Below, piece by piece: positions 1 to 64,000 of a stretch of 64,000 bases of DNA. Location of the stretch: NCBI GenBank assembly GCA_002632265.1, contig NQOV01000005.1, positions 246 to 64,245 on the forward strand, written 5' to 3'. This DNA comes from Rhodospirillaceae bacterium MC! (lineage in GTDB: Bacteria; Pseudomonadota; Alphaproteobacteria; MC1). Numbering within the stretch: position 1 is the first letter of the stretch; each line of letters starts with the position of its first letter. A program made the translations under genes and the position numbers. Under the pieces are notes generated by a model. The model was not told the DNA's origin, made no database searches, and saw nothing but the letters and a program-made list of their open reading frames with translations.

Positions 1-92
1 ACTAAATATGTTATTCTTTGTCAACTACTTTTTATTTTTTCTTTTCTCTTTATATGTAAGTGATTGTTTTAGTGTGTATTAATCTTTTTAAA

Positions 93-857
93 TTACAGAT
101 TTTCAATGAAAAGATCTAACATTTTTGCTTCTTCTTCAAAGGAGTTAACTTTTAAGGTTAAATCTTCATCTTCGCCCCATTTTTCTTCTTGATAGCGTTC
201 GGATAATGTTACGCATTTTATATAGGTCTCAATAGTAATATATCTGTGCATTAGGGCAAATCCTAGCATTACCGAGCCTGCCAACTGTACAGCGAAAATA
301 AATGCGGTTAATTCCAAGGTTGAAAGGGATTTTGTGTATGTTTCAAGCTTAGTAAAGGATTCTTTTGGTTGTTCGATGAACATTAGACCATCGGTTACAT
401 AAAATTTAATGCCGTGTTCTTGTTCTGCCCAATCGAGAATCGGTTGCCAGTTTTCCATTTCTATCTTATTTAAGGCTGGAATTTCCGCTCTGTATACTAA
501 CAAATCGGTTTCGGCATAGGTAAGAATGGTTTGCAAGATTTCATCTTTTTTATCGTCTATTTTATCGATAGAAGTGGAAAGATATTGCATAATGTGCATG
601 CTTGTTGGCTCGATGAATTCCTTTTGCTCTTGCCATTCTTTAACCACATATTCCGCCAATGTTTTGTTGGGAATCATTAAAGGATTCTTTAGGGGGGTTT
701 TTAATTCTCTACCGTCAAGTAAAATAGAGAAATTACCGTCTTTTTCTCTATATTCTACCTTTTTGTAGAACTTTTTAATACCTGGAATCTTTGTAATTTT
801 TGTTCCGTCAACCAAGCGTTGAGCTTCTTCTTCATTTTTTATTGTTGGATCTACCAT
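93..857 (-). CDS. ATP12-family F1-ATPase assembly chaperone
   Basis: 254 aa, the normal length for the ATP12 chaperone family (known to bind the alpha subunit during F1-ATPase assembly in mitochondria). Family hallmarks are visible in order: an N-terminal KKFYKKV segment, LDGRELKTP near residue 50, an EW..Q stretch, a D-LLVYRAE-P block in the middle, then W-P-LDWAE, and a C-terminal ERYQEEKWGEDED motif. No signal peptide or membrane segment, so cytoplasmic. It lies downstream of the HAD phosphatase gene on the same strand, the usual alphaproteobacterial order (rluC, HAD, ATP12), although here an AsmA-like gene has been inserted further upstream. The role in this organism is inferred from the family. 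Confidence 0.9.
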   Translation of the reverse strand: MVDPTIKNEEEAQRLVDGTKITKIPGIKKFYKKVEYREKDGNFSILLDGRELKTPLKNPLMIPNKTLAEYVVKEWQEQKEFIEPTSMHIMQYLSTSIDKIDDKKDEILQTILTYAETDLLVYRAEIPALNKIEMENWQPILDWAEQEHGIKFYVTDGLMFIEQPKESFTKLETYTKSLSTLELTAFIFAVQLAGSVMLGFALMHRYITIETYIKCVTLSERYQEEKWGEDEDLTLKVNSFEEEAKMLDLFIENL

Positions 858-933
858 ATTATATATCTTCGTGTGTAAGTTATTGATTTAAAAGAACATG
901 AAAAGATATTTTTCACATTCTTTTATTTAACTT

Positions 934-1599
934 TTATTTAACTAAAGAATTAATTACATTAACTAATTCCATACTATCATCTACGGTTTTAGTAGCTCCT
1001 AATTCGAGTAATTTTTCTTTAGTTGATCCGCCCCATGTTACGCCGATTGAGGCGATTCCTGCATTTTCGGCTAATTTAATATCGAACATAGTATCGCCGA
1101 CCATAACAGCGTTGGCGAATTTACATTCGTAAGTTCTTAAAGCGTCGACAATCATTTCAGGATTCGGCTTTGAAGGGAATTCTGTGGCGTTGTGATAGAA
1201 TTCAAAAAGATCTGTTATCTTGTAAGATTCTAAGCCGTCCATTAAGCCTTGTTTTGACGCTCCTGTAGCGATTCCCAAGGTCCAGCCTTGAGATTTTAGC
1301 GTTTTTAAGGCGTCTTCTATGCCGTCAAACATGGGAACGCCCCCAGCGTTGGCGTTTTGCTTGTAGATATCGGCTTCAACTATGCTGATATCTTCGGTTA
1401 CTTGTGTTAGGACCTTGTTATCGATATTAGGGCTTAAGGCTCTAATGATTTCAACGGCAGATAATCCGCCTGTTTGGAAAAAATCATCATAGGTAATTGT
1501 GCCAAGATCATGCTTAATGAATAATTCTCTGTATATGTGAAAAAGTGTTCTTGAGCTATCTCTTATTGTGCCGTCGTAATCAAAAAAAGCTATTTTCAT
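934..1599 (-). CDS. HAD-superfamily hydrolase, phosphoglycolate-phosphatase-like
   Basis: 221 aa HAD hydrolase. Motif I is DYDGT with the nucleophile Asp at residue 7 and the acid/base Asp at 9; motif II is the ATGAS stretch; the motif III lysine sits in SKPNP; motif IV is GDTMFD. The helical insertion between motifs I and II matches the Gph-like subclass, so small phosphate esters are the likely substrates. Its place between RluC/AsmA and ATP12 is typical of alphaproteobacteria, where this gene is usually annotated simply as a HAD hydrolase. The exact substrate cannot be told from sequence. Cytoplasmic, no signal peptide. Confidence 0.85.
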   Translation of the reverse strand: MKIAFFDYDGTIRDSSRTLFHIYRELFIKHDLGTITYDDFFQTGGLSAVEIIRALSPNIDNKVLTQVTEDISIVEADIYKQNANAGGVPMFDGIEDALKTLKSQGWTLGIATGASKQGLMDGLESYKITDLFEFYHNATEFPSKPNPEMIVDALRTYECKFANAVMVGDTMFDIKLAENAGIASIGVTWGGSTKEKLLELGATKTVDDSMELVNVINSLVK

Positions 1600-1781
1600 A
1601 ATTGTGTATCCTTATCTAAAATTCAAAACTAAAAAGTTTAAAATGAAATGTGTATAATATTTTTTTAGATTATATATTATATGGAAAATTATTTCAACTT
1701 ATTTTTAATTTAATTCATAAATTAATTCATAATAAGATCTGTGAACAATGACTTAAATATATTTTTATCCGCCAAAACCAA

Positions 1782-1804
1782 TAGAGTGGAAAAAAATCAC
1801 TCTA
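1782..1804 (-). terminator. Possible short terminator hairpin after AsmA-like gene
   Basis: Inverted repeat TAGAGTG/CACTCTA with a T/A-rich loop, just after the stop codon of the AsmA-like gene on the minus strand. The T-run lies in the loop rather than after the stem, so the call is weak. Confidence 0.35.
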
Positions 1805-1806
1805 AT

Positions 1807-4800
1807 TTAGTTATTCATTACTAAGGTGCATACATTTGCGGTATTTAAGGTTTTTTGCAATAGGCTATTGGCAAGGATAGAGCCTCCAAAGGTAAACCAT
1901 GCCACTGTACCTTTTGCTCCAATTTCTATGATATCAACTAGAGATTTCCCAAATTGGATATTATTATAAGGGCCTTTTATATCGTAACCACCTGTTATAT
2001 TGGTAAGGCTTAAGCCTAAGCCTTCTCGAGAGTAGATTATTAGGCGAGATCTTAGATATTCTTTAGCGATGTCTGTTGTACCACTTAGGGTGATATCGAT
2101 ACCTTTTGTTTTTAGAGCTAACAATGGTGCTCCACTAATTTTACCATTTTTGATCTTTAAATTCACTGCTCCGCATAATAACTTCCTATATTTGGGACTT
2201 CCTTGGATAAGGGTTAGGGGGCTGGAAATTATATCCATACTCGCAAAGTTTAGCAGAGTCGAGACAATTTCCCCACTACCTACCGTACCTTGAACTATCC
2301 CGTTAATATTTGACGCCATTTCATAGCTAGATTTACCAAAAGTAAATAGATTTATCTGGCTTTTCATAACTCCGCCATGGATTAAGCCGTTGACTCCTGC
2401 CATTTTAGCCACTTCTTCCAAGGCCATATCGTTAATATTTAACTTGAGTCTTAATTGTGGATAGGCTGTTTGAGTATTTAAGCGTAATAAAGCGTCGGCA
2501 AAACCGCTATTAATATAGAGTTTACCTTTGGCGGTAATGATTCCTGACTTGGAAGTAATATACATATTTGCGTTGGTAACTTTTAACAATCCTGTTTGGA
2601 GATTATTAAGATGTACGTTACCTTTCACATGCCATTTTTTGATTCCACCTAAATCAAATTTCTCTTTTGAGAAGAGTTTGCTTTTAACTTTTTGCTTTTT
2701 CTTATCGACAACTTTGGACTTAAAATCGTTTAGATTGATATTTTGAGATGTTAGATCCACCAAAACATCAGGCACATCGGTTTCTTTAAGAACTTTTGAG
2801 CCATCGAATATGACATCGCCCTTAAGATCAGAGTTGCCGATCTGCATATTGATTTTTTTCACAAAGAGACTTTTACCATGTTTGGGATTCCAAAAGATAT
2901 TACCTTTAATATTCCATTTATCATCGAGATTAACACTGTCGACAAAGGAAAGAATATTACGTAAGCTCGTACCCTTACCATGGATATAAGCAATAATGGA
3001 TTCATGGGAATCTCGTATGACTTTAGCGTAAAAGTTATTATCCCCTGATGTGATTTTCACGTTGGAATCTGTGGTGAGATTTTTCAAGTGGATTTTAGTA
3101 TCAGATAATGTTTCTAAATTAAATCCTGTTGTGGTTTTAATGTGAGTTTTCATGTTATCTAGTAATAAAGTACCATTTTGCCAATCGTAAGGTAATGTTA
3201 TATTCCCAGAAGTTGACCATGATTTAGTTTTAAATTTCAAATCTCCTAGCTTGTAGATTCTATTCAGATCCCTACCCTTAGCGGAAAAGGTTAGGATATT
3301 TTTGTTATCTACATTATCAATTCCCAAGTTAATGGGGACATCGTTAAAGTTCAAGCGAACATTACCAATAAGATGTTGACTTTTATAATTAAGTTCGGCT
3401 ATACCACGAGTTTTAAAATCCATGTCCTTATTGAAATGAATATGGGTATCCATTTGATTGATCATGATACTAGTTTGCTTGTTATTTATGGGGATTGAGA
3501 GATCAATATTGCTTTCCCACGCTTGGCTCGTTAGATTAAGGTTAAAGATCTTTGTTAGATCTTTAACATTTCTACCACTACCGTGAATTTTAACGTGGAA
3601 ATCCCCTTTATCTTTGTTACTTACGATTATACTTGCTTTGGATTTACCTGATTTTATATTAAGATTGGAAAGATGAAACTTCCTATGAAAGTTTTGTAAG
3701 ATCTGACCGTCGATAAAAACGCTTTTATGATATAGGGTAGATTTTAACCATATGGGTGAGATCATTATATCATGATTAGTGATTTTTACTTTAGTTTTTA
3801 AATTCCACTTGTTAAGAGTATTAAATAGGGGAATGTTACCGACTTTCATAATATCCGAAAAGGTTTGCCCATGTCCTTGGGTTTCGAAAATGATAGGATC
3901 ATAGAACTTCTTAATGTAAATCTTAGCGGTGGCTACATTTTGTTTGTTATGGACTATGGCGTCGGAATATAGTTCTCCTAAATCCCAACCGTAGAAGAAG
4001 TTACCTGTTAAGTGTCCTAACTCGTCGGATGTGGAAGTAATATCAGATGTGATATGATCCACATAAACCCCAGCATTACGATTTAAAGGATATTTTAAAA
4101 TTACTCGTGCTTTCACGTTTACTTTCTTCGAATGATAGGGATAGCCCACAACTCCAAGAACTTCATTAATATCATTACCATGGATAGTAGCATTAATGAC
4201 CATCGGCATATGCAAGCCTCCGCCTTTGAGCATTTCCGCATGGGCTGTACCGCCTTTGTATCCTTTTAGATAGGCGGTTGCGTGGGTGGTTCTTCCTGAT
4301 AGATCGTAGGTAACATCCTTTAAAACTCCTGTGGCTTTAAAGCCTTGTCTTGAAGTATAATAAGCGTGGATTGCTTTGGATTTGAATATGACATTGGTTA
4401 TGATTGTTTGGTCGTCGTCGTCGTCGTCCTCTTCATCATCGGTATTATCTTTATTGAGAGAGTTGATTGTATTAGTGTCTGTTATTGTGTCATCCAAAGA
4501 ATCTATATTGACGTTATTATCGTCGTTGGTGTTATTATCTTCAACTACTGGGCTTACTTCGGCTTTAACGTTATCTAGAAATTTAAAGATATCGCTTTCA
4601 TGTAGATCTCGTTCTCGCTGGTATCCTGATTTAGCGATGTTAACTTTATTGGGTTCTTTTATGGCGATTGCACGTAAATCTCTTGTAACATTGCGGATCT
4701 CATCATATACATCCTCTTGATAAGCTAGGCGGAAGTCCACATTAATATCGCCCTTAAGCCCCCATGCTTGAGTATGATAGCCAAAGCCCCATAGATGTAC

Positions 4801-5586
4801 AAGATCATAGAGATCTTTAGAGTTAAAATCGAAATAGCCTTGTAATGGTTCGCCAATGGAATATTTATCTATACGGAATTTAAGATCCATATTTTTAAAA
4901 TTCAAATGGATATTACCACGGATATCTTGTGGGGATAAGCTTTTGAATTTTGCTTGGAAGAGAATTTTTTCGTTTTGAGATTTACCGTTGGTAACAATCT
5001 TAAAATTACCGTGATCGTTGGTAATAAGTAAGGGCTTGAAATTTAAGTGATACTTATTATAACCCACATCAAATTTAGAGGCTGATATTTTATCGACTCT
5101 AAAATCTGTACGCAACATTTTACTAATGGGCATTACTAAATTTAGATCTTTCGATGAATAATAAAAGCCTGTTCTATTTTGAATACGGTTGTGCCATTTC
5201 TCGAACTTGCTTTGTTTAAAGTTTTTCTTGTGTCGATTGATCCATTTACTATCGGAAATGTTTTTTGGTTTTTGCTTAATGGTTAGATCTTGAATGTAGA
5301 GATGAAATTTAGGAACAATCTGCATTTTAATTTTGCCATCAATATGAAAAATAAGATTGGTGTGCTTTGCCATATATTCGTTAATGTATGAATCTAAAAA
5401 GGATAAATTAAACAAAGGTAAAGCAACAATAAATAAGGAAATAAGCAAGGAAAAAGATATGGAACACAAAGCAATAAAACGTAGTACCTTACGTAAAGTA
5501 CTATCATACCATGCAGTAAGCAAGGAATCTTTCACTTGCTTAGCTTTATTATTGGGTTCTTTTTCGTTGATATTATTGTTGTTCAT
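1807..5586 (-). CDS. AsmA-like / YhdP-like inner-membrane-anchored giant protein
   Basis: 1259 aa. One N-terminal membrane anchor (about residues 37-60) is followed by a very long, beta-rich periplasmic region of repeating short strands. This is the layout of the AsmA superfamily, now thought to move phospholipids between the inner and outer membranes. The segment after the anchor (HIDGKIKMQIVPKFHLYIQD) resembles the AsmA N-terminal domain. The C-terminal part contains the ITGGYDIKGPYNNIQFGKS pattern of the AsmA C-terminal region. An odd acidic, Asp/Asn-rich insertion (about residues 350-395, including a run of Asp) interrupts the repeats. It separates rluC from the HAD gene, which are normally adjacent. 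Family call is good; lipid transport is inferred. Confidence 0.75.
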   Translation of the reverse strand: MNNNNINEKEPNNKAKQVKDSLLTAWYDSTLRKVLRFIALCSISFSLLISLFIVALPLFNLSFLDSYINEYMAKHTNLIFHIDGKIKMQIVPKFHLYIQDLTIKQKPKNISDSKWINRHKKNFKQSKFEKWHNRIQNRTGFYYSSKDLNLVMPISKMLRTDFRVDKISASKFDVGYNKYHLNFKPLLITNDHGNFKIVTNGKSQNEKILFQAKFKSLSPQDIRGNIHLNFKNMDLKFRIDKYSIGEPLQGYFDFNSKDLYDLVHLWGFGYHTQAWGLKGDINVDFRLAYQEDVYDEIRNVTRDLRAIAIKEPNKVNIAKSGYQRERDLHESDIFKFLDNVKAEVSPVVEDNNTNDDNNVNIDSLDDTITDTNTINSLNKDNTDDEEDDDDDDQTIITNVIFKSKAIHAYYTSRQGFKATGVLKDVTYDLSGRTTHATAYLKGYKGGTAHAEMLKGGGLHMPMVINATIHGNDINEVLGVVGYPYHSKKVNVKARVILKYPLNRNAGVYVDHITSDITSTSDELGHLTGNFFYGWDLGELYSDAIVHNKQNVATAKIYIKKFYDPIIFETQGHGQTFSDIMKVGNIPLFNTLNKWNLKTKVKITNHDIMISPIWLKSTLYHKSVFIDGQILQNFHRKFHLSNLNIKSGKSKASIIVSNKDKGDFHVKIHGSGRNVKDLTKIFNLNLTSQAWESNIDLSIPINNKQTSIMINQMDTHIHFNKDMDFKTRGIAELNYKSQHLIGNVRLNFNDVPINLGIDNVDNKNILTFSAKGRDLNRIYKLGDLKFKTKSWSTSGNITLPYDWQNGTLLLDNMKTHIKTTTGFNLETLSDTKIHLKNLTTDSNVKITSGDNNFYAKVIRDSHESIIAYIHGKGTSLRNILSFVDSVNLDDKWNIKGNIFWNPKHGKSLFVKKINMQIGNSDLKGDVIFDGSKVLKETDVPDVLVDLTSQNINLNDFKSKVVDKKKQKVKSKLFSKEKFDLGGIKKWHVKGNVHLNNLQTGLLKVTNANMYITSKSGIITAKGKLYINSGFADALLRLNTQTAYPQLRLKLNINDMALEEVAKMAGVNGLIHGGVMKSQINLFTFGKSSYEMASNINGIVQGTVGSGEIVSTLLNFASMDIISSPLTLIQGSPKYRKLLCGAVNLKIKNGKISGAPLLALKTKGIDITLSGTTDIAKEYLRSRLIIYSREGLGLSLTNITGGYDIKGPYNNIQFGKSLVDIIEIGAKGTVAWFTFGGSILANSLLQKTLNTANVCTLVMNN

Positions 5587-5633
5587 TCTTTTATTATACT
5601 ATTGTTTATTTATTTTATATTATATAATTAGCG

Positions 5634-6752
5634 TTAAGTTTTATCTTTTAAGGGCATTACATCGAGATAATTTATAAGAACTCCTTTTTTTCTATCGGGA
5701 ATTAGGAATTCGCCTTGGGTTGGGTTGAAGTCTTCCAGTTCGTACATATCCCACGTTTCTTTCATGTGTCCAGAAAGGGGAGCTTTTATTACGGTTTGTT
5801 TTTTCGTTCTCGGATGTGGGAACTCAATGGCCACCGCATGAAGATGTAATTTTCTTGGCATACCCTCGATGATACTATCTTCGCCACCATATTTATAATC
5901 GCCAATGATACAGCAATCCAATTGAGTAACATGGACTCTTAATTGATGGGTGCGTCCAGTTAAGGGACTAAGTGAAAGCCAACTTATCTGCCCAATGCGT
6001 TGATTTATGTTATATAAGGATCTCGCATCTTTTCCGCTTTTATCAACGACCATTTGCTCGCCGATAGAACCGTCAACCTTTAATAAGGGAGCGGTAATTT
6101 TACCCGATTGCACACGTGGAACGCCAGTACACAAGGCCCAGTATAATTTTTTCACATCTCGAGAACTAAAGGAAGCAGAAAGCTTGGAAGCTATCCCTGG
6201 AGTTTTTGCTAGCACCATAACTCCAGATGTATCCTTATCCAATCTGTGAACCAAATAAGCACGCTCTTTAGTTTGAGCTTTATAGGCATTAAGTAAGCCA
6301 TCCACATGCTTGGTGGTTTTACTCCCACCTTGGGACGCAAGACCCGATGGCTTGTTGATAACTATGATATCTTTATCTTCAAACATGATCATATTTTTCA
6401 CTAATTTCTCATCATCTTTCGAGATCTTAGAGTATTCATGTTCTGGCTTAATGTAGACCTTATCTGTAGTATTATCTTGATCAACTTCTTCTTCCACCTG
6501 TGGCGGTAGGCGAATGGTTTGACCTTGCAAGATTCTATCGCCTGATTTTTTGATTTTTTTACCGTCTAACTTGATTTGACCAGTACGCAAGAGTTTTTCC
6601 AATAATCCACGATTTAAATACGGATAATGACGCTTGAACCATTTATCAATACGGATATCGTTATCATCTTCTGATACAATAACAAACCTTACACCACCGC
6701 TCGTCTTTTTCTCTTCATGATCATTCTCATTCTCATTTATATTCTCATTCAT
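5634..6752 (-). CDS. RluC/RluD-family 23S rRNA pseudouridine synthase
   Basis: 372 aa. An S4 RNA-binding domain (about residues 32-80) is followed by a PseudoU_synth_2 catalytic domain. The catalytic motif HRLDKDTSG carries the essential Asp at residue 172, and GRTHQLRVH marks the end of the active-site region. The first twenty or so residues are a charged Asn/Glu-rich tail outside the family core, so the true start may be internal. RluC is the likely member, given its alphaproteobacterial neighbours crcB, HAD and ATP12, but RluC and RluD cannot be separated confidently by eye. It is slightly longer than typical RluC because of the tail and an acidic linker at about residues 87-110. Confidence 0.88.
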   Translation of the reverse strand: MNENINENENDHEEKKTSGGVRFVIVSEDDNDIRIDKWFKRHYPYLNRGLLEKLLRTGQIKLDGKKIKKSGDRILQGQTIRLPPQVEEEVDQDNTTDKVYIKPEHEYSKISKDDEKLVKNMIMFEDKDIIVINKPSGLASQGGSKTTKHVDGLLNAYKAQTKERAYLVHRLDKDTSGVMVLAKTPGIASKLSASFSSRDVKKLYWALCTGVPRVQSGKITAPLLKVDGSIGEQMVVDKSGKDARSLYNINQRIGQISWLSLSPLTGRTHQLRVHVTQLDCCIIGDYKYGGEDSIIEGMPRKLHLHAVAIEFPHPRTKKQTVIKAPLSGHMKETWDMYELEDFNPTQGEFLIPDRKKGVLINYLDVMPLKDKT

Positions 6753-6824
6753 CTTATTATCATTCCTTTAGCTCTCATTTTTTTTGATTTCTCATTCATT
6801 TTATTATCATTTTGTTATGTATGT

Positions 6825-7190
6825 TTATAACAAACGCATTCCGAAAAAAAATGCTGTGAGTGATAGTAACACATTTAAGAGTATATTTACAAAGCCTTTT
6901 ATTTTACTTCGCTCCAAAAGATAATATGTATCCAAAGAAAAGCTTGAAAAGGTGGTGAAAGATCCACAAAAACCAGTCATTAACATATTCCTAATTAAGG
7001 GATTAACATCATAGGTTTTAATAAGTAAGATACTGAAAATACCCAAGATGTAAGATCCGATAATATTCACTAATAATGTCCCTAGAGGAAATCTTGTTGT
7101 TATTTTTAGAGCTATTTTTCCGATGATATAACGTCCATTTGCTCCAAAAAATCCGCCGATTCCGATTAAAAGTATATTTAAATATATCAT
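6825..7190 (-). CDS. crcB: CrcB/Fluc fluoride channel subunit (second of pair)
   Basis: 121 aa, four predicted membrane helices. Both Fluc signatures are present: GGFFGANGRY near the N-terminus and TGFCGSFTTFSSFS in the middle, which line the fluoride pore and central sodium site in known structures. Positive residues cluster in the TM1-TM2 loop (R-YIIGKIALKITTR) and the TM3-TM4 loop (LERSKIKG), predicting an N-out topology. The start overlaps the stop codon of the upstream crcB by one base (TAATG), so the two are translationally coupled. Fluc channels work as antiparallel dimers; this gene probably supplies the opposite half of a heterodimer. No fluoride riboswitch was seen upstream of the pair. 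Confidence 0.9.
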   Translation of the reverse strand: MIYLNILLIGIGGFFGANGRYIIGKIALKITTRFPLGTLLVNIIGSYILGIFSILLIKTYDVNPLIRNMLMTGFCGSFTTFSSFSLDTYYLLERSKIKGFVNILLNVLLSLTAFFFGMRLL

Positions 7191-7648
7191 TATTCTTTGC
7201 TACCTTCCCTATACGATGTTAGGATTCTAAATATCTTGTAAGATAGGAAAAAACATAACAAACTCAAACTCACATTTGCAATCACATTTAACACTCCTAG
7301 AGCTATCATTTTGTAATCACTAGATAAAAGCAGAGACAAGCTATTACTTGAGAATGTGGAAAAAGTGGTTAGACCACCACATAAACCAGTCATCCACAAT
7401 AAACGCATGTGTCTTAAGATCCTAACTCTCCTATGGGAAAGAAAGACAAAAAATCCCGCTAAAATACCTGCAATAAAAGAACCTAACATGTTGGCAAATA
7501 AAGTATCAAAATGAAAAGGATAATGAGATAAAGGTGTCATTTTCACATACAAACCGATAGCATAACGCAAATTAGCACCAATAAAGGCCCCAATTCCCAC
7601 ATATACATAATTAGATGTTAAAAATTTTTTAATCATGAGAAACCTCAC
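7190..7648 (-). CDS. crcB: CrcB/Fluc fluoride channel subunit (first of pair)
   Basis: 152 aa, four predicted membrane helices, with GAFIGANLRY and TGLCGGLTTFSTFS as the two Fluc signatures. Here positive charge clusters at the N-terminus (MRFLMIKK), in the TM2-TM3 loop (SHRRVRILRHMR) and at the C-terminus, predicting N-in and C-in, opposite to its partner. It is longer than the usual ~125 aa because of N- and C-terminal extensions. The stop codon overlaps the start of the next crcB. Together they fit an antiparallel heterodimeric fluoride exporter; the topology assignment is my inference from charge distribution. Confidence 0.9.
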   Translation of the reverse strand: MRFLMIKKFLTSNYVYVGIGAFIGANLRYAIGLYVKMTPLSHYPFHFDTLFANMLGSFIAGILAGFFVFLSHRRVRILRHMRLLWMTGLCGGLTTFSTFSSNSLSLLLSSDYKMIALGVLNVIANVSLSLLCFFLSYKIFRILTSYREGSKE

Positions 7649-7734
7649 ATACGTGTTATATATTACTATTATTATAATATGAATCCTGCAATAAGTAAAG
7701 AGTAAAATAATACAAAAATAATATTACTCTATTC

Positions 7735-7752
7735 AAGGGCTGGGAAAAGTGC
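7735..7752. repeat. Solo arm of the nested-palindrome element at rarA stop
   Basis: Sequence AGGGCTGGGAAAAGTGCTT, ending against the rarA stop codon, matches the left outer arm of the large palindromic elements seen elsewhere (for example near 42576 and 47502). No matching right arm is present, so this looks like a truncated remnant. Confidence 0.5.
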
Positions 7753-9063
7753 TTATTTATTAGATTTCAAATTCTGCCAGAATTCTAATCTTTTAATGAT
7801 ATTTTTTTCGAATCCACGATCATTGGGATGATAAAAGGTAAGATTTCTATAAACATCAGGCATGAAATTTTGCCCACTATAGGCATTTTCACAATCATGA
7901 TCATATTTATAGCCACTGCCATAATTAAGATTTTTCATGAGAGTTGTCGGAGCGTTTAAAATATCCTTAGGTGGGGGCGGATTATCATTATCTCGCACAA
8001 ACTGACGAGCCTTATTTAAAGCCACATAGGAAGAATTCGACTTGGGAGCAGTAGCCAAATAGGTTACTAACTGGGCAATGGCTATTTCCCCTTGGGGCGA
8101 TCCCACTCTCTCGTAAACATTGGCGGTAGCGTCAGCCTGTAGTAAAGCGTTGGGATCAGCCATGCCGATATCTTCACAAGCAATGATCTGTAAACGACGC
8201 AAAATAAATTTCGGATCTTCCCCCGCCTCTAACATTCTTGCAGTATAATATATGGCCGCCTGCACATCCGATCCTCGAATGGATTTTTGCAAGGCAGACG
8301 CTAGATTATAATGGGCGTCGGCACTTTTATCATGATGTATTATCTTATTGCCTAAAACATCTGTAAGATCTTCCACATCTAATTCTTTAGTATCGCTCAC
8401 TACGGAAAATATACTCTCGCAGATACTTAAAATCTTCCTACCGTCGCCCTGTGCCATATGCAACAAAGCATTCCGAGCTTGAGCGGTAACAGGAAGATCT
8501 CGCTTATAGCTATCTTCTGCCTTAACTATCAACTTAAGTAAGGCCGCTTCATCCAGCGGATTAAGCTCCAATACCGACGCACGAGAAAGCAAAGCATTAT
8601 TCAAACTAAAGGACGGATTCTCCGTGGTAGCACCGATGAGCGTAATTGTTCCGTCTTCCATATAGGGCAAGAATACATCCTGTTGGGTTTTATTAAAACG
8701 ATGTATTTCATCCACAAACAATATTGTTTGCTCGCCCATGAATGATCGTTGCTTGATCTCGTCAAAAATCCGCTTAAGATCGGCTACTCCTGTAAATATC
8801 GCCGAGACACTCTCGAAATATACATTCTCAACCTGATTGGCTAAGGATCTCGCTATGGTTGTCTTACCACATCCAGCAGGCCCCCACAAGATGAACGACG
8901 GCAAACGACCGCCGTTATTTATAAAGCGTTTTAACTCACTATTTTTCCATATGTGATCCTGTCCTACTACATCAAGATATGTCTTAGGACGCAAACGCTC
9001 CGCCAACGGACGAGCCGAATCAGAGACCGCAAATAAACCATTATTTTCAGTATTTTTATTCAT
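7753..9063 (-). CDS. rarA: Replication-associated recombination ATPase RarA (MgsA)
   Basis: 436 aa AAA+ ATPase of the RarA/MgsA/WRNIP1 family, which acts at stalled replication forks. Walker A GPAGCGKTT is at residues 61-69, Walker B FVDEIHRF at about 116-123, sensor 1 GATTENPSF follows, and the C-terminal half has the family's own domain (YYTARMLEAGEDP, then the tetramerisation region). Length is normal. rarA beside crcB and rluC is a common alphaproteobacterial arrangement. Cytoplasmic. The C-terminus is complete (EFWQNLKSNK). Confidence 0.95.
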   Translation of the reverse strand: MNKNTENNGLFAVSDSARPLAERLRPKTYLDVVGQDHIWKNSELKRFINNGGRLPSFILWGPAGCGKTTIARSLANQVENVYFESVSAIFTGVADLKRIFDEIKQRSFMGEQTILFVDEIHRFNKTQQDVFLPYMEDGTITLIGATTENPSFSLNNALLSRASVLELNPLDEAALLKLIVKAEDSYKRDLPVTAQARNALLHMAQGDGRKILSICESIFSVVSDTKELDVEDLTDVLGNKIIHHDKSADAHYNLASALQKSIRGSDVQAAIYYTARMLEAGEDPKFILRRLQIIACEDIGMADPNALLQADATANVYERVGSPQGEIAIAQLVTYLATAPKSNSSYVALNKARQFVRDNDNPPPPKDILNAPTTLMKNLNYGSGYKYDHDCENAYSGQNFMPDVYRNLTFYHPNDRGFEKNIIKRLEFWQNLKSNK

Positions 9064-9092
9064 AAGCTAAACTATCTACAAACAACTATTAT

Positions 9093-9788
9093 CTAAATAG
9101 AGTTGGCAATAGCCAAAATCAAATGAGCATGCTGTTCCGATACTTCGCTTGCGAACTTCTCAAATACTACGCTAGAACTTTCATCATCGTCATCACTAAT
9201 GGAACGGAATATAACGTAAGGGATATCAAGGTGCATACAGGTTTTAGCCACGGCAAAGCCTTCCATTTCCACTATGTTCGCCTTAGGGAAATGTTTTCTA
9301 ATCTCATCACGTTGAGCGTGGGATTGAATGAAAGAATCCTGCGTGCAGATAACAGCGTCTAAAAGATCAACATTATTCTTTTTAGCGATTTCTCGTGATT
9401 TATTGTACAGATCCTTAGATGTTTCCAAGTAAACTTCTTCACCGTCGTTAATTCCTTTAGGTAGTCCGAATGGGGTAATGTCGAAATCCCCTTGACAGGT
9501 ATGAGTAGCGATAGTTAACGCACCGATAGGAATATCTTTTCCACTTAAAGATCCCGCAACTCCTGAAAATAAGACCTTAGTTACTCCGTAAACATTCACA
9601 AGTAACGATGTTGTAATACTCGCCTCTATCTTGCCAACGCCTGAACGAGTAATGATCACATCTTCGCCATTTTCTAACTTGGCAAAATGAAAATCTCGAT
9701 TGGCTTTTGTCTTTACTTTCACATCTTTAAAATGCTTTAAAATGGCGTCTACTTCTTGAGTAATGGCACATAAAATGGCGGTTGTCAT
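9093..9788 (-). CDS. mtnN: 5'-methylthioadenosine/S-adenosylhomocysteine nucleosidase
   Basis: 231 aa member of the MTA/SAH nucleosidase family, which cleaves adenine from methylthioadenosine and S-adenosylhomocysteine in methyl-donor recycling. Catalytic positions match E. coli MTAN almost exactly: Glu12 (TQEVDAI), Glu174 in VEMEGFAVA, and the Asp of RSISDDD at 199. SGVAGSL is the nucleoside/phosphate loop. It sits 29 bp upstream of rarA on the same strand and may share its transcript. Length and fold markers are normal. Confidence 0.92.
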   Translation of the reverse strand: MTTAILCAITQEVDAILKHFKDVKVKTKANRDFHFAKLENGEDVIITRSGVGKIEASITTSLLVNVYGVTKVLFSGVAGSLSGKDIPIGALTIATHTCQGDFDITPFGLPKGINDGEEVYLETSKDLYNKSREIAKKNNVDLLDAVICTQDSFIQSHAQRDEIRKHFPKANIVEMEGFAVAKTCMHLDIPYVIFRSISDDDDESSSVVFEKFASEVSEQHAHLILAIANSI

Positions 9789-9974
9789 ATGTTGTGTTCC
9801 TTATGTTTGTTATTTTAATCAATCTTAAAAAATATTTAAACTAAATTTTAGTATATAATATCATATAATGTTATAAAGGTAAAGTTGTTTATGCACTTTG
9901 ATATAACTTTTATCTACAACTTTGATTTCACAATCCAACTTTTATTTCATAGCCTAAAAAAATAACTAATTAAC

Positions 9975-10003
9975 TTGCAATATAATTTATTTTATGATAG
10001 CAT
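9975..10003 (+). promoter_or_regulatory. Probable sigma70 promoter for lysC
   Basis: TTGCAA, 17-bp spacer, TAGCAT, about 90 bp upstream of the lysC start. The 306-bp gap between mtnN and lysC is otherwise A/T-rich with no recognisable lysine riboswitch. Confidence 0.45.
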
Positions 10004-10094
10004 ATGATACATGAAACAAATAGCATATATTTTATAACACGAGCATTACAAAACTCATAGAATATATATTTTTTACAAATAATGAGAATCTATA

Positions 10095-11315
10095 ATGTTA
10101 ATAATTCATAAATACGGTGGTACATCTTTAGCTGATTCAACTCGCATAAAGGAAGTAGCGAAACGCATTAAAAAGGAATCACAAAAGGGGGACGATCTGG
10201 TTATTGTCGTATCTGCACCATCAGGTATGACCAATCAATTACTAGAGCAAGCAAGCGAAATTTGCACGACTCCATCCCTAAGAGAAGTAGATATGATGTT
10301 AACCACAGGCGAACAGCTTTCTGCTTCATTATTAAGCTTAGCCTTGCAAGATATCGGTGTGGATGCCATATCTTTTAACTCTTTTCAAATTAACATGAAA
10401 ACCACCAACACGTACGGCAGTGCCAAACTGCGAGAAATAAAATCCGATCGTATCTTTACAGAGATCGCCAAGAAAAAAGTTGTGGTCATAACGGGATTCC
10501 AAGGAATAAACGAACATAACGACTTCACAACCCTAGGACGTGGGGGATCGGATACCACAGCGGTGGCTATCGGTGTTTGCCTTAATGCTGATATGGTGGA
10601 AATCTTTACCGATGTGGACGGTTTCCATACAGCCGATCCTCGCTTAGTTAAAAACGCCATTCAAGTTCCCTATCTATCCCATAGCGAGGCTTTGGAAATG
10701 GCGTCATTGGGTGCGAAGATCATGCACGATCGATCAGTGGCCTTGGCAATGAAATACGGAATTAATCTTCATGTGAGAAATTCATATAACGACAATAAAG
10801 GAACAATAATAGGAGAAGCTAAAATGGAAGAAATTAAACTAAACGGAGTGGCACATTCCAACAAAAACGCACTCATTAATATAATGGGTCAGAATATATC
10901 TTCAGCAACAATCGGCAAGATATTTACTCGCATTAAGGATCTTAACATCAATATTAGTAACATCTCAAAAACTCAAGACGCAGACAATTACCAACAAATA
11001 TCTATGCTACTTGAAAGCGATGAAAACATCGAACGTTTCATCAAATACAAAGATGAGATCATTCAAAATAAAGACAATGAAATCAACGCCATTGAAATCA
11101 ATCAAGATGTGGCTAAGGTTTCCGTAGTCGGTTTTGCCGTGCGTACGAGTGGGGTATTCGCTCAAATCTGGCAAGAACTAACAAGTAATAATATCGATAT
11201 CCTAATGGTTTCAACTTCTGATCTTTCTATCTCATCAGTGGTAAAATTAGCGGATATGGAAAAAGCAGTGCAAATTTTACACAAGAAATTCTTTGAAACC
11301 GCAAACAGTATTTAA
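10095..11315 (+). CDS. lysC: Aspartate kinase
   Basis: 406 aa aspartokinase catalysing ATP-dependent phosphorylation of aspartate, the first step toward lysine, diaminopimelate, threonine and methionine. The N-terminal amino-acid-kinase domain opens with KYGGTSLAD and contains TTGEQLSA and GRGGSDTTA (about residue 155); two ACT domains fill the C-terminal third and probably give feedback control. Length is right for a monofunctional LysC. asd follows 60 bp later on the same strand, making a compact two-step module. The start ATG is the first in the frame and follows a long A/T-rich leader. Confidence 0.95.
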   Translation: MLIIHKYGGTSLADSTRIKEVAKRIKKESQKGDDLVIVVSAPSGMTNQLLEQASEICTTPSLREVDMMLTTGEQLSASLLSLALQDIGVDAISFNSFQINMKTTNTYGSAKLREIKSDRIFTEIAKKKVVVITGFQGINEHNDFTTLGRGGSDTTAVAIGVCLNADMVEIFTDVDGFHTADPRLVKNAIQVPYLSHSEALEMASLGAKIMHDRSVALAMKYGINLHVRNSYNDNKGTIIGEAKMEEIKLNGVAHSNKNALINIMGQNISSATIGKIFTRIKDLNINISNISKTQDADNYQQISMLLESDENIERFIKYKDEIIQNKDNEINAIEINQDVAKVSVVGFAVRTSGVFAQIWQELTSNNIDILMVSTSDLSISSVVKLADMEKAVQILHKKFFETANSI

Positions 11316-11374
11316 CCATAAAAATCCTAACTATAATAACTATAATAACTTATCACACTAAAAGGAATTAATCC

Positions 11375-12391
11375 ATGAACAATCAGCCATTCAAAAAAAA
11401 TCTTGCTATCGTTGGAGCTACTGGAGCGGTAGGTACTGCCTTTATAGAACTACTTGAAGAAGACGATTTCTTTAAAGATTGCACGCTATCCCTATTTGCC
11501 TCATCAAGATCCGCAGGAAAAAAAATCCCCTATCGTGGTAAGGAATTAACTATCATCGAGCTTACTCCTGATTATCATAAGGATATTGATATCGCTTTCT
11601 TTAGTGCTGGCTCAAATATATCCAAAGAATATGCCCATTATGGGGCAGAAAATGGCACTGTCATTATTGATAATAGTAGTTATTTCCGTTTATTCGACGA
11701 AGTTCCGTTAATCGTACCAGAAGTTAACCCCGAAGATGTGAAAAAGCATAAAAACATCATCGCTAACCCCAATTGTTCCACAATTCAAATGTGCGTTGCT
11801 CTTAAACCGTTACACGACGCATATAATATAAAGCGTGTGATAGCGTCCACCTATCAAGCCACATCAGGGGCTGGCAACGAGGGTATGGAAGAACTTATGT
11901 CGCAAGTGGAAGAATACGGCAAAACTAAAAAGGATACTTTCGAATTCTCTAAATTTAGCCGTGAGATCCTATTTAATGTAATCCCGCAAATCGATGTATT
12001 TGAAGAAAATAACTACACAAAAGAAGAAATGAAAATGAATCTTGAAACTAAAAAGATTATGCACATTCCAGATCTTCTAATCTCTTCCACTTGTGTAAGA
12101 GTCCCAACAATGCGATCTCACGGCGAGGCTATTACCATAGAGTTCACAAATGACATAGAAAATGACATGACCGCCATAAAAGATCTCTTGGAAAAATCAG
12201 CAGGAATCAAAGTCCATAGGGAAAATAAAGATTTCCCAACTCCTAAAGACTGTGCAAAAACCCACTTTACTCACATCGGCAGAATAAGAAAAGATACCGC
12301 TTTTGAACATGGTTTAAGTATCTGGATAGTGGCAGATCAAATATACAAAGGTGCGAGCCTAAACGCCATTCAGATCGCCAAACTTTTATAA
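11375..12391 (+). CDS. asd: Aspartate-semialdehyde dehydrogenase
   Basis: 338 aa. It reduces aspartyl phosphate to aspartate semialdehyde using NADPH. The Rossmann motif GATGAVG is at residues 14-20, the catalytic Cys at 134 lies in NPNCSTIQ, and the substrate-binding RVPTMRSHGEA block is in the C-terminal half. RBS AAAGGAAT precedes the start. It directly follows lysC and takes its product. Its stop codon (TAA) is embedded in TAAGGAGC, which is the ribosome binding site for the mini-ORF that follows, so expression of the downstream genes is probably linked. Confidence 0.95.
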   Translation: MNNQPFKKNLAIVGATGAVGTAFIELLEEDDFFKDCTLSLFASSRSAGKKIPYRGKELTIIELTPDYHKDIDIAFFSAGSNISKEYAHYGAENGTVIIDNSSYFRLFDEVPLIVPEVNPEDVKKHKNIIANPNCSTIQMCVALKPLHDAYNIKRVIASTYQATSGAGNEGMEELMSQVEEYGKTKKDTFEFSKFSREILFNVIPQIDVFEENNYTKEEMKMNLETKKIMHIPDLLISSTCVRVPTMRSHGEAITIEFTNDIENDMTAIKDLLEKSAGIKVHRENKDFPTPKDCAKTHFTHIGRIRKDTAFEHGLSIWIVADQIYKGASLNAIQIAKLL

Positions 12392-12396
12392 GGAGC

Positions 12397-12501
12397 ATGA
12401 AAAAGATATTGACTAAACATTTTTACTTTTTACTTTTTCTCATCTTATCACCCTTTTTAATACCCATTAAAATCATAATTGAAAGCCCTATGAATGAGTA
12501 A
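12397..12501 (+). CDS. 34-aa hydrophobic mini-ORF coupled to DUF475 gene
   Basis: A 34-codon ORF not recognised as any family. It starts 5 bp after the asd stop with a good Shine-Dalgarno (AAGGAG). The peptide has a lysine-rich start (MKKILTKH) and one hydrophobic stretch up to about residue 28. Its last codons read ATGAGTAA, where the ATG is the start of the DUF475 gene, an 8-bp overlap. The DUF475 gene has no clear Shine-Dalgarno of its own, so this ORF may be a translational-coupling leader or a tiny membrane peptide. Seen directly in sequence; function unknown. Confidence 0.55.
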   Translation: MKKILTKHFYFLLFLILSPFLIPIKIIIESPMNE

Positions 12502-13546
12502 CTTAAAATATTATAGATTTAGCATTATAATAACCATATTAGGTGCTATCTGTGCTTATTTAGTTGGTAAACAAAATGGCTTATTTGTAGTTTGTGTATT
12601 ATCTATCTTAGAAGTTTCTTTGTCCTTTGATAACACTATAGTTAACGCTATTATCTTAAAGGATATGGAAGAAAAATGGCGAAATCGTTTTCTCACATGG
12701 GGAATGATCATTGCAGTATTTGGTATGCGAATCCTATTTCCCATACTTATAGTATGTGTAGTAGCGAGAATTGATCCGCTTTCTGCCATACATATGGCCC
12801 TATTCTCGCCTACAGAATACGTTAAAAATATGGAACAAGCTCACGTACCTTTAATGGGTTTTGGCGGTGCATTCCTGATGATGGTTGGCTTAACATTTTT
12901 CATCGATAAAGAAAAAGATCATCATTGGTTAAAACCAGTCGAAATACTACTAAAATATCTTGGCAAGATAAAAATTGCGAGCATATCCATTACTTTAATT
13001 TCTCTATTTTCAACGGCCTTTTATTGTGTGAATGTAAATGAGCGTCAATCCTATGTTATCGCAGGAGTATTGGGCGTGGCTATTTTTATTCTCATTCAAA
13101 AGTTTGGCGACTTCATGAAAGAACGTGAAAAAAAATCAAAACAAAGCATAAATCCAAACATCAAACAAGATCTCACTACATCCGTAGCTAAAGGCGGTTT
13201 ATCGACATTCATATATATTGAGGTTCTAGATTCATCCTTTAGTTTTGACGGTGTAATCGGAGCATTTGCCATTACTAATCAGTTGATACTAATCGCCATA
13301 GGTTTGGGCGTAGGGGCGATGTTTGTGAGATCTATGACAATTATGTTAGTGGAAAAAGGAACGCTATCTAAACTTGACTATTTAGAACATGGGGCGTTCT
13401 ATGCCATTTTGGCCTTAGCAATCATCATGCTATTAAAAAGCTTTATGGAAGTAAATGAAATTATCACTGGGTGCATAGGGGCATTCTTTATTGGGATATC
13501 TTTCATACATTCACTATTTTTAAACGGACAAAAAGATAAAAATTAA
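12494..13546 (+). CDS. DUF475 / TerC-related multipass membrane protein
   Basis: 350 aa, roughly eight to nine hydrophobic segments. Two repeated acidic membrane motifs are visible: LEVSLSFDNTIVNA (about residue 40) and IEVLDSSFSFDGVIGAF (about 245). These are the paired signatures of DUF475, a relative of the TerC/YkoY metal-ion exporters, where the Asp residues are thought to take part in cation (often manganese) movement. A soluble charged loop (REKKSKQS) lies between the halves. The start overlaps the stop of the preceding mini-ORF, suggesting coupled translation. Metal export is inference from the superfamily; substrate unknown. Confidence 0.85.
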   Translation: MSNLKYYRFSIIITILGAICAYLVGKQNGLFVVCVLSILEVSLSFDNTIVNAIILKDMEEKWRNRFLTWGMIIAVFGMRILFPILIVCVVARIDPLSAIHMALFSPTEYVKNMEQAHVPLMGFGGAFLMMVGLTFFIDKEKDHHWLKPVEILLKYLGKIKIASISITLISLFSTAFYCVNVNERQSYVIAGVLGVAIFILIQKFGDFMKEREKKSKQSINPNIKQDLTTSVAKGGLSTFIYIEVLDSSFSFDGVIGAFAITNQLILIAIGLGVGAMFVRSMTIMLVEKGTLSKLDYLEHGAFYAILALAIIMLLKSFMEVNEIITGCIGAFFIGISFIHSLFLNGQKDKN

Positions 13547-13621
13547 ATCTGTTGCAAAAAAAAATTAGTTATACTATAATATAAGTATTGATAATTCAAT
13601 TAAATTAGTTAGGAGAATGGA

Positions 13622-14809
13622 ATGCTTAACAATAAATCAAATTTATATCATATAACAAAAAAATATGAGAACAAAATCATCACATGGCGAAGACACATTC
13701 ATCAAAATCCCGAACTAGGATTCGAAGAGTTTGAGACAACTAAATACATAGTAGAGCAACTAAAAGAAATCGGCATAAGTGATATTAAAGTCGGTACTAA
13801 TAATATAGCGGTGGGCGTTATTGCCAATCTTAAAGTAAAAAATGCTAAAAAAACCATAGCTTTACGTGCTGATATGGACGCTTTACCAATCACAGAAAAT
13901 AATACTTGCGAATATGCGTCAACTAAAAAGGGCTTAATGCACGCTTGCGGTCATGATAGCCATGTGGCAATGTTGTTGGGAGCTTGTGCCGTACTTAAGG
14001 AAATGGCGGAAAATAATCAGCTTGAAAACAACGTCCGCTTTATCTTCCAACCTGCCGAAGAAACCACAGGCGGAGCGGAAATAATGATCAAAGAAGGAGC
14101 TATGGAAAATGTGGATAAAGTCTACGCTCTGCATATTTCATCAGGTCTAGACAGTGGAGTTATAGGCTATAAGGCAGGGCCGATCACCGCCGCTCCTGAT
14201 AAGTTTGTCATTAAAATTCACGGTAAAGGTGGGCATGGTGCTTGCCCTAACTGCACAAAAGATCCGATAATTGTTGCAGGAGCGATCATAACATCAGCAC
14301 AAAGTATCATTAGCCGTGAAGTTGATCCCTTTGAGCCTGTAGTCTTAAGTATTACCTATGTAAAAGCAGGCACAGCCTATAATATCATCCCAAATTCCGC
14401 CGAATTAATGGGAACAGTCAGAACAATAACCAATGAACGCCGTGATTATATGGAAAAACGCTTTCCCCAAATGATCCAAAACCTAGCCGAGGCCCATAAC
14501 TGTAGCGTAGAAGTGGAATATACAAAACACTTTCCCCCAACAATCAACGATCCCCAAACTACCGCCACCGCCGTCGAAATCCTAAAGAATGAATTCGGCG
14601 ATAATGAATATCTAACAGAAATCCAACCGTCTATGGGTGGCGAAGACTTCAGCTACTTCACCCAAACCACCAAAGGATCATTCATCCGCCTAGGCTCAAA
14701 AAGCCCCGACCCAACAACCCACTTCCCCCACCACCACCCCAATTTTAATATCGACGAAACCGCCCTAATAAAAGGCACAATCGCCCTATCCCTACTGGCT
14801 TTAAATTAG
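13622..14809 (+). CDS. M20-family amidohydrolase (N-acyl amino-acid / peptidase type)
   Basis: 395 aa metallo-amidohydrolase of the M20D (IAA-amino-acid/hippurate hydrolase) group. Metal ligands are visible in HACGHDSH (residues 107-114) and the catalytic PAEE (Glu146/147); a lid/dimerisation domain follows (KIHGKGGHGACP). The C-terminal HHHPNFNIDE supplies the last metal ligand. The RBS TTAGGAGA lies 7 bp before ATG. These enzymes strip acyl groups from amino acids; some remove acetyl from N-acetyl-diaminopimelate, which would fit the nearby lysC/asd, but the sequence does not decide the substrate. It stands as its own unit after the DUF475 gene. Confidence 0.88.
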   Translation: MLNNKSNLYHITKKYENKIITWRRHIHQNPELGFEEFETTKYIVEQLKEIGISDIKVGTNNIAVGVIANLKVKNAKKTIALRADMDALPITENNTCEYASTKKGLMHACGHDSHVAMLLGACAVLKEMAENNQLENNVRFIFQPAEETTGGAEIMIKEGAMENVDKVYALHISSGLDSGVIGYKAGPITAAPDKFVIKIHGKGGHGACPNCTKDPIIVAGAIITSAQSIISREVDPFEPVVLSITYVKAGTAYNIIPNSAELMGTVRTITNERRDYMEKRFPQMIQNLAEAHNCSVEVEYTKHFPPTINDPQTTATAVEILKNEFGDNEYLTEIQPSMGGEDFSYFTQTTKGSFIRLGSKSPDPTTHFPHHHPNFNIDETALIKGTIALSLLALN

Positions 14810-14909
14810 ATATGTGAGTTATTTTGCCTGTTACTTGTTCTCGGCTCTGACATGTGTCTTAACAGACAGTTGCCCTATTCTGGCGGAAGTCTTACCAGAC
14901 GGGTCGAAC

Positions 14910-14954
14910 ATAGCGATGTTGCACATAACGATATTACACATAACGATGTTGCAC
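14910..14954. repeat. Three tandem 15-bp repeats
   Basis: Unit ATARCGATRTTRCAC occurs three times head to tail (14910, 14925, 14940). The block is bracketed by the inverted heptamer TCGAACA (14904) / TGTTCGA (14962). It lies in the 368-bp gap between the M20 gene and smpB, where I see no gene. Confidence 0.7.
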
Positions 14955-15069
14955 AAAAATTTGTTCGATCACAAGTTAAGCTAGAAGATAGCTCATACAT
15001 TAAAGAGATATGAATTATTTTATAGGAACTGGGATTTTATATGTACTTTTTGAGAGATTTAAGGTTGTA

Positions 15070-15134
15070 TATATTCTAATGTTTATCATTGCAGGCCTAA
15101 ATATTAGGCCTGCAATGATAAACATTAGAATATA
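15070..15134. repeat. Perfect 31-bp-arm palindrome, core-conserved family 2
   Basis: Two perfectly complementary 31-nt arms around a 3-nt loop (ATA). The core GGCCTAAATATTAGGCC is almost identical to the core of the palindrome at 32071, while the outer arms differ. It lies downstream of smpB, before that gene's own terminator hairpin. A stem of this length would form a cruciform or a very stable RNA hairpin. Confidence 0.8.
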
Positions 15135-15170
15135 AAACCACGAAGAGATATAATAAATCTTCATGGTTTC
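15134..15170 (-). terminator. smpB terminator hairpin
   Basis: Arms AAACCATGAAGA and TCTTCGTGGTTT (one G·U pair) begin 8 bp after the smpB stop on the minus strand and run into TTTTATATTCT. Confidence 0.65.
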
Positions 15171-15177
15171 ACGGCTC

Positions 15178-15687
15178 TTAATATTGTTTGTTTTTTAGGA
15201 TTGATGCTTGTTGGCGTTTCCAGTCTCTTTCTTTTATGTCGTGGCGTTTGTCGTGGTTTTTCTTGCCTTCGCCGATGGCGATTTTGATTTTGGCTTTACC
15301 TTTACCGTTAAAATATAATGAGAGCGGTATGATAGTTATGCCACGTCTTTCTAGAGCGGTAATATATTTAACAATTTCTTTTTTGTGGAGTAATAATTTT
15401 CTTTTTTGTCTTGGGGTATGATTAAAGAAAGTACCGCCTTCTTTATATTCAGGAATGTAAGAATTAATTAACCACAGTTCGCCATTTTCTTCGGCGATAT
15501 AGCTTTCTTTAATATTGGCGGTATTGTGTCTTAAGCTTTTTACTTCAGAACCTGTTAACTTTAGCCCTGCCTCTAACTCATCGGACAAGCTATAATCAAA
15601 GCGTGCTTTTCTATTGTTTGCTACTGTAAAGCTATTTGATCCGCTTGTTTTACCTTTAGCAGTTGCTTTTTTGTTAGATTTTGCCAT
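15178..15687 (-). CDS. smpB: SsrA-binding protein SmpB
   Basis: 169 aa tmRNA-binding protein of trans-translation. The family core is clear: VANNRKARFDYSL, then ELTGSEVKSLR (here LTGSEVKSLRHNTANIKESY), PEYKEGGTFFNHTPRQKRKLLLHKKEI, and the basic C-terminal tail KKNHDKRHDIKERDW that becomes helical in the ribosomal A site. The first 17 residues are an extra basic Lys/Ser-rich extension. No tmRNA gene was recognised in the surrounding gaps. Downstream lies its own terminator and a perfect palindrome. Confidence 0.95.
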   Translation of the reverse strand: MAKSNKKATAKGKTSGSNSFTVANNRKARFDYSLSDELEAGLKLTGSEVKSLRHNTANIKESYIAEENGELWLINSYIPEYKEGGTFFNHTPRQKRKLLLHKKEIVKYITALERRGITIIPLSLYFNGKGKAKIKIAIGEGKKNHDKRHDIKERDWKRQQASILKNKQY

Positions 15688-15798
15688 TTTAAACTATATA
15701 TCCTTTAATAAATACACTCAAGATAATACTTAAAATAGCAAAATAATACTAACATTTTAGCTTAAAGATTAACATTTATAATATTAATTTTTATGGTA

Positions 15799-16308
15799 TT
15801 ATGCTTCTGCTTCTGTATCCATTTGAGTTTCTATTGTAGTATTTTCGACTGTTGTATCTTCTGCTGTTGTCTCTTCTATTTTATTTTCTTTAGCACTTAA
15901 TTTTTGTTTGTAGCTAATCATTCTAACCGCTTCTTTAGTAGGAATCACTGTTAAATCTTCTAAATTTAATTCCATAGTTCTCCCAGAATATTTAGCTCCA
16001 CTTTCTATGGAAATAGTATCCTTATACAAATCTCCCACAACATTACTTGTTTTCATTAAAGAAACAAATTTAGCGTATATTTCGCCGTTTACTTTACCGT
16101 ATACGGTCAAATCGTTAGCAATTACCTTACCTTCAATGGAAGAATTAGAGCCTAATATTACATTATCAGCAATAATATTTCCCCTTAATACACCGTCATA
16201 TCTGATTACACCTTCGCTTTTAATATCCCCAATAATTTCAGCATTACCAGAAATCATAGAGGGTACTGTAGAAGAGCCAGTTGAAATCTTATCATTCTTT
16301 TTAAACAT
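15799..16308 (-). CDS. Bactofilin
   Basis: 169 aa. The central region (about residues 18-110) is the short-period Gly/Val/Ile beta-helix of bactofilins (PSMISGNAEIIGDIKSEG, then regularly spaced I-G-V turns), a self-polymerising cytoskeletal scaffold. The tail is acidic and Thr-rich (TAEDTTVENTT...), as in many family members. It lies 217 bp downstream of an M23 peptidase on the same strand; bactofilin genes are commonly paired with such peptidases and recruit them to shape the wall locally. Cytoplasmic, membrane-associated by analogy. Confidence 0.9.
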   Translation of the reverse strand: MFKKNDKISTGSSTVPSMISGNAEIIGDIKSEGVIRYDGVLRGNIIADNVILGSNSSIEGKVIANDLTVYGKVNGEIYAKFVSLMKTSNVVGDLYKDTISIESGAKYSGRTMELNLEDLTVIPTKEAVRMISYKQKLSAKENKIEETTAEDTTVENTTIETQMDTEAEA

Positions 16309-16460
16309 ATTTTTACTTTCTTTAATTATATAACCATATTATACTTTATTATTGGCACGCATAAACAATACTTCACTATTCAATAAAGCAAGGTTCATAT
16401 TTACCAATAAATAATTTTAAACAACAATGTATAGAGTATAATATATTCTTTTTCAAAATA

Positions 16461-16500
16461 CAAGAAGAAATTAATAAAATATTTTATTAATTTCTTCTTG
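16461..16500 (-). terminator. Perfect 20+20 palindrome after M23 peptidase gene
   Basis: CAAGAAGAAATTAATAAAAT followed immediately by its exact complement, 25 bp after the M23 stop. The arm repeats the gene's own end (ACAAGAAGAAATAA), so gene end and terminator arm look related by duplication. Works as a hairpin on either strand. Confidence 0.6.
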
Positions 16501-16525
16501 CGTACGTAAATCTTCAGGATCTAAT

Positions 16526-17788
16526 TTATTTCTTCTTGTGTAAACAATACTTTATTTGCGATCCTAATGATTCGCCTAAAGCATAACAAGGATCAATCTT
16601 TTCTCTATTTACTAAAAGTTCGAAATGTAAGTGCGGTCCTGTAGAACGCCCAGTACTACCAACTAAAGCAATAACATCGCCCTTTTTAACCGACTGACCC
16701 CTTTTAACTAGAACCTTACTTAAATGACCGTATCTTGAAGAGATGTGATATAGTTGACTGTGATTTAACTCTACTAGATTTCCATATCCGCTAAATTTCC
16801 CTGCTAAAGTAACCACGCCATCCAAAGGAGCATGAACTTTTACCCCTGTCATCGCCGCTAGATCTATACCAGAATGGAAATGCTTTTTTTGTGTAAATGG
16901 ATCTGTTCTATAGCCGAATTTACTTGAAATTCTATACTTAGAAGACGCTAACGGAGCAACATGTGGAATATGATCATTAATATCTTTTAAAGTGTTATAG
17001 TAGGCGTTTTTGTTCTTTAAATCGATAACTCGTTTTTCTACTGCTTGAACAATATCTCTTACAGGTAATGTAGTGTTATTGGGTCCACCCATAGAAGTAC
17101 TTGCTATTTTATCGTTTATGATCTTTTTTGCCATTTTCAGAAATACTGGCGATCTATATTTCGCTAATTTTTCTTCGACGGCGATTTTTTGCTTTAATAA
17201 TTTTTCATTAGTCTTAATGGAAAAATCAGATTGTTCTTTTAACTTCTTAAGAGTATTTTCCAAGACTGCATTATCTGCTTTTAGAGTATCTTCTTGGACT
17301 GTGGCATTATTATGACCAACAAAATTAATTTTACTATTCACAACACTATACTTAATAGTATTACTTTCATTAATTACCTTTGCCACATCAGCATATAGAT
17401 TTCTCTCTTGGGTTCTTACGTTATTTAAGAAAGAAACATAAATCTGCTTATTGCTATCTTTATTTTTAGCATTGGCGATTTTTGTTGCATATTCTTCTTC
17501 TTGCTTTGATAGAGCTTTTAAATTACCTAGACGTGTTTTGATGTTCGAAGTTAAAAATACTTGCTTATTTTCCAATTCGGCGATCTGTCTATTCTTATAA
17601 TCTATGATGTTCTTGTTAATAAAGTACGACGCTATGGTATATGATAAAAATAACACGCACGTAATACTTAGGATAACAAGCAAAACTTGCTTTATTACCC
17701 CAAAATTGTAATTATTAACTTGATCTGATTCATAAATTACTACCTGTTTAGGAGTAAAAGAATCTCTTATATACTTTTTTATTTTCAT
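16526..17788 (-). CDS. M23-family murein peptidase with coiled coil (bactofilin-associated type)
   Basis: I place the start at the internal Met 28 of the longest frame, giving 420 aa. The longer start at 17869 would overlap the pgpA start and swallow its promoter. A membrane anchor (VLLVILSITCVLFLSYTIASY) near the N-terminus is followed by a long coiled coil and a LytM/M23 domain: FGYRTDPF, then HSGIDLAA and HLHFELL, the zinc-binding HxxxD and HxH motifs, all intact. It should therefore be an active zinc endopeptidase cutting peptidoglycan cross-links. The downstream bactofilin is its likely scaffold partner. No strong Shine-Dalgarno decides the start, so that choice is moderate. Confidence 0.85.
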   Translation of the reverse strand: MKIKKYIRDSFTPKQVVIYESDQVNNYNFGVIKQVLLVILSITCVLFLSYTIASYFINKNIIDYKNRQIAELENKQVFLTSNIKTRLGNLKALSKQEEEYATKIANAKNKDSNKQIYVSFLNNVRTQERNLYADVAKVINESNTIKYSVVNSKINFVGHNNATVQEDTLKADNAVLENTLKKLKEQSDFSIKTNEKLLKQKIAVEEKLAKYRSPVFLKMAKKIINDKIASTSMGGPNNTTLPVRDIVQAVEKRVIDLKNKNAYYNTLKDINDHIPHVAPLASSKYRISSKFGYRTDPFTQKKHFHSGIDLAAMTGVKVHAPLDGVVTLAGKFSGYGNLVELNHSQLYHISSRYGHLSKVLVKRGQSVKKGDVIALVGSTGRSTGPHLHFELLVNREKIDPCYALGESLGSQIKYCLHKKK

Positions 17789-17791
17789 TAT

Positions 17792-17820
17792 TTGACAAAC
17801 AATCTTTACTAGTGTATTAT
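17792..17820 (+). promoter_or_regulatory. Near-consensus sigma70 promoter for pgpA
   Basis: TTGACA, exactly 17 bp, TATTAT. Transcription would begin near 17827, about 37 nt before the pgpA start, whose RBS is TTTGGAG. Confidence 0.7.
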
Positions 17821-17863
17821 GTGAATTACGATTAACCTTTATCATAATACTTTTTGGAGTCAT

Positions 17864-18337
17864 ATGCAAGATATTTTTTTAAAAATGTTAGTAACATGGT
17901 TCGGCAGTGGACTTCTAAAACCAGCGTCAGGTACGTGGGGAAGCCTTGCTTCCTTGCCTTTTGCCTATCTTATCTTAAAATATAGCGATAGAAATATCCT
18001 ACTTTTAGCGAGTGTCATTATATTTGTTCTTGGAGTGATTCTCTCGAATCTATATATAAAGGGAGATAAGACAAAAGATCCTTCAGAAGTGGTTATAGAT
18101 GAGGTTGCTGGGCAATGGTTTACGCTGTTTTTCATATCGTCAATATGCTTAAGCGAATTTATAATAGGCTTTATCCTATTCCGAATCTTTGATGCTCTCA
18201 AACCATTTCCCATTTCTTGGTGTGATAAGAATCTAAAAGGTGGATTCGGTATCATGTTTGATGATATGGTAGCGGGATTATTTGCAGGGATATTATTGTA
18301 TCTCTACAACAGATTCATAGGATACACTCCCTTTTAA
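17864..18337 (+). CDS. pgpA: Phosphatidylglycerophosphatase A
   Basis: 157 aa membrane phosphatase that dephosphorylates phosphatidylglycerophosphate to phosphatidylglycerol. Signature blocks in order: PASGTWGSLASLPFAY (about residue 20), VIDEVAGQW (about 76), FRIFDALKPFPI (about 106) and GIMFDDMVAGLFAG (about 128), which hold the acidic residues needed for catalysis. About four hydrophobic segments. It has a strong promoter divergent from the M23 gene and leads a likely three-gene run with pncC and udg (gaps 33 and 8 bp). Confidence 0.93.
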   Translation: MQDIFLKMLVTWFGSGLLKPASGTWGSLASLPFAYLILKYSDRNILLLASVIIFVLGVILSNLYIKGDKTKDPSEVVIDEVAGQWFTLFFISSICLSEFIIGFILFRIFDALKPFPISWCDKNLKGGFGIMFDDMVAGLFAGILLYLYNRFIGYTPF

Positions 18338-18370
18338 CACATATTAATAGAATTAATAGGAATAAATAAA

Positions 18371-18877
18371 ATGATACAATCAATTGATTCGCAAATTCAT
18401 GAACTAGCACAAAATATAGTTCTATCATGCACGCAAAATAATTTATTAGTTACCACTGTCGAATCATGCACTGGGGGAATGGTGGCACAGGAAATTACTG
18501 GGATTGCGGGATCTTCTGCTATCTTTGAGTTTGGATTCGTAACCTATTGTGCTAAGGCCAAGCAAGAATTGGTAAATGTTCTGCCCTTAACTATCAAAAG
18601 TTTTGGCGAGGTGAGTGAAAATACTTGCTTTGAAATGGCAGAGGGTGGCTTGGAAAAAGCCAGTGCCGATATTTGTGTGTCGGTAAGCGGTATTGCGGGC
18701 CCGGGTGGTGGTACTGATGAAAAACCAGTGGGAACAGTGTGCTTTGCTCTCGCTACTCAAGATGATATCCTTACTAATACCCAACACTTTAATGGATCTC
18801 GTGATGATGTGAGAAAGCAAGCTACGCTCCACGCTCTATCAATGATCTTTGCTCAATCTAACAATATGAAAAGATAG
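18371..18877 (+). CDS. pncC: Nicotinamide-nucleotide amidohydrolase (CinA C-terminal domain)
   Basis: 168 aa stand-alone CinA C-terminal domain. VESCTGGMVAQEIT carries the catalytic Ser, then GFVTYCAKAKQELVNV, and SGIAGPGGGTDEKPVGTV. Proteins of this size (E. coli PncC/YgaD) deamidate nicotinamide mononucleotide in the NAD salvage cycle. There is no N-terminal MoCF-like domain. It follows pgpA, a frequent alphaproteobacterial neighbour pair. Confidence 0.9.
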   Translation: MIQSIDSQIHELAQNIVLSCTQNNLLVTTVESCTGGMVAQEITGIAGSSAIFEFGFVTYCAKAKQELVNVLPLTIKSFGEVSENTCFEMAEGGLEKASADICVSVSGIAGPGGGTDEKPVGTVCFALATQDDILTNTQHFNGSRDDVRKQATLHALSMIFAQSNNMKR

Positions 18878-18885
18878 CTACTCCT

Positions 18886-19515
18886 ATGAATAAATTGTCA
18901 AATTGTGATTGCTGTCCTAGATTGCGTAAATTTATTTTAGAGAATCGTAAGAAGTATCCTGATTTCTTTAATGATCCTGTGCCGTCCTTTGGTGATAAGG
19001 ATTCGCAATTGCTGATTGTAGGATTAGCTCCAGGATTAAAGGGAGCTAACCGCACAGGAAGGCCTTTCACTGGGGATTATGCAGGCGATTTATTATATGC
19101 TACTCTCAAGAAATTCGGATACACTCGTGGCACTTACGATACTAACAATAATGATGATTTAACCTTAGTTAACTGTCTTATTACCAATGCGGTAAAATGT
19201 GTGCCACCGCAAAATAAACCCACAACTGAAGAAACAAGAACTTGCTTAAATCAACATTTTACCAGTGAATTAAAAGAATACAAAAATGTCAAAATCTTTC
19301 TTGCTTTAGGCTCAATTGCTCATACAACTCTCTTGAAGTTCTTTGATTTAAAACCTTTGTCCCAATATAAATTCGCTCACGGAGCTATCCATAATTTAGC
19401 TAACGGTATAACCATAATCGATAGTTACCACTGTTCTCGCTATAATACCAACACCAACCGCCTAACCCCCCAAATGTTCGATCAAATTTTCCACACAATA
19501 TCCACCATCCTATAA
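18886..19515 (+). CDS. Type 5 uracil-DNA glycosylase (Fe-S, UdgB-like)
   Basis: 209 aa. The uracil-DNA glycosylase superfamily motif A is GLAPGLKGANRTGRPF, and motif B is DSYHCSRYNTNTNRLT, the family 5 pattern rather than the family 1 HPSPLS form. N-terminal cysteines (NCDCCPRL) and Cys in KCVPPQNKPT plus a later Cys are suited to a 4Fe-4S cluster. Family 5 enzymes remove uracil and related damaged bases. It follows pncC by 8 bp and probably shares the pgpA transcript. Complete at both ends. No clear Shine-Dalgarno, so translation may depend on the upstream gene. Confidence 0.87.
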   Translation: MNKLSNCDCCPRLRKFILENRKKYPDFFNDPVPSFGDKDSQLLIVGLAPGLKGANRTGRPFTGDYAGDLLYATLKKFGYTRGTYDTNNNDDLTLVNCLITNAVKCVPPQNKPTTEETRTCLNQHFTSELKEYKNVKIFLALGSIAHTTLLKFFDLKPLSQYKFAHGAIHNLANGITIIDSYHCSRYNTNTNRLTPQMFDQIFHTISTIL

Positions 19516-19556
19516 CCCCTACTTTACATTATATTACTTAACATAGTATTCTTATT

Positions 19557-19571
19557 TAGGCCTGCAATAAA
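19557..19571. repeat. Half-copy of palindrome family 2
   Basis: ATTTAGGCCTGCAAT matches one half-core plus arm of the 15070 palindrome; the complementary left arm is absent. Confidence 0.4.
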
Positions 19572-19598
19572 ACAAAACACACCCCACCACCGCAAGCC

Positions 19599-19708
19599 AA
19601 GGATTGAGAGAAATTGGCTAAGATGTGCCTTAACTTAAGGCGACATGTACAACATGTTTACCTTAGCCCTAATTAAAGGTGCATATTAGCCCATTTATCA
19701 CAATCCTT
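19599..19708. repeat. Nested palindromic element A
   Basis: About 110 nt. Left arm AAGGATTGAGAGAAATTGGC... pairs imperfectly with the right arm ...CCATTTATCACAATCCTT. The apical hairpin is ACATGT-ACA-ACATGT and the conserved 3' bulge is TTACCTTAG. The right edge overlaps the stop codon of the minus-strand membrane-protein gene (19707). The left flank CCACCACCGCAAGCC is shared with element B, so A looks like a moved copy of B. Confidence 0.75.
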
Positions 19709-20369
19709 ATTGTTGGTATTTGTTCATGGTGGTATGCCTTAGATATTTTAACATCATGCCCCATAGAGAGCCTGATACTATCCAGAAGACGAATAGGGGA
19801 ATCCAGAGTATTAGGTAGTAGGTTAGCATGTTTGAGGTTGGGGGGATTTTTGTGCCTTGGGATGTTCCGCCTATTATTATTGGTAGGAGCATTAGGAAGA
19901 TTCCGAATACTCTGGCGAAACCTGATAGGGCTTGGGATAGGAGGTAGACTCCTGTTGTACTCATTATCATGCTTCCGAACCACCAGAATATAAAGGCGTG
20001 TTCTAGGTAGGATGGTAGGGTGTTTGGTAGTACTACTGCTATGCGGGCGTTTGTTGCTACGCAGAAGATGTAGAAGCAGGTTGCTCCCATTATACAGCCT
20101 ACTTTGAAGCTTGCTAGTCTGTCGAAGATTAGGAGTGTGAAGATACTTAGAACTATCATCATTAGATAACTAAATAGTAGGCAACCTATTAGGAGCGGTA
20201 TTAGATTTGGCACATGTTTTATGGGGTTGTATCCTGAGTCTTCTAGGAGTTGGGATATTATTACCCTGCCCCATAATAGTTGTGGTAAGAATATTATTAT
20301 ACCGCCTATCGTACCTGAAAATAATATACTTATTATGATACTTTTAAAAGAATATTGTATATCGTTCAT
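19707..20369 (-). CDS. Multipass membrane protein, possibly CbtA-like
   Basis: 220 aa with about six hydrophobic helices and few charged residues. I do not recognise it firmly. The C-terminal stretch (IPPTSNMLTYYLILWIPL followed by FWIVSGSLWGMM) is loosely like CbtA, a putative cobalt transporter subunit, but no cobalamin riboswitch or cobalt genes lie nearby. Its last codon overlaps palindromic element A. It is the last gene of a minus-strand run containing the TrpBA-like and O-antigen-ligase-like genes, separated from them by element B. Function unknown. Confidence 0.6.
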   Translation of the reverse strand: MNDIQYSFKSIIISILFSGTIGGIIIFLPQLLWGRVIISQLLEDSGYNPIKHVPNLIPLLIGCLLFSYLMMIVLSIFTLLIFDRLASFKVGCIMGATCFYIFCVATNARIAVVLPNTLPSYLEHAFIFWWFGSMIMSTTGVYLLSQALSGFARVFGIFLMLLPIIIGGTSQGTKIPPTSNMLTYYLILWIPLFVFWIVSGSLWGMMLKYLRHTTMNKYQQ

Positions 20370-20464
20370 TTTAATTCTTTGTTCCTATTTTTTATTATAA
20401 ACACTGTTAAAAACCAGAAAAATCATCCGACCCCCTAAGATAAGATACAGATTAGCCCACTCAT

Positions 20465-20602
20465 CCACCACCGCAAGCCCTAGGATTGTGATAAATGGGC
20501 TAAGATGTACCTTTAATTAGGGCGACGTGTACTCACGTCTACATAAGCCCTAATTAAAGGTGCAGATTAGCCCATTTATCACAATCCTAGCTAGAGTGGT
20601 GG
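20465..20602. repeat. Nested palindromic element B
   Basis: Outer stem CCACCAC...CTAGGATTGTGATAAATGGGCTAA pairs with a nearly exact complement ending in CACAATCCTAGCTAGAGTGGTGG. The apical hairpin is CGTG-TACT-CACG with 3' bulge TCTACATAAG. The extreme right arm is formed by the last codons and stop of the 51-aa ORF (20591). A partial extra right arm (CAGATTAGCCCACTC) lies just before it at about 20448. Confidence 0.8.
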
Positions 20603-20746
20603 GAGCATGAAGATTATACGTAAGTAGGCAATCATGGTTGTTAGGAATGAGGGCAAGGTATTTACGAATAATAATGTTATTATAACCACTATTATAAAAA
20701 TAATTAGTAATCTTTTTATTAATTGATTTTTTGTCTCAAGAGCCAT
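20591..20746 (-). CDS. 51-aa small membrane protein
   Basis: A short ORF not assigned to any family. It starts 2 bp after the stop codon of the O-antigen-ligase-like gene. The peptide begins MALETKNQLIKRL and continues into one long hydrophobic helix (LLIIFIIVVIITLLF), then a second mildly hydrophobic part ending in MLPPL. Support for translation: it is placed tightly in an operon, has a charged-then-hydrophobic pattern, and its stop codon is abutted by element B, as those elements do at known genes. The weak point is the lack of a clear Shine-Dalgarno; translation would be coupled. Confidence 0.6.
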   Translation of the reverse strand: MALETKNQLIKRLLIIFIIVVIITLLFVNTLPSFLTTMIAYLRIIFMLPPL

Positions 20747-20748
20747 TT

Positions 20749-22050
20749 TTATTTTTGATCCTTAAATACTTCATATTCTAGATAGGTAATTACAAAGTTT
20801 GACATGCCTAGGGATATGGATATGGCTAGTACGAACCAGGTTTCCCACATGCCCCATGCTGTATTTTGTATGGCTGTAATGATTATAAAACTCATCATTA
20901 GAAGTAGTCTAGCATATTTTGGCAGGTTTTGGGAAAATATTTTCTTTAGAAGAGTTGCTAGGAATAAACAATAGGCTATTATGCCGAATAAACCGTATTC
21001 TATCCATATTTGCAAGGCTAGATTATGGGGATGATGTGTGAAATGTGTCATTACGCCTTTTACTACTCCGGGGCGAATCAATTTATTACTCATTATTGCT
21101 GTTATGTATCTTGTGCTATGAGAGCCATGACCGAATAACCACGCTTTATTTATGAGCATGTGTGAATATTCCCATATTACGTATCTATCTAATAAAGATC
21201 CTGTGGAATAGCTTTTGATTTTTTCCATTAGGGACGAGTCGTATAGCATACCGAAAAAGCTAGGGAAAAATAGATAGTATAGGGAGATTGTTATTACAAA
21301 AAACCAGAGTGCTAATTTGCGTGGAAGTATTAGCATGATTATCATGGCAAATACGGCCATTATTATGCCTGCGTATCCTGTATAGAAATAGTTTGTTATA
21401 ATGGACGCTAAGGAAATGAATATCAGAGCGAATACCAATTTAAACTTTCTTTGTTTGTACAGAATTATGGCTACACTCCCTAGTAAGCCTGATTTTAGAG
21501 TCTGCACTCCTTCGAGCCAAAATTGATTTTTGTAGTTTGTCTTCTTGTGAAATAGGATCTCGCTTATTTTACCTGCTAATAAGCTATCTAGTATCATTAA
21601 TACACTCACTAGTATTATGATGTAAGCTATATAATCACAGCCTTTTTCTCCGTATTTATTAAGGAATGTATGGAGGCGGACTAGCTTAAATTTATGGGGG
21701 CTTTTCTTGTGTTCTTGTGTTTGGCTTTCTATTTTTGGGCTATATTTTGAAAGCCAATATAATGCTTGAAATCCTAGAATAAATAGTAACAGATTAACAC
21801 TAATTGATACGCCCTTAAGGGGTCTTACTGCCCAAGATGACGCAATGAAAGACCATAGAACTATTAATAAAAGTATGGCTATACTTCTATTAAGAACGAG
21901 TTTACAGCGATGGATTAACATATATATTAAAGTAAATATCACAAAGGGAGAGTAAATAACTACTATGGCGTGTTTATTTATATAGGTAAACAAAACCGCA
22001 AGAAAAATCATCAACATAAATGTATAATTTCTTATTGCTAAATTATTCAT
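20749..22050 (-). CDS. O-antigen ligase / polymerase-like (Wzy_C) membrane protein
   Basis: 433 aa with about eleven hydrophobic helices. A periplasmic loop contains the FGHGSHSTR and THHPHNLALQIWIEYGLFG segments, the conserved His-Asn and E-x-G pattern of the Wzy_C O-antigen ligase family, which joins or polymerises surface polysaccharide on lipid carriers. The N-terminal WSFIASSWAVRPLKG block also fits. Its start overlaps the end of the TrpA-like gene by 8 bp (ATGAATAA), so translation is coupled. No other LPS genes are adjacent; a FemAB-like gene and an acyltransferase occur further away. The exact glycan is unknown. Confidence 0.8.
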   Translation of the reverse strand: MNNLAIRNYTFMLMIFLAVLFTYINKHAIVVIYSPFVIFTLIYMLIHRCKLVLNRSIAILLLIVLWSFIASSWAVRPLKGVSISVNLLLFILGFQALYWLSKYSPKIESQTQEHKKSPHKFKLVRLHTFLNKYGEKGCDYIAYIIILVSVLMILDSLLAGKISEILFHKKTNYKNQFWLEGVQTLKSGLLGSVAIILYKQRKFKLVFALIFISLASIITNYFYTGYAGIIMAVFAMIIMLILPRKLALWFFVITISLYYLFFPSFFGMLYDSSLMEKIKSYSTGSLLDRYVIWEYSHMLINKAWLFGHGSHSTRYITAIMSNKLIRPGVVKGVMTHFTHHPHNLALQIWIEYGLFGIIAYCLFLATLLKKIFSQNLPKYARLLLMMSFIIITAIQNTAWGMWETWFVLAISISLGMSNFVITYLEYEVFKDQK

Positions 22051-23335
22051 GGGGTTTTTCTCCTGTTGTTAAGATTGTTGTGGGTTCTTTCACGCCTGAT
22101 GATGATGGTTGTTGTTGTTGCTCTTTATCTTTGGGTTTATTATCCACTAAAATGGTATTGTCTACATTTTGGTTGTTTTGATCTGTTTTAGCTATCTCAT
22201 CCACATGTTCTTCTTTGGTTGGTTCGAGATTTTCTTGATCTGTATCATCGTTGATCTCTTCGTCCTCTTGGGTTTGTAAGGCTTTAAGTTCTTGCTCCCG
22301 TTCTTCTTTGGTTTTAAGATCAATTACATCGATTGTAACTTCATTATCAAGTAAATTATCGATGTCGATATGAGTATCTTCAGCAATGGGATTGAGATCT
22401 TTTTTTGCATAATCATCGAGTAACTTCTTCACGTTAATATACTTTTTGGCTTTTTCCACTACTCGATTAATTATGATATTATTTTGCTCATACAATACTT
22501 TATCTTGAAAGTTCTCAAGCTCTGATGTTTGCATATACTGTAATGTGGGCAAGCATGATTTAAAGGAAAATACGTCAATTTCATCGATAATACTAGCGAG
22601 ATTTTTAATGTTATCATCATCGGTAATATGTAAAGATCCGCATACGGAAATGCCTTTGGTAGTTTCTTCTTTAAGATGTTGAATTTCTTTAATTACTTGA
22701 TCATCAATGACAGATTTTACAAGACTTGTAGGATTATCATTATTAACCACTAGCACATTTTTATAAATCATAGATATATTATTGGCTGGATTGTTAAGGG
22801 CTAGTATGTGATTTTCATTGTGCTTTTTACCAAGGGAACAAGTGAACTCTACCTTATTTCGGCGTAAATAGGGAGAAATCTCGTAAAGTTTTGCCATGGG
22901 AAGATTTTGGATGTTAAGAACATTAATCCCACTTAAATGACATTTTTTGATGAATTTAGCAAGCCCATAATTAAAAACAGACGAAAAATAAGAACGTAAA
23001 ATAATAGGAATTCTACAACCTCGTTGACGAACTAAAGAAACTAAATCAAAACAATCAGATAAGTAAAAGTTATTGGATAAGGCGTGATCCATGGCTTTTT
23101 TAATGCTTGTATCTTCGAGAAAGGCGTCTTGAGTGGGGACAAATAATTCTATCATTTTTGCCCCATTGCTTTCCAGTTGAACAATCATTTCCGCACAGGC
23201 TGGAACGTTGGGTAATCCTGCCACTAACATGGGTAAAAAGAACGCACCTGCATTTTCTTTTTTGATGTATTCCACGTATTCATATAAGGTATCAAAACCT
23301 AATTGTTCTTTTTTTATTACTCCTTCAATAAACAT
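22043..23335 (-). CDS. Degenerate tryptophan-synthase-alpha-like protein with acidic tail
   Basis: 430 aa. Residues ~20-270 align with the TrpA TIM barrel: GAFFLPMLVAGLPNVPAC, then GAKMIELFVP (equivalent of catalytic Glu49 kept), DAFLEDTSIKKA where TrpA has a catalytic Asp60 (Glu occupies that column), and IPIILRSYFSSVFNYGLAKF. The phosphate-binding GF-GI and GSA loops are not recognisable (VCGSLHITDD, FKSCLP). The last ~160 residues are an added acidic and Gln-rich tail. It begins 4 bp after the TrpB-like gene, exactly as trpA follows trpB. Probably not a normal tryptophan synthase; role unknown. My alignment is by eye. Confidence 0.7.
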   Translation of the reverse strand: MFIEGVIKKEQLGFDTLYEYVEYIKKENAGAFFLPMLVAGLPNVPACAEMIVQLESNGAKMIELFVPTQDAFLEDTSIKKAMDHALSNNFYLSDCFDLVSLVRQRGCRIPIILRSYFSSVFNYGLAKFIKKCHLSGINVLNIQNLPMAKLYEISPYLRRNKVEFTCSLGKKHNENHILALNNPANNISMIYKNVLVVNNDNPTSLVKSVIDDQVIKEIQHLKEETTKGISVCGSLHITDDDNIKNLASIIDEIDVFSFKSCLPTLQYMQTSELENFQDKVLYEQNNIIINRVVEKAKKYINVKKLLDDYAKKDLNPIAEDTHIDIDNLLDNEVTIDVIDLKTKEEREQELKALQTQEDEEINDDTDQENLEPTKEEHVDEIAKTDQNNQNVDNTILVDNKPKDKEQQQQPSSSGVKEPTTILTTGEKPHE

Positions 23336-23339
23336 TTTC

Positions 23340-24548
23340 TTACAAACGTCCTTTAATATATTTAGATAGGGCTATCCTATCGTTTTCCGTGGGAGCATTT
23401 ACACTTAATAAAATGGTTTTAGATTTGTGCATTTCCTTTGCTCTTTCAAAAGCATATGCTAAAGAGTATCCTGTAAATACCGAGCTAATAATTCCCTCAT
23501 TACGTGCAAGAGATAAACAAGCCTCTAAAGCTTGAGTATAAGTTACTGATGTTGTTATAATCTTTTTTTGATCATAAAGATGAGCCACTTCAGGAGCGAT
23601 TACAGGATATACTAAATTTTCTATTTTTGTTTTATAACTGGTGATTGTGTTATGTTGGTTATGTAAATAGCGAGTTTTTAGCCCACAGGTAACCCCTACT
23701 TTTGTGTGTTCTAGTACGCCGTCAAAGGCTTGATCTTCAGGAAGACCAGCTTCAGATTTCGGCTCAACGGCTACGAATTCGAGATCAGGCTTATCGCAAA
23801 AGGAAGAATATAGCGATATAATATGCGAACCTTGAGAAAGGGGCGAGACAATTACATCAGGCAATTTATTATATTCTTCAAGGATCTGCTCACGGGCCTC
23901 GTTACCGATAATTTTTAAAATATCGTGAAAAATTCTAGAATAAGGTTGAGGCGACGCTGGCGAATAAGGGATGTAAAAATATTTATCAATGTTCTCATAC
24001 CACATGTTTAATGTTTCGGATGTGGTGGTTAGTAATTCCGAGTTATGATTTTCTGTAGTTACGATCTTCGCACCTAATAAACGCATGGCGTACATGTTTG
24101 ATTTACGTAAGGAATTCGACTTATTGGCTTCGATGTCCGCATTCATAACCGTACATTTTAAGCCTAAAGTAGCACAAGCCGAGGCCACTGCTACCCCGTT
24201 TGATCCTGCCAATGTTTCCGAAAGAATATGAGTTTCCCCAATCATTTTAGCAAACAAGGCCATGCCTAAGGATGTAACAAGATTCCCGTAAGCCGTATGT
24301 GTTTGATCTTCACGCTTTAAAAGGATCTTGGCACATTCGCCCTCATTTGATAGATTAGTGTTACGTGCTTCGGTTAATTTTGTTGGTCTTAAACCATAAT
24401 GAGATAATAAGAATTTTAATTCGTCAATATATTCTTGGGATTCTCTTATCTCATCCCACTTATTAGCAATGTAATCCAAACGGCCGGCTAATGTTTCAGG
24501 CACATACGCATCGCCATACTCACCACAAATTCCATTCATAATTGTCAT
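23340..24548 (-). CDS. Degenerate tryptophan-synthase-beta-like protein lacking the PLP lysine
   Basis: 402 aa, the length of TrpB, and alignable along its length: GEYGDAYVPETL, LLSHYGLRPTKL, LLKRED, LGMALFAKMIG, SETLAGSNGVAVASACATLG, MRLLGAKIV, PQPYSRIFHDILKIIG, and EGIISSVFTGYSLAYAFERA. Between the fixed anchors KRED and LG-AL-AK, where TrpB has HGGAHKTN with the Schiff-base lysine, this protein has HTAYGNLV, so Lys is replaced by Asn89. The phosphate loop GGGSNA is SQGSHI, and LSGRGDKD is VNAPTENDR. The Glu of the ETGAG motif remains. Likely a pseudoenzyme partner of the next gene, or an enzyme with new chemistry. Confidence 0.75.
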   Translation of the reverse strand: MTIMNGICGEYGDAYVPETLAGRLDYIANKWDEIRESQEYIDELKFLLSHYGLRPTKLTEARNTNLSNEGECAKILLKREDQTHTAYGNLVTSLGMALFAKMIGETHILSETLAGSNGVAVASACATLGLKCTVMNADIEANKSNSLRKSNMYAMRLLGAKIVTTENHNSELLTTTSETLNMWYENIDKYFYIPYSPASPQPYSRIFHDILKIIGNEAREQILEEYNKLPDVIVSPLSQGSHIISLYSSFCDKPDLEFVAVEPKSEAGLPEDQAFDGVLEHTKVGVTCGLKTRYLHNQHNTITSYKTKIENLVYPVIAPEVAHLYDQKKIITTSVTYTQALEACLSLARNEGIISSVFTGYSLAYAFERAKEMHKSKTILLSVNAPTENDRIALSKYIKGRL

Positions 24549-24635
24549 AACTCTATTTAATTTAATAACAAACCATAAAATACATTAATATGTATAAACA
24601 TGCTTACTTACGATATATTTCTCAATATCGTTAAG

Positions 24636-24664
24636 ATTATACCTAATAACAAACATAAATACAA
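24636..24664 (-). promoter_or_regulatory. Probable promoter of the TrpBA-like operon
   Basis: Minus strand TTGTAT, 17 bp, TATAAT, ending about 90 bp before the TrpB-like start. Confidence 0.45.
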
Positions 24665-24732
24665 CACAATTCTACACCACCCCCTAAATTTATAACAAAA
24701 TCCCACTTATATCCTAGGATTTTCTCTATGTT

Positions 24733-25119
24733 AGAGAATGGATAAGTTAGCCACTATGCACTTCTTAAAGGTGCATAGTGGCTATCCATAAAAGCTTATA
24801 AAAGCTCGGAAAATTAGTCAATATGTGCCTTTAAGAAGTACGACGTGTATAACCTTAATACATTAGTACTTCTTAAAGGTGCATAGTGGCTATCCGTACA
24901 AGCTTATAAAAGCTCGGAAAATTAGTCAATATGTGCCTTTAAGAAGTACGACGTGTATAATCAACTACATTAGTACTTCTTAAAGGTGCATAGTGGCTAT
25001 CCATAAAAGCTTATAAAAGCTCGGAAAATTAGTCAATATGTACCTTTAAGAAGTACGACGTGTATAACCAACTACATTAGTACTTCTTAAAGGTGCATAG
25101 TGGCTAATTTTCCGAGCTT
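24733..25119. repeat. Array C of nested palindromic elements (three tandem units)
   Basis: Three tandem units of 107-108 bp (right arms starting at 24761, 24869, 24976, 25083, so four right arms). Each holds TTAGTCAATATGTGCC..GAAGTAC, apical TGTA/TACA, bulge ACTACATTAG and GTACTTCTTAAAGGTGCATA. Only the copy touching the asmA-like stop (25120) has fully matching outer arms (AAAAGCTCGGAAAATTAG with CTAATTTTCCGAGCTTTT). It would act as a giant terminator for the minus-strand gene. The rest of the 571-bp gap holds the operon promoter near 24650. Confidence 0.85.
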
Positions 25120-28100
25120 TTATTTGTTGTCGATTGTTTTGGATGGAGATACCAAGCTATCTCTTAGGGTGAACCAGTGTTGACTAGATCCTTTTGTTAC
25201 TAGGCCGTTGGCTTGGATTTGGCTTTTTTCTAGGTTTACTATTCCGTCTAGTGTGCCTTTTACTAGGGAGTTGGAGATTGTGCCGTTGGAGAATTTTAAT
25301 AGTCCTGTGTTTATGTCGAAAGGCGAGCTAAAACTGTATGGGGATTGCTTGTTGTTTATTAGTGTTAGGATATCGTAGATACTTCCTAGTGGTGCTAGGG
25401 TTGTTGGTTTTTTGCGTCCTAGATATTGGATGTTGGAAAATGAGACATTACCATTACCGTTTATGTTGTCGAATATTTGTTGGATATTGTAGCCGTAACC
25501 TTTTATGTTACCTTTTGATGTAAACTGTCCTTGAATGCCGACTTTTGGCAAAATTGTTTCTATGTCGATGTTATCGGTTGTCCATGTTAGTGATGATGTG
25601 GGCATGGCGGTATTTGTATCCCATGTGAATTGAATGCTTGCGGTGGGTTTTATTAGGCTATCTGTTGTATTATCTTCATAGCTGGCGAAATTTAGCTCGG
25701 TATTATCTAGGCTAAAAATACCACTTACTGCATTTGCTTTTAGAGATACATTTTCTATGTATGTTTTGTTGATGTAGAATTTCTTAACATTTAGCTTAAG
25801 ATCCATGTTGAGATTTTGCATTAACTTAATTAACGGCGGTTGATAATCGTTCACATTTATAACCGTGTTATCATTGCTATTTGCTGTTACGGTATTTATA
25901 GCTGTGGGATTGGCTGGTGCAGAATTTAAAGCTTGATCTGTGGTGGGAGCATTCGCTATAGTATTAGGATCTGTATTAGGATCTGTAGAATTATTGCTTG
26001 TGGCTTGATCTGTGGTGGTGGGCGTATCTGTTGGATTGGCGATGTTTAAATTATCCACATTCTCATTATCTTGAATTTTGAGCGTATCTGTTTGCACATT
26101 ATTATCGACGTGTTTAACTACGGAATAATTAACAACCGCTTGCGGTTTTTTCGTATAAATATTTTTTAAGATATCATAGGAAAATTCTTCCGTATTAAGA
26201 TTCATGGCTAGATTGGGGATCTCTTTCGTTGTATCCAAGGTAATATTGCCGTCGATATCGCTCTTGCCGATAGTAGCGTCCAACTCTGAAAGATTATAAA
26301 CGCCGTCCAACTGTGATCTTTTAATTACCGCCGATAGGGCAAGCTCTTTGCTTGGGGTATTGGGCTTAATATTAGTATATCCTAAAGTATTAAGTAGATT
26401 ATTGACGTTATCATCGGATAAATTCAAGACCATGGGATACATAACGCCAGTTTGCCAAGATCCGCCCGTGCGTATGCGTCCTTTCATGGTGCTATATGAG
26501 AATATCATGTCGGCATTGGTGTTTTTTACTCCGCCGTCAATGGTAATTACTGCATTAGCTGGAATATTACTTGGTAAGATGTTACTATCGAGAGCATTGG
26601 CACTATCTTTTAAGTTTGCTTTAATAATCACATTGTTAAAGTTGGGATCGCTAAAGATCTCATCGATCTGCCCTTGAACAGAGATAGAACCGTCGCCAAT
26701 GGGCATGGCTTTAAAGTGGTTGATCTTTAAATCTCCTTGATCAATGGATAAATCAAGATTAACATCCTTTAAGGCAATACCTGATAAGGTCGCATCTGTG
26801 GAAATCAACTTAATGGAAGTCGGCGAATCAAAAGCCTCTTGACTAAAGACCTTAGAGAGTCCTCCTGTAAAAGAATTGTTTTCTACAGAAGATATAGTTT
26901 GAATAATATAAGGCACCCAATCATCAAACGGGATAGTGCTAAAACTACCAGCCATATGCAATTCTTGATCGTTAGTAAAGCTTTTAGTAAGAGATCCTTT
27001 AAAGTTTAAAGATCCCATGTTAAAAACTAAGCTTTTAAGTTGTAATTTATGGCTATCCATTAGGACGTTAGTTCTAAAGGACGCATTTAATTCATTATTA
27101 GTGGTGGTTTTCGCTTGAATTCCCAACCACTTCAAGGTATTTGTAGGATTGTTACTATTAAACAAGATAGTACCGTCAAGCATGGGTTCGCCCTTGCTGG
27201 AATGAATGAATCCGAACAGCTTAAAAGACGCATCCCCTGGAAAACTTGCCGACGCTTCCTTAATTAGAATTTCGTTAGATTGAACTTTTGCCTTAAGGAT
27301 GAAATCCTTAGCGGTGGCGTTTAAGATGTTAATGGTGCTTGCTTTGTTTTCGATGTTAATATCTAAATGCTTAGGAAGTACCCAACTGACCTTGTATTTA
27401 GTCTTCTTAACTACTGGATTTTTCATATTATTAACTAAAGCTGATCGGCTACTTATGGGAGTTATTGCCGATATCCTATGAATAAGCACATCCTTTCCCA
27501 AGTTCGGATTGTTATCTTCAGGATGAATAGTGTTAATGTACGATATTAAAGAATTAATATCAAAATTTTTACTGGTAGTTTGAATATTTATTTGGGCGTC
27601 TGATACTTCTTCTTTTAGTGGCACATAAGAAATCTTACCATTGGTTACTTGCGATAAACTATTAATAGTAAATTTAGAGCTAGCCCAAGATTTATCATTG
27701 CTTTCTTTTAATTCAAGATTAATATCTAAAGGGATATCTAAAGCCACTGGCGGACTACTTAAATTTAATTCTGATAGTAATTTATCGGTAGAGTTAACTT
27801 TAATGTGTGCTTTTATGCTATTGGCTTTAAATAAAGCATCACTAATGCGAGAATCAAGTCGACCAGTTAAAGCACCGTTTAATAAGTTGAAATCAACCAA
27901 GGTATAAATGGAACTTTTCGAGCCTGTGCGATACATATTGCCATGTAAGGCGATATCTAAGCCTTTCCAATTGAGCGTAATAAGACCATTTAAAGAATCC
28001 TTTTTTAAGCCTAGGTTGGTATTAATCCCATTTATGCTATTTTCTGATTTTGAAATATAATTGGAAATAACTAAAGTTCCATTGGTAATGTTTAAATGGG

Positions 28101-28551
28101 TAAAGCCTAATTTAGAAATGGAGAATAAAGTATCGGTTAAGTTGGCAAGTGGCGATTCTCCTTTTTCTGTATCGTTGGTTATGTAGATCTTAGGATTGTA
28201 TAGGGATATATTATCAATGGAATAAATATTTCCACGCAATATTTGGGAAATACTAACGCCCACATGAACTTTAGGGATAATAGCTAAATTTGAGTTATAA
28301 CTTCCCATAGGCGAAAGCACTCGCACATCGGTTATGGTTATGCCCACATGGGGAAATAAGGAAACTGTAGTCTTGCCTGTAATTTGTACCGTTCTGCCAA
28401 TGGTTTTAGATATGGTATTAATTACCTGATCTTTAGATAAATGCCACTTGATACCTGCAGGTAAAACACCGAATAATAAAATTGCCACTATCACAATTAG
28501 GGCGATAAATGTAAGCATATATTTTACAGGGGTGCTAAATTTACTAAACAT
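25120..28551 (-). CDS. AsmA family protein
   Basis: 1143 aa. A membrane anchor at about residues 11-31 is followed by an AsmA-type N-terminal domain (AGIKWHLSKDQVINTIS..., then GRTVQITGKTTVSLFPHVGITITDVRV) and a very long beta-rich periplasmic region. A Thr/Asn/Pro-rich low-complexity linker (about residues 840-900) splits the body from the C-terminal AsmA domain (FTSKGNIKGYGYNIQQIFDNINGNGNVSFS). It belongs to the class proposed to carry phospholipids toward the outer membrane. It is a distant paralogue of the 1807-5586 protein. Located downstream of mraY; the stop codon is abutted by array C. Confidence 0.85.
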   Translation of the reverse strand: MFSKFSTPVKYMLTFIALIVIVAILLFGVLPAGIKWHLSKDQVINTISKTIGRTVQITGKTTVSLFPHVGITITDVRVLSPMGSYNSNLAIIPKVHVGVSISQILRGNIYSIDNISLYNPKIYITNDTEKGESPLANLTDTLFSISKLGFTHLNITNGTLVISNYISKSENSINGINTNLGLKKDSLNGLITLNWKGLDIALHGNMYRTGSKSSIYTLVDFNLLNGALTGRLDSRISDALFKANSIKAHIKVNSTDKLLSELNLSSPPVALDIPLDINLELKESNDKSWASSKFTINSLSQVTNGKISYVPLKEEVSDAQINIQTTSKNFDINSLISYINTIHPEDNNPNLGKDVLIHRISAITPISSRSALVNNMKNPVVKKTKYKVSWVLPKHLDINIENKASTINILNATAKDFILKAKVQSNEILIKEASASFPGDASFKLFGFIHSSKGEPMLDGTILFNSNNPTNTLKWLGIQAKTTTNNELNASFRTNVLMDSHKLQLKSLVFNMGSLNFKGSLTKSFTNDQELHMAGSFSTIPFDDWVPYIIQTISSVENNSFTGGLSKVFSQEAFDSPTSIKLISTDATLSGIALKDVNLDLSIDQGDLKINHFKAMPIGDGSISVQGQIDEIFSDPNFNNVIIKANLKDSANALDSNILPSNIPANAVITIDGGVKNTNADMIFSYSTMKGRIRTGGSWQTGVMYPMVLNLSDDNVNNLLNTLGYTNIKPNTPSKELALSAVIKRSQLDGVYNLSELDATIGKSDIDGNITLDTTKEIPNLAMNLNTEEFSYDILKNIYTKKPQAVVNYSVVKHVDNNVQTDTLKIQDNENVDNLNIANPTDTPTTTDQATSNNSTDPNTDPNTIANAPTTDQALNSAPANPTAINTVTANSNDNTVINVNDYQPPLIKLMQNLNMDLKLNVKKFYINKTYIENVSLKANAVSGIFSLDNTELNFASYEDNTTDSLIKPTASIQFTWDTNTAMPTSSLTWTTDNIDIETILPKVGIQGQFTSKGNIKGYGYNIQQIFDNINGNGNVSFSNIQYLGRKKPTTLAPLGSIYDILTLINNKQSPYSFSSPFDINTGLLKFSNGTISNSLVKGTLDGIVNLEKSQIQANGLVTKGSSQHWFTLRDSLVSPSKTIDNK

Positions 28552-28610
28552 TATAGTTACTCATTTGGGTTTATAGATATTTTTTTTAAAAAATAGTTTT
28601 TAATAGAATC

Positions 28611-29696
28611 CTATCGCAATTTAAGAGTGATTAAGCCAAGAATAGCAAAAATAATGGCTAAGATCCAAAATCTTACAACAACCTTAGTTTCTGCCCAGCC
28701 TAGCTGTTCGAAGTGATGATGAATGGGGGCCATTTTAAAGATTCTCTTTTTGCGTAATTTATAACTTCCAACTTGCAAGATCACAGATACAGTCTCCATA
28801 ACAAACACACCGCCAACAACCGCCCATACGATTTCATGCTTGGTAATGAGTGCTAACGATCCTAAAACACCACCGATTGCAAGGCTACCAGTATCGCCCA
28901 TGAATATTTCAGCAGGTTTGGCATTGTACCATAAAAAACCCATGGTAGCCCCAATTAGTGATCCGCAGAACACCGCTACTTCGGCAATGTTCGGAATGTA
29001 TGTGAATTGTAAATAATGGGCATAATCGAGATGTCCGATAGCGTAAGCAATGATGATAAATACTGATGTCGCAATAATAATCGGCACTGCCGCCAAGCCG
29101 TCCAAACCGTCTGTAAGGTTTACCGCATTGGATGAGCCAACAATGATAAATAATCCCACAATAGGGAAAAAGCTCCCAAAGTTTATAAATACTTTCTTAA
29201 AAAATGGTATCTCTAAAGTGTGCGATATGTTGCTAGGTTGAAAATACATGATTAAAAATACAGTGATCACACCGAAGACAAACTGTCCTAGTAATTTTAA
29301 TTTACCGCTTAAACCGTCGCTCGTTTTTTTCATAACCTTAAGATAATCATCTAAGAATCCTAAGAATCCGTAAGCTATCATGATAAATAAAAGAATCCAT
29401 ACGAAACAATTGGCATAGTTTATCCACATTAAAGAGCTGATTGTAGTTGATATTAAGATCATAAATCCGCCCATGGTCGGCGTGCCTGCTTTAGCTAAAT
29501 GAGTTTGTGGTCCATCTAAGCGAATGGGCTGTCCCTTGCCTTGTTTGATTCTTAACCAATTAATTAATTTAGGCGAAATAAGAAACATAATAATTAACGA
29601 TGTTAACACCGCCCCAGCCAGACGAAAAGTCGTATAGTGAAATATGTTTAATATATTTAACATATTAGTGTAATGTTCGGCTAGAAAATAAAACAT
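28611..29696 (-). CDS. mraY: Phospho-N-acetylmuramoyl-pentapeptide transferase
   Basis: 361 aa, ten membrane helices. It transfers phospho-MurNAc-pentapeptide to undecaprenyl phosphate, making lipid I. Motifs: KAGTPTMGG, FLDDYLKVMKK, NLTDGLDGLA (catalytic Asp residues), MGDTGSLAIGG and APIHHHFEQLGW. All key residues are present and length is exact. Unusual context: mraY normally sits in the dcw cluster between murF and murD, but here it lies between a SPOR protein and an AsmA protein. Confidence 0.96.
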   Translation of the reverse strand: MFYFLAEHYTNMLNILNIFHYTTFRLAGAVLTSLIIMFLISPKLINWLRIKQGKGQPIRLDGPQTHLAKAGTPTMGGFMILISTTISSLMWINYANCFVWILLFIMIAYGFLGFLDDYLKVMKKTSDGLSGKLKLLGQFVFGVITVFLIMYFQPSNISHTLEIPFFKKVFINFGSFFPIVGLFIIVGSSNAVNLTDGLDGLAAVPIIIATSVFIIIAYAIGHLDYAHYLQFTYIPNIAEVAVFCGSLIGATMGFLWYNAKPAEIFMGDTGSLAIGGVLGSLALITKHEIVWAVVGGVFVMETVSVILQVGSYKLRKKRIFKMAPIHHHFEQLGWAETKVVVRFWILAIIFAILGLITLKLR

Positions 29697-29852
29697 AAAT
29701 TGTTCCTTATTATATATGGTATTTTTGTACTTCTGTTATATTAGCATATATAATGACATAGAAAGGTTAAAAAAAAGTTATTAAAATAAAAACCTAATTT
29801 TTAACCTTGCATATTTTCTCTAATCGTCCATTCTCTTAAGCGTAATACGCTC

Positions 29853-31601
29853 CTATTTTGCGGTTGGAGAGCAGTCTATTCCGTGAGTCTTAAGCTTTGC
29901 ACAAAATTGTTTAGCTTGAGTACGGGTTTTGAAATTTCCTGTGCGTAATCTTATGTATGATTTTTTGTTGACTACTACTGTTTTGTATACTGGGTTGGTT
30001 TTTAAGATTCCTGCTGATTTTTTTACTGCTTGTTGCCAAAACTTCATTGCTAATGGTTTTGAAACTGTAGCTACCAACTGTACTTCCCATTTGTAATTTG
30101 GCTGTGGTGCTTGTGCCACTGGAGTTACTGGAGCTACTGTCTTAACGGCGTTGGCTGTATCTGACTTGGTTGGGTTTGCGGTTGCTGTAGGCATAGCAGT
30201 TGGTTTCGCTGTCGATGTTGGATTTGCGGTTGCTGTAGGCGTAGCAGTTGGTTTCGCTGTCGCTGTTGGATTTGCGGTTGCTGTAGGGTTTGCCGTAGGT
30301 GTTGCTGTTGGGTTTGCGGTTGCGGTTGGAGTTCGTGTCGCTGTGGTGGTTGTGGTTGGCTTAACTGGAGTTGTAGAATTATCTTTAGTTGCTAATACTG
30401 GCTTGTTGGTTGTTGGTCTACTTTCAAGATTATTAGTCGGTTGTGTTTGCACTACATTTGAAGTATTACCCTTAGTTGCAAGCACTGGTTTAGCTGAAGC
30501 AGATTTATTATCAACTGATTTGCTTGGAACGGTTTGTGGTGCGGTTTGCGGAACTGTTTGTGTGGTGTTTTTAGTGGCTAACACTGGCTTATCTGTAGGC
30601 GTGCTAGTTGGGTTAGTAGTGGTATTTGTACTAACTTGCTTACTTGGGGTTGTTGTTGACTGAACTGGAGTTACTGGAGCTACCTTTTTTGGTGCGATGT
30701 TTTGAGCATTCGCCATAAGTTCTTGAGTCGTAGCTTGGTTGATATCTTCTCTATTTTTATTGGCATTATTTAACGCTTCATTTTCGAATCCGTGGGAATC
30801 CTTAATGTGAGAGTTGATCCCCTCGGTATCTGGAGCGTTTTCTTGGGTAAGTTTTCCCTTATTCTTTTTCATTTCTTCTAAAGAAAGAGGTTGCTCTGGT
30901 AAAGCTAAAATATGCTCTACCTTATTGGGCATGACTTTCCCTTCGCCATCTGCATATATATGGGCAGATTTCTGTAAGGTTTGATCTTCTACAGGTTTGG
31001 GCTTTTCTCGATATTGCTCTTGTGTGGGAGTAATTAACGGCGGTAAATTATTCTCTTTTTTAGTTAGAGCCATACCCACACCAAAGATAATAATTAAGGA
31101 TGCCACAATAACAAAAAAAATCGCTATTATTTTAATTAATTTAGAATTATCTTTTTTAGCTTTTTTTCTTGTGTTATTGTTTTTGTTGGGATTCTTATTC
31201 TTATTCTTTTTATTAGTATGAGCTTTAGGATTAGCGTATTCTTCTTCTAATTTATCGGAAGTTTTATATTTACTTGCTTCTCTGATGTGTCTTAAAAGTT
31301 TTTGCTTGTTTTGTTCTTTAATTTCGTCTGGCATTTGTGGAGAATATGTATTTGCCTTAGAATCGAGAGTCCTCGCCCCCTTTTCGCCCTCAATTGATGT
31401 TGACGGTTCTGGAAGAGCGTCAATATGCGATTGAAAACTTCTACCTGAATTAAAATCCCTAGAATCATAATCCGACGAATCAGCATTCACGGGAGGAGCT
31501 TGTGTGCTATCCCCTGGAATTGACGGAATTTCCACGTAAGAACCATCTTCTGTATGGTGTCCAACCGTTGGAAGTGGCGGAGTACTTTTATCTCTAGGCA
31601 T
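29853..31601 (-). CDS. SPOR-domain cell-envelope protein with Thr/Pro/Ala-rich repeats
   Basis: 582 aa. A basic cytoplasmic N-terminus, one membrane helix (IIAIFFVIVASLIIIFGVGMA, about residues 158-180), a long periplasmic linker, and a C-terminal SPOR domain (about 505-580, WEVQLVATVSKPLAMKFW... RLRTGNFKTRTQAKQFC) that binds denuded septal peptidoglycan. The linker has low-complexity PTATANPTATPTA repeats encoded by 48-bp DNA repeats at 30178-30273, a likely site of length variation. It follows argS as in other alphaproteobacteria (argS, SPOR, nagZ), but nagZ and scpAB are missing here. A cell-division role is inferred. Confidence 0.85.
   Translation of the reverse strand: MPRDKSTPPLPTVGHHTEDGSYVEIPSIPGDSTQAPPVNADSSDYDSRDFNSGRSFQSHIDALPEPSTSIEGEKGARTLDSKANTYSPQMPDEIKEQNKQKLLRHIREASKYKTSDKLEEEYANPKAHTNKKNKNKNPNKNNNTRKKAKKDNSKLIKIIAIFFVIVASLIIIFGVGMALTKKENNLPPLITPTQEQYREKPKPVEDQTLQKSAHIYADGEGKVMPNKVEHILALPEQPLSLEEMKKNKGKLTQENAPDTEGINSHIKDSHGFENEALNNANKNREDINQATTQELMANAQNIAPKKVAPVTPVQSTTTPSKQVSTNTTTNPTSTPTDKPVLATKNTTQTVPQTAPQTVPSKSVDNKSASAKPVLATKGNTSNVVQTQPTNNLESRPTTNKPVLATKDNSTTPVKPTTTTTATRTPTATANPTATPTANPTATANPTATAKPTATPTATANPTSTAKPTAMPTATANPTKSDTANAVKTVAPVTPVAQAPQPNYKWEVQLVATVSKPLAMKFWQQAVKKSAGILKTNPVYKTVVVNKKSYIRLRTGNFKTRTQAKQFCAKLKTHGIDCSPTAK
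30178..30295. repeat. 48-bp coding tandem repeat in SPOR gene
   Basis: Unit beginning GCGGTTGCTGTAGGC at 30178 and 30226, with a partial third from 30274; the copies differ by about two bases. It encodes 16-residue Thr/Ala/Pro units. Confidence 0.75.
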
Positions 31602-31635
31602 CTTTTATTCTCCTCGATGTTGCAGTAATTGTATA

Positions 31636-31690
31636 AGGGATGGGAAAAGGAATTAAAGTGCATATTACAATCTTTTTCACGCCCCTTTAT
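31636..31690. repeat. Mini-form of the palindromic element
   Basis: Arms AAGGGATGGGAAAAG and CTTTTTCACGCCCCTT match the outer stem of the large elements but enclose only about 24 nt. It lies about 35 bp upstream of the SPOR gene start. Either a deletion derivative or a simple terminator ancestor. Confidence 0.5.
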
Positions 31691-31952
31691 AGCTCATATG
31701 GTTATATTTCTCATATATTACAAACTATATTAATATTCTATTTTACAATAAAATAAGAATAACAAAGAAAGGTTACAAAGAAGTTAATTTACACATAAAC
31801 ACAGGATTCTCACACTAAACCCAAGCGAATCCACCCCCTCACCCCCAAGAATCACTCACAAGAATCCCATAAGACAATTCTAATTTTTTCTCTATAAACA
31901 CAATAAACCCCAACTCACACTTATTCTTTTATCTGTAACTTTATTGCGTTTA

Positions 31953-32078
31953 TGATTTATGGCTTGTGGCTTGTGGCTTGTGGCTTATGGCTTGTGATTT
32001 ATGGGTTACAGGTTGCGGGTTACAGGTTGCGGGTTACAGGTTATAGGTTATAGGTTATAGGTTATAGGTTATGATTTT
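31953..32078. repeat. Degenerate heptamer minisatellite (18 units)
   Basis: Eighteen consecutive 7-bp units in perfect register, grading from TGGCTTG (x4) and TGGCTTA, through TGGGTTA, CAGGTTG and CGGGTTA, to TAGGTTA (x4). The consensus is NNGGTTA/NNGCTTG. It ends directly in the palindrome at 32071. No ORF runs through it. Confidence 0.85.
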
Positions 32079-32123
32079 TGTTGTTGCTGGCCTATTATTT
32101 AGGCCAGCAACAACAAAAATCAT
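32071..32123. repeat. Perfect 24-bp-arm palindrome, family 2
   Basis: ATGATTTTTGTTGTTGCTGGCCTA and its exact complement around a 5-nt loop. The 17-nt core differs by one base from that of the palindrome at 15070, although the outer arms are unrelated. Confidence 0.8.
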
Positions 32124-32133
32124 ACATGGAATG

Positions 32134-32457
32134 CCCCTAAGGATCGGAGAAAAACACTCAATAGGTGTCTTTAGGCGGTTCGTACATGTATATGTACTAC
32201 CTTAGAACTGTCTAAAGGCACATAGTGAGTGTTTTTTACCCCTAAGGATCGGAGAAAAACGCTCAATAGGTGTCTTTAGGCGGTTCGTACATGTATATGT
32301 ACTACCTTAGAACTGTCTAAAGGCACATAGTGGGTGTTTTTTACCCCTAAGGATCGGAGAAAAACACTCAATAGGTGTCTTTAGGCAGTTCGTACATGTA
32401 TATGTACTACCTTAGAACTGTCTAAAGGCACATAGTGGGTGTTTTTATCCGATCCTA
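32134..32457. repeat. Array D of nested palindromic elements (three 105-bp units)
   Basis: Three tandem units starting at 32134, 32239 and 32344, nearly identical. Each has arm ATCGGAGAAAAACACTCA, the CTTTAGGCGGTTC / GAACTGTCTAAAG stem, apical hairpin GTACAT-GTAT-ATGTAC and 3' bulge TACCTTAG. In the last unit the outer right arm (TTTTTATCCGATCCTA) includes the argS stop codon. With the mini-element, minisatellite and palindrome, this accounts for most of the 853-bp argS-SPOR gap; I see no gene in it. Confidence 0.87.
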
Positions 32458-34221
32458 TTCTAGGATGGTGTTGGATTTTAGTTCGTTTATAGCCTTTACG
32501 CCCATGACATCTAGAGAAGATTTCAATACATTCTTAGTTGCTAATACTAAACTTAAGCGTGCTTTTGTTAATTCGGGTTCGCCGTCGATTATGAATCTTA
32601 GTTTTGAGTCGGAAGATCCTGTATTCCATAGGCTATGGAATACAGACGCAAGCTCGACAACATAATAATGAATTCGTTGAGTTTCTCTTGAGATCCCTGC
32701 TTGTTCGAGAATTCTAGGTAATTCTGATAACTTTTTAATTAAAGCCAATTCTGATTCTGCGGTTAATAGTGAAAGATCGCTCCCACTTAGTAGGCTTTCA
32801 CTTGCTATCCCCTGCTCGCTTGCCAATGACAATACGGAATGACAACGAGCGTGTGAATACTGCACATAAAATACAGGATTGTCTTTGGATTGTTCGATGA
32901 CTTTATCGATATCAAAATCAAGCATAGCGTCGCTTTTTCTCGATAACATCATGAAACGGAAAGCCCCTGTACCAACTTGATTAATAACATGTTCTAGAGT
33001 AATGAAATTCCCCGAACGCTTAGACATCTTATAAATTTCGCCCCCTTTTAAAAGCTTAACCATTTGGCACAAACGTACATCGCAATGGGCTTGATCCTTA
33101 CTTAAGGCGGTTACTACGGCCTTGATACGCTTTACATATCCGCCATGATCTGCCCCTAGTATATCGATAATATGTTTAAAACCACGATTGTATTTATCGT
33201 AATGATAGGCGATATCAGGAGCGAAATATGTCCATGTACCATCGGATTTTTTCACTGCTCGATCCACATCATCGCCGTATTCTGTAGATTTAAATAAAGT
33301 TTGCGGTCTAGCCTCCCAATCATCAAGCTTTTTACCCTTAGGTGGTTCTAAAACGCCCTCATAAATTAAGCCTTGATTTTCAAGATCCAATAGAGCTTTT
33401 TCCACTAAATTTCGCCCTACAATAGAACGCTCCGATGTGAAAACATCATGCTTGATCCCTGCTAGTGCAAGATCTGATTTAATAAGATCCAACATACTAT
33501 CAATACCAAACTCGCGTAAAATTGGCATATACTCTTCTTCAGATTTATTAAGTAATGAATCCCCTTGTTGCTCGTGAAGTTTCTTAGCTACATCAATCAT
33601 ATATTCCCCAGGATACAACCCTTCAGGAATCTCAACTTTTTCCCCTGTGGCCACTTCCTTATAACGTAAAAACAAAGTCTTAGCTAAAACATCGATTTGT
33701 CCACCTGCGTCATTTACGTAATATTCTTTAGTAACATCATAACCTACTTTAGTTAAGATATTTGCGAGAACATCCCCTATCACCGCCCCACGTCCATGAG
33801 CCACATGCAAGGGCCCTGTAGGATTAGCTGATACATATTCCACATTCACTTTTTCCCCCTTACCTAAATCAGATGCGCCCCATTTCAAGCCACTATCTAA
33901 GATAATATCTAGGGTTCTATGCCAAAATGACAGGGATAATCTTAAATTAATAAATCCTGGTCCTGCTATTTCTGCACTTTGTATATCATCCACTTCGTTT
34001 AATTTCTTTACTAATTTTTCAGCAATATCACGAGGTTTAGTTTTTAAGGGCTTGGTTAAAATCATACTGGCGTTGGTGGCCATATCCCCATGAGCTGGAT
34101 CTCTTGGCGATTCGGCGGTAATGCGTTCTAGCAAGCTCTTATCCAAGTCCACATCTGGGAAAGTTTCTTTTATTATCTCAATAATGATGTTTTGAAAGTG
34201 ATTGAATATGTTCATGTTCAT
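32455..34221 (-). CDS. argS: Arginyl-tRNA synthetase
   Basis: 588 aa class I synthetase. An ArgRS-specific N-terminal domain is followed by the catalytic domain: ANPTGPLHVAHGRGAVIGD (HIGH-type HVAH), ILGADHGGYVKR, and KMSKRSGNFI (KMSKS-type), then the DALR anticodon-binding domain with FYVQYSHAR. All catalytic signatures are intact and length is typical. It is divergent from erpA and upstream of the SPOR gene, a conserved alphaproteobacterial neighbourhood, except that dgt, usually between erpA and argS, is absent. The stop codon forms part of the outer arm of array D. Confidence 0.96.
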   Translation of the reverse strand: MNMNIFNHFQNIIIEIIKETFPDVDLDKSLLERITAESPRDPAHGDMATNASMILTKPLKTKPRDIAEKLVKKLNEVDDIQSAEIAGPGFINLRLSLSFWHRTLDIILDSGLKWGASDLGKGEKVNVEYVSANPTGPLHVAHGRGAVIGDVLANILTKVGYDVTKEYYVNDAGGQIDVLAKTLFLRYKEVATGEKVEIPEGLYPGEYMIDVAKKLHEQQGDSLLNKSEEEYMPILREFGIDSMLDLIKSDLALAGIKHDVFTSERSIVGRNLVEKALLDLENQGLIYEGVLEPPKGKKLDDWEARPQTLFKSTEYGDDVDRAVKKSDGTWTYFAPDIAYHYDKYNRGFKHIIDILGADHGGYVKRIKAVVTALSKDQAHCDVRLCQMVKLLKGGEIYKMSKRSGNFITLEHVINQVGTGAFRFMMLSRKSDAMLDFDIDKVIEQSKDNPVFYVQYSHARCHSVLSLASEQGIASESLLSGSDLSLLTAESELALIKKLSELPRILEQAGISRETQRIHYYVVELASVFHSLWNTGSSDSKLRFIIDGEPELTKARLSLVLATKNVLKSSLDVMGVKAINELKSNTILE

Positions 34222-34290
34222 TAATATCCTAAAGGTTTCATAAATTTAAAGTATCTTAACACAAAAGATATATTTTAGCAAGTTTATTAT

Positions 34291-34403
34291 TAAAAGCTGT
34301 GAAAAAGCACTCATTCAATGCTTTTAAGTCATGCTAAGGTAGACAAGAGTACATATACGCATAACTTAAAAACAAACACTCAAGCACTTTTCCCACCCCT
34401 TTA
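34291..34403. repeat. Nested palindromic element E (inverted, single copy)
   Basis: Opposite orientation to all other full copies: on the minus strand it reads GGGTGGGAAAAGTGCTTGAG ... TACCTTAG ... CATTGAATGAGTGCTTTTTC. It lies in the divergent argS-erpA promoter region instead of at a stop codon. The apical part is more degenerate than in other copies. Confidence 0.65.
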
Positions 34404-34490
34404 TTAAATTTTTGTTATTGCATTTTCCAGATAATAATACTATCATATTAATATAAGAAAAATAGTAAATTACAAGGATAGGTAACAATT

Positions 34491-34823
34491 ATGATCAATA
34501 TTAATCTTTCAGAAAATGCTATCAAGCGAGTTAAATCAATTATGGATAAGAAAAACAATCCTAATCTTAATTTTAGAGTACAAGTCAATAGTGGCGGATG
34601 TTCAGGCTTTGAATATAAATTCGCCCTTGATGAAAATAAAAATGACGATGATCTCGAATACAACTTTGCGGACGGAGTTACCATGATAGTCGACGAAACA
34701 TCCGCCGAATTCCTAGAAAATGCCACTATCGATTTCTCATTCGAAATGGTAAGCTCTGCTTTTAAAGTGATCAATGAAAATGTAAGTAATAGTTGTGGTT
34801 GTGGAAATAGTTTTTCTATCTAA
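34491..34823 (+). CDS. erpA: A-type iron-sulfur carrier, ErpA/IscA family
   Basis: 110 aa. The three cluster-binding cysteines are present: Cys37 in NSGGCSGFEY, and Cys102 and Cys104 in SNSCGCGNSF. The fold and length match the HesB/IscA/ErpA family, which passes Fe-S clusters to apo-enzymes. The neighbourhood (divergent from argS) is where alphaproteobacteria keep erpA, which favours that name over iscA; no isc or suf genes are adjacent. In this window HemN and the type 5 uracil glycosylase are potential Fe-S clients. Confidence 0.9.
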   Translation: MININLSENAIKRVKSIMDKKNNPNLNFRVQVNSGGCSGFEYKFALDENKNDDDLEYNFADGVTMIVDETSAEFLENATIDFSFEMVSSAFKVINENVSNSCGCGNSFSI

Positions 34824-34914
34824 AAGCTAGGAAAAACTACTTGACTATTTAACATATATATGATATGGTCGTTAATACAATCAAAAATTAATGCAATAGA
34901 GTTCCATAATATTC

Positions 34915-35853
34915 ATGAGTATAACGATCAAAAAATATGAAGAAAGCTACAAAAATCAATGGAATGACTTCATAATAAATTCTAAAACTAATCATTTTAT
35001 GTTTAATAGAAATTATATGGATTATCATTCCCATAGATTTGAAGATCATTCATTGATGATCTTCAAAAAAAATAAGCTAATTGCCTGCATGCCTGCCAAT
35101 CTTGAGAATAATATTCTTTATTCTCATAAGGGTTTATCTTTTGGTGGGATTATCTCTACAAACAAAATTAAAATTCAAGATTTTCTTGTCATATTTGATG
35201 CTCTAAAAGAATATTGCAAAACTAATAATATAAAGAAAGTTATATATAAACAAACTCCAGCCATTTACGACTCAAACCGTAGCGATGAAATAGCTTACGC
35301 CTTATTTTACAATAATGCTACTATCTTAAAATGTGAACCAAACTCTATCATAGATCTACAGGAAAAAATTTCCTATAGTCGACCTATCGTATATGGTATC
35401 AATAAATCAAAAAAACTTGATATAACTATCAAAAGAAATGATAATAATTATCAGGAATTTTATGAAAATCTAAAGATAAACCTATCTAAATTTAATAAAA
35501 CTCCAGTTCATACTTTAGATGAATTCATCTTGCTAGCTAACAGATTTCCCCAGAATATCGAATTAATATCTGCTTATTATGAAAATACTATGACATCAAG
35601 CACATGGATCTTTAAAACCAATCAGGTTATCCACACACAAAATATAGTTTCCACACCACACGGACGAAAAATCGTCAGTGGTGCATTATTGTTCGATCAT
35701 ATAATTCAAGATTCTAAAGATAAATTTAAATTTTTTAGCTTTGGTATATCTTCAGAAGATAACGGTAGATATTTAAATATCCCCTTAATTTCCAATAAAG
35801 GATACTATGGATCTCGCATTCAAAATATTTATACTTATGAGCTTATAATATAG
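34915..35853 (+). CDS. FemAB-like / GNAT-fold acyltransferase
   Basis: 312 aa. The N-terminal block (NHFMFNRNYMDYHSHRFEDHSLMIFKK, then SHKGLSFGG) is typical of GNAT/FemAB-like proteins found with polysaccharide genes. The C-terminal half has YYENTMTSSTWIF and a second GNAT-like strand pattern. Such proteins probably N-acylate or aminoacylate amino-sugars or wall peptides, but the acceptor is unknown. It lies 92 bp after erpA and converges on a methyltransferase gene. No membrane helix or signal peptide. Low GC even for this window, with many Asn, Lys and Ile residues. Confidence 0.65.
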   Translation: MSITIKKYEESYKNQWNDFIINSKTNHFMFNRNYMDYHSHRFEDHSLMIFKKNKLIACMPANLENNILYSHKGLSFGGIISTNKIKIQDFLVIFDALKEYCKTNNIKKVIYKQTPAIYDSNRSDEIAYALFYNNATILKCEPNSIIDLQEKISYSRPIVYGINKSKKLDITIKRNDNNYQEFYENLKINLSKFNKTPVHTLDEFILLANRFPQNIELISAYYENTMTSSTWIFKTNQVIHTQNIVSTPHGRKIVSGALLFDHIIQDSKDKFKFFSFGISSEDNGRYLNIPLISNKGYYGSRIQNIYTYELII

Positions 35854-35881
35854 ACTTTTCTATATAGCCCATCTGTTTTTT

Positions 35882-36559
35882 CTATTTTATTTTATGATTT
35901 GTAAATACTTTTATCTGTAATATGGGATGCCATCCGCCTTGATCGTAAATTTCTTCATAACCATATTCTAATAAAGGTTCAGGATGTAAAGGGTTAACAT
36001 ATATAATCATTACCTTTTTATCTGTTAACTGTTCTAGCATTTTTCGTATTACTGGTTCGCCAAAAGGGTTAAACATATAAATAATAAGATTCTCATTCAT
36101 ACTCTCAACCGACGATAAATTACAAACATCTTGAACAGAGAAATCACCTTCTTTATTAAACATCTTTCTATGGTTATTTTTAGCTATTTCGATAAGTGTT
36201 GGGTTTAAATCGATTCCTGATAAACTAATGTTTCTTTTATGTTTTTGTATCAGCTGTTCCCATATTAATAGAACTCTACCCTTGCCACATCCCATATCAA
36301 TAAAAGAATAATTATCCATATTAGATCCTAAAAACTGATCTGCAAGGCTATAAGTTTTCTTTATGATATTAGACCACGAACCAAGATAATAGCGATTATG
36401 ATCATCATAACGGTTATTTTCATCATATAAAGTATCAACAGGAATCCATAAATGAGTATCTACACGGTTTTTTATGTCGAAAAAATGGGAATAGAAAAAG
36501 TAAGCATAAATTAGCTTAAATCCATATTTTTTATACATATTATAATAATTTCTAAGCAT
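35882..36559 (-). CDS. Class I SAM-dependent methyltransferase
   Basis: 225 aa. Motif I is FIDMGCGKGRVL (about residue 90), with the acidic post-I position in LSGIDLNPTLIEIAK and motif IV as IIYMFNPFGEP, an NPF-type pattern rather than NPPY. This marks a Rossmann-fold methyltransferase. An N-terminal stretch of about 75 residues rich in Tyr and Asp has no recognised domain. It converges with the FemAB-like gene (28 bp apart), hinting at joint acquisition or a shared surface-modification role, but nothing identifies the substrate. Confidence 0.75.
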   Translation of the reverse strand: MLRNYYNMYKKYGFKLIYAYFFYSHFFDIKNRVDTHLWIPVDTLYDENNRYDDHNRYYLGSWSNIIKKTYSLADQFLGSNMDNYSFIDMGCGKGRVLLIWEQLIQKHKRNISLSGIDLNPTLIEIAKNNHRKMFNKEGDFSVQDVCNLSSVESMNENLIIYMFNPFGEPVIRKMLEQLTDKKVMIIYVNPLHPEPLLEYGYEEIYDQGGWHPILQIKVFTNHKIK

Positions 36560-36751
36560 GTTTTTTCCTATTATCTCTTTTTAGTAGTATTTTGAAATGT
36601 CATACTAACATATGGCATATGGATGTTACAAAATCAAGTGAGTTTATAAAGTAAATAATCACAATAAAAAAAATCATATAATAAATTTACATGATCTTTT
36701 TTATTTAAATTAAATTGTTAGTTTAGTTTATACTTAAGCATATAATCTAAA

Positions 36752-37048
36752 TTAAGCTACATTCTTTTTAGCTTTTACTTTAAGAATGCGACGTTTAACA
36801 ACTAAGCAATCATTGGTAAGTTTAGAATTAGGAGTGCTTAAAAGGTAAGCGTCTAAACCGCCATTGTGTTCTACTGTACGAATACCATGTACTGACGCAC
36901 GGAAACGAATAGAAGTTTTTAGAATTTCACTAGCCAAGCTAATGTTCTGTAAATTAGGTATGTAACGACGGCGAGTTCTATTTTTCGCGTGGCTTACATT
37001 ATTACCAGTTAATACACCTTTACCTGTGATCATACAACGACGAGCCAT
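36752..37048 (-). CDS. rpmB: 50S ribosomal protein L28
   Basis: 98 aa, the longer proteobacterial form of bL28. [33 protein letters not shown] and the [21 protein letters not shown] block match the family end to end. Strongly basic. It has its own consensus promoter just upstream (37094-37122). Confidence 0.97.
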
Positions 37049-37093
37049 GATTATGTTTCCTTTTTCTTTAAAAAATAATTGTTTGCAATAGTA

Positions 37094-37122
37094 TGTATAC
37101 TAAAAATCGAATAACTTGTCAA
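37094..37122 (-). promoter_or_regulatory. Strong promoter of rpmB
   Basis: Minus strand TTGACA, 17 bp, TATACA, about 45 bp before the rpmB start. Confidence 0.7.
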
Positions 37123-37215
37123 GTAGAATTTTTTATTTTTCCATAAATTATTTGAAGAACCCTTACAGTTAGCCCCATACAGCATAAGAAATCTTCATAC
37201 TTATTTTACTATTAC

Positions 37216-37275
37216 TATTTCTTAAAATACTATTTCTTAAAAGCACATAGGGGATATTTTTATCTGCCCTAACTA
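37216..37275. repeat. Degenerate remnant of the palindromic element at hemN stop
   Basis: TTCTTAAAAGCACATAGGGG followed by ATATTTTTATCTGCCC resembles the right arm of array D (GTCTAAAGGCACATAGTGGG, TGTTTTTATCCGATCC) and ends at the hemN stop codon. The left arm is not recognisable. Confidence 0.4.
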
Positions 37276-38646
37276 AACCGCTTGGGAATGTTTGGCTTTA
37301 CTTTTGCTTAAATATGAATCAAATTCCGAGGCTATAACTCTAGAAAATAAGATATATTCTGGCTTTATGATTATGATATTATTATCTTTTATGCTTATGA
37401 TCTCATCTTTTACATACTTTTCTAAGGATTGAAGTTCCTTAGCAAAATAGTTTGGATCTTCATTAAATGCAGATAATTTCTCGTGAAGATTAACTTGATT
37501 AAAGCACATGATATCATCAATCACAGATTTTCTTAATTTATCATCGCCCTTAAATGGTAGGATTCGCTCTACAGGTAAGATATTATTATTGATACTTTCC
37601 TTATACTGATTAATTGCCTTAATATTCGCCACATATCCGTTATCATTATAGCCGATAGATGACGCACCCAAGCCGATTAAAACGCTAGAATCATCGGTTG
37701 TATATCCTTGAAAGTTACGCTTTAGAGTTTTATTTTGTAACGCTTTGTACATATTATCTTCAGGCAAGGCGAAATGATCGAATCCTATTTCTTTAAAACC
37801 GAATTCCAAGAGTTTATTGCGTCCTGCAAGATTCTGTAAGAGACGTTCTTTTGAATTCGGCAAACTATCTTCAGGAATGAGCTTTTGATGAGTTTTCATC
37901 CACGGCACATGAGCATAGCCAAAAAATGCAATGCGAGACGGATGTAAGGAATGAACTTTTGTAATCATATCCTCTACTTTAGCGATGGTCTGCCCTGGTA
38001 ATCCGTATAAAAGATCCATATTAATGCCTGTAATACCCGCTTGATTAAGCCAATCTACCGCTTGTTTAGTGATCTCAAAGGATTGATTGCGATTGATTAT
38101 CTGTTGCACTTCAGGATCAAAATCTTGAATGCCGATAGACGCACGATTAATTCCCGCTTGAGCCAATCCTTTCACGTATTCTTCTGTGGCGGTACGTGGA
38201 TCGAGTTCCACATTAAGGCGAGCGTCGTGAGTTATGGTGAATTTATTACGCACATGGTTTACGATTCTTTCGAATTCATTATCTCGTAACATGGTAGGAC
38301 TTCCCCCACCCCAATGAATATGATTCACCGCTACGGATTTCGGCAAAAGATTCGCCAATAAATCGATTTCCTTAAGCAGATACTCAATATATTCTTGTAT
38401 GGGTTCGTGCTTAGCTACTATTTTTGTATAACATCCGCAGAAATTACACATACTAGCACAAAAGGGGATATGTATATACAAAGATACTTCTGATTTTTCC
38501 TTAATATTAGTAATCCAATTGGCGTATATATTTGGAGCTTGTTCATCGGCTACAAAGTGCGGAGCGGTGGGATAGCTTGTGTATCGTGGAACATTTCCCT
38601 TATATTTGTTGAGAATTTTTATTAGATTCTGTTCATTATGTTTCAT
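37273..38646 (-). CDS. hemN: Oxygen-independent coproporphyrinogen III oxidase
   Basis: 457 aa radical-SAM enzyme that decarboxylates coproporphyrinogen III without oxygen in heme synthesis. The YIHIPFCASMCNFCGC motif places the cluster cysteines at 63, 67 and 70 plus the HemN-typical Cys72. HWGGGSPT, the DPRTATEEYVKGL block and the C-terminal HemN domain are intact. True HemN (with CxxxCxxCxC) rather than the shorter HemW type. It implies heme synthesis under low oxygen. Confidence 0.94.
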   Translation of the reverse strand: MKHNEQNLIKILNKYKGNVPRYTSYPTAPHFVADEQAPNIYANWITNIKEKSEVSLYIHIPFCASMCNFCGCYTKIVAKHEPIQEYIEYLLKEIDLLANLLPKSVAVNHIHWGGGSPTMLRDNEFERIVNHVRNKFTITHDARLNVELDPRTATEEYVKGLAQAGINRASIGIQDFDPEVQQIINRNQSFEITKQAVDWLNQAGITGINMDLLYGLPGQTIAKVEDMITKVHSLHPSRIAFFGYAHVPWMKTHQKLIPEDSLPNSKERLLQNLAGRNKLLEFGFKEIGFDHFALPEDNMYKALQNKTLKRNFQGYTTDDSSVLIGLGASSIGYNDNGYVANIKAINQYKESINNNILPVERILPFKGDDKLRKSVIDDIMCFNQVNLHEKLSAFNEDPNYFAKELQSLEKYVKDEIISIKDNNIIIIKPEYILFSRVIASEFDSYLSKSKAKHSQAV

Positions 38647-38832
38647 TTTGTCATGCTTTTATCTTGAGGTTAAATATGATATTATTTTAAAGAGCATAAC
38701 ATATATTTTACGAATTGTCGATATTTATAAAAATTTATTTTCATTAAATATGGATTTTGCTATTGATTTTTGTCAATATATATATTATCATATATAGTAT
38801 AACAAACTTTTCACAGGATACATATAACTATA

Positions 38833-39549
38833 ATGGAAAATATTGAATATATATTATTCGGCATAATCGCCGTATTCTTCATTTTACAACTACTTAGAGT
38901 ATTAGGCAAAAGATCAGACGCCGACGAAGAGCAGATTCTCAAAAAAGACGCTATGTTCCAAGAACTAGAGGCACATAGAAATAGCAAAAAATTACAAGCG
39001 AATCAAACTGCTCTTAAAGAAGATAACAATCATGAAAACGTTGTTACTGAACTTGATATCAATAATCCTAAGTATCTCCAAGATACCTACGGCGAGCAAA
39101 TAGCTAAAAATATTCAAGCTATTATGGAACAGAATAAAAGCTTTACCTTAGATAAATTCATGAATAATTCTAAAATCGCTTTTACCATGATCCAAGAAGC
39201 TTTTTCTGCAGGCGATAAAGATACTTTAAAGCTAGTTTTAAATGATAAAATGTACAACATGTACGCTAAAACAATCGATTCCCATCAGGAAAACAGTATT
39301 ACTGTACATGTGGAAATTGTAAAGATCAAATCTGCCATACTTAAAACCGTACTAATTCACGGCGATACCGCATTAATTACCGTAGAATTCACTTCCGAAC
39401 AAACTAACCATGTAACCGATAGCAACGAAAACATAATCAGCGGCCACGATAACCAAATCATTAACGCTAAAGAATTATGGACATTCGAAAAAAACCTAAA
39501 AGACAACTCCAATAAATGGCACTTATCTAAAACTAAAAACCTAGTATAA
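38833..39549 (+). CDS. Tim44-domain protein
   Basis: 238 aa. One N-terminal membrane helix (YILFGIIAVFFILQLLRVL) is followed by a charged linker and a C-terminal Tim44-like/MRPL45 domain (about residues 95-235), with the features FTLDKFMNNSKIAFTMIQEAFSAGDKDTLK and ELWTFEKNLKDNSNKWHL. Bacterial homologues (TimA) are alphaproteobacterial relatives of the mitochondrial import protein Tim44; their bacterial role is not settled. Followed by its own terminator. Good evidence for the lineage. Confidence 0.88.
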   Translation: MENIEYILFGIIAVFFILQLLRVLGKRSDADEEQILKKDAMFQELEAHRNSKKLQANQTALKEDNNHENVVTELDINNPKYLQDTYGEQIAKNIQAIMEQNKSFTLDKFMNNSKIAFTMIQEAFSAGDKDTLKLVLNDKMYNMYAKTIDSHQENSITVHVEIVKIKSAILKTVLIHGDTALITVEFTSEQTNHVTDSNENIISGHDNQIINAKELWTFEKNLKDNSNKWHLSKTKNLV

Positions 39550-39571
39550 GTTTATGGCTATAGGATAATAG

Positions 39572-39607
39572 AAACCCTAGCACTTTTTCATAGGTGCTAG
39601 GGTTTTA
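39572..39607 (+). terminator. Terminator of Tim44-domain gene
   Basis: AAACCCTAGCAC and exact complement GTGCTAGGGTTT around a 10-nt loop, followed by TTACTTTT; 22 bp after the stop. Confidence 0.85.
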
Positions 39608-39635
39608 CTTTTATTAGTTTTATTGCTTTTATTAA

Positions 39636-39664
39636 TTGACAATCAAGCATAAAACACGTATAAT
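39636..39664 (+). promoter_or_regulatory. Consensus sigma70 promoter of the coiled-coil gene
   Basis: TTGACA, 17 bp, TATAAT: a perfect match, 40 bp before the start at 39704. The RBS TTTAGGAGA follows. Confidence 0.8.
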
Positions 39665-39703
39665 ACTAATATATAATACATACAAACTTTAGGAGATTCC
39701 ACA

Positions 39704-40204
39704 ATGGCAAATACACAAGCTATAAAACATGAGCATGTAAAAGCTATTACCAACACTGGAAATATCATTGCCATGCTTAACAAAGCAGGTATCGAAAACG
39801 ACAAGGCTACCGAAATCGCTAGAGAAATAGACATTCAACTTAACGCCGTATTAGATGAAAAACTCACCCATGAAGACGTAACAAAAATACTAGATGAACA
39901 TCTTGACGATGTAGCCACTAAAGAATTTGTTCGTGCTGAAATTATGGCCACTAAAGAGTTTGTTCGTGCTGAAATTATGGCCACTAAAGAGTTTGTTCGT
40001 GCTGAAATTCAAACAGTCAGAACCGAAATTCAAGAAGTTAGAACAGATATGCAGACTATGGAAACTAAAATTAGAACAGATATGCAGACACTTGAAGTCA
40101 AAATGGAAAAAGGATTACGTCAAAATTTCATTGGTATTGCAGGAATTGTATCGGTTATTTTGGGTGTTTTCTATTTTGCACTAACTCATAATTTCCATTC
40201 TTAA
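39704..40204 (+). CDS. DUF1640/MCUR1-like coiled-coil tail-anchored protein
   Basis: 166 aa. A helical N-terminal part with HVKAITNTGNIIAMLNKAG and KATEIAREIDIQLN precedes a coiled coil and a C-terminal membrane helix (IGIAGIVSVILGVFYFAL), so it is tail anchored. The layout matches DUF1640/CCDC90-like proteins; mitochondrial relatives regulate the calcium uniporter, but no bacterial function is established. The coiled coil contains three exact 11-residue repeats (ATKEFVRAEIM) from a 33-bp DNA repeat, so its length may vary. It has a perfect consensus promoter, suggesting high expression, and its own terminator. Confidence 0.75.
   Translation: MANTQAIKHEHVKAITNTGNIIAMLNKAGIENDKATEIAREIDIQLNAVLDEKLTHEDVTKILDEHLDDVATKEFVRAEIMATKEFVRAEIMATKEFVRAEIQTVRTEIQEVRTDMQTMETKIRTDMQTLEVKMEKGLRQNFIGIAGIVSVILGVFYFALTHNFHS
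39913..40011 (+). repeat. Three tandem 33-bp coding repeats
   Basis: Units begin GCCACTAAAGA at 39913, 39946 and 39979. They are nearly identical (the first has one substitution; the third ends ATTCAA) and encode 11-residue coiled-coil units. Confidence 0.85.
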
Positions 40205-40323
40205 TTAAAATTGCTTATGGGAAGAAAACATATAAAAAAATAGATTTACCTAAATTAAAAAATAACTTACTAGATATAGCGAAATAGTCTTAAGATATCG
40301 CCTATTGTAAAGAATACCAAACT

Positions 40324-40357
40324 ACCCTAGCACTTAAAAAGTACTAGGGTTATTTTT
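40324..40357 (+). terminator. Terminator after DUF1640-like gene
   Basis: ACCCTAG-C-ACTT / AAGT-A-CTAGGGT with an AAA loop and one mismatch, then TATTTTTA. Sequence resembles the Tim44 gene terminator (CCCTAGCAC). Confidence 0.75.
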
Positions 40358-40385
40358 AGGACAGTTAGGAAATTAATGCTAAATT

Positions 40386-40490
40386 AAGGGGGAGAAAAAG
40401 TGCTTAGTCAAGGTTCTTAAGGCATGCGGGGTGTATCCCCATATCGTAAATGACTTAAGGGCATTGAATGAGTGCTTTTTCGCACTCCTT
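40386..40490. repeat. Nested palindromic element F
   Basis: AAGGGGGAGAAAAAGTGCTT pairs with AGTGCTTTTTCGCACTCCTT; inner stem TTCTTAAG... ; apical hairpin GGGG-TGTAT-CCCC; 3' bulge ATCGTAAATG. The right edge overlaps the first two bases of the transketolase stop (40489). Confidence 0.75.
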
Positions 40491-42474
40491 AGATTACTTC
40501 TTTTACTGTTTTTAATAGGTTATCGGTTGTAATGCCGAAGTGTTCGAATAGTTGACCTGCAGGGGCTGACGCACCAAAGCCTGCCATGCCGATGAATTTA
40601 CCGTTGTAGCCGATGTATTTATCCCAGCCGTAGCGGATAGCGGCCTCAATGGCAATGCGTGGTTTTAAGTTATCGCCAAGAACAGAATTTTTATAAGAAT
40701 CTGCTTGTGAATCAAAAAGGCTAGTACAAGGCATTGAAACGACAACCGCCTTTATACCGTCTTTTGTAAGTTTATCAAAGGCCTCGACAGCTAGGGAAAC
40801 TTCTGAACCTGTGGCTAGAATTGTAACTTGGCGATCTTGTGCGTGTTCTTGCCCACGTAAGATATAGCCACCCTTTGCCGATAAGTTCTCATCCGTATGA
40901 GTTGTACGAACCAACGGCAACGCCTGACGAGAAAGGGCTAAGGCTGACGGTGTTTTCTTACTTTCCACTGCAAGAGACCAACATTCCGCAGTTTCGATAA
41001 TATCAGCAGGACGGAAAATGTGGAAATTTGGCATAGAACGCATAGATACAAGGGTCTCTACTGGTTGATGTGTAGGTCCATCTTCGCCAACGCCGATACT
41101 ATCATGAGTTAAAACATAAATGGGAGCAATCTCCATAAGAGACGCCAAACGCTGTGCAGGACGGGCATAATCTGCAAATACCATAAAGGCCCCAGCATAA
41201 GGAATACCAACTCCACTAAGTACTAGACCATTCATCATCGCTCCCATTAAATGCTCACGGATACCATAATCAATATAAGTACCTTTATAGCCGTCTTCTG
41301 GGAATGTGTAATCTTGGTTCTTGGTTTTAGTCAGATTCGACGGTGTAAGATCTGCCGATCCGCCGATCATAAATGGTAAGCTTGTGTTTATCACTTCTAA
41401 AATCATGTTAGAAGCTTGACGACTGGCAACCTTAGTATTATCTGCTGTATGCTGTTTCTTAAATGCTTGTACATCTGCGGAAAAACTTGCAGGGATATTG
41501 CGTTCGGCGGTATCCTTAAGTAATTGTTGGACATCTTTTGCTTGTTTTGAGAAATTAGCATTCCACTTCTCGCAAGAATCCTTACCACGGCTAGAAGTTG
41601 CACGCCATAAATTTAAAGTATCATTTGGAATGGTAAAGGGTTTTTCTTTCCAGTTCAAAGCGTCTTTCATGCCTTGTAGTTCCACTTCTCCCAGTGGAGA
41701 TCCGTGAACCTTTGATGATCCTGATTTCGTTGGTGCACCCTTTCCTATAATGGTTTTACATGCGATCATTGTTGGCTTAGTAGCCGATTGTACTTTGCTT
41801 AAGGCGTTTTTGATTTCATCATAATTATGGCCATCAATTTCGATAACATCCCATTGGCAAGCTTTGAATCTAGCCACTTGATCAATGGAAGAGGCCATGC
41901 CCACTTCGCCCTCAATGGTAATATTATTATTATCCCATAGGACAACCAGATTAGAAAGTTTTTGACGTCCTGCGAAGTCGATAGCCTCTTCGGAAATTCC
42001 TTCCATTAAACAACCGTCGCCCACTAGAGTATAGGTTTTGTTGTTGATGATATCATCCCCAAACTTCGCATTTAAAATACGCTCACCCAAAGCCATACCT
42101 GTAGCGGTGGCGATACCTTGACCTAATGGCCCTGTGGTAGTTTCTATCCCTGTAATATGGCCATATTCTGGATGACCTGCGGTTTTTGATTGAAATTGAC
42201 GGAAATTTTTCATATCTTCCATATTGATATCGTCGTATCCTGATAGAAATAACAAGGCATACAACATCGCCGAACCATGACCAGCCGATAGGACAAATCT
42301 ATCACGATTCAACCATTTATGATTCTGTGGATCGAAATTTAAGAAATCGCTCCAAAGAACTGTCATTACATCTGCCATACCTAAGGGTAAACCTGGATGG
42401 CCGGAGTTTGCTTTGTCGATAGTTTCTGCTGAAAGAACTCGTAAGGCCGTAGCCATTTCGCTATATTTAGACAT
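40489..42474 (-). CDS. tkt: Transketolase
   Basis: 661 aa thiamine-diphosphate enzyme of the non-oxidative pentose phosphate pathway. Domains in order: ThDP-binding (LGMADVMTVLWSDFLNFDP, DRFVLSAGHGSAMLYALL, VGDGCLMEGISEEAIDFAG), pyrimidine-binding (GIREHLMGAMMNGL, DSIGVGEDGPTHQPVE) and C-terminal. All cofactor motifs are intact. It is preceded by a consensus promoter and followed by element F. Transaldolase lies upstream on the same strand, so the two sugar-interconverting enzymes are neighbours, separated by element G. Confidence 0.96.
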   Translation of the reverse strand: MSKYSEMATALRVLSAETIDKANSGHPGLPLGMADVMTVLWSDFLNFDPQNHKWLNRDRFVLSAGHGSAMLYALLFLSGYDDINMEDMKNFRQFQSKTAGHPEYGHITGIETTTGPLGQGIATATGMALGERILNAKFGDDIINNKTYTLVGDGCLMEGISEEAIDFAGRQKLSNLVVLWDNNNITIEGEVGMASSIDQVARFKACQWDVIEIDGHNYDEIKNALSKVQSATKPTMIACKTIIGKGAPTKSGSSKVHGSPLGEVELQGMKDALNWKEKPFTIPNDTLNLWRATSSRGKDSCEKWNANFSKQAKDVQQLLKDTAERNIPASFSADVQAFKKQHTADNTKVASRQASNMILEVINTSLPFMIGGSADLTPSNLTKTKNQDYTFPEDGYKGTYIDYGIREHLMGAMMNGLVLSGVGIPYAGAFMVFADYARPAQRLASLMEIAPIYVLTHDSIGVGEDGPTHQPVETLVSMRSMPNFHIFRPADIIETAECWSLAVESKKTPSALALSRQALPLVRTTHTDENLSAKGGYILRGQEHAQDRQVTILATGSEVSLAVEAFDKLTKDGIKAVVVSMPCTSLFDSQADSYKNSVLGDNLKPRIAIEAAIRYGWDKYIGYNGKFIGMAGFGASAPAGQLFEHFGITTDNLLKTVKEVI

Positions 42475-42517
42475 TGTTGAATGTACCTTTCATCTAAATA
42501 AATTGATTGTTATGACA

Positions 42518-42546
42518 ATAATAAGACATTTTCCCATTATTGTCAA
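42518..42546 (-). promoter_or_regulatory. Promoter of tkt
   Basis: Minus strand TTGACA, 17 bp, TATTAT, about 45 bp before the start. It lies between element G and the gene. Confidence 0.7.
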
Positions 42547-42570
42547 TTCATTTTATATGTTTTGTTATAC

Positions 42571-42683
42571 TAAGAGCTGGGAAAAAGTGCTTGAGAGAGC
42601 GTTATTAAGCGAGACGCCGTGTACTTACACACTTACATAAGTCTCGTTTAAGGACGCTGGATGAGTGCTTTTTCACGGCCCTA
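42571..42683. repeat. Nested palindromic element G
   Basis: TAAGAGCTGGGAAAAAGTGCTT pairs with AGTGCTTTTTCACGGCCCTA; apical hairpin GTGT-ACTT-ACAC; 3' bulge CTTACATAAG. The right edge contains the transaldolase stop codon (42681-42683). Confidence 0.82.
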
Positions 42684-43640
42684 TAGTTTTGAGTTTACTA
42701 TATCTTGTAAAGTCCCAAGATCTTTAGCAAATCCACGAATACCCTCTCCTAGCTTATCCACGGCCATGGGATCTTGATTGTGTAACCAGCGGAATTTTTG
42801 CTCATCCATGATGATTTCTTCTATATCTTGCTTGTTGGCGTTTTCTACAGATAATTTTACAGGCATATCTTTTTCATCATTTGCTAACTCTTCCAATAAC
42901 TTAGGGGCGATAGTTAGACGATCGATTCCATTAAGTTCTTCGATCTCGCCAATACTACGAAAGCTTGCTCCCATAACAATGGTATTGTGCTTGAACTTCT
43001 TGTAATAGTTGTAAATATCCTTTACTGACAGCACACCAGGATCTTGATCTTGCGGATATTCTTTATTGTGATTTTTCTTGTACCAATCTAAAATACGCCC
43101 AACAAAAGGCGAAACTAAAAATACATTAGCTTGTGCACAGGCGATCGCTTGAGCTTTGGAAAATAACAAAGTAAGGTTACAATTGATTTTTTCCTTTTCC
43201 AACTCACGAGATGCACAAATCCCTTCCCATGTGGCAGCTATTTTAATGAGAATACGCTCTCTTTTTATTCCCATATCTTCTAAAATACCAATGAGACGGC
43301 GTGCGGTTTCTTTCGTGCGTTCCGTGTCGTATGAGGCTGTAACGTTAACTTCAATTGAGACACGCCCTGGAACTAATTTCACTAATTCGGAAACAAAATT
43401 GGTAGCGATTTTTTCACAAGCTAAATCCACAACAGAAACATTTTTATATGCGGAAATATTTTCCTTAGCCCACGAGATTCCTCCGTCCACCAAATGGGCA
43501 TACTCTGCCTTTTTCGATGCTTGAAGAATTAGCGAGGGATTAGTAGTGCAATCTTGGGGCTTGAATTTTGCAATGCTGTTGATATCGCCACTATCTGCCA
43601 CTACTACGGTATTTTCTTTTAATCTATCTAACTTATTCAT
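42681..43640 (-). CDS. tal: Transaldolase (TalB type)
   Basis: 319 aa, the length of the E. coli TalB class. The Schiff-base lysine is Lys133 in ILIKIAATWEG; TTNPSLI and VSIEVNVTASYDT match the barrel strands. It transfers dihydroxyacetone units between sugar phosphates and works with the neighbouring transketolase. The promoter region (43710-43765) carries an operator-like sequence shared with deoR and one exporter gene, so it may belong to a DeoR-type regulon. Confidence 0.95.
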   Translation of the reverse strand: MNKLDRLKENTVVVADSGDINSIAKFKPQDCTTNPSLILQASKKAEYAHLVDGGISWAKENISAYKNVSVVDLACEKIATNFVSELVKLVPGRVSIEVNVTASYDTERTKETARRLIGILEDMGIKRERILIKIAATWEGICASRELEKEKINCNLTLLFSKAQAIACAQANVFLVSPFVGRILDWYKKNHNKEYPQDQDPGVLSVKDIYNYYKKFKHNTIVMGASFRSIGEIEELNGIDRLTIAPKLLEELANDEKDMPVKLSVENANKQDIEEIIMDEQKFRWLHNQDPMAVDKLGEGIRGFAKDLGTLQDIVNSKL

Positions 43641-43709
43641 GATTTTTTCCTTGTATATTTTTAGATTTAAGTTGAAGTTAAAGTTTTTATTTGTTAACTC
43701 TCAATCATT

Positions 43710-43765
43710 ATACTAACTTATTTTTTTCTCTTTGTCAATAAAAATTTTCGTTTTCACAAATTTTC
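43710..43765 (-). promoter_or_regulatory. tal promoter with upstream operator-like site
   Basis: Minus strand TTGACA (43733-43738), 17 bp, TAGTAT (43710-43715). Directly upstream of -35 is GAAAATTTGTGAAAACGAAA, similar to the sites at 44626 and 46050. Confidence 0.55.
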
Positions 43766-43783
43766 TTTTTACTAGACTAAATT

Positions 43784-44545
43784 TTAAGCGATGATAATAT
43801 TAACTCCCATATGTTTAAATGCTTGGATATCTTCACTTTTAATTCCTTGATCAACGATTATCGCTTCGACCTTTTGCCATTCAATGGGAAGATTAAATAA
43901 AACAGAACGCCCTATTTTAGACGAATCCGCCAAGATGTATACCTTTTCCGCACATTCCATCATTGCCTTTTTCACCGAGAGATCTCTTTCTGAATGTTGG
44001 GTAATTCCCACTGTTGGCGACAAAGCCCCAACCGCTAAAAATAACTTATTTGCCGAGATATTACTAAAGAAATTACAGGCTTTTTCCCCTGATGTCGAAA
44101 GGCTTGTCTTAGTGAAAAATCCACCTGATATCATCACATTATTAGTAGCATTATCGCCGATGATTGTGGCAATGTTAATGCTATTGGTAATAATATTCAA
44201 ATCATTCATATGACTAATATTGTTCGCCAATTGGGTTATGGTTGAACCTGAATCTAAAATTGTCAACTCATTGGCACGAACGAACTCGGCGGCCTTTTTT
44301 CCTATTAAGGATTTATTGGCTGGATGTTCGTTGGATTTTCTTAACTTAAGATCATCCTTATTGTTGGCAATAACATACGCTCCACCGTGATATCTTTTTA
44401 ACTTCCCCTCCTTTTCCAATTGGATGAGATCTGTTCTTGCGGTAGCCTCTGTAACTTGAAAAGCCTTTGATATTTCCGATATTTTTATATTAGCATTTTC
44501 ATTTAAAATATCCATAATATTATTTAAGCGGTTTTGTTTTTTCAT
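43784..44545 (-). CDS. DeoR-family sugar-metabolism repressor
   Basis: 253 aa. An N-terminal winged HTH (ISEISKAFQVTEATARTDLIQLEKEGKLKRYHGGA) is followed by a DeoR C-terminal sugar-phosphate sensor domain (ILDSGSTITQLANNI, SGGFFTKTSLSTSG, ILADSSKIGR). The residues used to bind a phosphosugar are present. It lies between the exporter genes and tal, and an operator-like inverted repeat precedes its own -35 box, so autoregulation plus control of tal and the adjacent exporter is likely. Effector unknown, probably a sugar phosphate. Confidence 0.88.
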   Translation of the reverse strand: MKKQNRLNNIMDILNENANIKISEISKAFQVTEATARTDLIQLEKEGKLKRYHGGAYVIANNKDDLKLRKSNEHPANKSLIGKKAAEFVRANELTILDSGSTITQLANNISHMNDLNIITNSINIATIIGDNATNNVMISGGFFTKTSLSTSGEKACNFFSNISANKLFLAVGALSPTVGITQHSERDLSVKKAMMECAEKVYILADSSKIGRSVLFNLPIEWQKVEAIIVDQGIKSEDIQAFKHMGVNIIIA

Positions 44546-44580
44546 AATTTTCCTTTAAATAGGTACTTTCTTTTAAGTAT

Positions 44581-44654
44581 ATTATACGAAATAATCAAAG
44601 GTTTGTCAACAAATTAAAAACAAAACACAAATATAATTTTTGTTTTTACAAATT
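44581..44654 (-). promoter_or_regulatory. deoR promoter (perfect consensus) with operator-like site
   Basis: Minus strand TTGACA (44604-44609), 17 bp, TATAAT (44581-44586). Operator-like inverted repeats ACAAA..TTTGT lie at 44626-44654, upstream of -35. Confidence 0.65.
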
Positions 44655-44668
44655 TCTTTATGTTAAGA

Positions 44669-45964
44669 TTATTTTTGGGAAGTTTTCTTTTTATCCTGCT
44701 TATGCCAATATATTGCGAAGACACTCACAAGCAATATCAACGCTACACTTATGGCAATTGCCGAGACGGTTTGAAAGTTCGTAGATGAGGCCATACGAGA
44801 TGCGGTATAGCTACCAATAACACCACCTAAAGCACCGAGTAATCCTGATAAAGCTCCTGCACTTCCTTTGAAATTCTTACTCATTGAGAGTAAAAATTGA
44901 TTCATTGGGGCGTTTTGTAAGCCCCTAACAAATAGGCATAGACCCATGGGTATGACCAATCCTAAAGGATAACTACCAAAGAAATACACCCCAATCATAA
45001 ACAATATGGAACAAAAAGGCATGATTAGAATAATGATATTAACTGTTTTACTCACACCGAAACGATGAGACATATATATAGCTCCGTTATTACCTGCTAT
45101 CAATCCTATAAACACGGGCATTTGCCATAGGGAATACTGTTCTGGAGTTTGCCCTAGGTTCATCAATAATACAGGAGCACCCGTGATCCATATCATAAAG
45201 CCAAAACTGGCGATACACCCAACCATTGCATAAGCCATAAAGGTTTTATTTTTTGAAAGCATGATCATCCCACGGAACTTAGATAGTAAAGATGTACCCT
45301 TATGACTATAGGGATTTTTTTCCAACTCTGCTTGTTCTTCTACGCTTAATTTATCATATAACTTAGGATTTTTATAGTATTTACGTGCTAACACATCCTT
45401 ATTGGTTTCTGGCATATATAAAATAATTAGCAACAGAGCAAATAACATTAGAATATTATCATAATAAAAGATATTTCGCCAACTTCCTGTAAATTTTAAG
45501 ATATACGCTCCAATTACTGGTCCAAATAAAGGGGCAAGTAAGGAAACATTCGCAGTATATGACATGGCTTTTACTGCTTCTTTATCTTCATAGAATTCAT
45601 TGATGGCACTAAAACCAGACGCACCAATTACCGCCATTGTTGAGCCTGAAAATATACGAGCAATTAAGAGACCTTTCAAATTACTTGTGAATCCGCAATA
45701 AAAATTTGCGATTAGAAACACTATACCGCATATGATAATGGTTATTTTTCTTCCATATTTATCCGATAAAGGGCCAAGAAAAAGTTGACATCCTAACAAA
45801 CCTACTAAGAACATGGTAACCGCCAGTTCTACCGCTCCTTTATCCGTGTTCATATCACGTGCTATATGGCCCATGGCAGGTAAGAAAGCATCGTTACTTA
45901 AGAATACAGTTCCTGCAAATAAAGCTATGAGCCAATAAAATTTGTCATGTAAAAATTTCTTCAT
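44669..45964 (-). CDS. Bcr/CflA-type MFS drug exporter, copy 1
   Basis: 431 aa, twelve predicted helices. The N-terminal AGTVFLSNDAFLPAM and GPLSDKYGRKITI (the MFS motif A loop) plus GASGFSAINEFYEDKEAVKAM and NISLLAPLFGP-type motif C (here NVSLLAPLFGPVIGAYIL) identify the DHA1 Bcr/CflA family of proton-driven exporters. It is one of three tandem paralogues and the only one whose promoter carries the shared operator-like site. Substrate unknown; could export sugars, antibiotics or other small molecules. Confidence 0.88.
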   Translation of the reverse strand: MKKFLHDKFYWLIALFAGTVFLSNDAFLPAMGHIARDMNTDKGAVELAVTMFLVGLLGCQLFLGPLSDKYGRKITIIICGIVFLIANFYCGFTSNLKGLLIARIFSGSTMAVIGASGFSAINEFYEDKEAVKAMSYTANVSLLAPLFGPVIGAYILKFTGSWRNIFYYDNILMLFALLLIILYMPETNKDVLARKYYKNPKLYDKLSVEEQAELEKNPYSHKGTSLLSKFRGMIMLSKNKTFMAYAMVGCIASFGFMIWITGAPVLLMNLGQTPEQYSLWQMPVFIGLIAGNNGAIYMSHRFGVSKTVNIIILIMPFCSILFMIGVYFFGSYPLGLVIPMGLCLFVRGLQNAPMNQFLLSMSKNFKGSAGALSGLLGALGGVIGSYTASRMASSTNFQTVSAIAISVALILLVSVFAIYWHKQDKKKTSQK

Positions 45965-46004
45965 AATTCATACCTTATCTTGTATAAATGGTTTATTTAA
46001 ATAT

Positions 46005-46078
46005 ATTATATGCAATTCTCTTGAGTTTGTCAACAGATTAAAGAAGAATCGCAAATATAATTTTTGCTTTCGCAAATT
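46005..46078 (-). promoter_or_regulatory. MFS copy 1 promoter with operator-like site
   Basis: Minus strand TTGACA (46028-46033), 17 bp, TATAAT (46005-46010): perfect consensus. Inverted repeats GCAAA..TTTGC..GCAAA at 46050-46078 match the deoR-promoter site at 25 of 29 positions, with paired changes that keep symmetry. Confidence 0.7.
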
Positions 46079-46105
46079 TTTTTATGGGTGGGGAGAGTGG
46101 ATATA

Positions 46106-47401
46106 TTAAGGGTTCATATTACGATCTCTTTCATAGTCTTTACGATGCCAATATCTTGCAAGAATCCCAACAAACAAAACCAAAGCCACACTAATCGCAA
46201 CTACTGATATGGTTTGAAAGTTCGTAGCTGACGCCATGCGAGATGCGGTAAAACTACCAAGAACGCTACCTAAACCGCCGAATAATCCTGATAAAGCTCC
46301 AGCACTTCCTTTGAAGTTCTTACTCATTGAGAGTAAGAATTGATTCATGGGGGCATTTTGTAAGCCACTAAAGAGTAAATATATTGTCATGGGTACAACC
46401 ATTCCTAAAGGATAACTACCATAAAACCATGCTCCAATCATAAACAATATGGAACAAAAAGGCATGATTAAGGTAATGATATTAACGGTTTTACCAACGC
46501 CAAAACGTTGAGCCATATACATAGCTCCGTTGTTGCCGACCATAACTCCTATAAAAACAGGGAATTGCCATAGGGAATATTCTTCTGGCGTTTGCCCTAA
46601 ATTCATCAATAAAACAGGCGATCCTGTGATCCATATGAGCCAGCCAAAACTAATAATACAACCGATCATTGAATAAGCCATAAAAGTCCTGTTCTTTGAT
46701 AACATAACCATGCCACGGAATTTCATCAGTAAAGATTCGCCCTTATGGGGATTTTTTTCTAACTCTGATTGTTCTTCTGTGCTTAATTTATCATATAACT
46801 TAGGATTTTTCTGATATTTACGTGCTAACACATCCCTATTGGTTTCTGGCATATATAATAGAATTAATAACATAACAACCAACATCAAAATATTATCATA
46901 ATAAAAGATATTTCGCCAATTTCCTGTAAACTTCAAGATATAAGCTCCAATGGCAGGACCAAATAAGGGAGCGAGTAAGGAAATGTTGGCGGTGTATGAC
47001 ATGGCTTTTACCGCTTCTTTTTCTTCGTAAAATTCATTTATGGCACTATAGCCAGAGGCCCCAATTACCGCCATTGTTGAACCTGAAAAGATACGAGCAA
47101 TTAGTAAGCCTGTTAAACTGCTTGTATATCCACAATAAAAATTCGAAACTAAAAACATTAAACCACATGCTAAAATGGTGGTTTTTCTTCCGTATTTATC
47201 TGATAGGGGTCCCATAAAAAGCTGAAAAATTAACGCACCTGCTTCAAACATAGTAACCGCCAATTCTACAGATCCTTTATAAATGCCCATATCACGTGCT
47301 ATAGTATCCATAGCAGGCAAAAAAGTATCGTTACTTAAAAATACAGTCCCTGCAAAAAAAGCTATTAAAAGATAAAATTTATTATGTAAAAAATTCTTCA
47401 T
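46106..47401 (-). CDS. Bcr/CflA-type MFS drug exporter, copy 2
   Basis: 431 aa, twelve helices, closely similar over its full length to copies 1 and 3 (shared blocks GPLSDKYGRKTTI, RIFSGSTMAVIGASGYSAINEFYEEKEAVKAM, LRNIFYYDN-like region, QNAPMNQFLLSMSKNFKGSAGALSGL). The C-terminus is ERDRNMNP. No clear -35/-10 pair lies upstream; palindromic array H fills that gap, so it may be read from copy 3 or from a weak promoter. Function is assigned only at family level. Confidence 0.87.
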   Translation of the reverse strand: MKNFLHNKFYLLIAFFAGTVFLSNDTFLPAMDTIARDMGIYKGSVELAVTMFEAGALIFQLFMGPLSDKYGRKTTILACGLMFLVSNFYCGYTSSLTGLLIARIFSGSTMAVIGASGYSAINEFYEEKEAVKAMSYTANISLLAPLFGPAIGAYILKFTGNWRNIFYYDNILMLVVMLLILLYMPETNRDVLARKYQKNPKLYDKLSTEEQSELEKNPHKGESLLMKFRGMVMLSKNRTFMAYSMIGCIISFGWLIWITGSPVLLMNLGQTPEEYSLWQFPVFIGVMVGNNGAMYMAQRFGVGKTVNIITLIMPFCSILFMIGAWFYGSYPLGMVVPMTIYLLFSGLQNAPMNQFLLSMSKNFKGSAGALSGLFGGLGSVLGSFTASRMASATNFQTISVVAISVALVLFVGILARYWHRKDYERDRNMNP

Positions 47402-47449
47402 AATTTAACTCCCACACATTTTTTCTTAGGATGATATTTATTATTCAAG

Positions 47450-47729
47450 CCCCCACTTAAAACCGCCGAATGAGTGCTTTTTCCTGCTCCACAACCCAAG
47501 GGGTGGGAAAAAGTGCTTAGTCAGTGTCCTTAAGTGGGGCGACGTGTACTTACACGCCTACATAAGCCCCGCTTAAGAACGCTGAATGAGTGCTTTTTCC
47601 TGCTCCACAACCCAAGGGGTGGGAAAAAGTGCTTAGTCAGCGTTCTTAAGTGGGGCGACGTGTACTTACACGCCTACATAAGCCCCGCTTAAGGACGCTG
47701 AATGAGTGCTTTTTCACATCCCGCCCCTT
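47450..47729. repeat. Array H of nested palindromic elements (2.5 units of 116 bp)
   Basis: Two full units (starting 47500 and 47616) plus the right half of another (from 47450). Arms GGTGGGAAAAAGTGCTTAGT and ATGAGTGCTTTTTCCTGCTC; inner stem TTAAGTGGGGC / GCCCCGCTTAA; apical hairpin CGTGTA-CT-TACACG; 3' bulge CCTACATAAG. It ends at the stop codon of MFS copy 3 (47730). Confidence 0.88.
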
Positions 47730-49031
47730 TTAGGATTCTGTTTGGGAGTTAAGCTGTTGCTCATTATCTTTGCGACGCCAATATCTTGCTAAGATACCAA
47801 CGAATAAGATTAAGGCTACACTAATGGAAATTGCTGATACTGTTTGCAAATTCGTAGATGAGGCCATTAGAGATGCGGTATAACTTCCGATTACGCTACC
47901 TAAACCTGCGATCAATCCTGATAAAGCTCCTGCACTTCCTTTGAAATTATTGCTCATTGAGAGTAGGAATTGATTAATTGGAGCATTTTGTAAGCCTCTG
48001 AATATTAGATATATGGTCATGGGTATTACTAAGCCTAAGGGACTGTTACTGAAGAAATATACTCCTATCATAAACAATATGGAACAAAAAGGCACGGTTA
48101 GAGTTATGAAATTCACTGTTTTATCTACACCGAAACGTTGGGACATATATATCGCTCCGTTATTTCCTGCGATCAAGCCGATAAACACGGGAAATTGCCA
48201 TAGGGAATATTGCTCTGGTGTTTGCCCTAGATTCATTAATAGCACTGGCGATCCTGTGATCCATATCATAAAGCCAAAGCTGGCGATACAACCAACCATT
48301 GAATACGCCATAAAGGTCCTATTTTTTGATAACATAATCATACCACGAAACTTGGCTAGTAAAGATGTACCATGATTGGAATTATTTTCCAACTCTGCTC
48401 GCTCTTCGATAGTTAATTTATTATATAATTTAGGATTTTTCTGATATTTACGCATTATCACATCCTTATTAGTTTCTGGCATGTATAAAATAATTAGTAA
48501 CATGACAAATAACATTGCAATATTATCGTAATAGAAGATATTTCGCCAATTTCCTGTAAATTTCAAGATGTATGCTCCAATTACTGGCCCGAATAAGGGA
48601 GCAAGTAAGGAAATGTTTGCAGCGTATGACATGGCTTTTACTGCTTCTTTATCTTCATAGAATTCATTTATGGCACTAAAACCAGACGCACCAATTACCG
48701 CCATTGTTGAGCCTGAAAATACACGAGCTATTAGTAAACCTGTTAAATTGCTTGTGTATCCACAGTAAAAATTCGAAATTAAAAACACTACGCCACATGC
48801 TATAATGGTTGTTTTTCTTCCGTATTTATCTGATAAGGGACCCATAAAAAGCTGAAGTACTAAAGATCCTGTTACAAATAAGGTTACTGCCAATTCTATC
48901 GAGCCTTTATCTGTGTGCATATCAGTTGCTATAATATCCATAGCGGGTAAAAAAGCATCATTACTTAGAAATACAGTTCCTGCAAATATGGCTATTAGCC
49001 AATAAAAATTATTATGTAAAAACTTTTTCAT
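47730..49031 (-). CDS. Bcr/CflA-type MFS drug exporter, copy 3
   Basis: 433 aa, first gene of the tandem trio in transcription order. The same family blocks are present (SNDAFLPAMDIIATDMHTD, GPLSDKYGRKTTI, GASGFSAINEFYEDKEAVKAMSYAAN). The extra C-terminal tail ends in SQTES. It has its own promoter (49066-49094). All three copies keep intact frames and core motifs, so none is an obvious pseudogene. Confidence 0.88.
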   Translation of the reverse strand: MKKFLHNNFYWLIAIFAGTVFLSNDAFLPAMDIIATDMHTDKGSIELAVTLFVTGSLVLQLFMGPLSDKYGRKTTIIACGVVFLISNFYCGYTSNLTGLLIARVFSGSTMAVIGASGFSAINEFYEDKEAVKAMSYAANISLLAPLFGPVIGAYILKFTGNWRNIFYYDNIAMLFVMLLIILYMPETNKDVIMRKYQKNPKLYNKLTIEERAELENNSNHGTSLLAKFRGMIMLSKNRTFMAYSMVGCIASFGFMIWITGSPVLLMNLGQTPEQYSLWQFPVFIGLIAGNNGAIYMSQRFGVDKTVNFITLTVPFCSILFMIGVYFFSNSPLGLVIPMTIYLIFRGLQNAPINQFLLSMSNNFKGSAGALSGLIAGLGSVIGSYTASLMASSTNLQTVSAISISVALILFVGILARYWRRKDNEQQLNSQTES

Positions 49032-49065
49032 GATATACCTCTCCGTTAATAAACTCTTAATTTAT

Positions 49066-49094
49066 ATAATGAACTTTTTTTACGACATTGTCAA
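49066..49094 (-). promoter_or_regulatory. Promoter of MFS copy 3
   Basis: Minus strand TTGACA, 17 bp, CATTAT. The operator-like site of the other promoters is not present here. Confidence 0.55.
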
Positions 49095-49219
49095 CAATAA
49101 AATTCATTATTTTATATCATAAAACAAATCTAAAAAAAATTTATATTGATATATTCAAATTCTATGTTATTATGAGAATATAATACAAATTTTTACAGAC
49201 ATAAGCTCATGGATTCCCA

Positions 49220-49921
49220 ATGGTACAAAAAACAAATTTTAGCGGTAGAAGTAAACACATAAAAGTAAAAACCGCAAAAGGGAGAAGATTATCTTCCACA
49301 AGATGGCTACAACGTCAATTAAATGACCCTTACGTACAAGAGGCTAAAAGAATGGGCTATCGCTCTCGTGCTGCCTTTAAGTTGACAGAGTTGGACGATA
49401 GATTTAAACTCTTTAAAAAAGGTCAAGTGGTGGTTGATCTTGGTTGTGCTCCTGGTGGTTGGACGCAAATTGTTGTTGATAGAATCCAACCCTTAAAGTT
49501 TGACGGTTACGCCGTCGGCATCGATCTTCAAGAAATGGAAGATCTCGCAGGAGCTACGCTCATTACATCGGATTTCACATCCGATGACGGCTTGCGATTG
49601 TTAAGCGAGGCCATAAATGGACGTGAAGTTGATGTAGTAATCTCCGATATGGCCCCTAAAAATAGCGGCCATCCCCCTACAGATCATTTACGCATTATGG
49701 GATTAGCAGAAATGGCTTACTATTTCGCCAAAGATGTCTTAAAACCTGGTGGGCATTTTTTAGCAAAAGTCCTACAAGGGGGAACAGAAAGCGACCTCTT
49801 AACGGAACTTAAAACCAACTTCACAGTAGTAAAACACGCCAAACCAGAGGCCAGCCGTAAAGATTCTAAAGAAATGTATGTGCTAGCCATGAACTTCAAA
49901 GGTAAAGAACGTGAAAAATAA
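49220..49921 (+). CDS. rlmE: 23S rRNA (uridine-2'-O-)-methyltransferase
   Basis: 233 aa FtsJ/RrmJ family, methylating U2552 in the A-loop of 23S rRNA. The catalytic K-D-K-E set is visible: Lys in RSRAAFKL, Asp in VVISDMAPK, Lys in FLAKVLQGG, and Glu near EASRKDSKEMY. The SAM motif is VVDLGCAPGGWTQ. A 30-aa basic N-terminal extension precedes the core, as in other alphaproteobacteria. It converges with the acyltransferase gene, the stops being 1 bp apart. Confidence 0.95.
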   Translation: MVQKTNFSGRSKHIKVKTAKGRRLSSTRWLQRQLNDPYVQEAKRMGYRSRAAFKLTELDDRFKLFKKGQVVVDLGCAPGGWTQIVVDRIQPLKFDGYAVGIDLQEMEDLAGATLITSDFTSDDGLRLLSEAINGREVDVVISDMAPKNSGHPPTDHLRIMGLAEMAYYFAKDVLKPGGHFLAKVLQGGTESDLLTELKTNFTVVKHAKPEASRKDSKEMYVLAMNFKGKEREK

Positions 49922-49922
49922 A

Positions 49923-50897
49923 CTAATAATTTTTATGCAATAATTTTGATTCTATCAAGTGCCAGCTCAAAGATGATAATATTAAAATTAACCCTGTTGA
50001 AATTAGTAGGCCGACCATATAATTTTGAAAGAAACCCAGCATTACCAACATTTGCATTAAAGGAAAATGTATAACATAAATTCCATATGACGGGTCGCCA
50101 ATTCGTTTATGAATACTAACATGTTTAAGTTGAAAAGCCACTATATAGATGAAAGCTCCCACAACAAATGGGTAGATAAAATATACATGTGATGTATAAT
50201 ACAACAAAGGAAGTATTAAAATTAAATATACTGGCTTTAAAAAGTTAAATTTATAAAAATTAAAGAATGCTCCAACCATAAAAAATACTAATGTTTGTGG
50301 TAATTGAACGAGATAATGGGAATTTAAAGCGTAATGAGTTATTAAATACTTAGTAAGATAATAGCATAATATGGACGCCACCATTAACAGAATCGTTAAA
50401 TATTTCTTATTGATATATCGGGCAAAGATACCATAAATTATCGGCACAGATATATAAAACATAACTTCTACTTTAATTGTCCATAACGCTCCATTAACCG
50501 ACGGTATGACACCATGAATAAATAATTGCGGTAAAGATGGCTGTAACCAGTTTAAAAATATCAAATTATAAAATAAATATTTTCCTGCTCCTGCTTGTAT
50601 ATAGCTAACAAAACCGTCCGAATAATGAATATAGCCAACTACAAACATCAAGACAATGATCATAAAATATAAGGGATATATCCTTAAAAATCTAGATTTT
50701 GCATAGATTCGTAAGCTCTTAGGTTTCAGATAACTTTTAACAATTAAATAGCCACTAATAACAAAGAATCCCCTCACTGCAAACTCACCAGGAAAATAAT
50801 TCCAAAAGGGCATATTACCGCCTAAATACCCCATATGATAATAAAATACAGAAAGAGCTAAGATTATTCTCAATAGATTAAAGTTATTTTTTACCAT
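49923..50897 (-). CDS. Acyltransferase 3 family membrane protein (OafA-like)
   Basis: 324 aa, about ten hydrophobic helices. FNLLRIILALSVFYYHMGYLGG contains the conserved active-site His, and RGFFVISGYLIVKSY is the second family motif, followed by KSRFLRIYPLY. This family moves acetyl or other acyl groups onto surface sugars such as O-antigen or peptidoglycan across the inner membrane. It lacks the SGNH domain of full OafA. Convergent with rlmE, no spacer for a terminator. Acceptor unknown. Confidence 0.87.
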   Translation of the reverse strand: MVKNNFNLLRIILALSVFYYHMGYLGGNMPFWNYFPGEFAVRGFFVISGYLIVKSYLKPKSLRIYAKSRFLRIYPLYFMIIVLMFVVGYIHYSDGFVSYIQAGAGKYLFYNLIFLNWLQPSLPQLFIHGVIPSVNGALWTIKVEVMFYISVPIIYGIFARYINKKYLTILLMVASILCYYLTKYLITHYALNSHYLVQLPQTLVFFMVGAFFNFYKFNFLKPVYLILILPLLYYTSHVYFIYPFVVGAFIYIVAFQLKHVSIHKRIGDPSYGIYVIHFPLMQMLVMLGFFQNYMVGLLISTGLILILSSLSWHLIESKLLHKNY

Positions 50898-50959
50898 AAA
50901 AGCTTATATCCTCCCAATTATTTTTCTAAGGTTCTTTATTTTAAGATTCTATAGTAAAA

Positions 50960-52219
50960 TTATTTCTTTTTAGCTTTCTTTTCCTTTGGCTGTTCTGCTA
51001 ACTGCTCATCCATTAGATCGCCTGTTGTTTCGTCAGATTTGGCTGATGTGGATTTGCTCGCAGTTTTCTCGCTCTTCTCACTCTTTTCGCCTTTCTCACC
51101 TTTCTCATTCTTATCACTTTTCTCGCTCTTGTCAGCTAACTTCTTATCGGCTGATTTCTTATCGGCGATTTTCTGCTCGGCGATTGCCTTATCTTCGGCT
51201 AAAGCTTTAGTGCCTTTGGTTTTGCCGTTGGTGGGAATGCCAGAGTTTTCTCGAATGATATTTTCGATCTCTTCGGCGATGTCAGGATGTTCTACCAAGT
51301 ATTGCTTGGAATTTTCTCGCCCTTGTCCTATGCGAGTATCCTTATATGAATACCAACTGCCTGATTTTTCCACAACGCCAGCGGCCTCGCCTAAATCTAG
51401 CAACTCGCCAGTTTTCGAGATTCCCTCGTTATACATGATATCGAATTTAACTTCCTTAAATGGTGGAGCTACCTTATTTTTAACTACCTTAACTTTAGTA
51501 CTATTTCCCACCACATCATCACGATCTTTAACCGCACCAATACGGCGGATATCCAAACGGACAGAAGAATAGAACTTTAAAGAGTTACCGCCTGTAGTAG
51601 TTTCAGGATTCCCAAACATCACACCAATTTTCATGCGAATCTGATTAATAAAGATCACTAAACAATTGGATCTTGAAACCGATGAAGTAAGTTTTCGCAA
51701 AGCCTGACTCATTAAGCGAGCTTGCAAGCCCATTTTAAGCTCGCCCATTTCCCCTTCTAGTTCGTCCTTAGGCACTAAAGCGGCCACCGAATCGACCACA
51801 AGAACATCGATAGCACCAGAACGCACTAAAGTATCAGTTATCTCTAAAGCCTGCTCGCCATGATCAGGTTGAGAAACTAGCAGATCATCAATATTTACCC
51901 CAATTTTTGAGGCATAACTAGGATCTAACGCATGCTCCATATCAACAAAGGCACATGTTCCGCCTGTTTTCTGTGCTTCGGCTATCACATGTAGGGTTAA
52001 GGTGGTTTTACCCGAGCTTTCTGGCCCGTAGATTTCAACCACACGTCCTTTAGGTAATCCGCCGATTCCCAAGCCGATATCCAAAGATAAAGAGCCAGTA
52101 GATACAACATCTATACCATCAATGGCAATCTTGTTTTCGCCAAGTTTTTTAACCGTTCCCTTACCGAAATTACGATCAATTTGTGCCATTGCCGCATCTA
52201 GTGCTTTTGATTTATCCAT
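50960..52219 (-). CDS. recA: Recombinase RecA with long charged C-terminal tail
   Basis: 419 aa from the start I prefer ([21 protein letters not shown]), which has a Shine-Dalgarno (AAAGAGAAC) and matches the usual N-terminus; an in-frame ATG 39 bp upstream lacks one. Walker [10 protein letters not shown], Walker [13 protein letters not shown], loop L1 [12 protein letters not shown] and loop L2 ([11 protein letters not shown]) are intact. RecA normally ends near residue 350 with a short acidic tail. Here about 80 extra residues of Lys/Glu/Ser/Asp low complexity ([18 protein letters not shown]...) follow, ending KAKKK. Filament activity should be normal; the tail's effect is unknown. Confidence 0.94.
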
Positions 52220-52495
52220 TTTGATGTTCTCTTTCTCTCTTAATAATTCGTATTGCATTATGTTGAATACTCAAATCTTACCACTAATTTTAAGGCTAAT
52301 TTACATTATAATGTAAAAATAATGTAAAAAATCTCATATTAATTTTTTGATTTAAGCCCTTTCATTATCTATGTATATTAAAACAAAATTAATAATTTTT
52401 TGCAACAACTTTTTTTTTTATGTTTACAAAGCTATAAATATTAACTATAATATTCTTTAAATCGATATACTCTTACAAGTATGAAATAAATGTTT

Positions 52496-52510
52496 GTTCG
52501 ATTTATGTTC
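52496..52510. promoter_or_regulatory. Candidate alphaproteobacterial LexA (SOS) box
   Basis: GTTC-N7-GTTC exactly (GTTCGATTTATGTTC), the alphaproteobacterial LexA operator form. It lies in the 442-bp recA-rodZ divergent gap, about 275 bp from recA and followed directly by TATAAT on the + strand. A/T-rich context makes chance matches possible. The rest of the gap shows no gene. Confidence 0.4.
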
Positions 52511-52661
52511 TTATAATATTCTAAAATAGAACATAATGCAAGCTTTATTTTAACAAATTTAGTAAAAATTAACTTGTGGCGTGTATAATATGTAGAATTT
52601 TAAACATAAAATATTGTTTTAATTGAATATAGTTTAACTAGTAACTTAAGAGACATAGCTC

Positions 52662-53789
52662 ATGAATAAGAAAACTAATCCTTTAGACCTTGAAAAAACA
52701 GATCCTAAGCTCGATAAGGCAGATGACACGCCTAAAAAAGCAGATCCCAACGCTAAACAAATAGGAGCAGTATTCAAAGAGAAACGCCTAGAAATGGGAT
52801 TGAATTATTTAGATATTTACAATTCATTAAAGATCCGTAGTAACGTGGTTGATGACATTGAAAATAGCTCTTGGGATTATCTAGAAAAGCATATCCATTT
52901 GGCTAACTTTGCCAAACAATACGCCAAATTCCTAAAGATCACAGATGAAGAATTTATCCAACGAATCAACGGATATACAAGAGTTAACCATAATATTCAC
53001 GAATTTTCGCCCATTGATACCTTTAAAAATACTGGTAAGGAATTAAATAACTTATCCGATAGCGGAAATAACACCTTTAGCATGAAGAAAAAATCTTCAA
53101 ATGCTAGTAAAAGCATAGTGATTTCCGTAACTATCATTATTCTTATTGCTATCATTGGTGGGATTTTTGCCTATAAACAAGGACTATTTTCAAGTACTAA
53201 ATCCTTAGTTAAAGGCTATAAAACTTCAACTCCATCCGCTCAAGATAAAAATATCAAACCTGCAAACAACACTAGCGAATCCGAGCAGGATAAGGCCAAA
53301 AACGGCTTTGGTAAAGAGAAAATCAAAATTATCAAGCTAACAACCGATGATAAAACTAAAACGATTCTTGAAGAAACCCCAACCGATACCCCAACAACAA
53401 CCGATACTCCACAAGATAACACCAATCAAGATACTCCAACCTCGGAGAATCAGCCAACCCCTAATACGGATACTACAACACCAGATAATAACGAGACTGC
53501 ATTATCCGAACTAACTCAAGGCAATACCAATCTCACACTAATCGCAATGAAAGATGTATGGGTATATGTGAAAGACAAAAAAACCGACACCGTACTTACG
53601 GGCAAAATTCTCAAAAAAGATGAAGAATTCAAGATCCCTACTGGAGATAACTTATATTTATCAGTAAGTTCCCCTTACAATGTTAAAGGTACATTTGGCG
53701 ATAAAGCATTCCAACATTTAGGCAAGAAAAATAAAGTTATCAATCTCCTAAAGATCAGCGAAAACAACTTAAAAACGCTATTTAAATAG
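52662..53789 (+). CDS. rodZ: RodZ-like cytoskeletal membrane protein
   Basis: 375 aa. A cytoplasmic helix-turn-helix domain (about residues 36-100, IGAVFKEKRLEMGLNYLDIYNSLKI...), one membrane helix (VISVTIIILIAIIGGIFAY, about 147-166), a Thr/Pro/Asp-rich periplasmic linker, and a C-terminal beta domain (DUF4115, VWVYVKDKKTDTVLTGKILKKDEEF). This is the RodZ layout linking MreB to wall synthesis. The first ~30 residues are an extra charged extension. Divergent from recA. Ends with a strong terminator. Confidence 0.88.
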   Translation: MNKKTNPLDLEKTDPKLDKADDTPKKADPNAKQIGAVFKEKRLEMGLNYLDIYNSLKIRSNVVDDIENSSWDYLEKHIHLANFAKQYAKFLKITDEEFIQRINGYTRVNHNIHEFSPIDTFKNTGKELNNLSDSGNNTFSMKKKSSNASKSIVISVTIIILIAIIGGIFAYKQGLFSSTKSLVKGYKTSTPSAQDKNIKPANNTSESEQDKAKNGFGKEKIKIIKLTTDDKTKTILEETPTDTPTTTDTPQDNTNQDTPTSENQPTPNTDTTTPDNNETALSELTQGNTNLTLIAMKDVWVYVKDKKTDTVLTGKILKKDEEFKIPTGDNLYLSVSSPYNVKGTFGDKAFQHLGKKNKVINLLKISENNLKTLFK

Positions 53790-53838
53790 ATTCTTTAACT
53801 TAGGATTCTCTGTTAGGATTCTCTCAAGATACAACACA

Positions 53839-53878
53839 AGAAAAACGCTACAGTTCATATAACTTGTAGCGTTTTTCT
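53839..53878 (+). terminator. rodZ terminator
   Basis: AGAAAAACGCTACA with exact complement TGTAGCGTTTTTCT, 12-nt loop, in the T-rich context of a Rho-independent terminator. The remaining ~440 bp to the PTS gene hold an imperfect hairpin near 54011-54056 and a promoter; I see no gene. Confidence 0.85.
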
Positions 53879-54242
53879 TATTTTCGCTTTTGCTTTTGTT
53901 TTCGCTTTCCCTCTGCGATATCCATAGCAGATTCTAACTATAAATATGGCTTTTCATGATTCTTTGTTTATGTGAAGATCGCTTAGAAGGGCAAACTAGG
54001 TCATGTTAATTGTCTTGTAAAACGTAATAAATATATTTATCTTTACAGGCAAGACACATAGAAAAGAGAAAAAAACATCTTAATATTTTCATTAACAAAA
54101 CGTCAAGAAAACTTAATAAGTCAGATCAATAACCTATTATAACAATAACATATAAATACTTATCATAATCGTAACAAAAATATAATAATTGAGATTTATT
54201 TTGATCTTTAGCTTGGGGATTTTCTCTAAAATTATTTATTGC

Positions 54243-54271
54243 TTGCTATGTTAAAAAAATTCTGTTATACT
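54243..54271 (+). promoter_or_regulatory. Promoter of the PTS phosphotransferase gene
   Basis: TTGCTA, 17 bp, TATACT, 50 bp before the start; RBS GCGAGGT. Confidence 0.5.
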
Positions 54272-54321
54272 GTGGTACGTAATAAATGATAATATTATGA
54301 TATATATTTAGCGAGGTCAAA

Positions 54322-56805
54322 ATGTCAATAATAAAATATAATTTTTCTGCTGGATTTGCAAACACGGTAGATGATACTTATGAATTAATTTTTAAAGCTA
54401 GTGAGGGGTTAGTTTTTGATGGTATAATCCTAAAAGAAACCGCCGAACACTTTGCCAATACTAAGCCCGCAAGTTTGGAAATAATAAATGAAGTAGTATT
54501 TCTTGAACTTGATGAATTGGACAATATGTCAGATGAAACAGGCGTTTCATGTTGGATTCTTCCAAAAACTACAACCATAAACGAAAAAACCGTCAAAGCC
54601 CTTTGCGTTCATATTAAAGGACAAAAACCAGGTTTATCTTTAGACGCCATCAAAAATAGTTCTGCTTTTCAAGAAGTACTATGTAAAGCCGATTCGGAAG
54701 CTGAAGTTAAAAAATATATCAATCACAATATTGATACTTTCATTGTTGACGGTGTTGTCTCTGATAATACAGGAATCGAAGAAACTACAGTGGACGGCTT
54801 TAGCTATGCAGCCTTTACAGTAGTGGGCGATCCTAACGGTTTACACGCACGTCCAGCGGCGGCCTTAACTAAGGTGGCTCACGAATTTTCATGCGATTTA
54901 ACATTGGTGGTAAATAGTACACAGTTCGACGCCGCAAGCGTTGGGGCATTAATGGGGAGTGGCGTATCAGGTGGCACTAAAGTTATTCTAGCTGCTAAAG
55001 GCGATTCTGCCGAAGAAGCTGTAAAAAAAGCAGTTGAGATCGTAGCCAAAACTCCTGAAAGCGTTAAGAAAGCTAAAAAATCTAACATAGCATTGCCAAC
55101 TTTTAAACCGTCTGTAAATGCCTTAGAAGGTGTTCCTGCCTCTCCTGGTGTGGGGATAGCTCCTGCTTATATTATCGAGAAAGAACAAGATCTTACATTT
55201 AGTCCAGATAAATCTAAACTACCACCTGCCGAAGAAGCTCAAAGAATCGTTGACGCTCTAGCTAAAGTTACTAAAGCCTTAGAAGAAACCGTTGCTCATC
55301 AAAAAGCAGAAGGCAACTCTGCTGCGGTTGATGTGTTCTCGGCACACATTACCTTGGTTAATGATACAGAATTAGTAGATCAGCTAAAATCTGCCACATC
55401 TCAAGGGGATACAGCAGAAAACATCGTCTTAACAGTCTTTAAAAATAAAGCTGATACCATGGCAAAAATGGATAATCAGTACATGGCAGAAAGAGCCGCC
55501 GATTATCATGATTTGCGTACTAAAGTCTTTAAAACCCTAATCGGCGAAGAGGCTACCGCATCAGGCTGGCCGGACGGTAATTTCATCATTGTTACCGATG
55601 ATTTAACTCCAACCCAAACCGCATCTTTACCTAAAGGGCGTGTTTCTGGGATCATCACATCGGACGGCGGACCCACTGCTCACTCGGCTATTTTAGCCCG
55701 TGCTTTGGGGATTCCTGCGATCGTTGGTGTGGGTAAACATTTAAGCGTTATTAAAAATAATGATGAAGTTGTAGTCAACGGAATCAGCGGATTTGCCGAA
55801 TATCAATTGACTCCAGAAATCAGAAAAGAAGTTACTAGCGTTCAAGAGAAAATTCAAAAGATCGCAGAAAAACAAGATCAAGCGAAATTTGAAGAGGCCG
55901 TAACCATTGACGGTCATAAGATCGAAATTGGAGCAAATGCGGCCACTCTTGATGATGTAGTCCAATCCGTAAACAACGGAGCGGAAAGCATTGGCTTGTT
56001 GCGTACCGAATTAGTATTCCAAAATCATCAAGAATTACCTACCGAAGATGAGCAAGTGCGTGTATTTACAGAAATCGCTGGCCCATTAAAAGGCAAACCT
56101 GCCATTGTTCGTATGTTTGATATTGGTGCTGATAAACCTGTGCCATTCTTGGATCAAGCAGAAGAAGAGAATCCTTTCTTAGGTGTGCGTGGTGTTCGTT
56201 TGGTTGCAGAGTATCCAGAATTGATTAGAACTCAAGCAGCATCTATTTTACGTACAGTAAAAGAAACAGGCATGCAAGCTAAGATCATGATTCCTATGGT
56301 TTCACGCATTGAAGAAATCGAAACTCTAAAAGACATAATCGAAGAAGAACGTGTTCGCCTAGACGCTCCTAAAGTTCCAGTAGGTATCATGGTAGAAGTA
56401 CCAGCCGCTGCAGTAATGATCGATATCATCGCTCCGTTTGTGGATTTCTTCTCTATTGGTACAAACGATTTAACTCAATATACCATGGCCGTAGATCGCC
56501 AACATCCAGTACTCGCAAAAACTGCCGACGCTTTAGACCCTGCCGTATTACGTATGATCGATATTACCGTAAAAGGTGCTCATCGTTATAAAAAATGGGT
56601 TGGCGTTTGCGGTAACATGGCCGCCGATCCTTTAAACGCCAAAGTATTAACCGCCTTAGGTGTTGACGAATTATCAATGGGTGCAGCGAGTATCCCTGCC
56701 ATTAAAGCCGCAATTCGCACATTCAGCTTTAAAGAACTTCGTGTCCTAGGACAAAAAGCCATCAAATGCCGTAACCCCGAAGAAGTAAGAAAATTATTCC
56801 AATAA
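54322..56805 (+). CDS. Multidomain PTS protein: degenerate EIIA–HPr–Enzyme I
   Basis: 827 aa, the length and order of the alphaproteobacterial FruB-type multiphosphoryl transfer protein. Residues ~1-145 resemble a fructose-type EIIA but lack the phosphorylated His (the GIAIPHA position reads GVSCWILPK). HPr (about 163-250) has its active His175 in NGLHARPAA. Enzyme I (about 270-827) has His454 in GGPTAHSAI, the PEP-binding RTELVFQ and a Cys near 763 in GVCGNMAADP. So PEP-to-HPr transfer should work but the fused EIIA probably does not. No EIIB/EIIC genes are in the window, so it may serve regulation or distant permeases. Confidence 0.85.
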   Translation: MSIIKYNFSAGFANTVDDTYELIFKASEGLVFDGIILKETAEHFANTKPASLEIINEVVFLELDELDNMSDETGVSCWILPKTTTINEKTVKALCVHIKGQKPGLSLDAIKNSSAFQEVLCKADSEAEVKKYINHNIDTFIVDGVVSDNTGIEETTVDGFSYAAFTVVGDPNGLHARPAAALTKVAHEFSCDLTLVVNSTQFDAASVGALMGSGVSGGTKVILAAKGDSAEEAVKKAVEIVAKTPESVKKAKKSNIALPTFKPSVNALEGVPASPGVGIAPAYIIEKEQDLTFSPDKSKLPPAEEAQRIVDALAKVTKALEETVAHQKAEGNSAAVDVFSAHITLVNDTELVDQLKSATSQGDTAENIVLTVFKNKADTMAKMDNQYMAERAADYHDLRTKVFKTLIGEEATASGWPDGNFIIVTDDLTPTQTASLPKGRVSGIITSDGGPTAHSAILARALGIPAIVGVGKHLSVIKNNDEVVVNGISGFAEYQLTPEIRKEVTSVQEKIQKIAEKQDQAKFEEAVTIDGHKIEIGANAATLDDVVQSVNNGAESIGLLRTELVFQNHQELPTEDEQVRVFTEIAGPLKGKPAIVRMFDIGADKPVPFLDQAEEENPFLGVRGVRLVAEYPELIRTQAASILRTVKETGMQAKIMIPMVSRIEEIETLKDIIEEERVRLDAPKVPVGIMVEVPAAAVMIDIIAPFVDFFSIGTNDLTQYTMAVDRQHPVLAKTADALDPAVLRMIDITVKGAHRYKKWVGVCGNMAADPLNAKVLTALGVDELSMGAASIPAIKAAIRTFSFKELRVLGQKAIKCRNPEEVRKLFQ

Positions 56806-56829
56806 TCTAATTTCCCCACAAGGCAAAAC

Positions 56830-56869
56830 AAAGCTTGTACATAAATTTATGTACAAGCTTTAGTTTTTT
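56830..56869 (+). terminator. Terminator of the PTS gene
   Basis: A perfect 32-nt palindrome AAAGCTTGTACATAAA + its complement (56830-56861), followed by AGTTTTTT. Confidence 0.88.
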
Positions 56870-56882
56870 CCTGCCCCATAGC

Positions 56883-57343
56883 CCCAAGGAGTGGGAAAAA
56901 GTGCTTAGTCAACGTTTTTAAGCGGGGCGTGGTGTATTATACACCACTACATAAGCCTCGCTTAAGGGCGTTGAATGAGTGCTTTTTTCCTGCCCCATAG
57001 CCCTAAGGAGTGGGAAAAAGTGCTTAGTCAACGTTCTTAAGCGGGGCGTGGTGTATATACCACTACATAAGCCTCGCTTAAAGACGCATAATGAATGCTT
57101 TTTCCTGCTCCATAACCCAAGGAGTGGGAAAAAGTGCTTAGTCAACGTTCTTAAGTGGGGCGTGGTGTATATACCACTACATAAGCCTCGCTTAAAGACG
57201 CATAATGAATGCTTTTTCCTGCTCCACAGCCCAAGGAGTGGGAAAAAGTGCTTAGTCAACGTTCTTAAGTGAGGCGTGGTGTATACACCACTACATAAGC
57301 CTCGCTTAAGGGCGTTGAATGAGTGCTTTTTCCCGCTCCTTTA
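56883..57343. repeat. Array I of nested palindromic elements (four tandem units)
   Basis: Units start at 56888, 57007, 57121 and 57235 (periods 119, 114, 114). Arms AGTGGGAAAAAGTGCTTAGT and ATGAGTGCTTTTTCC; inner stem TTAAGCGGGGC/GCCTCGCTTAA; apical hairpin GTGGTGTAT-ATACCAC, with a longer version GTGGTGTATTATACACCAC in unit 1; 3' bulge TACATAAG. The last unit overlaps the purH stop. Apparent ORFs across it on both strands follow the repeat and are not genes. Confidence 0.88.
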
Positions 57344-58924
57344 GTGTAAAAAGGCACGAATGCGAGTTAGTAACATGTTGCAGTTGTATTCGTTGGCTTT
57401 TTCGATTACTTCGGGGTCTCGGATTGATCCGCCGGGTTGGATGAAGGATGTTACGCCTTCTTTGGCTAGGACTTCTAAGCCATCAGCGAAAGGGAAGAAG
57501 GCGTCGGATGCACATACGGAGTCTGTGGTGTCGAAGCCTGATTCTTTGGCTTTGTTTATGGCGATTTTTGCACTGTCTAATCGGCTCATTTGCCCCGCTC
57601 CTACGCCGATAACTTGTTGGTTTTTCACTAAGACAATGGCGTTAGATTTCACTACAGAGCAGACTTTCCACGCAAATTTTAAATCTGCCAATTGTTTTTG
57701 ATTGGGCGAGGCTTTTGTGGCTTGTTCGAGATTATCGTCATCTAAGATGTGTGATTCTTTTTCTTGGATTAAGTATCCGCCGTTTACTGATTTAATATCT
57801 ATTCTATTTTTATTATGAGAAGAATCATCTGTTGCCCATTCCAATAGACGGAGATTCTTTTTAGTTGTTAAGATCTCTAGCACTTCATCGCTAAATTTTG
57901 GAGCGATGATCACTTCAACAAACTTGCTTTTTAAGAATTTCGCACATTCCAAATCTAGCGTATTATTAAAGGCGATAATACTACCAAAAGCCGAGACGCT
58001 ATCCCCTGCCCACGCTTTTTCTAACGCTTGGAAACTATTATCAGCTGTGGCCACACCGCACGGATTCGCATGCTTGATGATTACACAACTATGATCTTCT
58101 AACTTGCTTACTAATCCGTGGGCCGAGTTGGCGTCGGCGATGTTATTGTATGAAAGTTTCTTGCCGTTTAACTGCTTAGCAAGGGCGATTCCTGTGAGAT
58201 CTTTACGGTCTTCCACATAAAAACCAGCTTTTTGATGTGGATTCTCGCCATAATTCATATCTTGATGGGCAAATAGCTTTAAAGAAATGCTATCAACGAT
58301 GATTTTTTCTGGACCTTGTTCATGATTAGCTCCTAACTGCTCACTAAACCACTTAGTGATAAGAGCGTCATAGGCTGATACGTGCTTAAAAGCCTCATAA
58401 GCTAGAAATTGCCTAAATTCGAAAGTGGTAGATCCGTCATTTTCATCCATTTCATTGATCAACTCTTGATAATCGTCAGGATCGGTTAGAACTGTGGAAA
58501 ACTTGTGATTTTTCGCCGTAGCTCTGATCATGGTTGGACCGCCGATGTCAATATTTTCGATACATGTGGCGTAGTCGTCTGTTTTAGCGATGGTTTCAGC
58601 AAATGGATAAAGATTACAAACCACTAAATTAATAGGATTAATTCCATTTTTTTCTAGATCTTGCATATCTTGATCATTATCCAAGCGAGCAAGAATCCCC
58701 CCTTGGATTTTAGGATGAAGAGTTTTAACTCGTCCAGCAAGAAATTCCGCCATTTTTGTATAATCAGATACATAAATAACAGGGAAACCAGCGTCTTCTA
58801 TGAATTTTGCTGTGCCACCTGTGGAAATTATAGCTACTTTGTTCTTATTCAGAACTTCAACTAGCTCAAGCAAGCCTGTTTTATCGGATACTGATATTAA
58901 AGCAGTTGTTATTTTCTCTAACAT
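57341..58924 (-). CDS. purH: Bifunctional AICAR transformylase / IMP cyclohydrolase
   Basis: 527 aa, catalysing the last two steps to IMP. The N-terminal IMP cyclohydrolase domain (ALISVSDKTGLLELVEVL, STGGTAKFIEDAG, GGPTMIRATAKNH) is followed by the AICAR transformylase domain with MNYGENPHQKAGF, IIKHANPCGVA (catalytic Lys-His) and QPGGSIRD. Complete. A good Shine-Dalgarno (AGGAG) precedes the start. It is divergent from purL across a 383-bp gap that contains the purL riboswitch on the other strand; I see no riboswitch on the purH side. Confidence 0.96.
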   Translation of the reverse strand: MLEKITTALISVSDKTGLLELVEVLNKNKVAIISTGGTAKFIEDAGFPVIYVSDYTKMAEFLAGRVKTLHPKIQGGILARLDNDQDMQDLEKNGINPINLVVCNLYPFAETIAKTDDYATCIENIDIGGPTMIRATAKNHKFSTVLTDPDDYQELINEMDENDGSTTFEFRQFLAYEAFKHVSAYDALITKWFSEQLGANHEQGPEKIIVDSISLKLFAHQDMNYGENPHQKAGFYVEDRKDLTGIALAKQLNGKKLSYNNIADANSAHGLVSKLEDHSCVIIKHANPCGVATADNSFQALEKAWAGDSVSAFGSIIAFNNTLDLECAKFLKSKFVEVIIAPKFSDEVLEILTTKKNLRLLEWATDDSSHNKNRIDIKSVNGGYLIQEKESHILDDDNLEQATKASPNQKQLADLKFAWKVCSVVKSNAIVLVKNQQVIGVGAGQMSRLDSAKIAINKAKESGFDTTDSVCASDAFFPFADGLEVLAKEGVTSFIQPGGSIRDPEVIEKANEYNCNMLLTRIRAFLH

Positions 58925-59020
58925 TTTAGAACTCCTATTTAAGAGAATTTATTAAATATATTTTATGATATTAGTCTATAATATAAACAAAAAATAATCA
59001 ATAAAAAAATATTTTTTTAC

Positions 59021-59049
59021 TTGACAAAGGTCTAGAAATCCACTAGGAT
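59021..59049 (+). promoter_or_regulatory. Promoter driving the purine riboswitch leader
   Basis: TTGACA, 17 bp, TAGGAT; transcription would begin near 59056, just at the 5' edge of the aptamer. Confidence 0.65.
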
Positions 59050-59057
59050 ATAACAGT

Positions 59058-59126
59058 ATTCTATATATGTTTGTAATATGGTCAAGCGTTTCTACTACTA
59101 TCCGTAAATTAGTAACTATAGATGTA
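59058..59126 (+). ncRNA. Purine riboswitch aptamer (guanine type)
   Basis: Matches the purine riboswitch three-way junction. P1 TCTA/TAGA (A/T-rich and short), P2 GTTTG/CAAGC enclosing loop L2 with ATATGG, invariant junction GTTTCTAC, P3 ACTA/TAGT enclosing L3 with CCGTAAA, then junction AACTA. L2 and L3 are the loop-loop kissing partners and are exact. The C in AACTA is the specificity base (C for guanine/hypoxanthine, U for adenine). It sits about 180 nt upstream of purL in the same direction and is followed by two terminator hairpins, consistent with an off-switch for purL-purE-purC. Confidence 0.88.
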
Positions 59127-59199
59127 AAAATTTATATGAAAATGATATATTAATTTTCTGTATGTTTTTAGTCTTTTGTGATTCGCAAGAACTTAAATG

Positions 59200-59237
59200 A
59201 ACATGTACGTACTTAAGATACTATATGTTATTTTTTT
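59200..59237 (+). terminator. Riboswitch expression platform, first terminator candidate
   Basis: AACATGTA / TATATGTT (one G·U pair) with a 14-nt loop, then ATTTTTTT. Its 3' arm region (CTATA) could instead pair with the aptamer's P1 strand TATAG, giving an antiterminator. Confidence 0.55.
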
Positions 59238-59253
59238 GGCATATATACTCCGA

Positions 59254-59288
59254 ATGTTTACTCATACTTAAACATGATTTTTTATTTT
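59254..59288 (+). terminator. Riboswitch expression platform, second terminator candidate
   Basis: ATGTTTA-CTCATACT-TAAACAT, perfect 7-bp stem, followed by GATTTTTTATTTT, 20 bp before the purL start. Confidence 0.65.
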
Positions 59289-59307
59289 AATCACAAAGAG
59301 TTATTAT

Positions 59308-62300
59308 ATGTTTATTAGATTGTTTGTAGAAAAAAAAGACAATTTTAACGTTAAAGCAATTCAGTTGCAAACGGAATTTAAAAACTACTTAAATCTAGAT
59401 ATTAAAAATCTAAGAATCATAAATTGCTATGAAATATATTTGGAAAATTTCAAATTATCCAAGGATTTAATATACAACATATTCGCAGATATCCAACAGG
59501 ATGATTACTTTTTCGATCTTCATACTAGCATAGATCAAAACACGCAAAGCATTATAGCAAGCCAGTATCTGGACGGTCAGTTCGATCAGCAATCAGCCTC
59601 GGCCATTGAGTTATGGAATCTCCAAGATGAAATTGATGAGAAGTACAAGAATCCTCTAATTAAATTTTCTTCTATCATCGTATTTGATAAGCAAGAACAA
59701 AAAACAATTGATAAAATCAAAAATTACTACATTAATGAAGTAGAAAGTAAAGAAAAAATCTTTAGTGATGTTATTGAAACACCTGCAAATCAGATAAAAG
59801 AAAATCTTGCCATAGGCGGATTCATTGATCTTGATCATGGGAAACTAACAGAATTATTAAACACTTACTCCCTAGCTATGGATATCAAAGATCTTGAAAT
59901 TATTCAAGAATACTTCAAAAACGAACAAAAACGAGATCCCTTTGAAGTCGAATTAAAAATGCTTGATACCTACTGGTCTGATCATTGCCGACACACAACT
60001 TTTAGTACTATCATCAATAATGTAAGCTTTCCCAAAAATCAAGATACATATGGGAAATACTGGGATTATTACCTAGATATCAGAAACAAATTAAAGCAAA
60101 ATCACAAACCAATTACCCTAATGAATATGGCTACCATTGGCTCTAAATACGTTAAAAGCAAAGGCGGATTAAAAAATTGGTTTGTAACTAACGAGATCAA
60201 CGCTTGTACCATAAAAACCAAGATAAAAATCAAAGGTCAAAGCAAGGCGAAAGATTGGCTAATTGCTTTCAAAAATGAAACTCACAATCATCCTACAGAA
60301 ATCGAACCATTTGGCGGAGCAGGTACTTGCTTAGGCGGAGCGATTCGTGATATCCTTTCAAGCCGTGCTTTTACCTATCAAGCTGTGAGATTATCAGGTG
60401 CGAGTGCTGATCTAAGCCCTGTAATTGAAAGCAAACTCTTACAACATCAGATCATTTATAAATCGGCGTTGGGATACTCTTCATATGGTAATCAGATCGG
60501 TCTATCCACATCTCAAGTTCATGAATTTTATCATAGTGGATATGTGGCGAAAAGAATGGAATTAGGTGCGGTATTGGGGAGCTGTCCCCTTGATAGTTTG
60601 AATTTCCAAGAACCAGACAAGGGCGATCTTGTGATTCTCATTGGTGGCGACACAGGAAGAGACGGAATCGGCGGTGCTACAGGCTCATCAAAAAATCACG
60701 ATCATAAATCAGTTGAAACAAGTAGTGCCGAAGTGCAAAAGGGTAATCCCACAGAAGAAAGAAAAATCCAACGTTTATTTAAGAATCCTGATTTCATTAA
60801 GCTAATCAAAAAATGTAACGATATGGGAGCTGGCGGTATTAGTGTAGCCATTGGCGAAATTAGTAACGGTGTCGATATCCATTTGGAACGTGTGCCATTA
60901 AAATATAAGAATCTTAGCGGTATGGAGATCGCTCTTTCGGAATCTCAAGAACGTATGGCCATAGTAATCAACAAGCAAGATTTAAATGCAGTCATAGAAT
61001 TCGCTCATGATGAGAATCTTAAGGCGACAAATGTGGCTACGATCACAAATAATGGCTTTTTAAATATGTTCTATCATCAAGAGCAAATTGTAAATTTATC
61101 TTACGATTTCATCAATACCAACGGGGCTACCTTTAATACTGATATCGAATTCGTAGCACATAAACCATGTGAAGATAATCAAGCAATTACTAAGATCCAA
61201 GATATCTTAACAAACCCCAAATATACCGCCAAAAATCCCACAGATATCCAAGCAACTTGGCAACAGATAATGAGTGATATCAACGTATCTTCACAAATCC
61301 CCTTAATGGAAATGTTCGATAGTATGGTCGGTGCAAATACTCTTTTAATCCCCCATGGCGGAAAGTATCAGCTAAGCGAAGAAGATGCGAGTATTCATAA
61401 AATCAATGTCCCAGAATGTGAAAATGCCAGTGCCATAGCTTGGGGATTTAATCCTTATTTAGCCGAAAGCTCGCCCTTACATGGTAGTCAATTCGCCTTA
61501 GTGGATTCCATTTTGAAACTCGTTTCCAGTGGCGTTAAAAGAGATGATATTTATCTCTCTTTACAAGAATATTTTGCGAAAACATCCATAAGTAATCCGC
61601 AAAGCTGGTCCCAACCAACCTTAAGTATGTTGGGTGCTTTATACGTCCAAGCGGAATTAAACATTGGGGCTATCGGCGGTAAGGATTCCATGAGTGGTAC
61701 ATTCAACAATATCAATGTACCGCCCACATTGGTTTCATTTGCCTTTGCCTCTATGGAAAATAAAGATGTGCTTTCATCTACCATAAATAAGCCGAAAAAT
61801 CAAGACTTTGAGTATATTTATTTACTAAAAACCCCCTTAAATGCCGATCTTACTCCTAATTTAGATGAAGTTAGCAAGAATATGGATCTTGTAAGTAATT
61901 TAATACAAAAACAATCTCTTAGTGCGTCAAAAGTAGTTGGCACATTCGGAATTGCCGAAACCATCGCCAAAATGTCTTTCGGTAACTTGGTGGGATCGCA
62001 ACTGGACATTAGTCATAAGGAATTATTTGAACCTAACCAATCTTCAATGATTTTAGTAGCTAAAAGCAATCTAGCTGATATCACATCATCAGATAACTTA
62101 AAACTTATCGGCAAAACCACCAATGATTCTACCATTCAGATAGAAAATCAAAGCATAAATATCCTAGATCTTGTAACCAGCTGGCAAGCGGGATCAGTGG
62201 TCAAAAGTGAAGATACTACCCAAATAATTGGCGAAGAACAAACAAAAAAACTAACTCATATGCTAGCAGATAAGAAAAATAATCAGCAAGCAAATTCTAA

Positions 62301-63192
62301 CTCTAACTCTAACCAGAATAACAAGAGTAATATGAAGTCTCTTAATATCTTAGAAAGTAAACCTAAGGTGTTACTGCCCATATTTGTAGGGACAAACTGC
62401 GAATATGAAAGCTCGTATGCCTTTGAAAAACATGGAGCAAATGTCAATTCATTTATTTTCAAAACCCAAACACAAGCCGATATTACTCAATCCTTAGAAT
62501 ACTTTGCCAAAGAGTTAGAAACAGCAAACATCCTAATGTTATCGGGCGGATTCTCGTATTCTGATGAACCAAACGGTGCAGGCAGATACATGGCGAATGT
62601 GCTTTCCAACAAAATGGTGGCTAAAAAAATAGATGACTTTCTAGCTAAAGATAATCTTATCTTAGGCATATGTAACGGTTTCCAAGCTCTGATAAAAGCA
62701 GGACTTTTAGGACACACTCAAGAAAATACTAACTTTTCTAGAACGAGCGGACAAGCTACACTTTGTTATAATACCAACAATCGCCACATTGCCAAAATCA
62801 CTAAAACGCAAATCATTTCAAATACTTCCCCATGGCTTAGCAATATGGAAATCGGCGACGAACATTATATTCCCATATCCCACGGCGAAGGGCGTTTGGT
62901 TGCCAGTGATGAGCTAGTGGAAGATCTCTACAAGAATAATCAGATTGTAGCTTGTTATTCCTCTTCAGATGAGAGCCATATCTCACAGGCTAAAAATACC
63001 GCCCATGCACATATGCAAGCCTTTAATAATCCCAACGGATCAAGCTATAATATCGAAGCATTATCAAGTAAAGATGGAAAAATTCTAGGTAAAATGGCTC
63101 ATAGTGAGCGAGTCGGAGATAGTTTATACAAGAATTTCCCCAATTCTGTAGAACAAAACATTTTCATTAATGGTATTAATTATTTCAAATAA
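59308..63192 (+). CDS. purL: Phosphoribosylformylglycinamidine synthase, single-chain (PurL)
   Basis: 1294 aa single chain with synthetase and glutaminase fused. The N-terminus (MFIRLFVEKKDNFNVKAIQL, then GQFDQQSASA) resembles the clostridial/streptococcal second clade, not the ~740-aa PurL plus PurQ and PurS that alphaproteobacteria normally use. Synthetase motifs: MLDTYWSDHCRHTTF, FKNETHNHPTEIEPFGGAGT, GGDTGRDGIGGATGSS. A Gln/Asn/Ser-rich linker near residues 985-1010 precedes the glutaminase (nucleophile Cys in LGICNGFQ; ISHGEGR supplies the His). All active-site blocks look intact. Led by a purine riboswitch; probably acquired by transfer. Confidence 0.93.
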   Translation: MFIRLFVEKKDNFNVKAIQLQTEFKNYLNLDIKNLRIINCYEIYLENFKLSKDLIYNIFADIQQDDYFFDLHTSIDQNTQSIIASQYLDGQFDQQSASAIELWNLQDEIDEKYKNPLIKFSSIIVFDKQEQKTIDKIKNYYINEVESKEKIFSDVIETPANQIKENLAIGGFIDLDHGKLTELLNTYSLAMDIKDLEIIQEYFKNEQKRDPFEVELKMLDTYWSDHCRHTTFSTIINNVSFPKNQDTYGKYWDYYLDIRNKLKQNHKPITLMNMATIGSKYVKSKGGLKNWFVTNEINACTIKTKIKIKGQSKAKDWLIAFKNETHNHPTEIEPFGGAGTCLGGAIRDILSSRAFTYQAVRLSGASADLSPVIESKLLQHQIIYKSALGYSSYGNQIGLSTSQVHEFYHSGYVAKRMELGAVLGSCPLDSLNFQEPDKGDLVILIGGDTGRDGIGGATGSSKNHDHKSVETSSAEVQKGNPTEERKIQRLFKNPDFIKLIKKCNDMGAGGISVAIGEISNGVDIHLERVPLKYKNLSGMEIALSESQERMAIVINKQDLNAVIEFAHDENLKATNVATITNNGFLNMFYHQEQIVNLSYDFINTNGATFNTDIEFVAHKPCEDNQAITKIQDILTNPKYTAKNPTDIQATWQQIMSDINVSSQIPLMEMFDSMVGANTLLIPHGGKYQLSEEDASIHKINVPECENASAIAWGFNPYLAESSPLHGSQFALVDSILKLVSSGVKRDDIYLSLQEYFAKTSISNPQSWSQPTLSMLGALYVQAELNIGAIGGKDSMSGTFNNINVPPTLVSFAFASMENKDVLSSTINKPKNQDFEYIYLLKTPLNADLTPNLDEVSKNMDLVSNLIQKQSLSASKVVGTFGIAETIAKMSFGNLVGSQLDISHKELFEPNQSSMILVAKSNLADITSSDNLKLIGKTTNDSTIQIENQSINILDLVTSWQAGSVVKSEDTTQIIGEEQTKKLTHMLADKKNNQQANSNSNSNQNNKSNMKSLNILESKPKVLLPIFVGTNCEYESSYAFEKHGANVNSFIFKTQTQADITQSLEYFAKELETANILMLSGGFSYSDEPNGAGRYMANVLSNKMVAKKIDDFLAKDNLILGICNGFQALIKAGLLGHTQENTNFSRTSGQATLCYNTNNRHIAKITKTQIISNTSPWLSNMEIGDEHYIPISHGEGRLVASDELVEDLYKNNQIVACYSSSDESHISQAKNTAHAHMQAFNNPNGSSYNIEALSSKDGKILGKMAHSERVGDSLYKNFPNSVEQNIFINGINYFK

Positions 63193-63210
63193 TCTCAAAG
63201 GAGAACACAT

Positions 63211-63681
63211 ATGCAAGTTGCTATAATTGTTGGTAGTCATTCGGATAAAGATAAAATTACCCCTGCAATCAACACTCTAAAAAAATTCAATGTGGATTAT
63301 GAATGTTATGTAATTTCCGCTCATAGAGCGTTGAACTTACTAACATCAACCATTCACGAACTAGAAGAAAAAAATTGTCAAGTGATCATTGCTGGAGCTG
63401 GTCTAGCGGCTCATTTACCTGGTGTTATCGCTAGTCATACGATTATCCCTGTGGTTGGCGTGCCTGTAAATGTTAATCTTATGGGTCTGGACGCTTTACT
63501 TTCAATCGTCCAAATGCCTAAGGATATCCCAGTGGCTACCGTAGGTATAGATAACGCAAGCAACGGAGCATTACTCGCTTTACAGATCATCGCTTTAAAT
63601 GACAAGGAATTATCAAGCAAACTAAAAGAATTTAGAAAGAATCTACCTGCAGATAAAAATTATCAAAAAGTAGATTGGTAA
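63211..63681 (+). CDS. purE: N5-carboxyaminoimidazole ribonucleotide mutase
   Basis: 156 aa. The substrate loop is VGSHSDKD, followed by VISAHRAL (catalytic His), GAGLAAHLPGVIASHT and GVPVNVNLMGLDALLSIVQMP. These match the class I PurE family, which rearranges N5-CAIR to CAIR. RBS AAAGGAGA. It starts 18 bp after purL in the same operon. No purK is seen in the window; it may lie beyond. Confidence 0.94.
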   Translation: MQVAIIVGSHSDKDKITPAINTLKKFNVDYECYVISAHRALNLLTSTIHELEEKNCQVIIAGAGLAAHLPGVIASHTIIPVVGVPVNVNLMGLDALLSIVQMPKDIPVATVGIDNASNGALLALQIIALNDKELSSKLKEFRKNLPADKNYQKVDW

Positions 63682-63743
63682 TCTCTTTCCCCAACTATAA
63701 CATTTAATTTACTTAACTATAAAGACCATAAGGAATCATAATC

Positions 63744-64000
63744 ATGACAACTCCAACAAAAGCACAACAATTATACGAAGGCAAAGCCAAAACCGTATTC
63801 GCAACTAGCAATGACGATAATGTAATTATCTACTATAAGGATGACGCTACCGCAGGCAACGGAGCGAAACACAGTGTTATCGATGAAAAAGGAATCCTAA
63901 ATAATGATATCACAACCATTATCTTCCAAAAACTTCACGAACACAAAATTAAAACTCACTTCATCGAAAAACTAAACGAACGTGAACAACTTTGTGAAAA
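63744..64000 (+). CDS. purC: SAICAR synthetase (PurC), truncated by the window end
   Basis: The first 85 or so codons of an ORF starting ATGACAACTCC and running off the window. The N-terminus QQLYEGKAKTVFAT, followed by IIYYKDDATAGNGAKHSVIDEKG and LLNNDITT-type sequence (here ILNNDITTIIF), is diagnostic of PurC, which joins aspartate to CAIR. RBS AAGGAATC. Third gene of the riboswitch-led operon. Confidence 0.92.
   Translation, partial: MTTPTKAQQLYEGKAKTVFATSNDDNVIIYYKDDATAGNGAKHSVIDEKGILNNDITTIIFQKLHEHKIKTHFIEKLNEREQLCE

Follow-up and report, generated by a model that had tools for sequence, protein, structure and literature searches.

Tryptophan synthase serves as the standard example of how two active sites can be coupled allosterically. 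The β reaction of TrpB needs the PLP lysine, and the α reaction of TrpA needs the IGP phosphate site. On the 64,000-nucleotide stretch of contig NQOV01000005.1 analyzed here (the window), the genome of Rhodospirillaceae bacterium MC! encodes a TrpB-like and a TrpA-like protein in which both sites have changed, and this raises the question of what such a pair is kept for. The pair is a real, unusual second trpBA copy, found in a single genome and probably a pair of pseudoenzymes. This divergent copy probably owes its retention to a role outside tryptophan synthesis.

Organization of the locus

Three minus-strand genes lie head to tail in the order TrpB-like, TrpA-like, Wzy-like. The TrpB paralogue (23340..24548, minus strand, 402 aa) belongs to the fold type II TrpB fold and carries N89 at the K87 column. 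A spacer of 4 nt, GAAA by direct reading (23336..23339, minus strand), separates its stop from the start of the TrpA paralogue (22043..23335, minus strand, 430 aa), which consists of an α-type barrel at residues ~13–301 and an acidic C-terminal extension. The third gene encodes an O-antigen ligase/polymerase-like membrane protein (20749..22050, minus strand, 433 aa, Pfam Wzy_C 47.3 bits), and, by the ORF coordinates, shares its first 8 nt with the 3' end of the gene for the TrpA paralogue. Spacer and overlap together give the three genes an operon-like packing. The TrpA-like frame, the trpB–trpA order, and the O-antigen-ligase-like gene in the same packed group are thus as the original prediction had them. 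The 4-bp spacing, which it had taken as preserved, is not inherited from the canonical pair: the trpB and trpA genes of the canonical copy in the same genome are 138 nt apart, and the distance varies among relatives.

Upstream of the TrpB-like gene, the intergenic gap holds a 107-bp unit that carries long inverted repeats and is repeated in tandem ~3.2 times (24760–25106); part of this unit recurs in weaker copies on two contigs of the genome, C2 and C4. Upstream of the gene pair, positions 25120–28551 encode a 1143-aa AsmA-family protein beside mraY (28611–29696). Downstream of the Wzy-like gene, a long palindromic element was recognized by eye at 20470–20610, with a short loop between CCTAATTAAAGGT and its reverse complement; it resembles in style the repeats upstream of the TrpB-like gene. 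A membrane-like protein encoded at 19707–20369 weakly resembles CbtA, a proposed subunit of a cobalt transporter (24.9 bits, under the family's cut-off).

The canonical tryptophan synthase of the genome

The genome comprises 2.05 Mb in 19 contigs. Another contig (C18) carries an intact canonical TrpB (402 aa, with the motif GAHKIN) and TrpA (263 aa) within a trpC-trpF-trpB-trpA cluster, as judged by the trpF-like and trpC-like neighbors. Because of this intact set, the pair in the window is a second copy that is not needed for tryptophan. The canonical TrpB is at most 70% identical, in the best tblastn segment, to that of an uncultured alphaproteobacterium, and its best matches are mostly Alphaproteobacteria and Micavibrio-like MAGs. 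Among the genomes searched, none is closer to the source genome than the same class.

Active site of the TrpB paralogue

The TrpB paralogue reaches 245 bits with NCBIfam TIGR00263, compared with an equivalog cut-off of 392. The position of the PLP lysine lies in a colinear ungapped block (KREDQTHTAYGNLVTSLG versus KREDLNHTGAHKINNALG), so the loss of K87 is not an alignment accident; no lysine occurs at or near this position. K87 is kept in 129 of the 130 aligned TrpBs, with the TrpB paralogue as the sole exception. Further substitutions are H86G, Q114S, H115N, D305V, E350F, and R379P; G378 is replaced as well. The PLP phosphate loop GGGSN is altered by G232S, G233Q, and N236H, the residue at the pyridine nitrogen (S/C377) is changed by S377N, and the substrate loop is altered too. 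The substitutions K167L and R175N are also present, and E109 is kept. As read from these positions, the TrpB paralogue cannot form a PLP Schiff base, and most of the contacts to PLP phosphate, pyridine, and substrate are gone. Among near-invariant TrpB columns, the paralogue keeps 51 of 116 and the canonical TrpB of the same genome 112. The losses are alike inside and outside the active-site list (9/24 versus 42/92 columns kept, p 0.5) and hence do not mark the surfaces under selection.

Active site of the TrpA paralogue

The TrpA paralogue matches Pfam Trp_syntA with 80 bits (E 1.4e-22) over residues 26–178 and scores 78.2 bits against the NCBIfam trpA equivalog cut-off of 102.35. The equivalent of E49 is kept as E63, as had been predicted, together with Y102, P53, and D56. 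The D60 column carries E74, which had been taken as a sign of degeneracy; this reading does not hold, for 9 of the 88 TrpA rows in the alignment carry Glu at this column, so that both catalytic carboxylates are chemically preserved. Natural D60E variants (PVAEG or PIAEG) that otherwise keep the phosphate motifs come mostly from records labeled Bacillota.

The predicted absence of the phosphate-binding loops was borne out. The IGP phosphate motifs GxTG, GFG, and GS are gone because of G181V, T183N, G184N, G211S, G213H, and G234F, and Y175 (Y175I) and loop 6 are lost in addition. Residues 170–227 contain no glycine at all, which makes the loss of the GxTG loop independent of the alignment. Of 29 near-invariant TrpA columns, 10 are kept in the paralogue and 25 in the canonical TrpA of the same genome. 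The two subunits have therefore degenerated together in their active sites, in line with the original prediction: among 130 TrpBs, K87 is lost only here, and TrpA is left without its phosphate site. Lacking both the PLP lysine and the IGP phosphate site, the pair cannot be a tryptophan synthase of known mechanism.

Folds and the C-terminal extension

Both structure predictions used canonical proteins as their input alignments and so lean towards the canonical fold; with this bias, the AlphaFold2 model of the TrpB paralogue (pLDDT 84.6, pTM 0.87) matches PDB TrpB chains with a Z of about 50 and an rmsd of 2.2–2.6, and that of the TrpA paralogue features all eight strands at residues 36–255. The best PDB match of the latter is Legionella TrpA 5kmy, with a Z of 29.1 and an rmsd of 2.4 over 259 residues (~13–302 of the model). 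The TrpA fold can be aligned up to model residue 301. The C-terminal extension (residues 301–430; 22046..22435, minus strand) features a helix at 337–361, and residues 366–430 are predicted to be disordered. Residues 300–430 contain 36 D+E compared with 15 K+R, and the extension has no copy elsewhere in the genome, as judged by a search of that genome. The extension had been described as ~160 acidic and Gln-rich residues: its acidity is confirmed, its length is closer to 130, and Gln-richness is mild outside one QQQQ.

Some chemistry may conceivably survive in the TrpA paralogue, given the E49 equivalent and the acid at position 60. The pair could accordingly be a neofunctionalized enzyme, in which the Glu/acid pair of the TrpA-like protein would catalyze another reaction on a non-phosphorylated substrate and the TrpB-like protein would serve as a PLP-free activating partner. 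The retained E63, an acid at E74 that normal TrpAs also use, the conserved Y102, P53, and D56, and the intact predicted barrel are consistent with such an enzyme; it is nevertheless unlikely, because the phosphate loops, Y175, and loop 6 are gone, only 10 of the 29 near-invariant columns are kept, and no relative turned up whose reaction is known. The most likely reading, with about an even chance, is that the pair is an old extra trpBA copy that no longer makes tryptophan and persists as a co-inherited, non-catalytic pair working by binding or scaffolding. The two proteins would have lost catalysis and kept their folds, and would act by binding, either as a ligand sensor or as a scaffold, with the acidic tail of the TrpA paralogue as a flexible interaction arm.

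Relatives and origin

The gene pair was found in one genome. No orthologue of the TrpB paralogue occurs in GTDB contigs, and none of the TrpA paralogue in viral contigs; plasmids gave only TrpA matches of ~24% identity. Searches likewise found no orthologues of the pair in two sets of 96 and 385 genomes of the class, in a 398-genome sample of the phylum (E 1e-14), and in the 38 nearest named genomes (nearest by canonical TrpB). The matches at class level look like canonical TrpB and TrpA by score and identity (≤35%).

A family tree was calculated to trace the TrpB paralogue to its parent. The branch is saturated (length 10) and has no supported placement; hence, duplication and transfer cannot be told apart. 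In one relative (G404), an additional TrpB was considered as a parallel case and dismissed, as this protein retains the lysine and is accompanied by a normal TrpA.

Retention of both frames

Neutral decay was simulated from the genome's own trpB and trpA down to 33% and 25% identity, respectively, at ~35% GC, with 300 runs each. The simulated genes accumulated a mean of 17 stops (trpB) and 14 stops (trpA), and 0 of 300 runs ended with zero stops. Both paralogue frames are full-length and open at 25–33% identity, which is incompatible with neutral decay, and both genes use codons much as the neighboring genes do. The pair might instead consist of decaying pseudogenes of a duplicated trpBA, a reading to which the missing orthologues and the many lost near-invariant residues would lend themselves; two full-length frames at this level of divergence, a simulation that never left a frame open, and normal codon usage make it highly improbable. 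We conclude from this single genome that both frames were probably selected. The intact state of both frames favors the repurposing proposed in the original prediction over decay; the envelope part of that proposal found no matching synteny in relatives.

Proposed pairing of the two paralogues

The non-catalytic pair would retain contact between its TrpB-like and TrpA-like members. A putative α–β complex is plausible from the gene order, the tight spacing, and the fact that both subunits lost catalysis. In both paralogues, the positions of the classical interface were approximated by segments of the Salmonella enzyme. In these approximate segments, identity of the TrpB paralogue to the TrpB of its own genome is 14/51 (~27%), compared with 100/343 in the rest of the protein; for the TrpA paralogue, the values are 8/50 and 33/212. 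With segments of this kind, the interface of neither protein exceeds the remaining positions in conservation, and interface conservation was dropped as evidence for a complex.

Interface columns of this kind would also be seen if the two paralogues were used independently, with no contact and an operon shared by descent only. The B and A genes, however, lie closer together than those of the canonical copy (4 versus 138 nt), and both subunits lost catalysis; independent use is hence rather improbable. Alternatively, one or both paralogues might regulate the tryptophan synthase of the same genome by forming mixed complexes with canonical TrpA or TrpB, in analogy to plant TSB-like. Such a regulator has a documented precedent, as a dead TrpB paralogue activates TrpA in eudicots (PMC12727527), and the intact trpBA of the genome would supply the partners. 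TSB-like, however, keeps 69% of the interface (PMC12727527), compared with ~27% here at approximate positions, where K167L and R175N are found in addition. D305, with a proposed role in TrpB activation, is a Val, and a partner TrpA paralogue is encoded directly beside the TrpB paralogue. A regulator of this kind is improbable.

Comparison with known systems

Canonical TrpA and TrpB (TIGR00262, TIGR00263; PF00290, PF00291) share with the pair the trpB–trpA order and both folds, and homology is detectable over the whole TrpB paralogue and the N-terminal half of the TrpA paralogue. In contrast to the canonical proteins, the paralogues lack the PLP lysine and the IGP phosphate site, fall below both equivalog cut-offs, carry an acidic C-terminal extension, and are encoded outside the trpC-trpF-trpB-trpA cluster. 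Automatic annotation may call such genes trpA and trpB, although the NCBI equivalog cut-offs would reject them.

In Chlamydia trachomatis TrpRBA, TrpA is thought to be unable to process IGP and still serves its TrpB. This TrpB is active and converts indole to tryptophan, whereas the TrpB paralogue described here is without the cofactor lysine. Ocular strains of C. trachomatis have a truncated TrpA (PMC8262981). Maize BX1/IGL are standalone TrpA homologues used outside tryptophan synthesis, like the TrpA paralogue, and BX1 is among the best structural matches of its model (Z 27.2). However, BX1 is an active IGP lyase, and the TrpA paralogue has no phosphate site.

The closest precedent of the pair is the TSB-like pseudoenzyme of eudicots. 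This dead TrpB paralogue activates TSA, with release of indole, and has retained 69% of the TSB interface residues; its two key changes are the active-site Glu (T. maritima E105) to Ala or similar and the allosteric Asp to Glu (PMC12727527). Both cases share the loss of catalysis in a TrpB paralogue next to a canonical TrpB that is still in the genome. The lesion here is of another kind and goes deeper: E109 (E. coli numbering), the counterpart of the Glu altered in plants, is intact, while the PLP lysine has disappeared along with many further residues. The partner TrpA has degenerated as well, whereas the partner of TSB-like is canonical TSA. No bacterial pseudoenzyme trpBA pair of this kind was found in a search limited largely to open-access papers, which makes this a weak absence. 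If true, a pair with both sites dead and both folds kept would separate the binding or allosteric role from the chemistry, and would carry the plant dead-TrpB finding over to bacteria, with both subunits affected together.

Possible role at the envelope

A possible link of the pair to surface-polysaccharide assembly is given by the next gene, which overlaps it by 8 nt and encodes the only confident O-antigen ligase/polymerase-like protein of the genome. As the weaker step of the proposed mechanism, the pair may act on surface-polysaccharide assembly or be co-expressed with it. Put together, a sensor or scaffold derived from a dead α–β complex would control this assembly via the Wzy-like protein, with the acidic tail making the contact; this full scheme is doubtful. 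The envelope role is weakly suggested by the order of the overlapping genes, its sole basis.

The conserved synteny with the O-antigen ligase gene that the original prediction had looked to was not seen: none of 12 loci of ~3.5 kb each around Wzy matches in relatives has a Trp-like gene beside it, and the searches gave no orthologues of the pair. In the nearest genomes, the Wzy-like protein has only partial matches of 22–30% identity. Within its own genome, it is the only protein with a Wzy_C match above the family cut-off. A second, weaker Wzy_C match (22.7 bits, below the cut-off) is located at 110729–110998 of contig C1 in an open frame of 719 aa.

Follow-up and report, generated by a model that had tools for sequence, protein, structure and literature searches.

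The nearest precedent that we found is, by analogy, the TSB-like protein of eudicots, a catalytically dead beta subunit of tryptophan synthase that acts by allosteric activation of the alpha subunit (PMC12727527). TSB-like carries Ala in place of Glu109 (Ser or Pro in Solanaceae) and Glu in place of Asp305, partners a live TSA, and is proposed to form a salt bridge between the new Glu and an Arg or Lys (PMC12727527). In urogenital Chlamydia trachomatis, TrpA makes no indole from IGP and is kept for its partner (PMC6635532). A further paper on bacteria (PMC6522883) does no more than cite a different pseudoenzyme. Our search of the open-licence literature yielded no case with both tryptophan synthase subunits degraded and, among titles and abstract starts, no bacterial tryptophan synthase pseudoenzyme. 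The numbers Glu109 and Asp305 are carried over to TSB-like on our own assumption, as is the use of Asp305 for the salt-bridge Asp of the plant study.

Here we describe a paired pseudo-tryptophan synthase that is real, unusual and known from a single genome, whose lineage is isolated. It is encoded in the stretch of 64,000 nucleotides analysed here (the window) by two genes, trpB* and trpA* (table 1). A first-pass annotation had singled out trpB* as a TrpB-like gene that has lost its PLP lysine; since the adjacent gene encodes a degraded TrpA, the unit is a pair and not a single protein. In the plant case the beta subunit only is inactivated, by other residues, and has a live alpha partner, whereas TrpB* keeps Glu109, has lost Lys87 along with most of its PLP site, has Val at Asp305 and lies beside an alpha subunit that is degraded too (PMC12727527). 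The TSB-like signature (Glu109 to Ala, Ser or Pro, and Asp305 to Glu) is absent from TrpB*, which has Glu111 and Val313 at these positions. TrpA* resembles the chlamydial TrpA in being, as judged by its sequence, an alpha subunit without lyase chemistry, but in Chlamydia a live TrpB needs full-length TrpA (PMC6635532), whereas TrpB* looks dead too and a canonical pair is present in the same genome.

Table 1. Positions of the trpB*-trpA* pair, its diagnostic sites and the downstream gene within the window.
Feature	Coordinates	Strand	Basis
trpB*, TrpB-fold protein of 402 aa that lacks the Schiff-base lysine	23340..24548	minus	sequence, profile searches, predicted model
Asn89 codon, position of the invariant PLP lysine	24282..24284	minus	alignment
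Glu111 codon, kept catalytic Glu (Glu109)	24216..24218	minus	alignment
SQGSHI, residues 238-243, replacing the PLP-phosphate loop GGGSNA	23820..23837	minus	alignment
Val313 codon, replacing Asp305, the acid in the allosteric salt bridge between alpha and beta	23610..23612	minus	alignment; Asp role PMC12727527
trpA*, 430-aa degraded TrpA paralogue, barrel approx. residues 9-303 plus acidic low-confidence tail	22043..23335	minus	profiles, alignment, model
TrpA* C-terminal tail, residues 304-430	22046..22426	minus	composition, pLDDT, Pfam scan
wzy, Wzy_C / O-antigen-ligase-like membrane protein, 433 codons	20749..22050	minus	Pfam

The PLP site of TrpB*

TrpB* was aligned with 73 canonical TrpBs from class loci, the TrpB of its own genome included. 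We assume that Salmonella residue numbers (Lys87 and so on) apply to these positions, and the choice of active-site positions is likewise ours. Asn89 takes the place of Lys87 with no gap against any of the 73 sequences, in agreement with the fixed-length alignment on which the first-pass annotation had based its claim. The Schiff-base Lys is invariant in the class sample (73/73) and is present in all of the best 80 among at least 591 TrpB relatives that an alignment query found in genome_contigs. Around it, His86 has become Gly88 and Gln114/His115 have become Ser116/Asn117. The three altered loops pointed out earlier were all recovered: the phosphate loop GGGSNA reads SQGSHI, with three of the five letters of GGGSN changed to give SQGSH; the loop S377-G-R-G-D-K382 reads N384-A-P-T-E-N389, so that NAPTEND stands for the SGRGDKD of LSGRGDKD; and Val313 occupies the position of Asp305. 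Within the second of these loops all of Gly378-Lys382 are changed. Glu350 is replaced by Phe358, and there are further changes at Gly111, Gly189 and Gly303 (Salmonella numbers).

Among the 25 active-site columns that passed the conservation limit, TrpB* retains eight: Glu109, Thr110, Ala112, Gly113, Gly234, Ser235, Leu304 and the Tyr of residue 306. In its own numbering these include Glu111, the catalytic Glu already recognized as retained, Thr112, Ala114, Gly115 and Gly240-Ser241. Of the 136 columns that are at least 95% conserved in canonical TrpBs, 56 are kept and 80 changed, structural ones included. A lysine placed elsewhere in the PLP site had been named as an observation that would speak against the loss; TrpB* has 26 lysines in total, none of which aligns with one of the 29 active-site positions examined, and a replacement lysine was rejected on this basis. 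As read from the alignment, TrpB* is unable to bind PLP through a Schiff base, and its PLP site is mostly lost.

Profile searches gave best matches to NF010376, which models a fusion of TrpF and TrpB (255 bits), and to TIGR00263 trpB (245 bits, under the curated cut-off of 392), with 88 bits against Pfam PALP. All non-TrpB families listed scored far lower (30 bits for cysK), ruling out a better match to another PLP-fold family, the other objection that had been foreseen. The structures of both proteins were predicted with AlphaFold2 from 70 sequences for TrpB* and 54 for TrpA*. Apart from TrpB* and TrpA* themselves, the aligned sequences are those of canonical enzymes, and the models are pulled towards the TrpB and TrpA folds. 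Within that limit, the TrpB* model (mean pLDDT 85.9, pTM 0.89) has TrpBs as its best PDB matches (7rnq_B, Z 51.0, rmsd 2.2, 387 residues aligned; 1bks_B, Z 50.4). This superposition, proposed as a check at the outset, is consistent with the suggestion that fold-level blocks are retained, as are the conserved columns outside the active site, of which 48 of 111 are kept.

As a yardstick of divergence we used nine paralogues of TrpB2 type found in this class, all nine over the PRK12391 and TIGR01415 cut-offs. These TrpB2 / TrpB-like PLP enzymes are, like TrpB*, distant paralogues of TrpB. Their identity to the canonical TrpB of the genome that carries TrpB* is 28-31% (28-29% for TrpB*). Each of them keeps the lysine and 20/25 active-site columns, whereas TrpB* has Asn and keeps 8/25; of the other conserved columns they retain 42-45/111, against 48/111. 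At equal distance, therefore, TrpB* keeps scaffold columns as these annotated-enzyme paralogues do, with its active site lost. Within TrpB* alone the loss of active-site columns is not significantly greater than that of other columns (8/25 vs 48/111, p = 0.37); the case for active-site loss, as an argument from aligned residues, rests on the contrast with TrpB2. TrpB* also misses the TrpB2 cut-offs by a wide distance (TIGR01415, 85 vs 519 bits; PRK12391, 82 vs 366 bits). A total of 28 loci were taken, seven of which lacked a usable open reading frame, and the lysine is present in all 21 others. Among the 21 are four TrpBs of one family (L193, L194, L195 and L197; family f99) from genomes of approximately 1.2-1.3 Mb, which carry NGGAHKIYN where the canonical TrpB of the trpB* genome has NHTGAHKIN. 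They are 39% identical to that TrpB, keep the lysine and 18/25 active-site columns, and look like a clade of divergent TrpBs confined here to small genomes.

These comparisons bear on whether TrpB* could have acquired new chemistry, as a PLP-free enzyme built on Glu111 and the E-T-x-A-G-x-x-G-V-A segment. The retention of Glu111, Thr112, Ala114, Gly115 and Gly240-Ser241 would fit such an enzyme. Against this, those residues may be structural, a mere eight of the 25 active-site columns survive, and a single sequence does not allow a new set of conserved residues to be recognized; we regard this as quite improbable.

The TrpA paralogue and gene order

TrpA* scores 80 bits against Pfam Trp_syntA (profile positions 6-157; cut-off 27) and 78 bits against TIGR00262 trpA, under the curated NCBIfam cut-off of 102. 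TrpB* and TrpA* are thus both recognizable tryptophan synthase relatives that lie below equivalog limits. Compared with 69 canonical TrpAs, TrpA* retains 11 of 38 conserved columns: nine are among the 23 of the first half and two among the 15 of the second. The TrpA residue names used here for its positions (Tyr175, Thr183, Gly184, Gly213 and Gly234) are those that we take to apply. Glu49, present in 69/69 canonical TrpAs, is retained. Asp60 is replaced by Glu, a residue also found there in 3/69 canonical TrpAs, so that this change alone is no sign of inactivity. In the second half, where the alignment is less certain, the Tyr175 equivalent is altered, Thr183-Gly184 of loop 6 are replaced by Asn-Asn (69/69 and 69/69 in canonical TrpAs), and at the phosphate site Gly213 is replaced by His and Gly234 by Phe (68/69 and 68/69). 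TrpA* thus keeps Glu49 and appears to have lost its loop-6 and phosphate-site residues, the latter with the uncertainty of the second-half alignment.

The predicted TrpA* structure has a mean pLDDT of 67.8, and its barrel (residues 9-303) matches TrpAs (5kmy, Z 30.4, rmsd 2.2, 260 residues aligned). In the tail, where 36 of 127 residues are Asp or Glu, pLDDT is mostly low, with a helix predicted for residues 343-366. No Pfam family reaches its cut-off over residues 306-430.

The gene for TrpA* begins 4 bases downstream of trpB*, and the start of wzy overlaps the end of trpA* by 8 bases, with AGGAG preceding the wzy ATG. Promoter-like and terminator-like sites occur at chance level only. From this order, gap and overlap, trpB*, trpA* and the O-antigen-ligase-like gene probably share one message. 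The latter is the only above-cutoff Wzy_C gene in the 95.5%-complete assembly. Downstream of wzy, positions 19707-20369 encode a 220-aa membrane-type protein with no Pfam match and atypical codon usage (0.61). Upstream of trpB*, three tandem copies of a 107-nt palindrome (44-nt arms, 93% complementary, 23-nt loop) occupy 24744-25123, and wzy is followed by a related palindrome at 20480-20590; by their sequences they look like a REP/MITE-type family.

Gene integrity and distribution

The first-pass annotation had placed trpB* at 23340-24548 with an intact, full-length frame. Both hold true: the gene lies there on the minus strand with 402 open codons, while the other two frames of that strand contain 34 and 43 stops (25-56 in the same-strand other frames of the genes compared). 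Codon usage is 0.77 for both trpB* and trpA*, within the range of other named genes (0.69-0.79), on a yardstick of eight window genes that are themselves among the genes compared. When substitution-only drift of the genome's own trpB to 30% identity was simulated, 200 runs gave a mean of 19 stops and a minimum of 10. Taken together, the simulation, the open frames and the codon usage argue for selection at the protein level during most of the past divergence, and on the same three grounds a sequencing error or a pseudogene is not the simplest reading. The data support the interpretation of trpB* as a full-length open frame that has been kept and encodes a TrpB-fold protein lacking the PLP lysine, and we infer some other role for it.

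The canonical trpB that the annotation had suggested looking for is present elsewhere in the genome (2.05 Mb in 19 contigs). On contig C18, genes of trpD, trpC, trpF, trpB and trpA type stand in a row, with Pfam matches to Glycos_transf_3, IGPS, PRAI, PALP and Trp_syntA (251 bits). The canonical TrpB carries KREDLNHTGAHKIN, GGGSNA and LSGRGDKD. Genome-wide there are two TrpB-type and two TrpA-type matches, and TrpB* and TrpA* are, respectively, 29% (over 390 residues) and 25% (over 124) identical to the canonical copies. Directly downstream of canonical trpA, three membrane proteins that resemble one another and measure 457-459 aa are encoded in tandem (L174:4077-8381), and the one of them that was scanned is an Acyl_transf_3 acyltransferase (80 bits). 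Envelope-type genes thus come after both tryptophan synthase loci, perhaps by chance.

Orthologues sharing the substitutions of TrpB* had also been proposed as a check, and no orthologue of either TrpB* or TrpA* was found in the collections searched. In genome_contigs, 39 pattern matches to a TrpB* query included no relative; in viral_contigs, 18 matches for TrpB* and six for TrpA* likewise included none. TrpB* has matches in 291 of 385 class genomes, its own included, which besides its own reach at most 198 bits and, among the matches listed, at most 35% identity; TrpA* has matches in 274 of 385, besides its own at most 64 bits and mostly over the first 165 residues. Both sets are at the level of canonical enzymes. 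Own order is represented by one genome in the sample. In a phylum sample that overlaps the class sample, five of 397 genomes besides its own reached E 1e-60 with TrpB*, and the four of these that were read all have the Lys; a search with TrpA* residues 160-330 matched none of the 397 (1/398, own only). Altogether the lysine is present in all class and phylum matches read, comprising the 73 alignment rows and 25 more loci, four of them from the phylum search. Searches of plasmid and phage sequences yielded 122 and 17 records, respectively, with identities of 30.6-33.2% in the eight best of each (16 of the 139). A fragment with 37% identity in genome G029 is a TrpB that has the GAHK motif and is cut by a contig end.

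A tree was built from 73 rows (TrpB*, own TrpB, 36 from the class and 35 others), every second row having been taken. The terminal branch of TrpB* measures 10 changes per site, and because it is so long the placement of TrpB* failed; the tree speaks neither for nor against a recent duplication from the genome's own TrpB.

Such a branch, the lack of any orthologue in the collections searched and the 80/136 changed columns, structural ones among them, are what would be expected if trpB* and trpA* were functionless duplicates heading for loss. We consider this improbable: the two adjacent frames are open over 402 and 430 codons at only 29% and 25% identity to the canonical copies, whereas all 200 neutral runs to 30% identity accumulated at least 10 stops; codon usage is host-like and the gene starts are closely coupled; and the 48/111 conserved columns kept outside the active site match the level in TrpB2.

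Possible roles of the pair

The altered copy probably works by binding rather than catalysis. The reading that we prefer, with about an even chance of being right, is that trpB* and trpA* were duplicated together, diverged strongly and now encode a non-catalytic alpha-beta pair acting in this way. Tryptophan synthase would have been copied as a pair, both subunits losing their chemistry and keeping their folds. TrpB* and TrpA* would form a tryptophan synthase-shaped alpha-beta complex, which may bind a ligand or partner via the cavities of the former active sites or via the acidic tail of TrpA* and could thereby act as a regulator or scaffold. A point against assembly with TrpA* is Leu173 of TrpB*, at the position of Lys167, which we take to be an alpha-contacting residue of TrpB. 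For the allosteric salt bridge, we assume Arg141 to be the number of the partner residue, which is Lys143 in TrpB*.

The plant precedent suggests a different use of a dead beta subunit. TrpB* could be the allosteric partner of the canonical TrpA, where it would yield free indole or tune tryptophan output, or of TrpA*, re-specified as a lyase acting on another substrate. Such a mode has a described parallel in the eudicot beta subunit that activates alpha, in which a charge like that of Lys143 is also allowed at the partner position (PMC12727527). TrpA* for its part keeps Glu49 and has, at Asp60, the Glu seen in 3/69 canonical TrpAs. However, the residue at Asp305, described in that report as universally Glu in TSB-like and proposed to hold the activating salt bridge, is Val in TrpB* (PMC12727527). 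With the charged partner kept as Lys143 but the acid replaced by Val313, the TSB-like mechanism becomes less likely for TrpB*. TrpA* moreover lacks the equivalents of Thr183, Gly184, Gly213 and Gly234, and if the canonical TrpA were the partner, a dedicated and equally diverged alpha subunit would be unnecessary. On balance, we hold an activating role of this kind to be rather unlikely.

A bolder variant, which we judge unlikely, is that a complete alpha-beta synthase has been duplicated and repurposed as a unit in an operon with wzy. Dead TrpB* would then be its allosteric or structural half, whereas TrpA*, with a Glu/Glu acid pair left in a remodelled site, would sense or cleave a new substrate. 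If true, a repurposed paired pseudo-synthase would tie an amino-acid-enzyme shell to envelope glycan assembly.

To return to a non-catalytic pair acting by binding, tryptophan synthase is the textbook example of two enzymes coupled by allostery and channelling, and a naturally dead pair beside a canonical one would be a natural experiment separating what assembly needs from what catalysis needs. It would also extend the 2025 plant beta-pseudoenzyme finding to bacteria, where inactivity would have come about differently, by losing the cofactor lysine, and would involve the alpha subunit as well.

Elsewhere in the window, 44669-49031 contains a row of three MFS transporter genes that closely resemble each other (431-433 aa), each of them exceeding the MFS_1 cut-off. 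An ATP12 chaperone (118 bits) is also encoded; such chaperones are typical of Alphaproteobacteria, which is therefore the probable class of this genome. Two adjacent CrcB-type open reading frames of 121 and 152 aa (90 and 78 bits) lie at 6825-7648, presumably as in dual-gene fluoride channels.

Follow-up and report, generated by a model that had tools for sequence, protein, structure and literature searches.

A guanine-type purine riboswitch and its purine operon, most likely of foreign origin, in an alphaproteobacterium

How does a purine riboswitch come to stand ahead of purine biosynthesis genes in an alphaproteobacterium, and how would it act there? These riboswitches are confined to few groups and are sporadic in Proteobacteria, with horizontal transfer as a possible source (PMC2258182, PMC3766115). 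A reading made from the letters of a 64,000 nt stretch (the window; hereafter, the sequence-only reading) had claimed a guanine-type element of this family in front of purL, and we followed that claim computationally.

An Rfam search of the window returned RF00167 (Purine) at 59041-59138 (+) and no further matches. The hit covers the full model (1-102 of 102) with 58.6 bits against a gathering cut-off of 37 bits (E = 1.6e-7 for 64 kb and all 4227 Rfam families), a score above threshold that bears out the claimed family, and it is the only one in the 2.05-Mb genome. The guanine-type aptamer core, delimited by the match and by covariation, lies at 59060-59122 (+). Within it, P1 (59060-59065/59117-59122) has 6 bp with one G-C, J1/2 (59066-59068) reads UAU, and both P2 (59069-59073/59083-59087) and P3 (59096-59100/59110-59114) carry a U-U below the loop. 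The loop and junction motifs expected from the letters were all located together with these two stems: L2 (59075-59081) is AAUAUGG, J2/3 (59088-59095) is GUUUCUAC and L3 (59102-59108) is CCGUAAA, so that the L2-L3 GG/CC bases are present as G59080, G59081 and C59102, C59103. Positions U22, U51 and C74, named as ligand-contacting (PMC9295807), fall at 59066, 59093 and 59116, respectively, and the C at 59116 is the specificity base of the guanine type. Position 24 is U where the consensus has A (J1/2 UAU versus UAA). C74-type matches of another Pseudomonadota genus (loci L153 and L154) have U there as well, so the change is not unique to this element. P1 is short and A/T-rich, as had been noted, but the unusual binding suggested as a consequence need not follow since the aligned 6-bp core is common to relatives.

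An alignment of the window element with two Ilyobacter copies, Fusobacterium and Acetoanaerobium shows P1, P2 and P3 pairing in 97.5% of alignment cells, with both-sided compensatory changes in 12 of the 16 pairs. No shuffled alignment out of 500 reached the observed pairing and covariation values, and slid versions of the structure pair at 30-46% only. That an AU-rich sequence matched a small RNA model by chance is hardly conceivable given this covariation with relatives located before the same gene, the 58.6 bits, the single match in the genome and the exact position 5′ of a purine operon. The Guanine-II, xanthine-II and 2′-dG variants, reported from Firmicutes only (PMC9295807), have the three-way junction scaffold in common with the window element, which differs in keeping the guanine-type pocket bases. 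Judged by sequence comparison, then, we take it as a genuine guanine-type purine riboswitch that would recognize guanine or hypoxanthine. It shares with the C74 type of RF00167 the full-length match, the three-way junction, J2/3, the loop GG/CC, C74 itself and a downstream purine operon, and it departs from it in U24 for A24, the 6-bp A/T-rich P1, an A/T-rich hairpin platform and the alphaproteobacterial host. The element itself is ordinary; the host is the unusual part.

Rarity in this class, also asserted by the sequence-only reading, is evident from the genomes: among 385 of the class there are two RF00167 matches, and this genome alone exceeds the cut-off. Across 398 Pseudomonadota genomes we count 11 positives: this one, nine from a single genus and one from a further genus. 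The elements of one genus (g361), which may be Vibrio-like, are above the RF00167 cut-off; some combine C74 with U24 (L153, L154) like the window element, while two of those inspected have T at position 74 (adenine type), and their clade differs from the window host. A full-text literature search, covering few subscription journals, returned no report of an alphaproteobacterial purine riboswitch.

A purine-riboswitch-like element of 35.7 bits, below the cut-off of 37, was also seen in another alphaproteobacterial family (genome G284, contig C6 30548-30644; L040 6644-6548, minus strand). It lies directly 5′ of a guanine deaminase-like gene (TIGR02967, 345 bits versus 375), has intact junction bases and a deviating L3, and has no counterpart in any of 11 further genomes from the same order. 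It may represent an independent second case in which the control logic differs.

The host genome is in 19 contigs, 95.5% complete, with 0.04% contamination, and a search for relatives found no other genome nearer than class level. The 289-kb contig that carries the riboswitch also carries ATP12 (119 bits versus a cut-off of 27), which among 14 named control genomes is present in Caulobacter only; this supports the claimed alphaproteobacterial host and makes a contaminant contig less likely. The class assignment is based here on ATP12 together with the overall character of the genes. Elsewhere in the window we observed three tandem paralogous transporter-like genes of 431-433 aa (44669-49031, minus strand) and an 827-aa fusion (54322-56805) composed of a ~160-aa N-terminal stretch, an HPr domain and PTS enzyme I. 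The N-terminal stretch has no NCBIfam assignment, and DhaM-like similarity lies at residues 164-486.

Downstream of the riboswitch, a purine operon follows directly, as claimed, but it is longer than the purL-purE-purC originally described: seven genes on one strand, purL-purE-purC-purF-purM-purN-purD. purL (59308-63192, +; ATG at 59308) encodes a single-chain clostridial-type FGAM synthase of 1294 aa (TIGR01857, 1317 bits versus a cut-off of 1057), purE follows at 63211-63681 (+; TIGR01162, 175.7 bits versus 149.6), and purC (TIGR00081) starts at 63744 on the same strand and runs beyond the window end at 64000. purC then continues and is followed by purF, purM, purN and purD (locus L002, 4989-10209; TIGR00081, TIGR01134, TIGR00878, TIGR00639 and TIGR00877, respectively). 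purH (57341-58924, minus strand; NF002049 and TIGR00355) is divergent and outside riboswitch control. In its own genome we found no purS and no purK above cut-off, so purine synthesis seems to run mainly through this operon; at 95.5% completeness both absences are likely, not certain.

Four tandem-repeat arrays with units of 105-116 bp in 2-4 copies each are located between genes (24760-25106, 32134-32446, 47451-47715 and 56865-57339), the last of them ending beside purH, and a 33-bp unit in ~20 copies lies just 3′ of purD (L002 10285-10963, contig C7). The pur block thus has repeat arrays on both sides.

Where did this operon come from? A first scan of the collection with PurL as sole query gave no match. 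This genome is the only one among 385 of the class with a TIGR01857 PurL above cut-off, the best score in the other 384 being 276 bits. The best relatives of PurL are found in Ilyobacter polytropus (44% aligned identity), Fusobacterium and Clostridia; the PurL branch is long and not firmly placed, and the test does not reject its membership in one clade with Fusobacteriota and Brachyspira (p = 0.245). PurC shares 62-64% identity with Fusobacteriota and Clostridium copies versus at most 52% with class copies, and it is sister to Ilyobacter plus Fusobacterium (support 93/86), with a grouping with alphaproteobacteria not rejected (p = 0.20). PurD groups with Fusobacteriota and Clostridium (support 100/99), and the AU test rejects placing it with alphaproteobacteria (p = 0.003). 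PurH shows the reverse affinity, with up to 51% identity to class copies versus 41-44% to Fusobacteriota, and attaches near the class side of the tree at an unsure exact position. For PurE, PurF, PurM and PurN the comparison covered the donor side only, which was sampled through two Fusobacteriota records, a few further plasmid records and 80 loci, mostly clostridial and Bacteroidales.

Riboswitch and gene order also have counterparts on the donor side. Fusobacterium vincentii has an RF00167 match of 52.7 bits 5′ of purL-E-C-F-M-N-H-D, and Ilyobacter polytropus (L034) one of 67.1 bits just 5′ of purL-E-K-C-F-M-N-H-D, with the same gene order and a P2 shortened in the same way, carrying U-U under the loop; the Ilyobacter operon includes purK and purH, both missing from the window operon. 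Ilyobacter has a second purine riboswitch (L034 6695-6792, 60.9 bits) 5′ of a formate–tetrahydrofolate ligase gene adjoining its pur operon.

Sequence comparison establishes the aptamer, the gene order and, for PurL, PurC and PurD, an affinity to foreign copies. The clostridial-type PurL, the donor gene order, the PurC and PurD groupings and the missing native purS and purK argue for horizontal transfer of riboswitch and whole operon, most likely from a relative of Fusobacteriota or Clostridia. In the simplest history, the riboswitch would have been imported with purL-E-C-F-M-N-D, the native counterparts lost and the native purH kept. Foreign-looking genes between repeat arrays might also be expected if Firmicute or Fusobacterium DNA had entered an alphaproteobacterial bin by misbinning or misassembly. 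This we hold to be very improbable: the 289-kb contig has its alphaproteobacterial ATP12, contamination is 0.04%, the adjoining purH is closer to alphaproteobacterial copies, native purS and above-cut-off purK are missing elsewhere in the genome, and the proteins are only ~40% identical to any known donor, that is, not recent arrivals.

The leader was inspected for signs of control. A TTGACA-17-TAGGAT match (59021-59049, +; 10 of 12 consensus positions) is present just upstream of the aptamer, as had been proposed, but promoter-like matches in the region are at chance level (5 observed versus 4.7 expected). From this putative promoter the transcript would be expected to start near 59055. A hairpin at 59045-59062 that could compete with P1 was discounted: it begins within the putative −10 element, so that only part of it would be transcribed. 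The two hairpins with T-runs described as following the aptamer are present in the sequence of the plus strand. Candidate terminator T1 is formed by arms at 59200-59207 and 59222-59229, with a T-run (T7) behind them to 59237, and candidate T2 has arms at 59254-59260 and 59269-59275 followed by GATTTTTTATTTT (T6) to 59288. Both are A/T-rich and weak, however, and neither passes a scan requiring at least 3 G-C pairs.

A possible connection between aptamer and T1 is found at 59064-59071 (+), a putative antiterminator strand inside the aptamer. Its sequence, TATATGTT, is identical to the T1 3′ arm (59222-59229), and both can pair with the T1 5′ arm (59200-59207). In ViennaRNA ensembles of unbound transcripts that end at 59210-59220, the antiterminator pairing has a probability of 0.97. 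T1 at 59230 has a probability of 0.06 in the free transcript versus 0.97 with the aptamer held, a contrast that is smaller once the T-run is included (0.10 free versus 0.19 held at 59238), and T2 at 59280-59288 rises from 0.33-0.41 to 0.87-0.90. As to background, 3.2% of the window 8-mers with the same G+C count have an equally complete pairing partner in the aptamer; among 17 terminator-like hairpins of the window, T1 alone has one. The aptamer forms by itself in a short transcript (P1 0.84 at 59130), and in longer ones a hairpin from near 59120 competes for the P1 3′ strand. The fold of the full leader is not better than shuffles (z −0.60).

Weak terminators and a low folding z-score would also be found if the aptamer were a relic, persisting after transfer while its expression platform decayed and regulation was lost. 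We regard this as improbable, since the pocket bases, the loop-loop bases and the three helices were kept through many compensatory changes at ~40% protein identity, which fits continued selection on the aptamer core.

The main rival to an OFF switch acting through terminators is translational control, in which refolding would hide or expose the likely purL ribosome binding site (AAAGAG, 59295-59300, +); one such pairing would be that of 59171-59183 with 59289-59299. The complementarity of TTTGTGATT and AATCACAAA beside the site speaks for it, as do the weakness of the T-run hairpins and the report that, outside Firmicutes, these switches more often act on translation (PMC2258182). Yet that pairing is absent from the ensemble whether or not the aptamer is formed, and in neither state is the A-rich half of the site paired. 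AT-rich sequence would be expected to yield such a repeat by chance, and Fusobacteria tend towards attenuation (PMC2258182), so that we consider this mode somewhat unlikely.

Transcriptional OFF control is the likely mode, as the aptamer-held ensembles that favour T1 and T2 fit an OFF switch like that of Ilyobacter. In this computed model, binding of guanine or hypoxanthine would stabilize the three-way junction, and the bound aptamer would favour T1 and T2 and lower transcription of purL-E-C-F-M-N-D. Without ligand, the P1 3′ strand would be pulled into the downstream hairpin and the freed 59064-59071 would capture the T1 5′ arm, allowing read-through.

The platform differs from that of Ilyobacter, where a strong G+C-containing terminator has a 5′ arm, ACTTTCACT, that complements the P1 3′ strand, AGTGAAAGT. 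We speculate, while thinking it unlikely, that the platform was rebuilt after transfer, with 59064-59071 (the end of P1, J1/2 and the start of P2) replacing the P1 3′ strand as the switching strand and U24 lying within the antiterminator. If true, this would be a purine riboswitch that couples ligand binding to termination differently.

Overall, with a probability of roughly 0.8, we read the locus as a C74 riboswitch that exerts OFF control through T1 and T2 and that was acquired jointly with its seven-gene operon, which replaced the native genes except purH. The locus would then represent a riboswitch that crossed phyla with a full metabolic operon into a class almost without such switches, native genes being absent and one native-looking gene, purH, standing beside the imported operon. 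What is less ordinary is that the riboswitch came with a foreign operon and that its expression platform may have been rebuilt, and the locus may serve as a natural test of what becomes of an expression platform when its aptamer moves to a distant, A/T-rich host.
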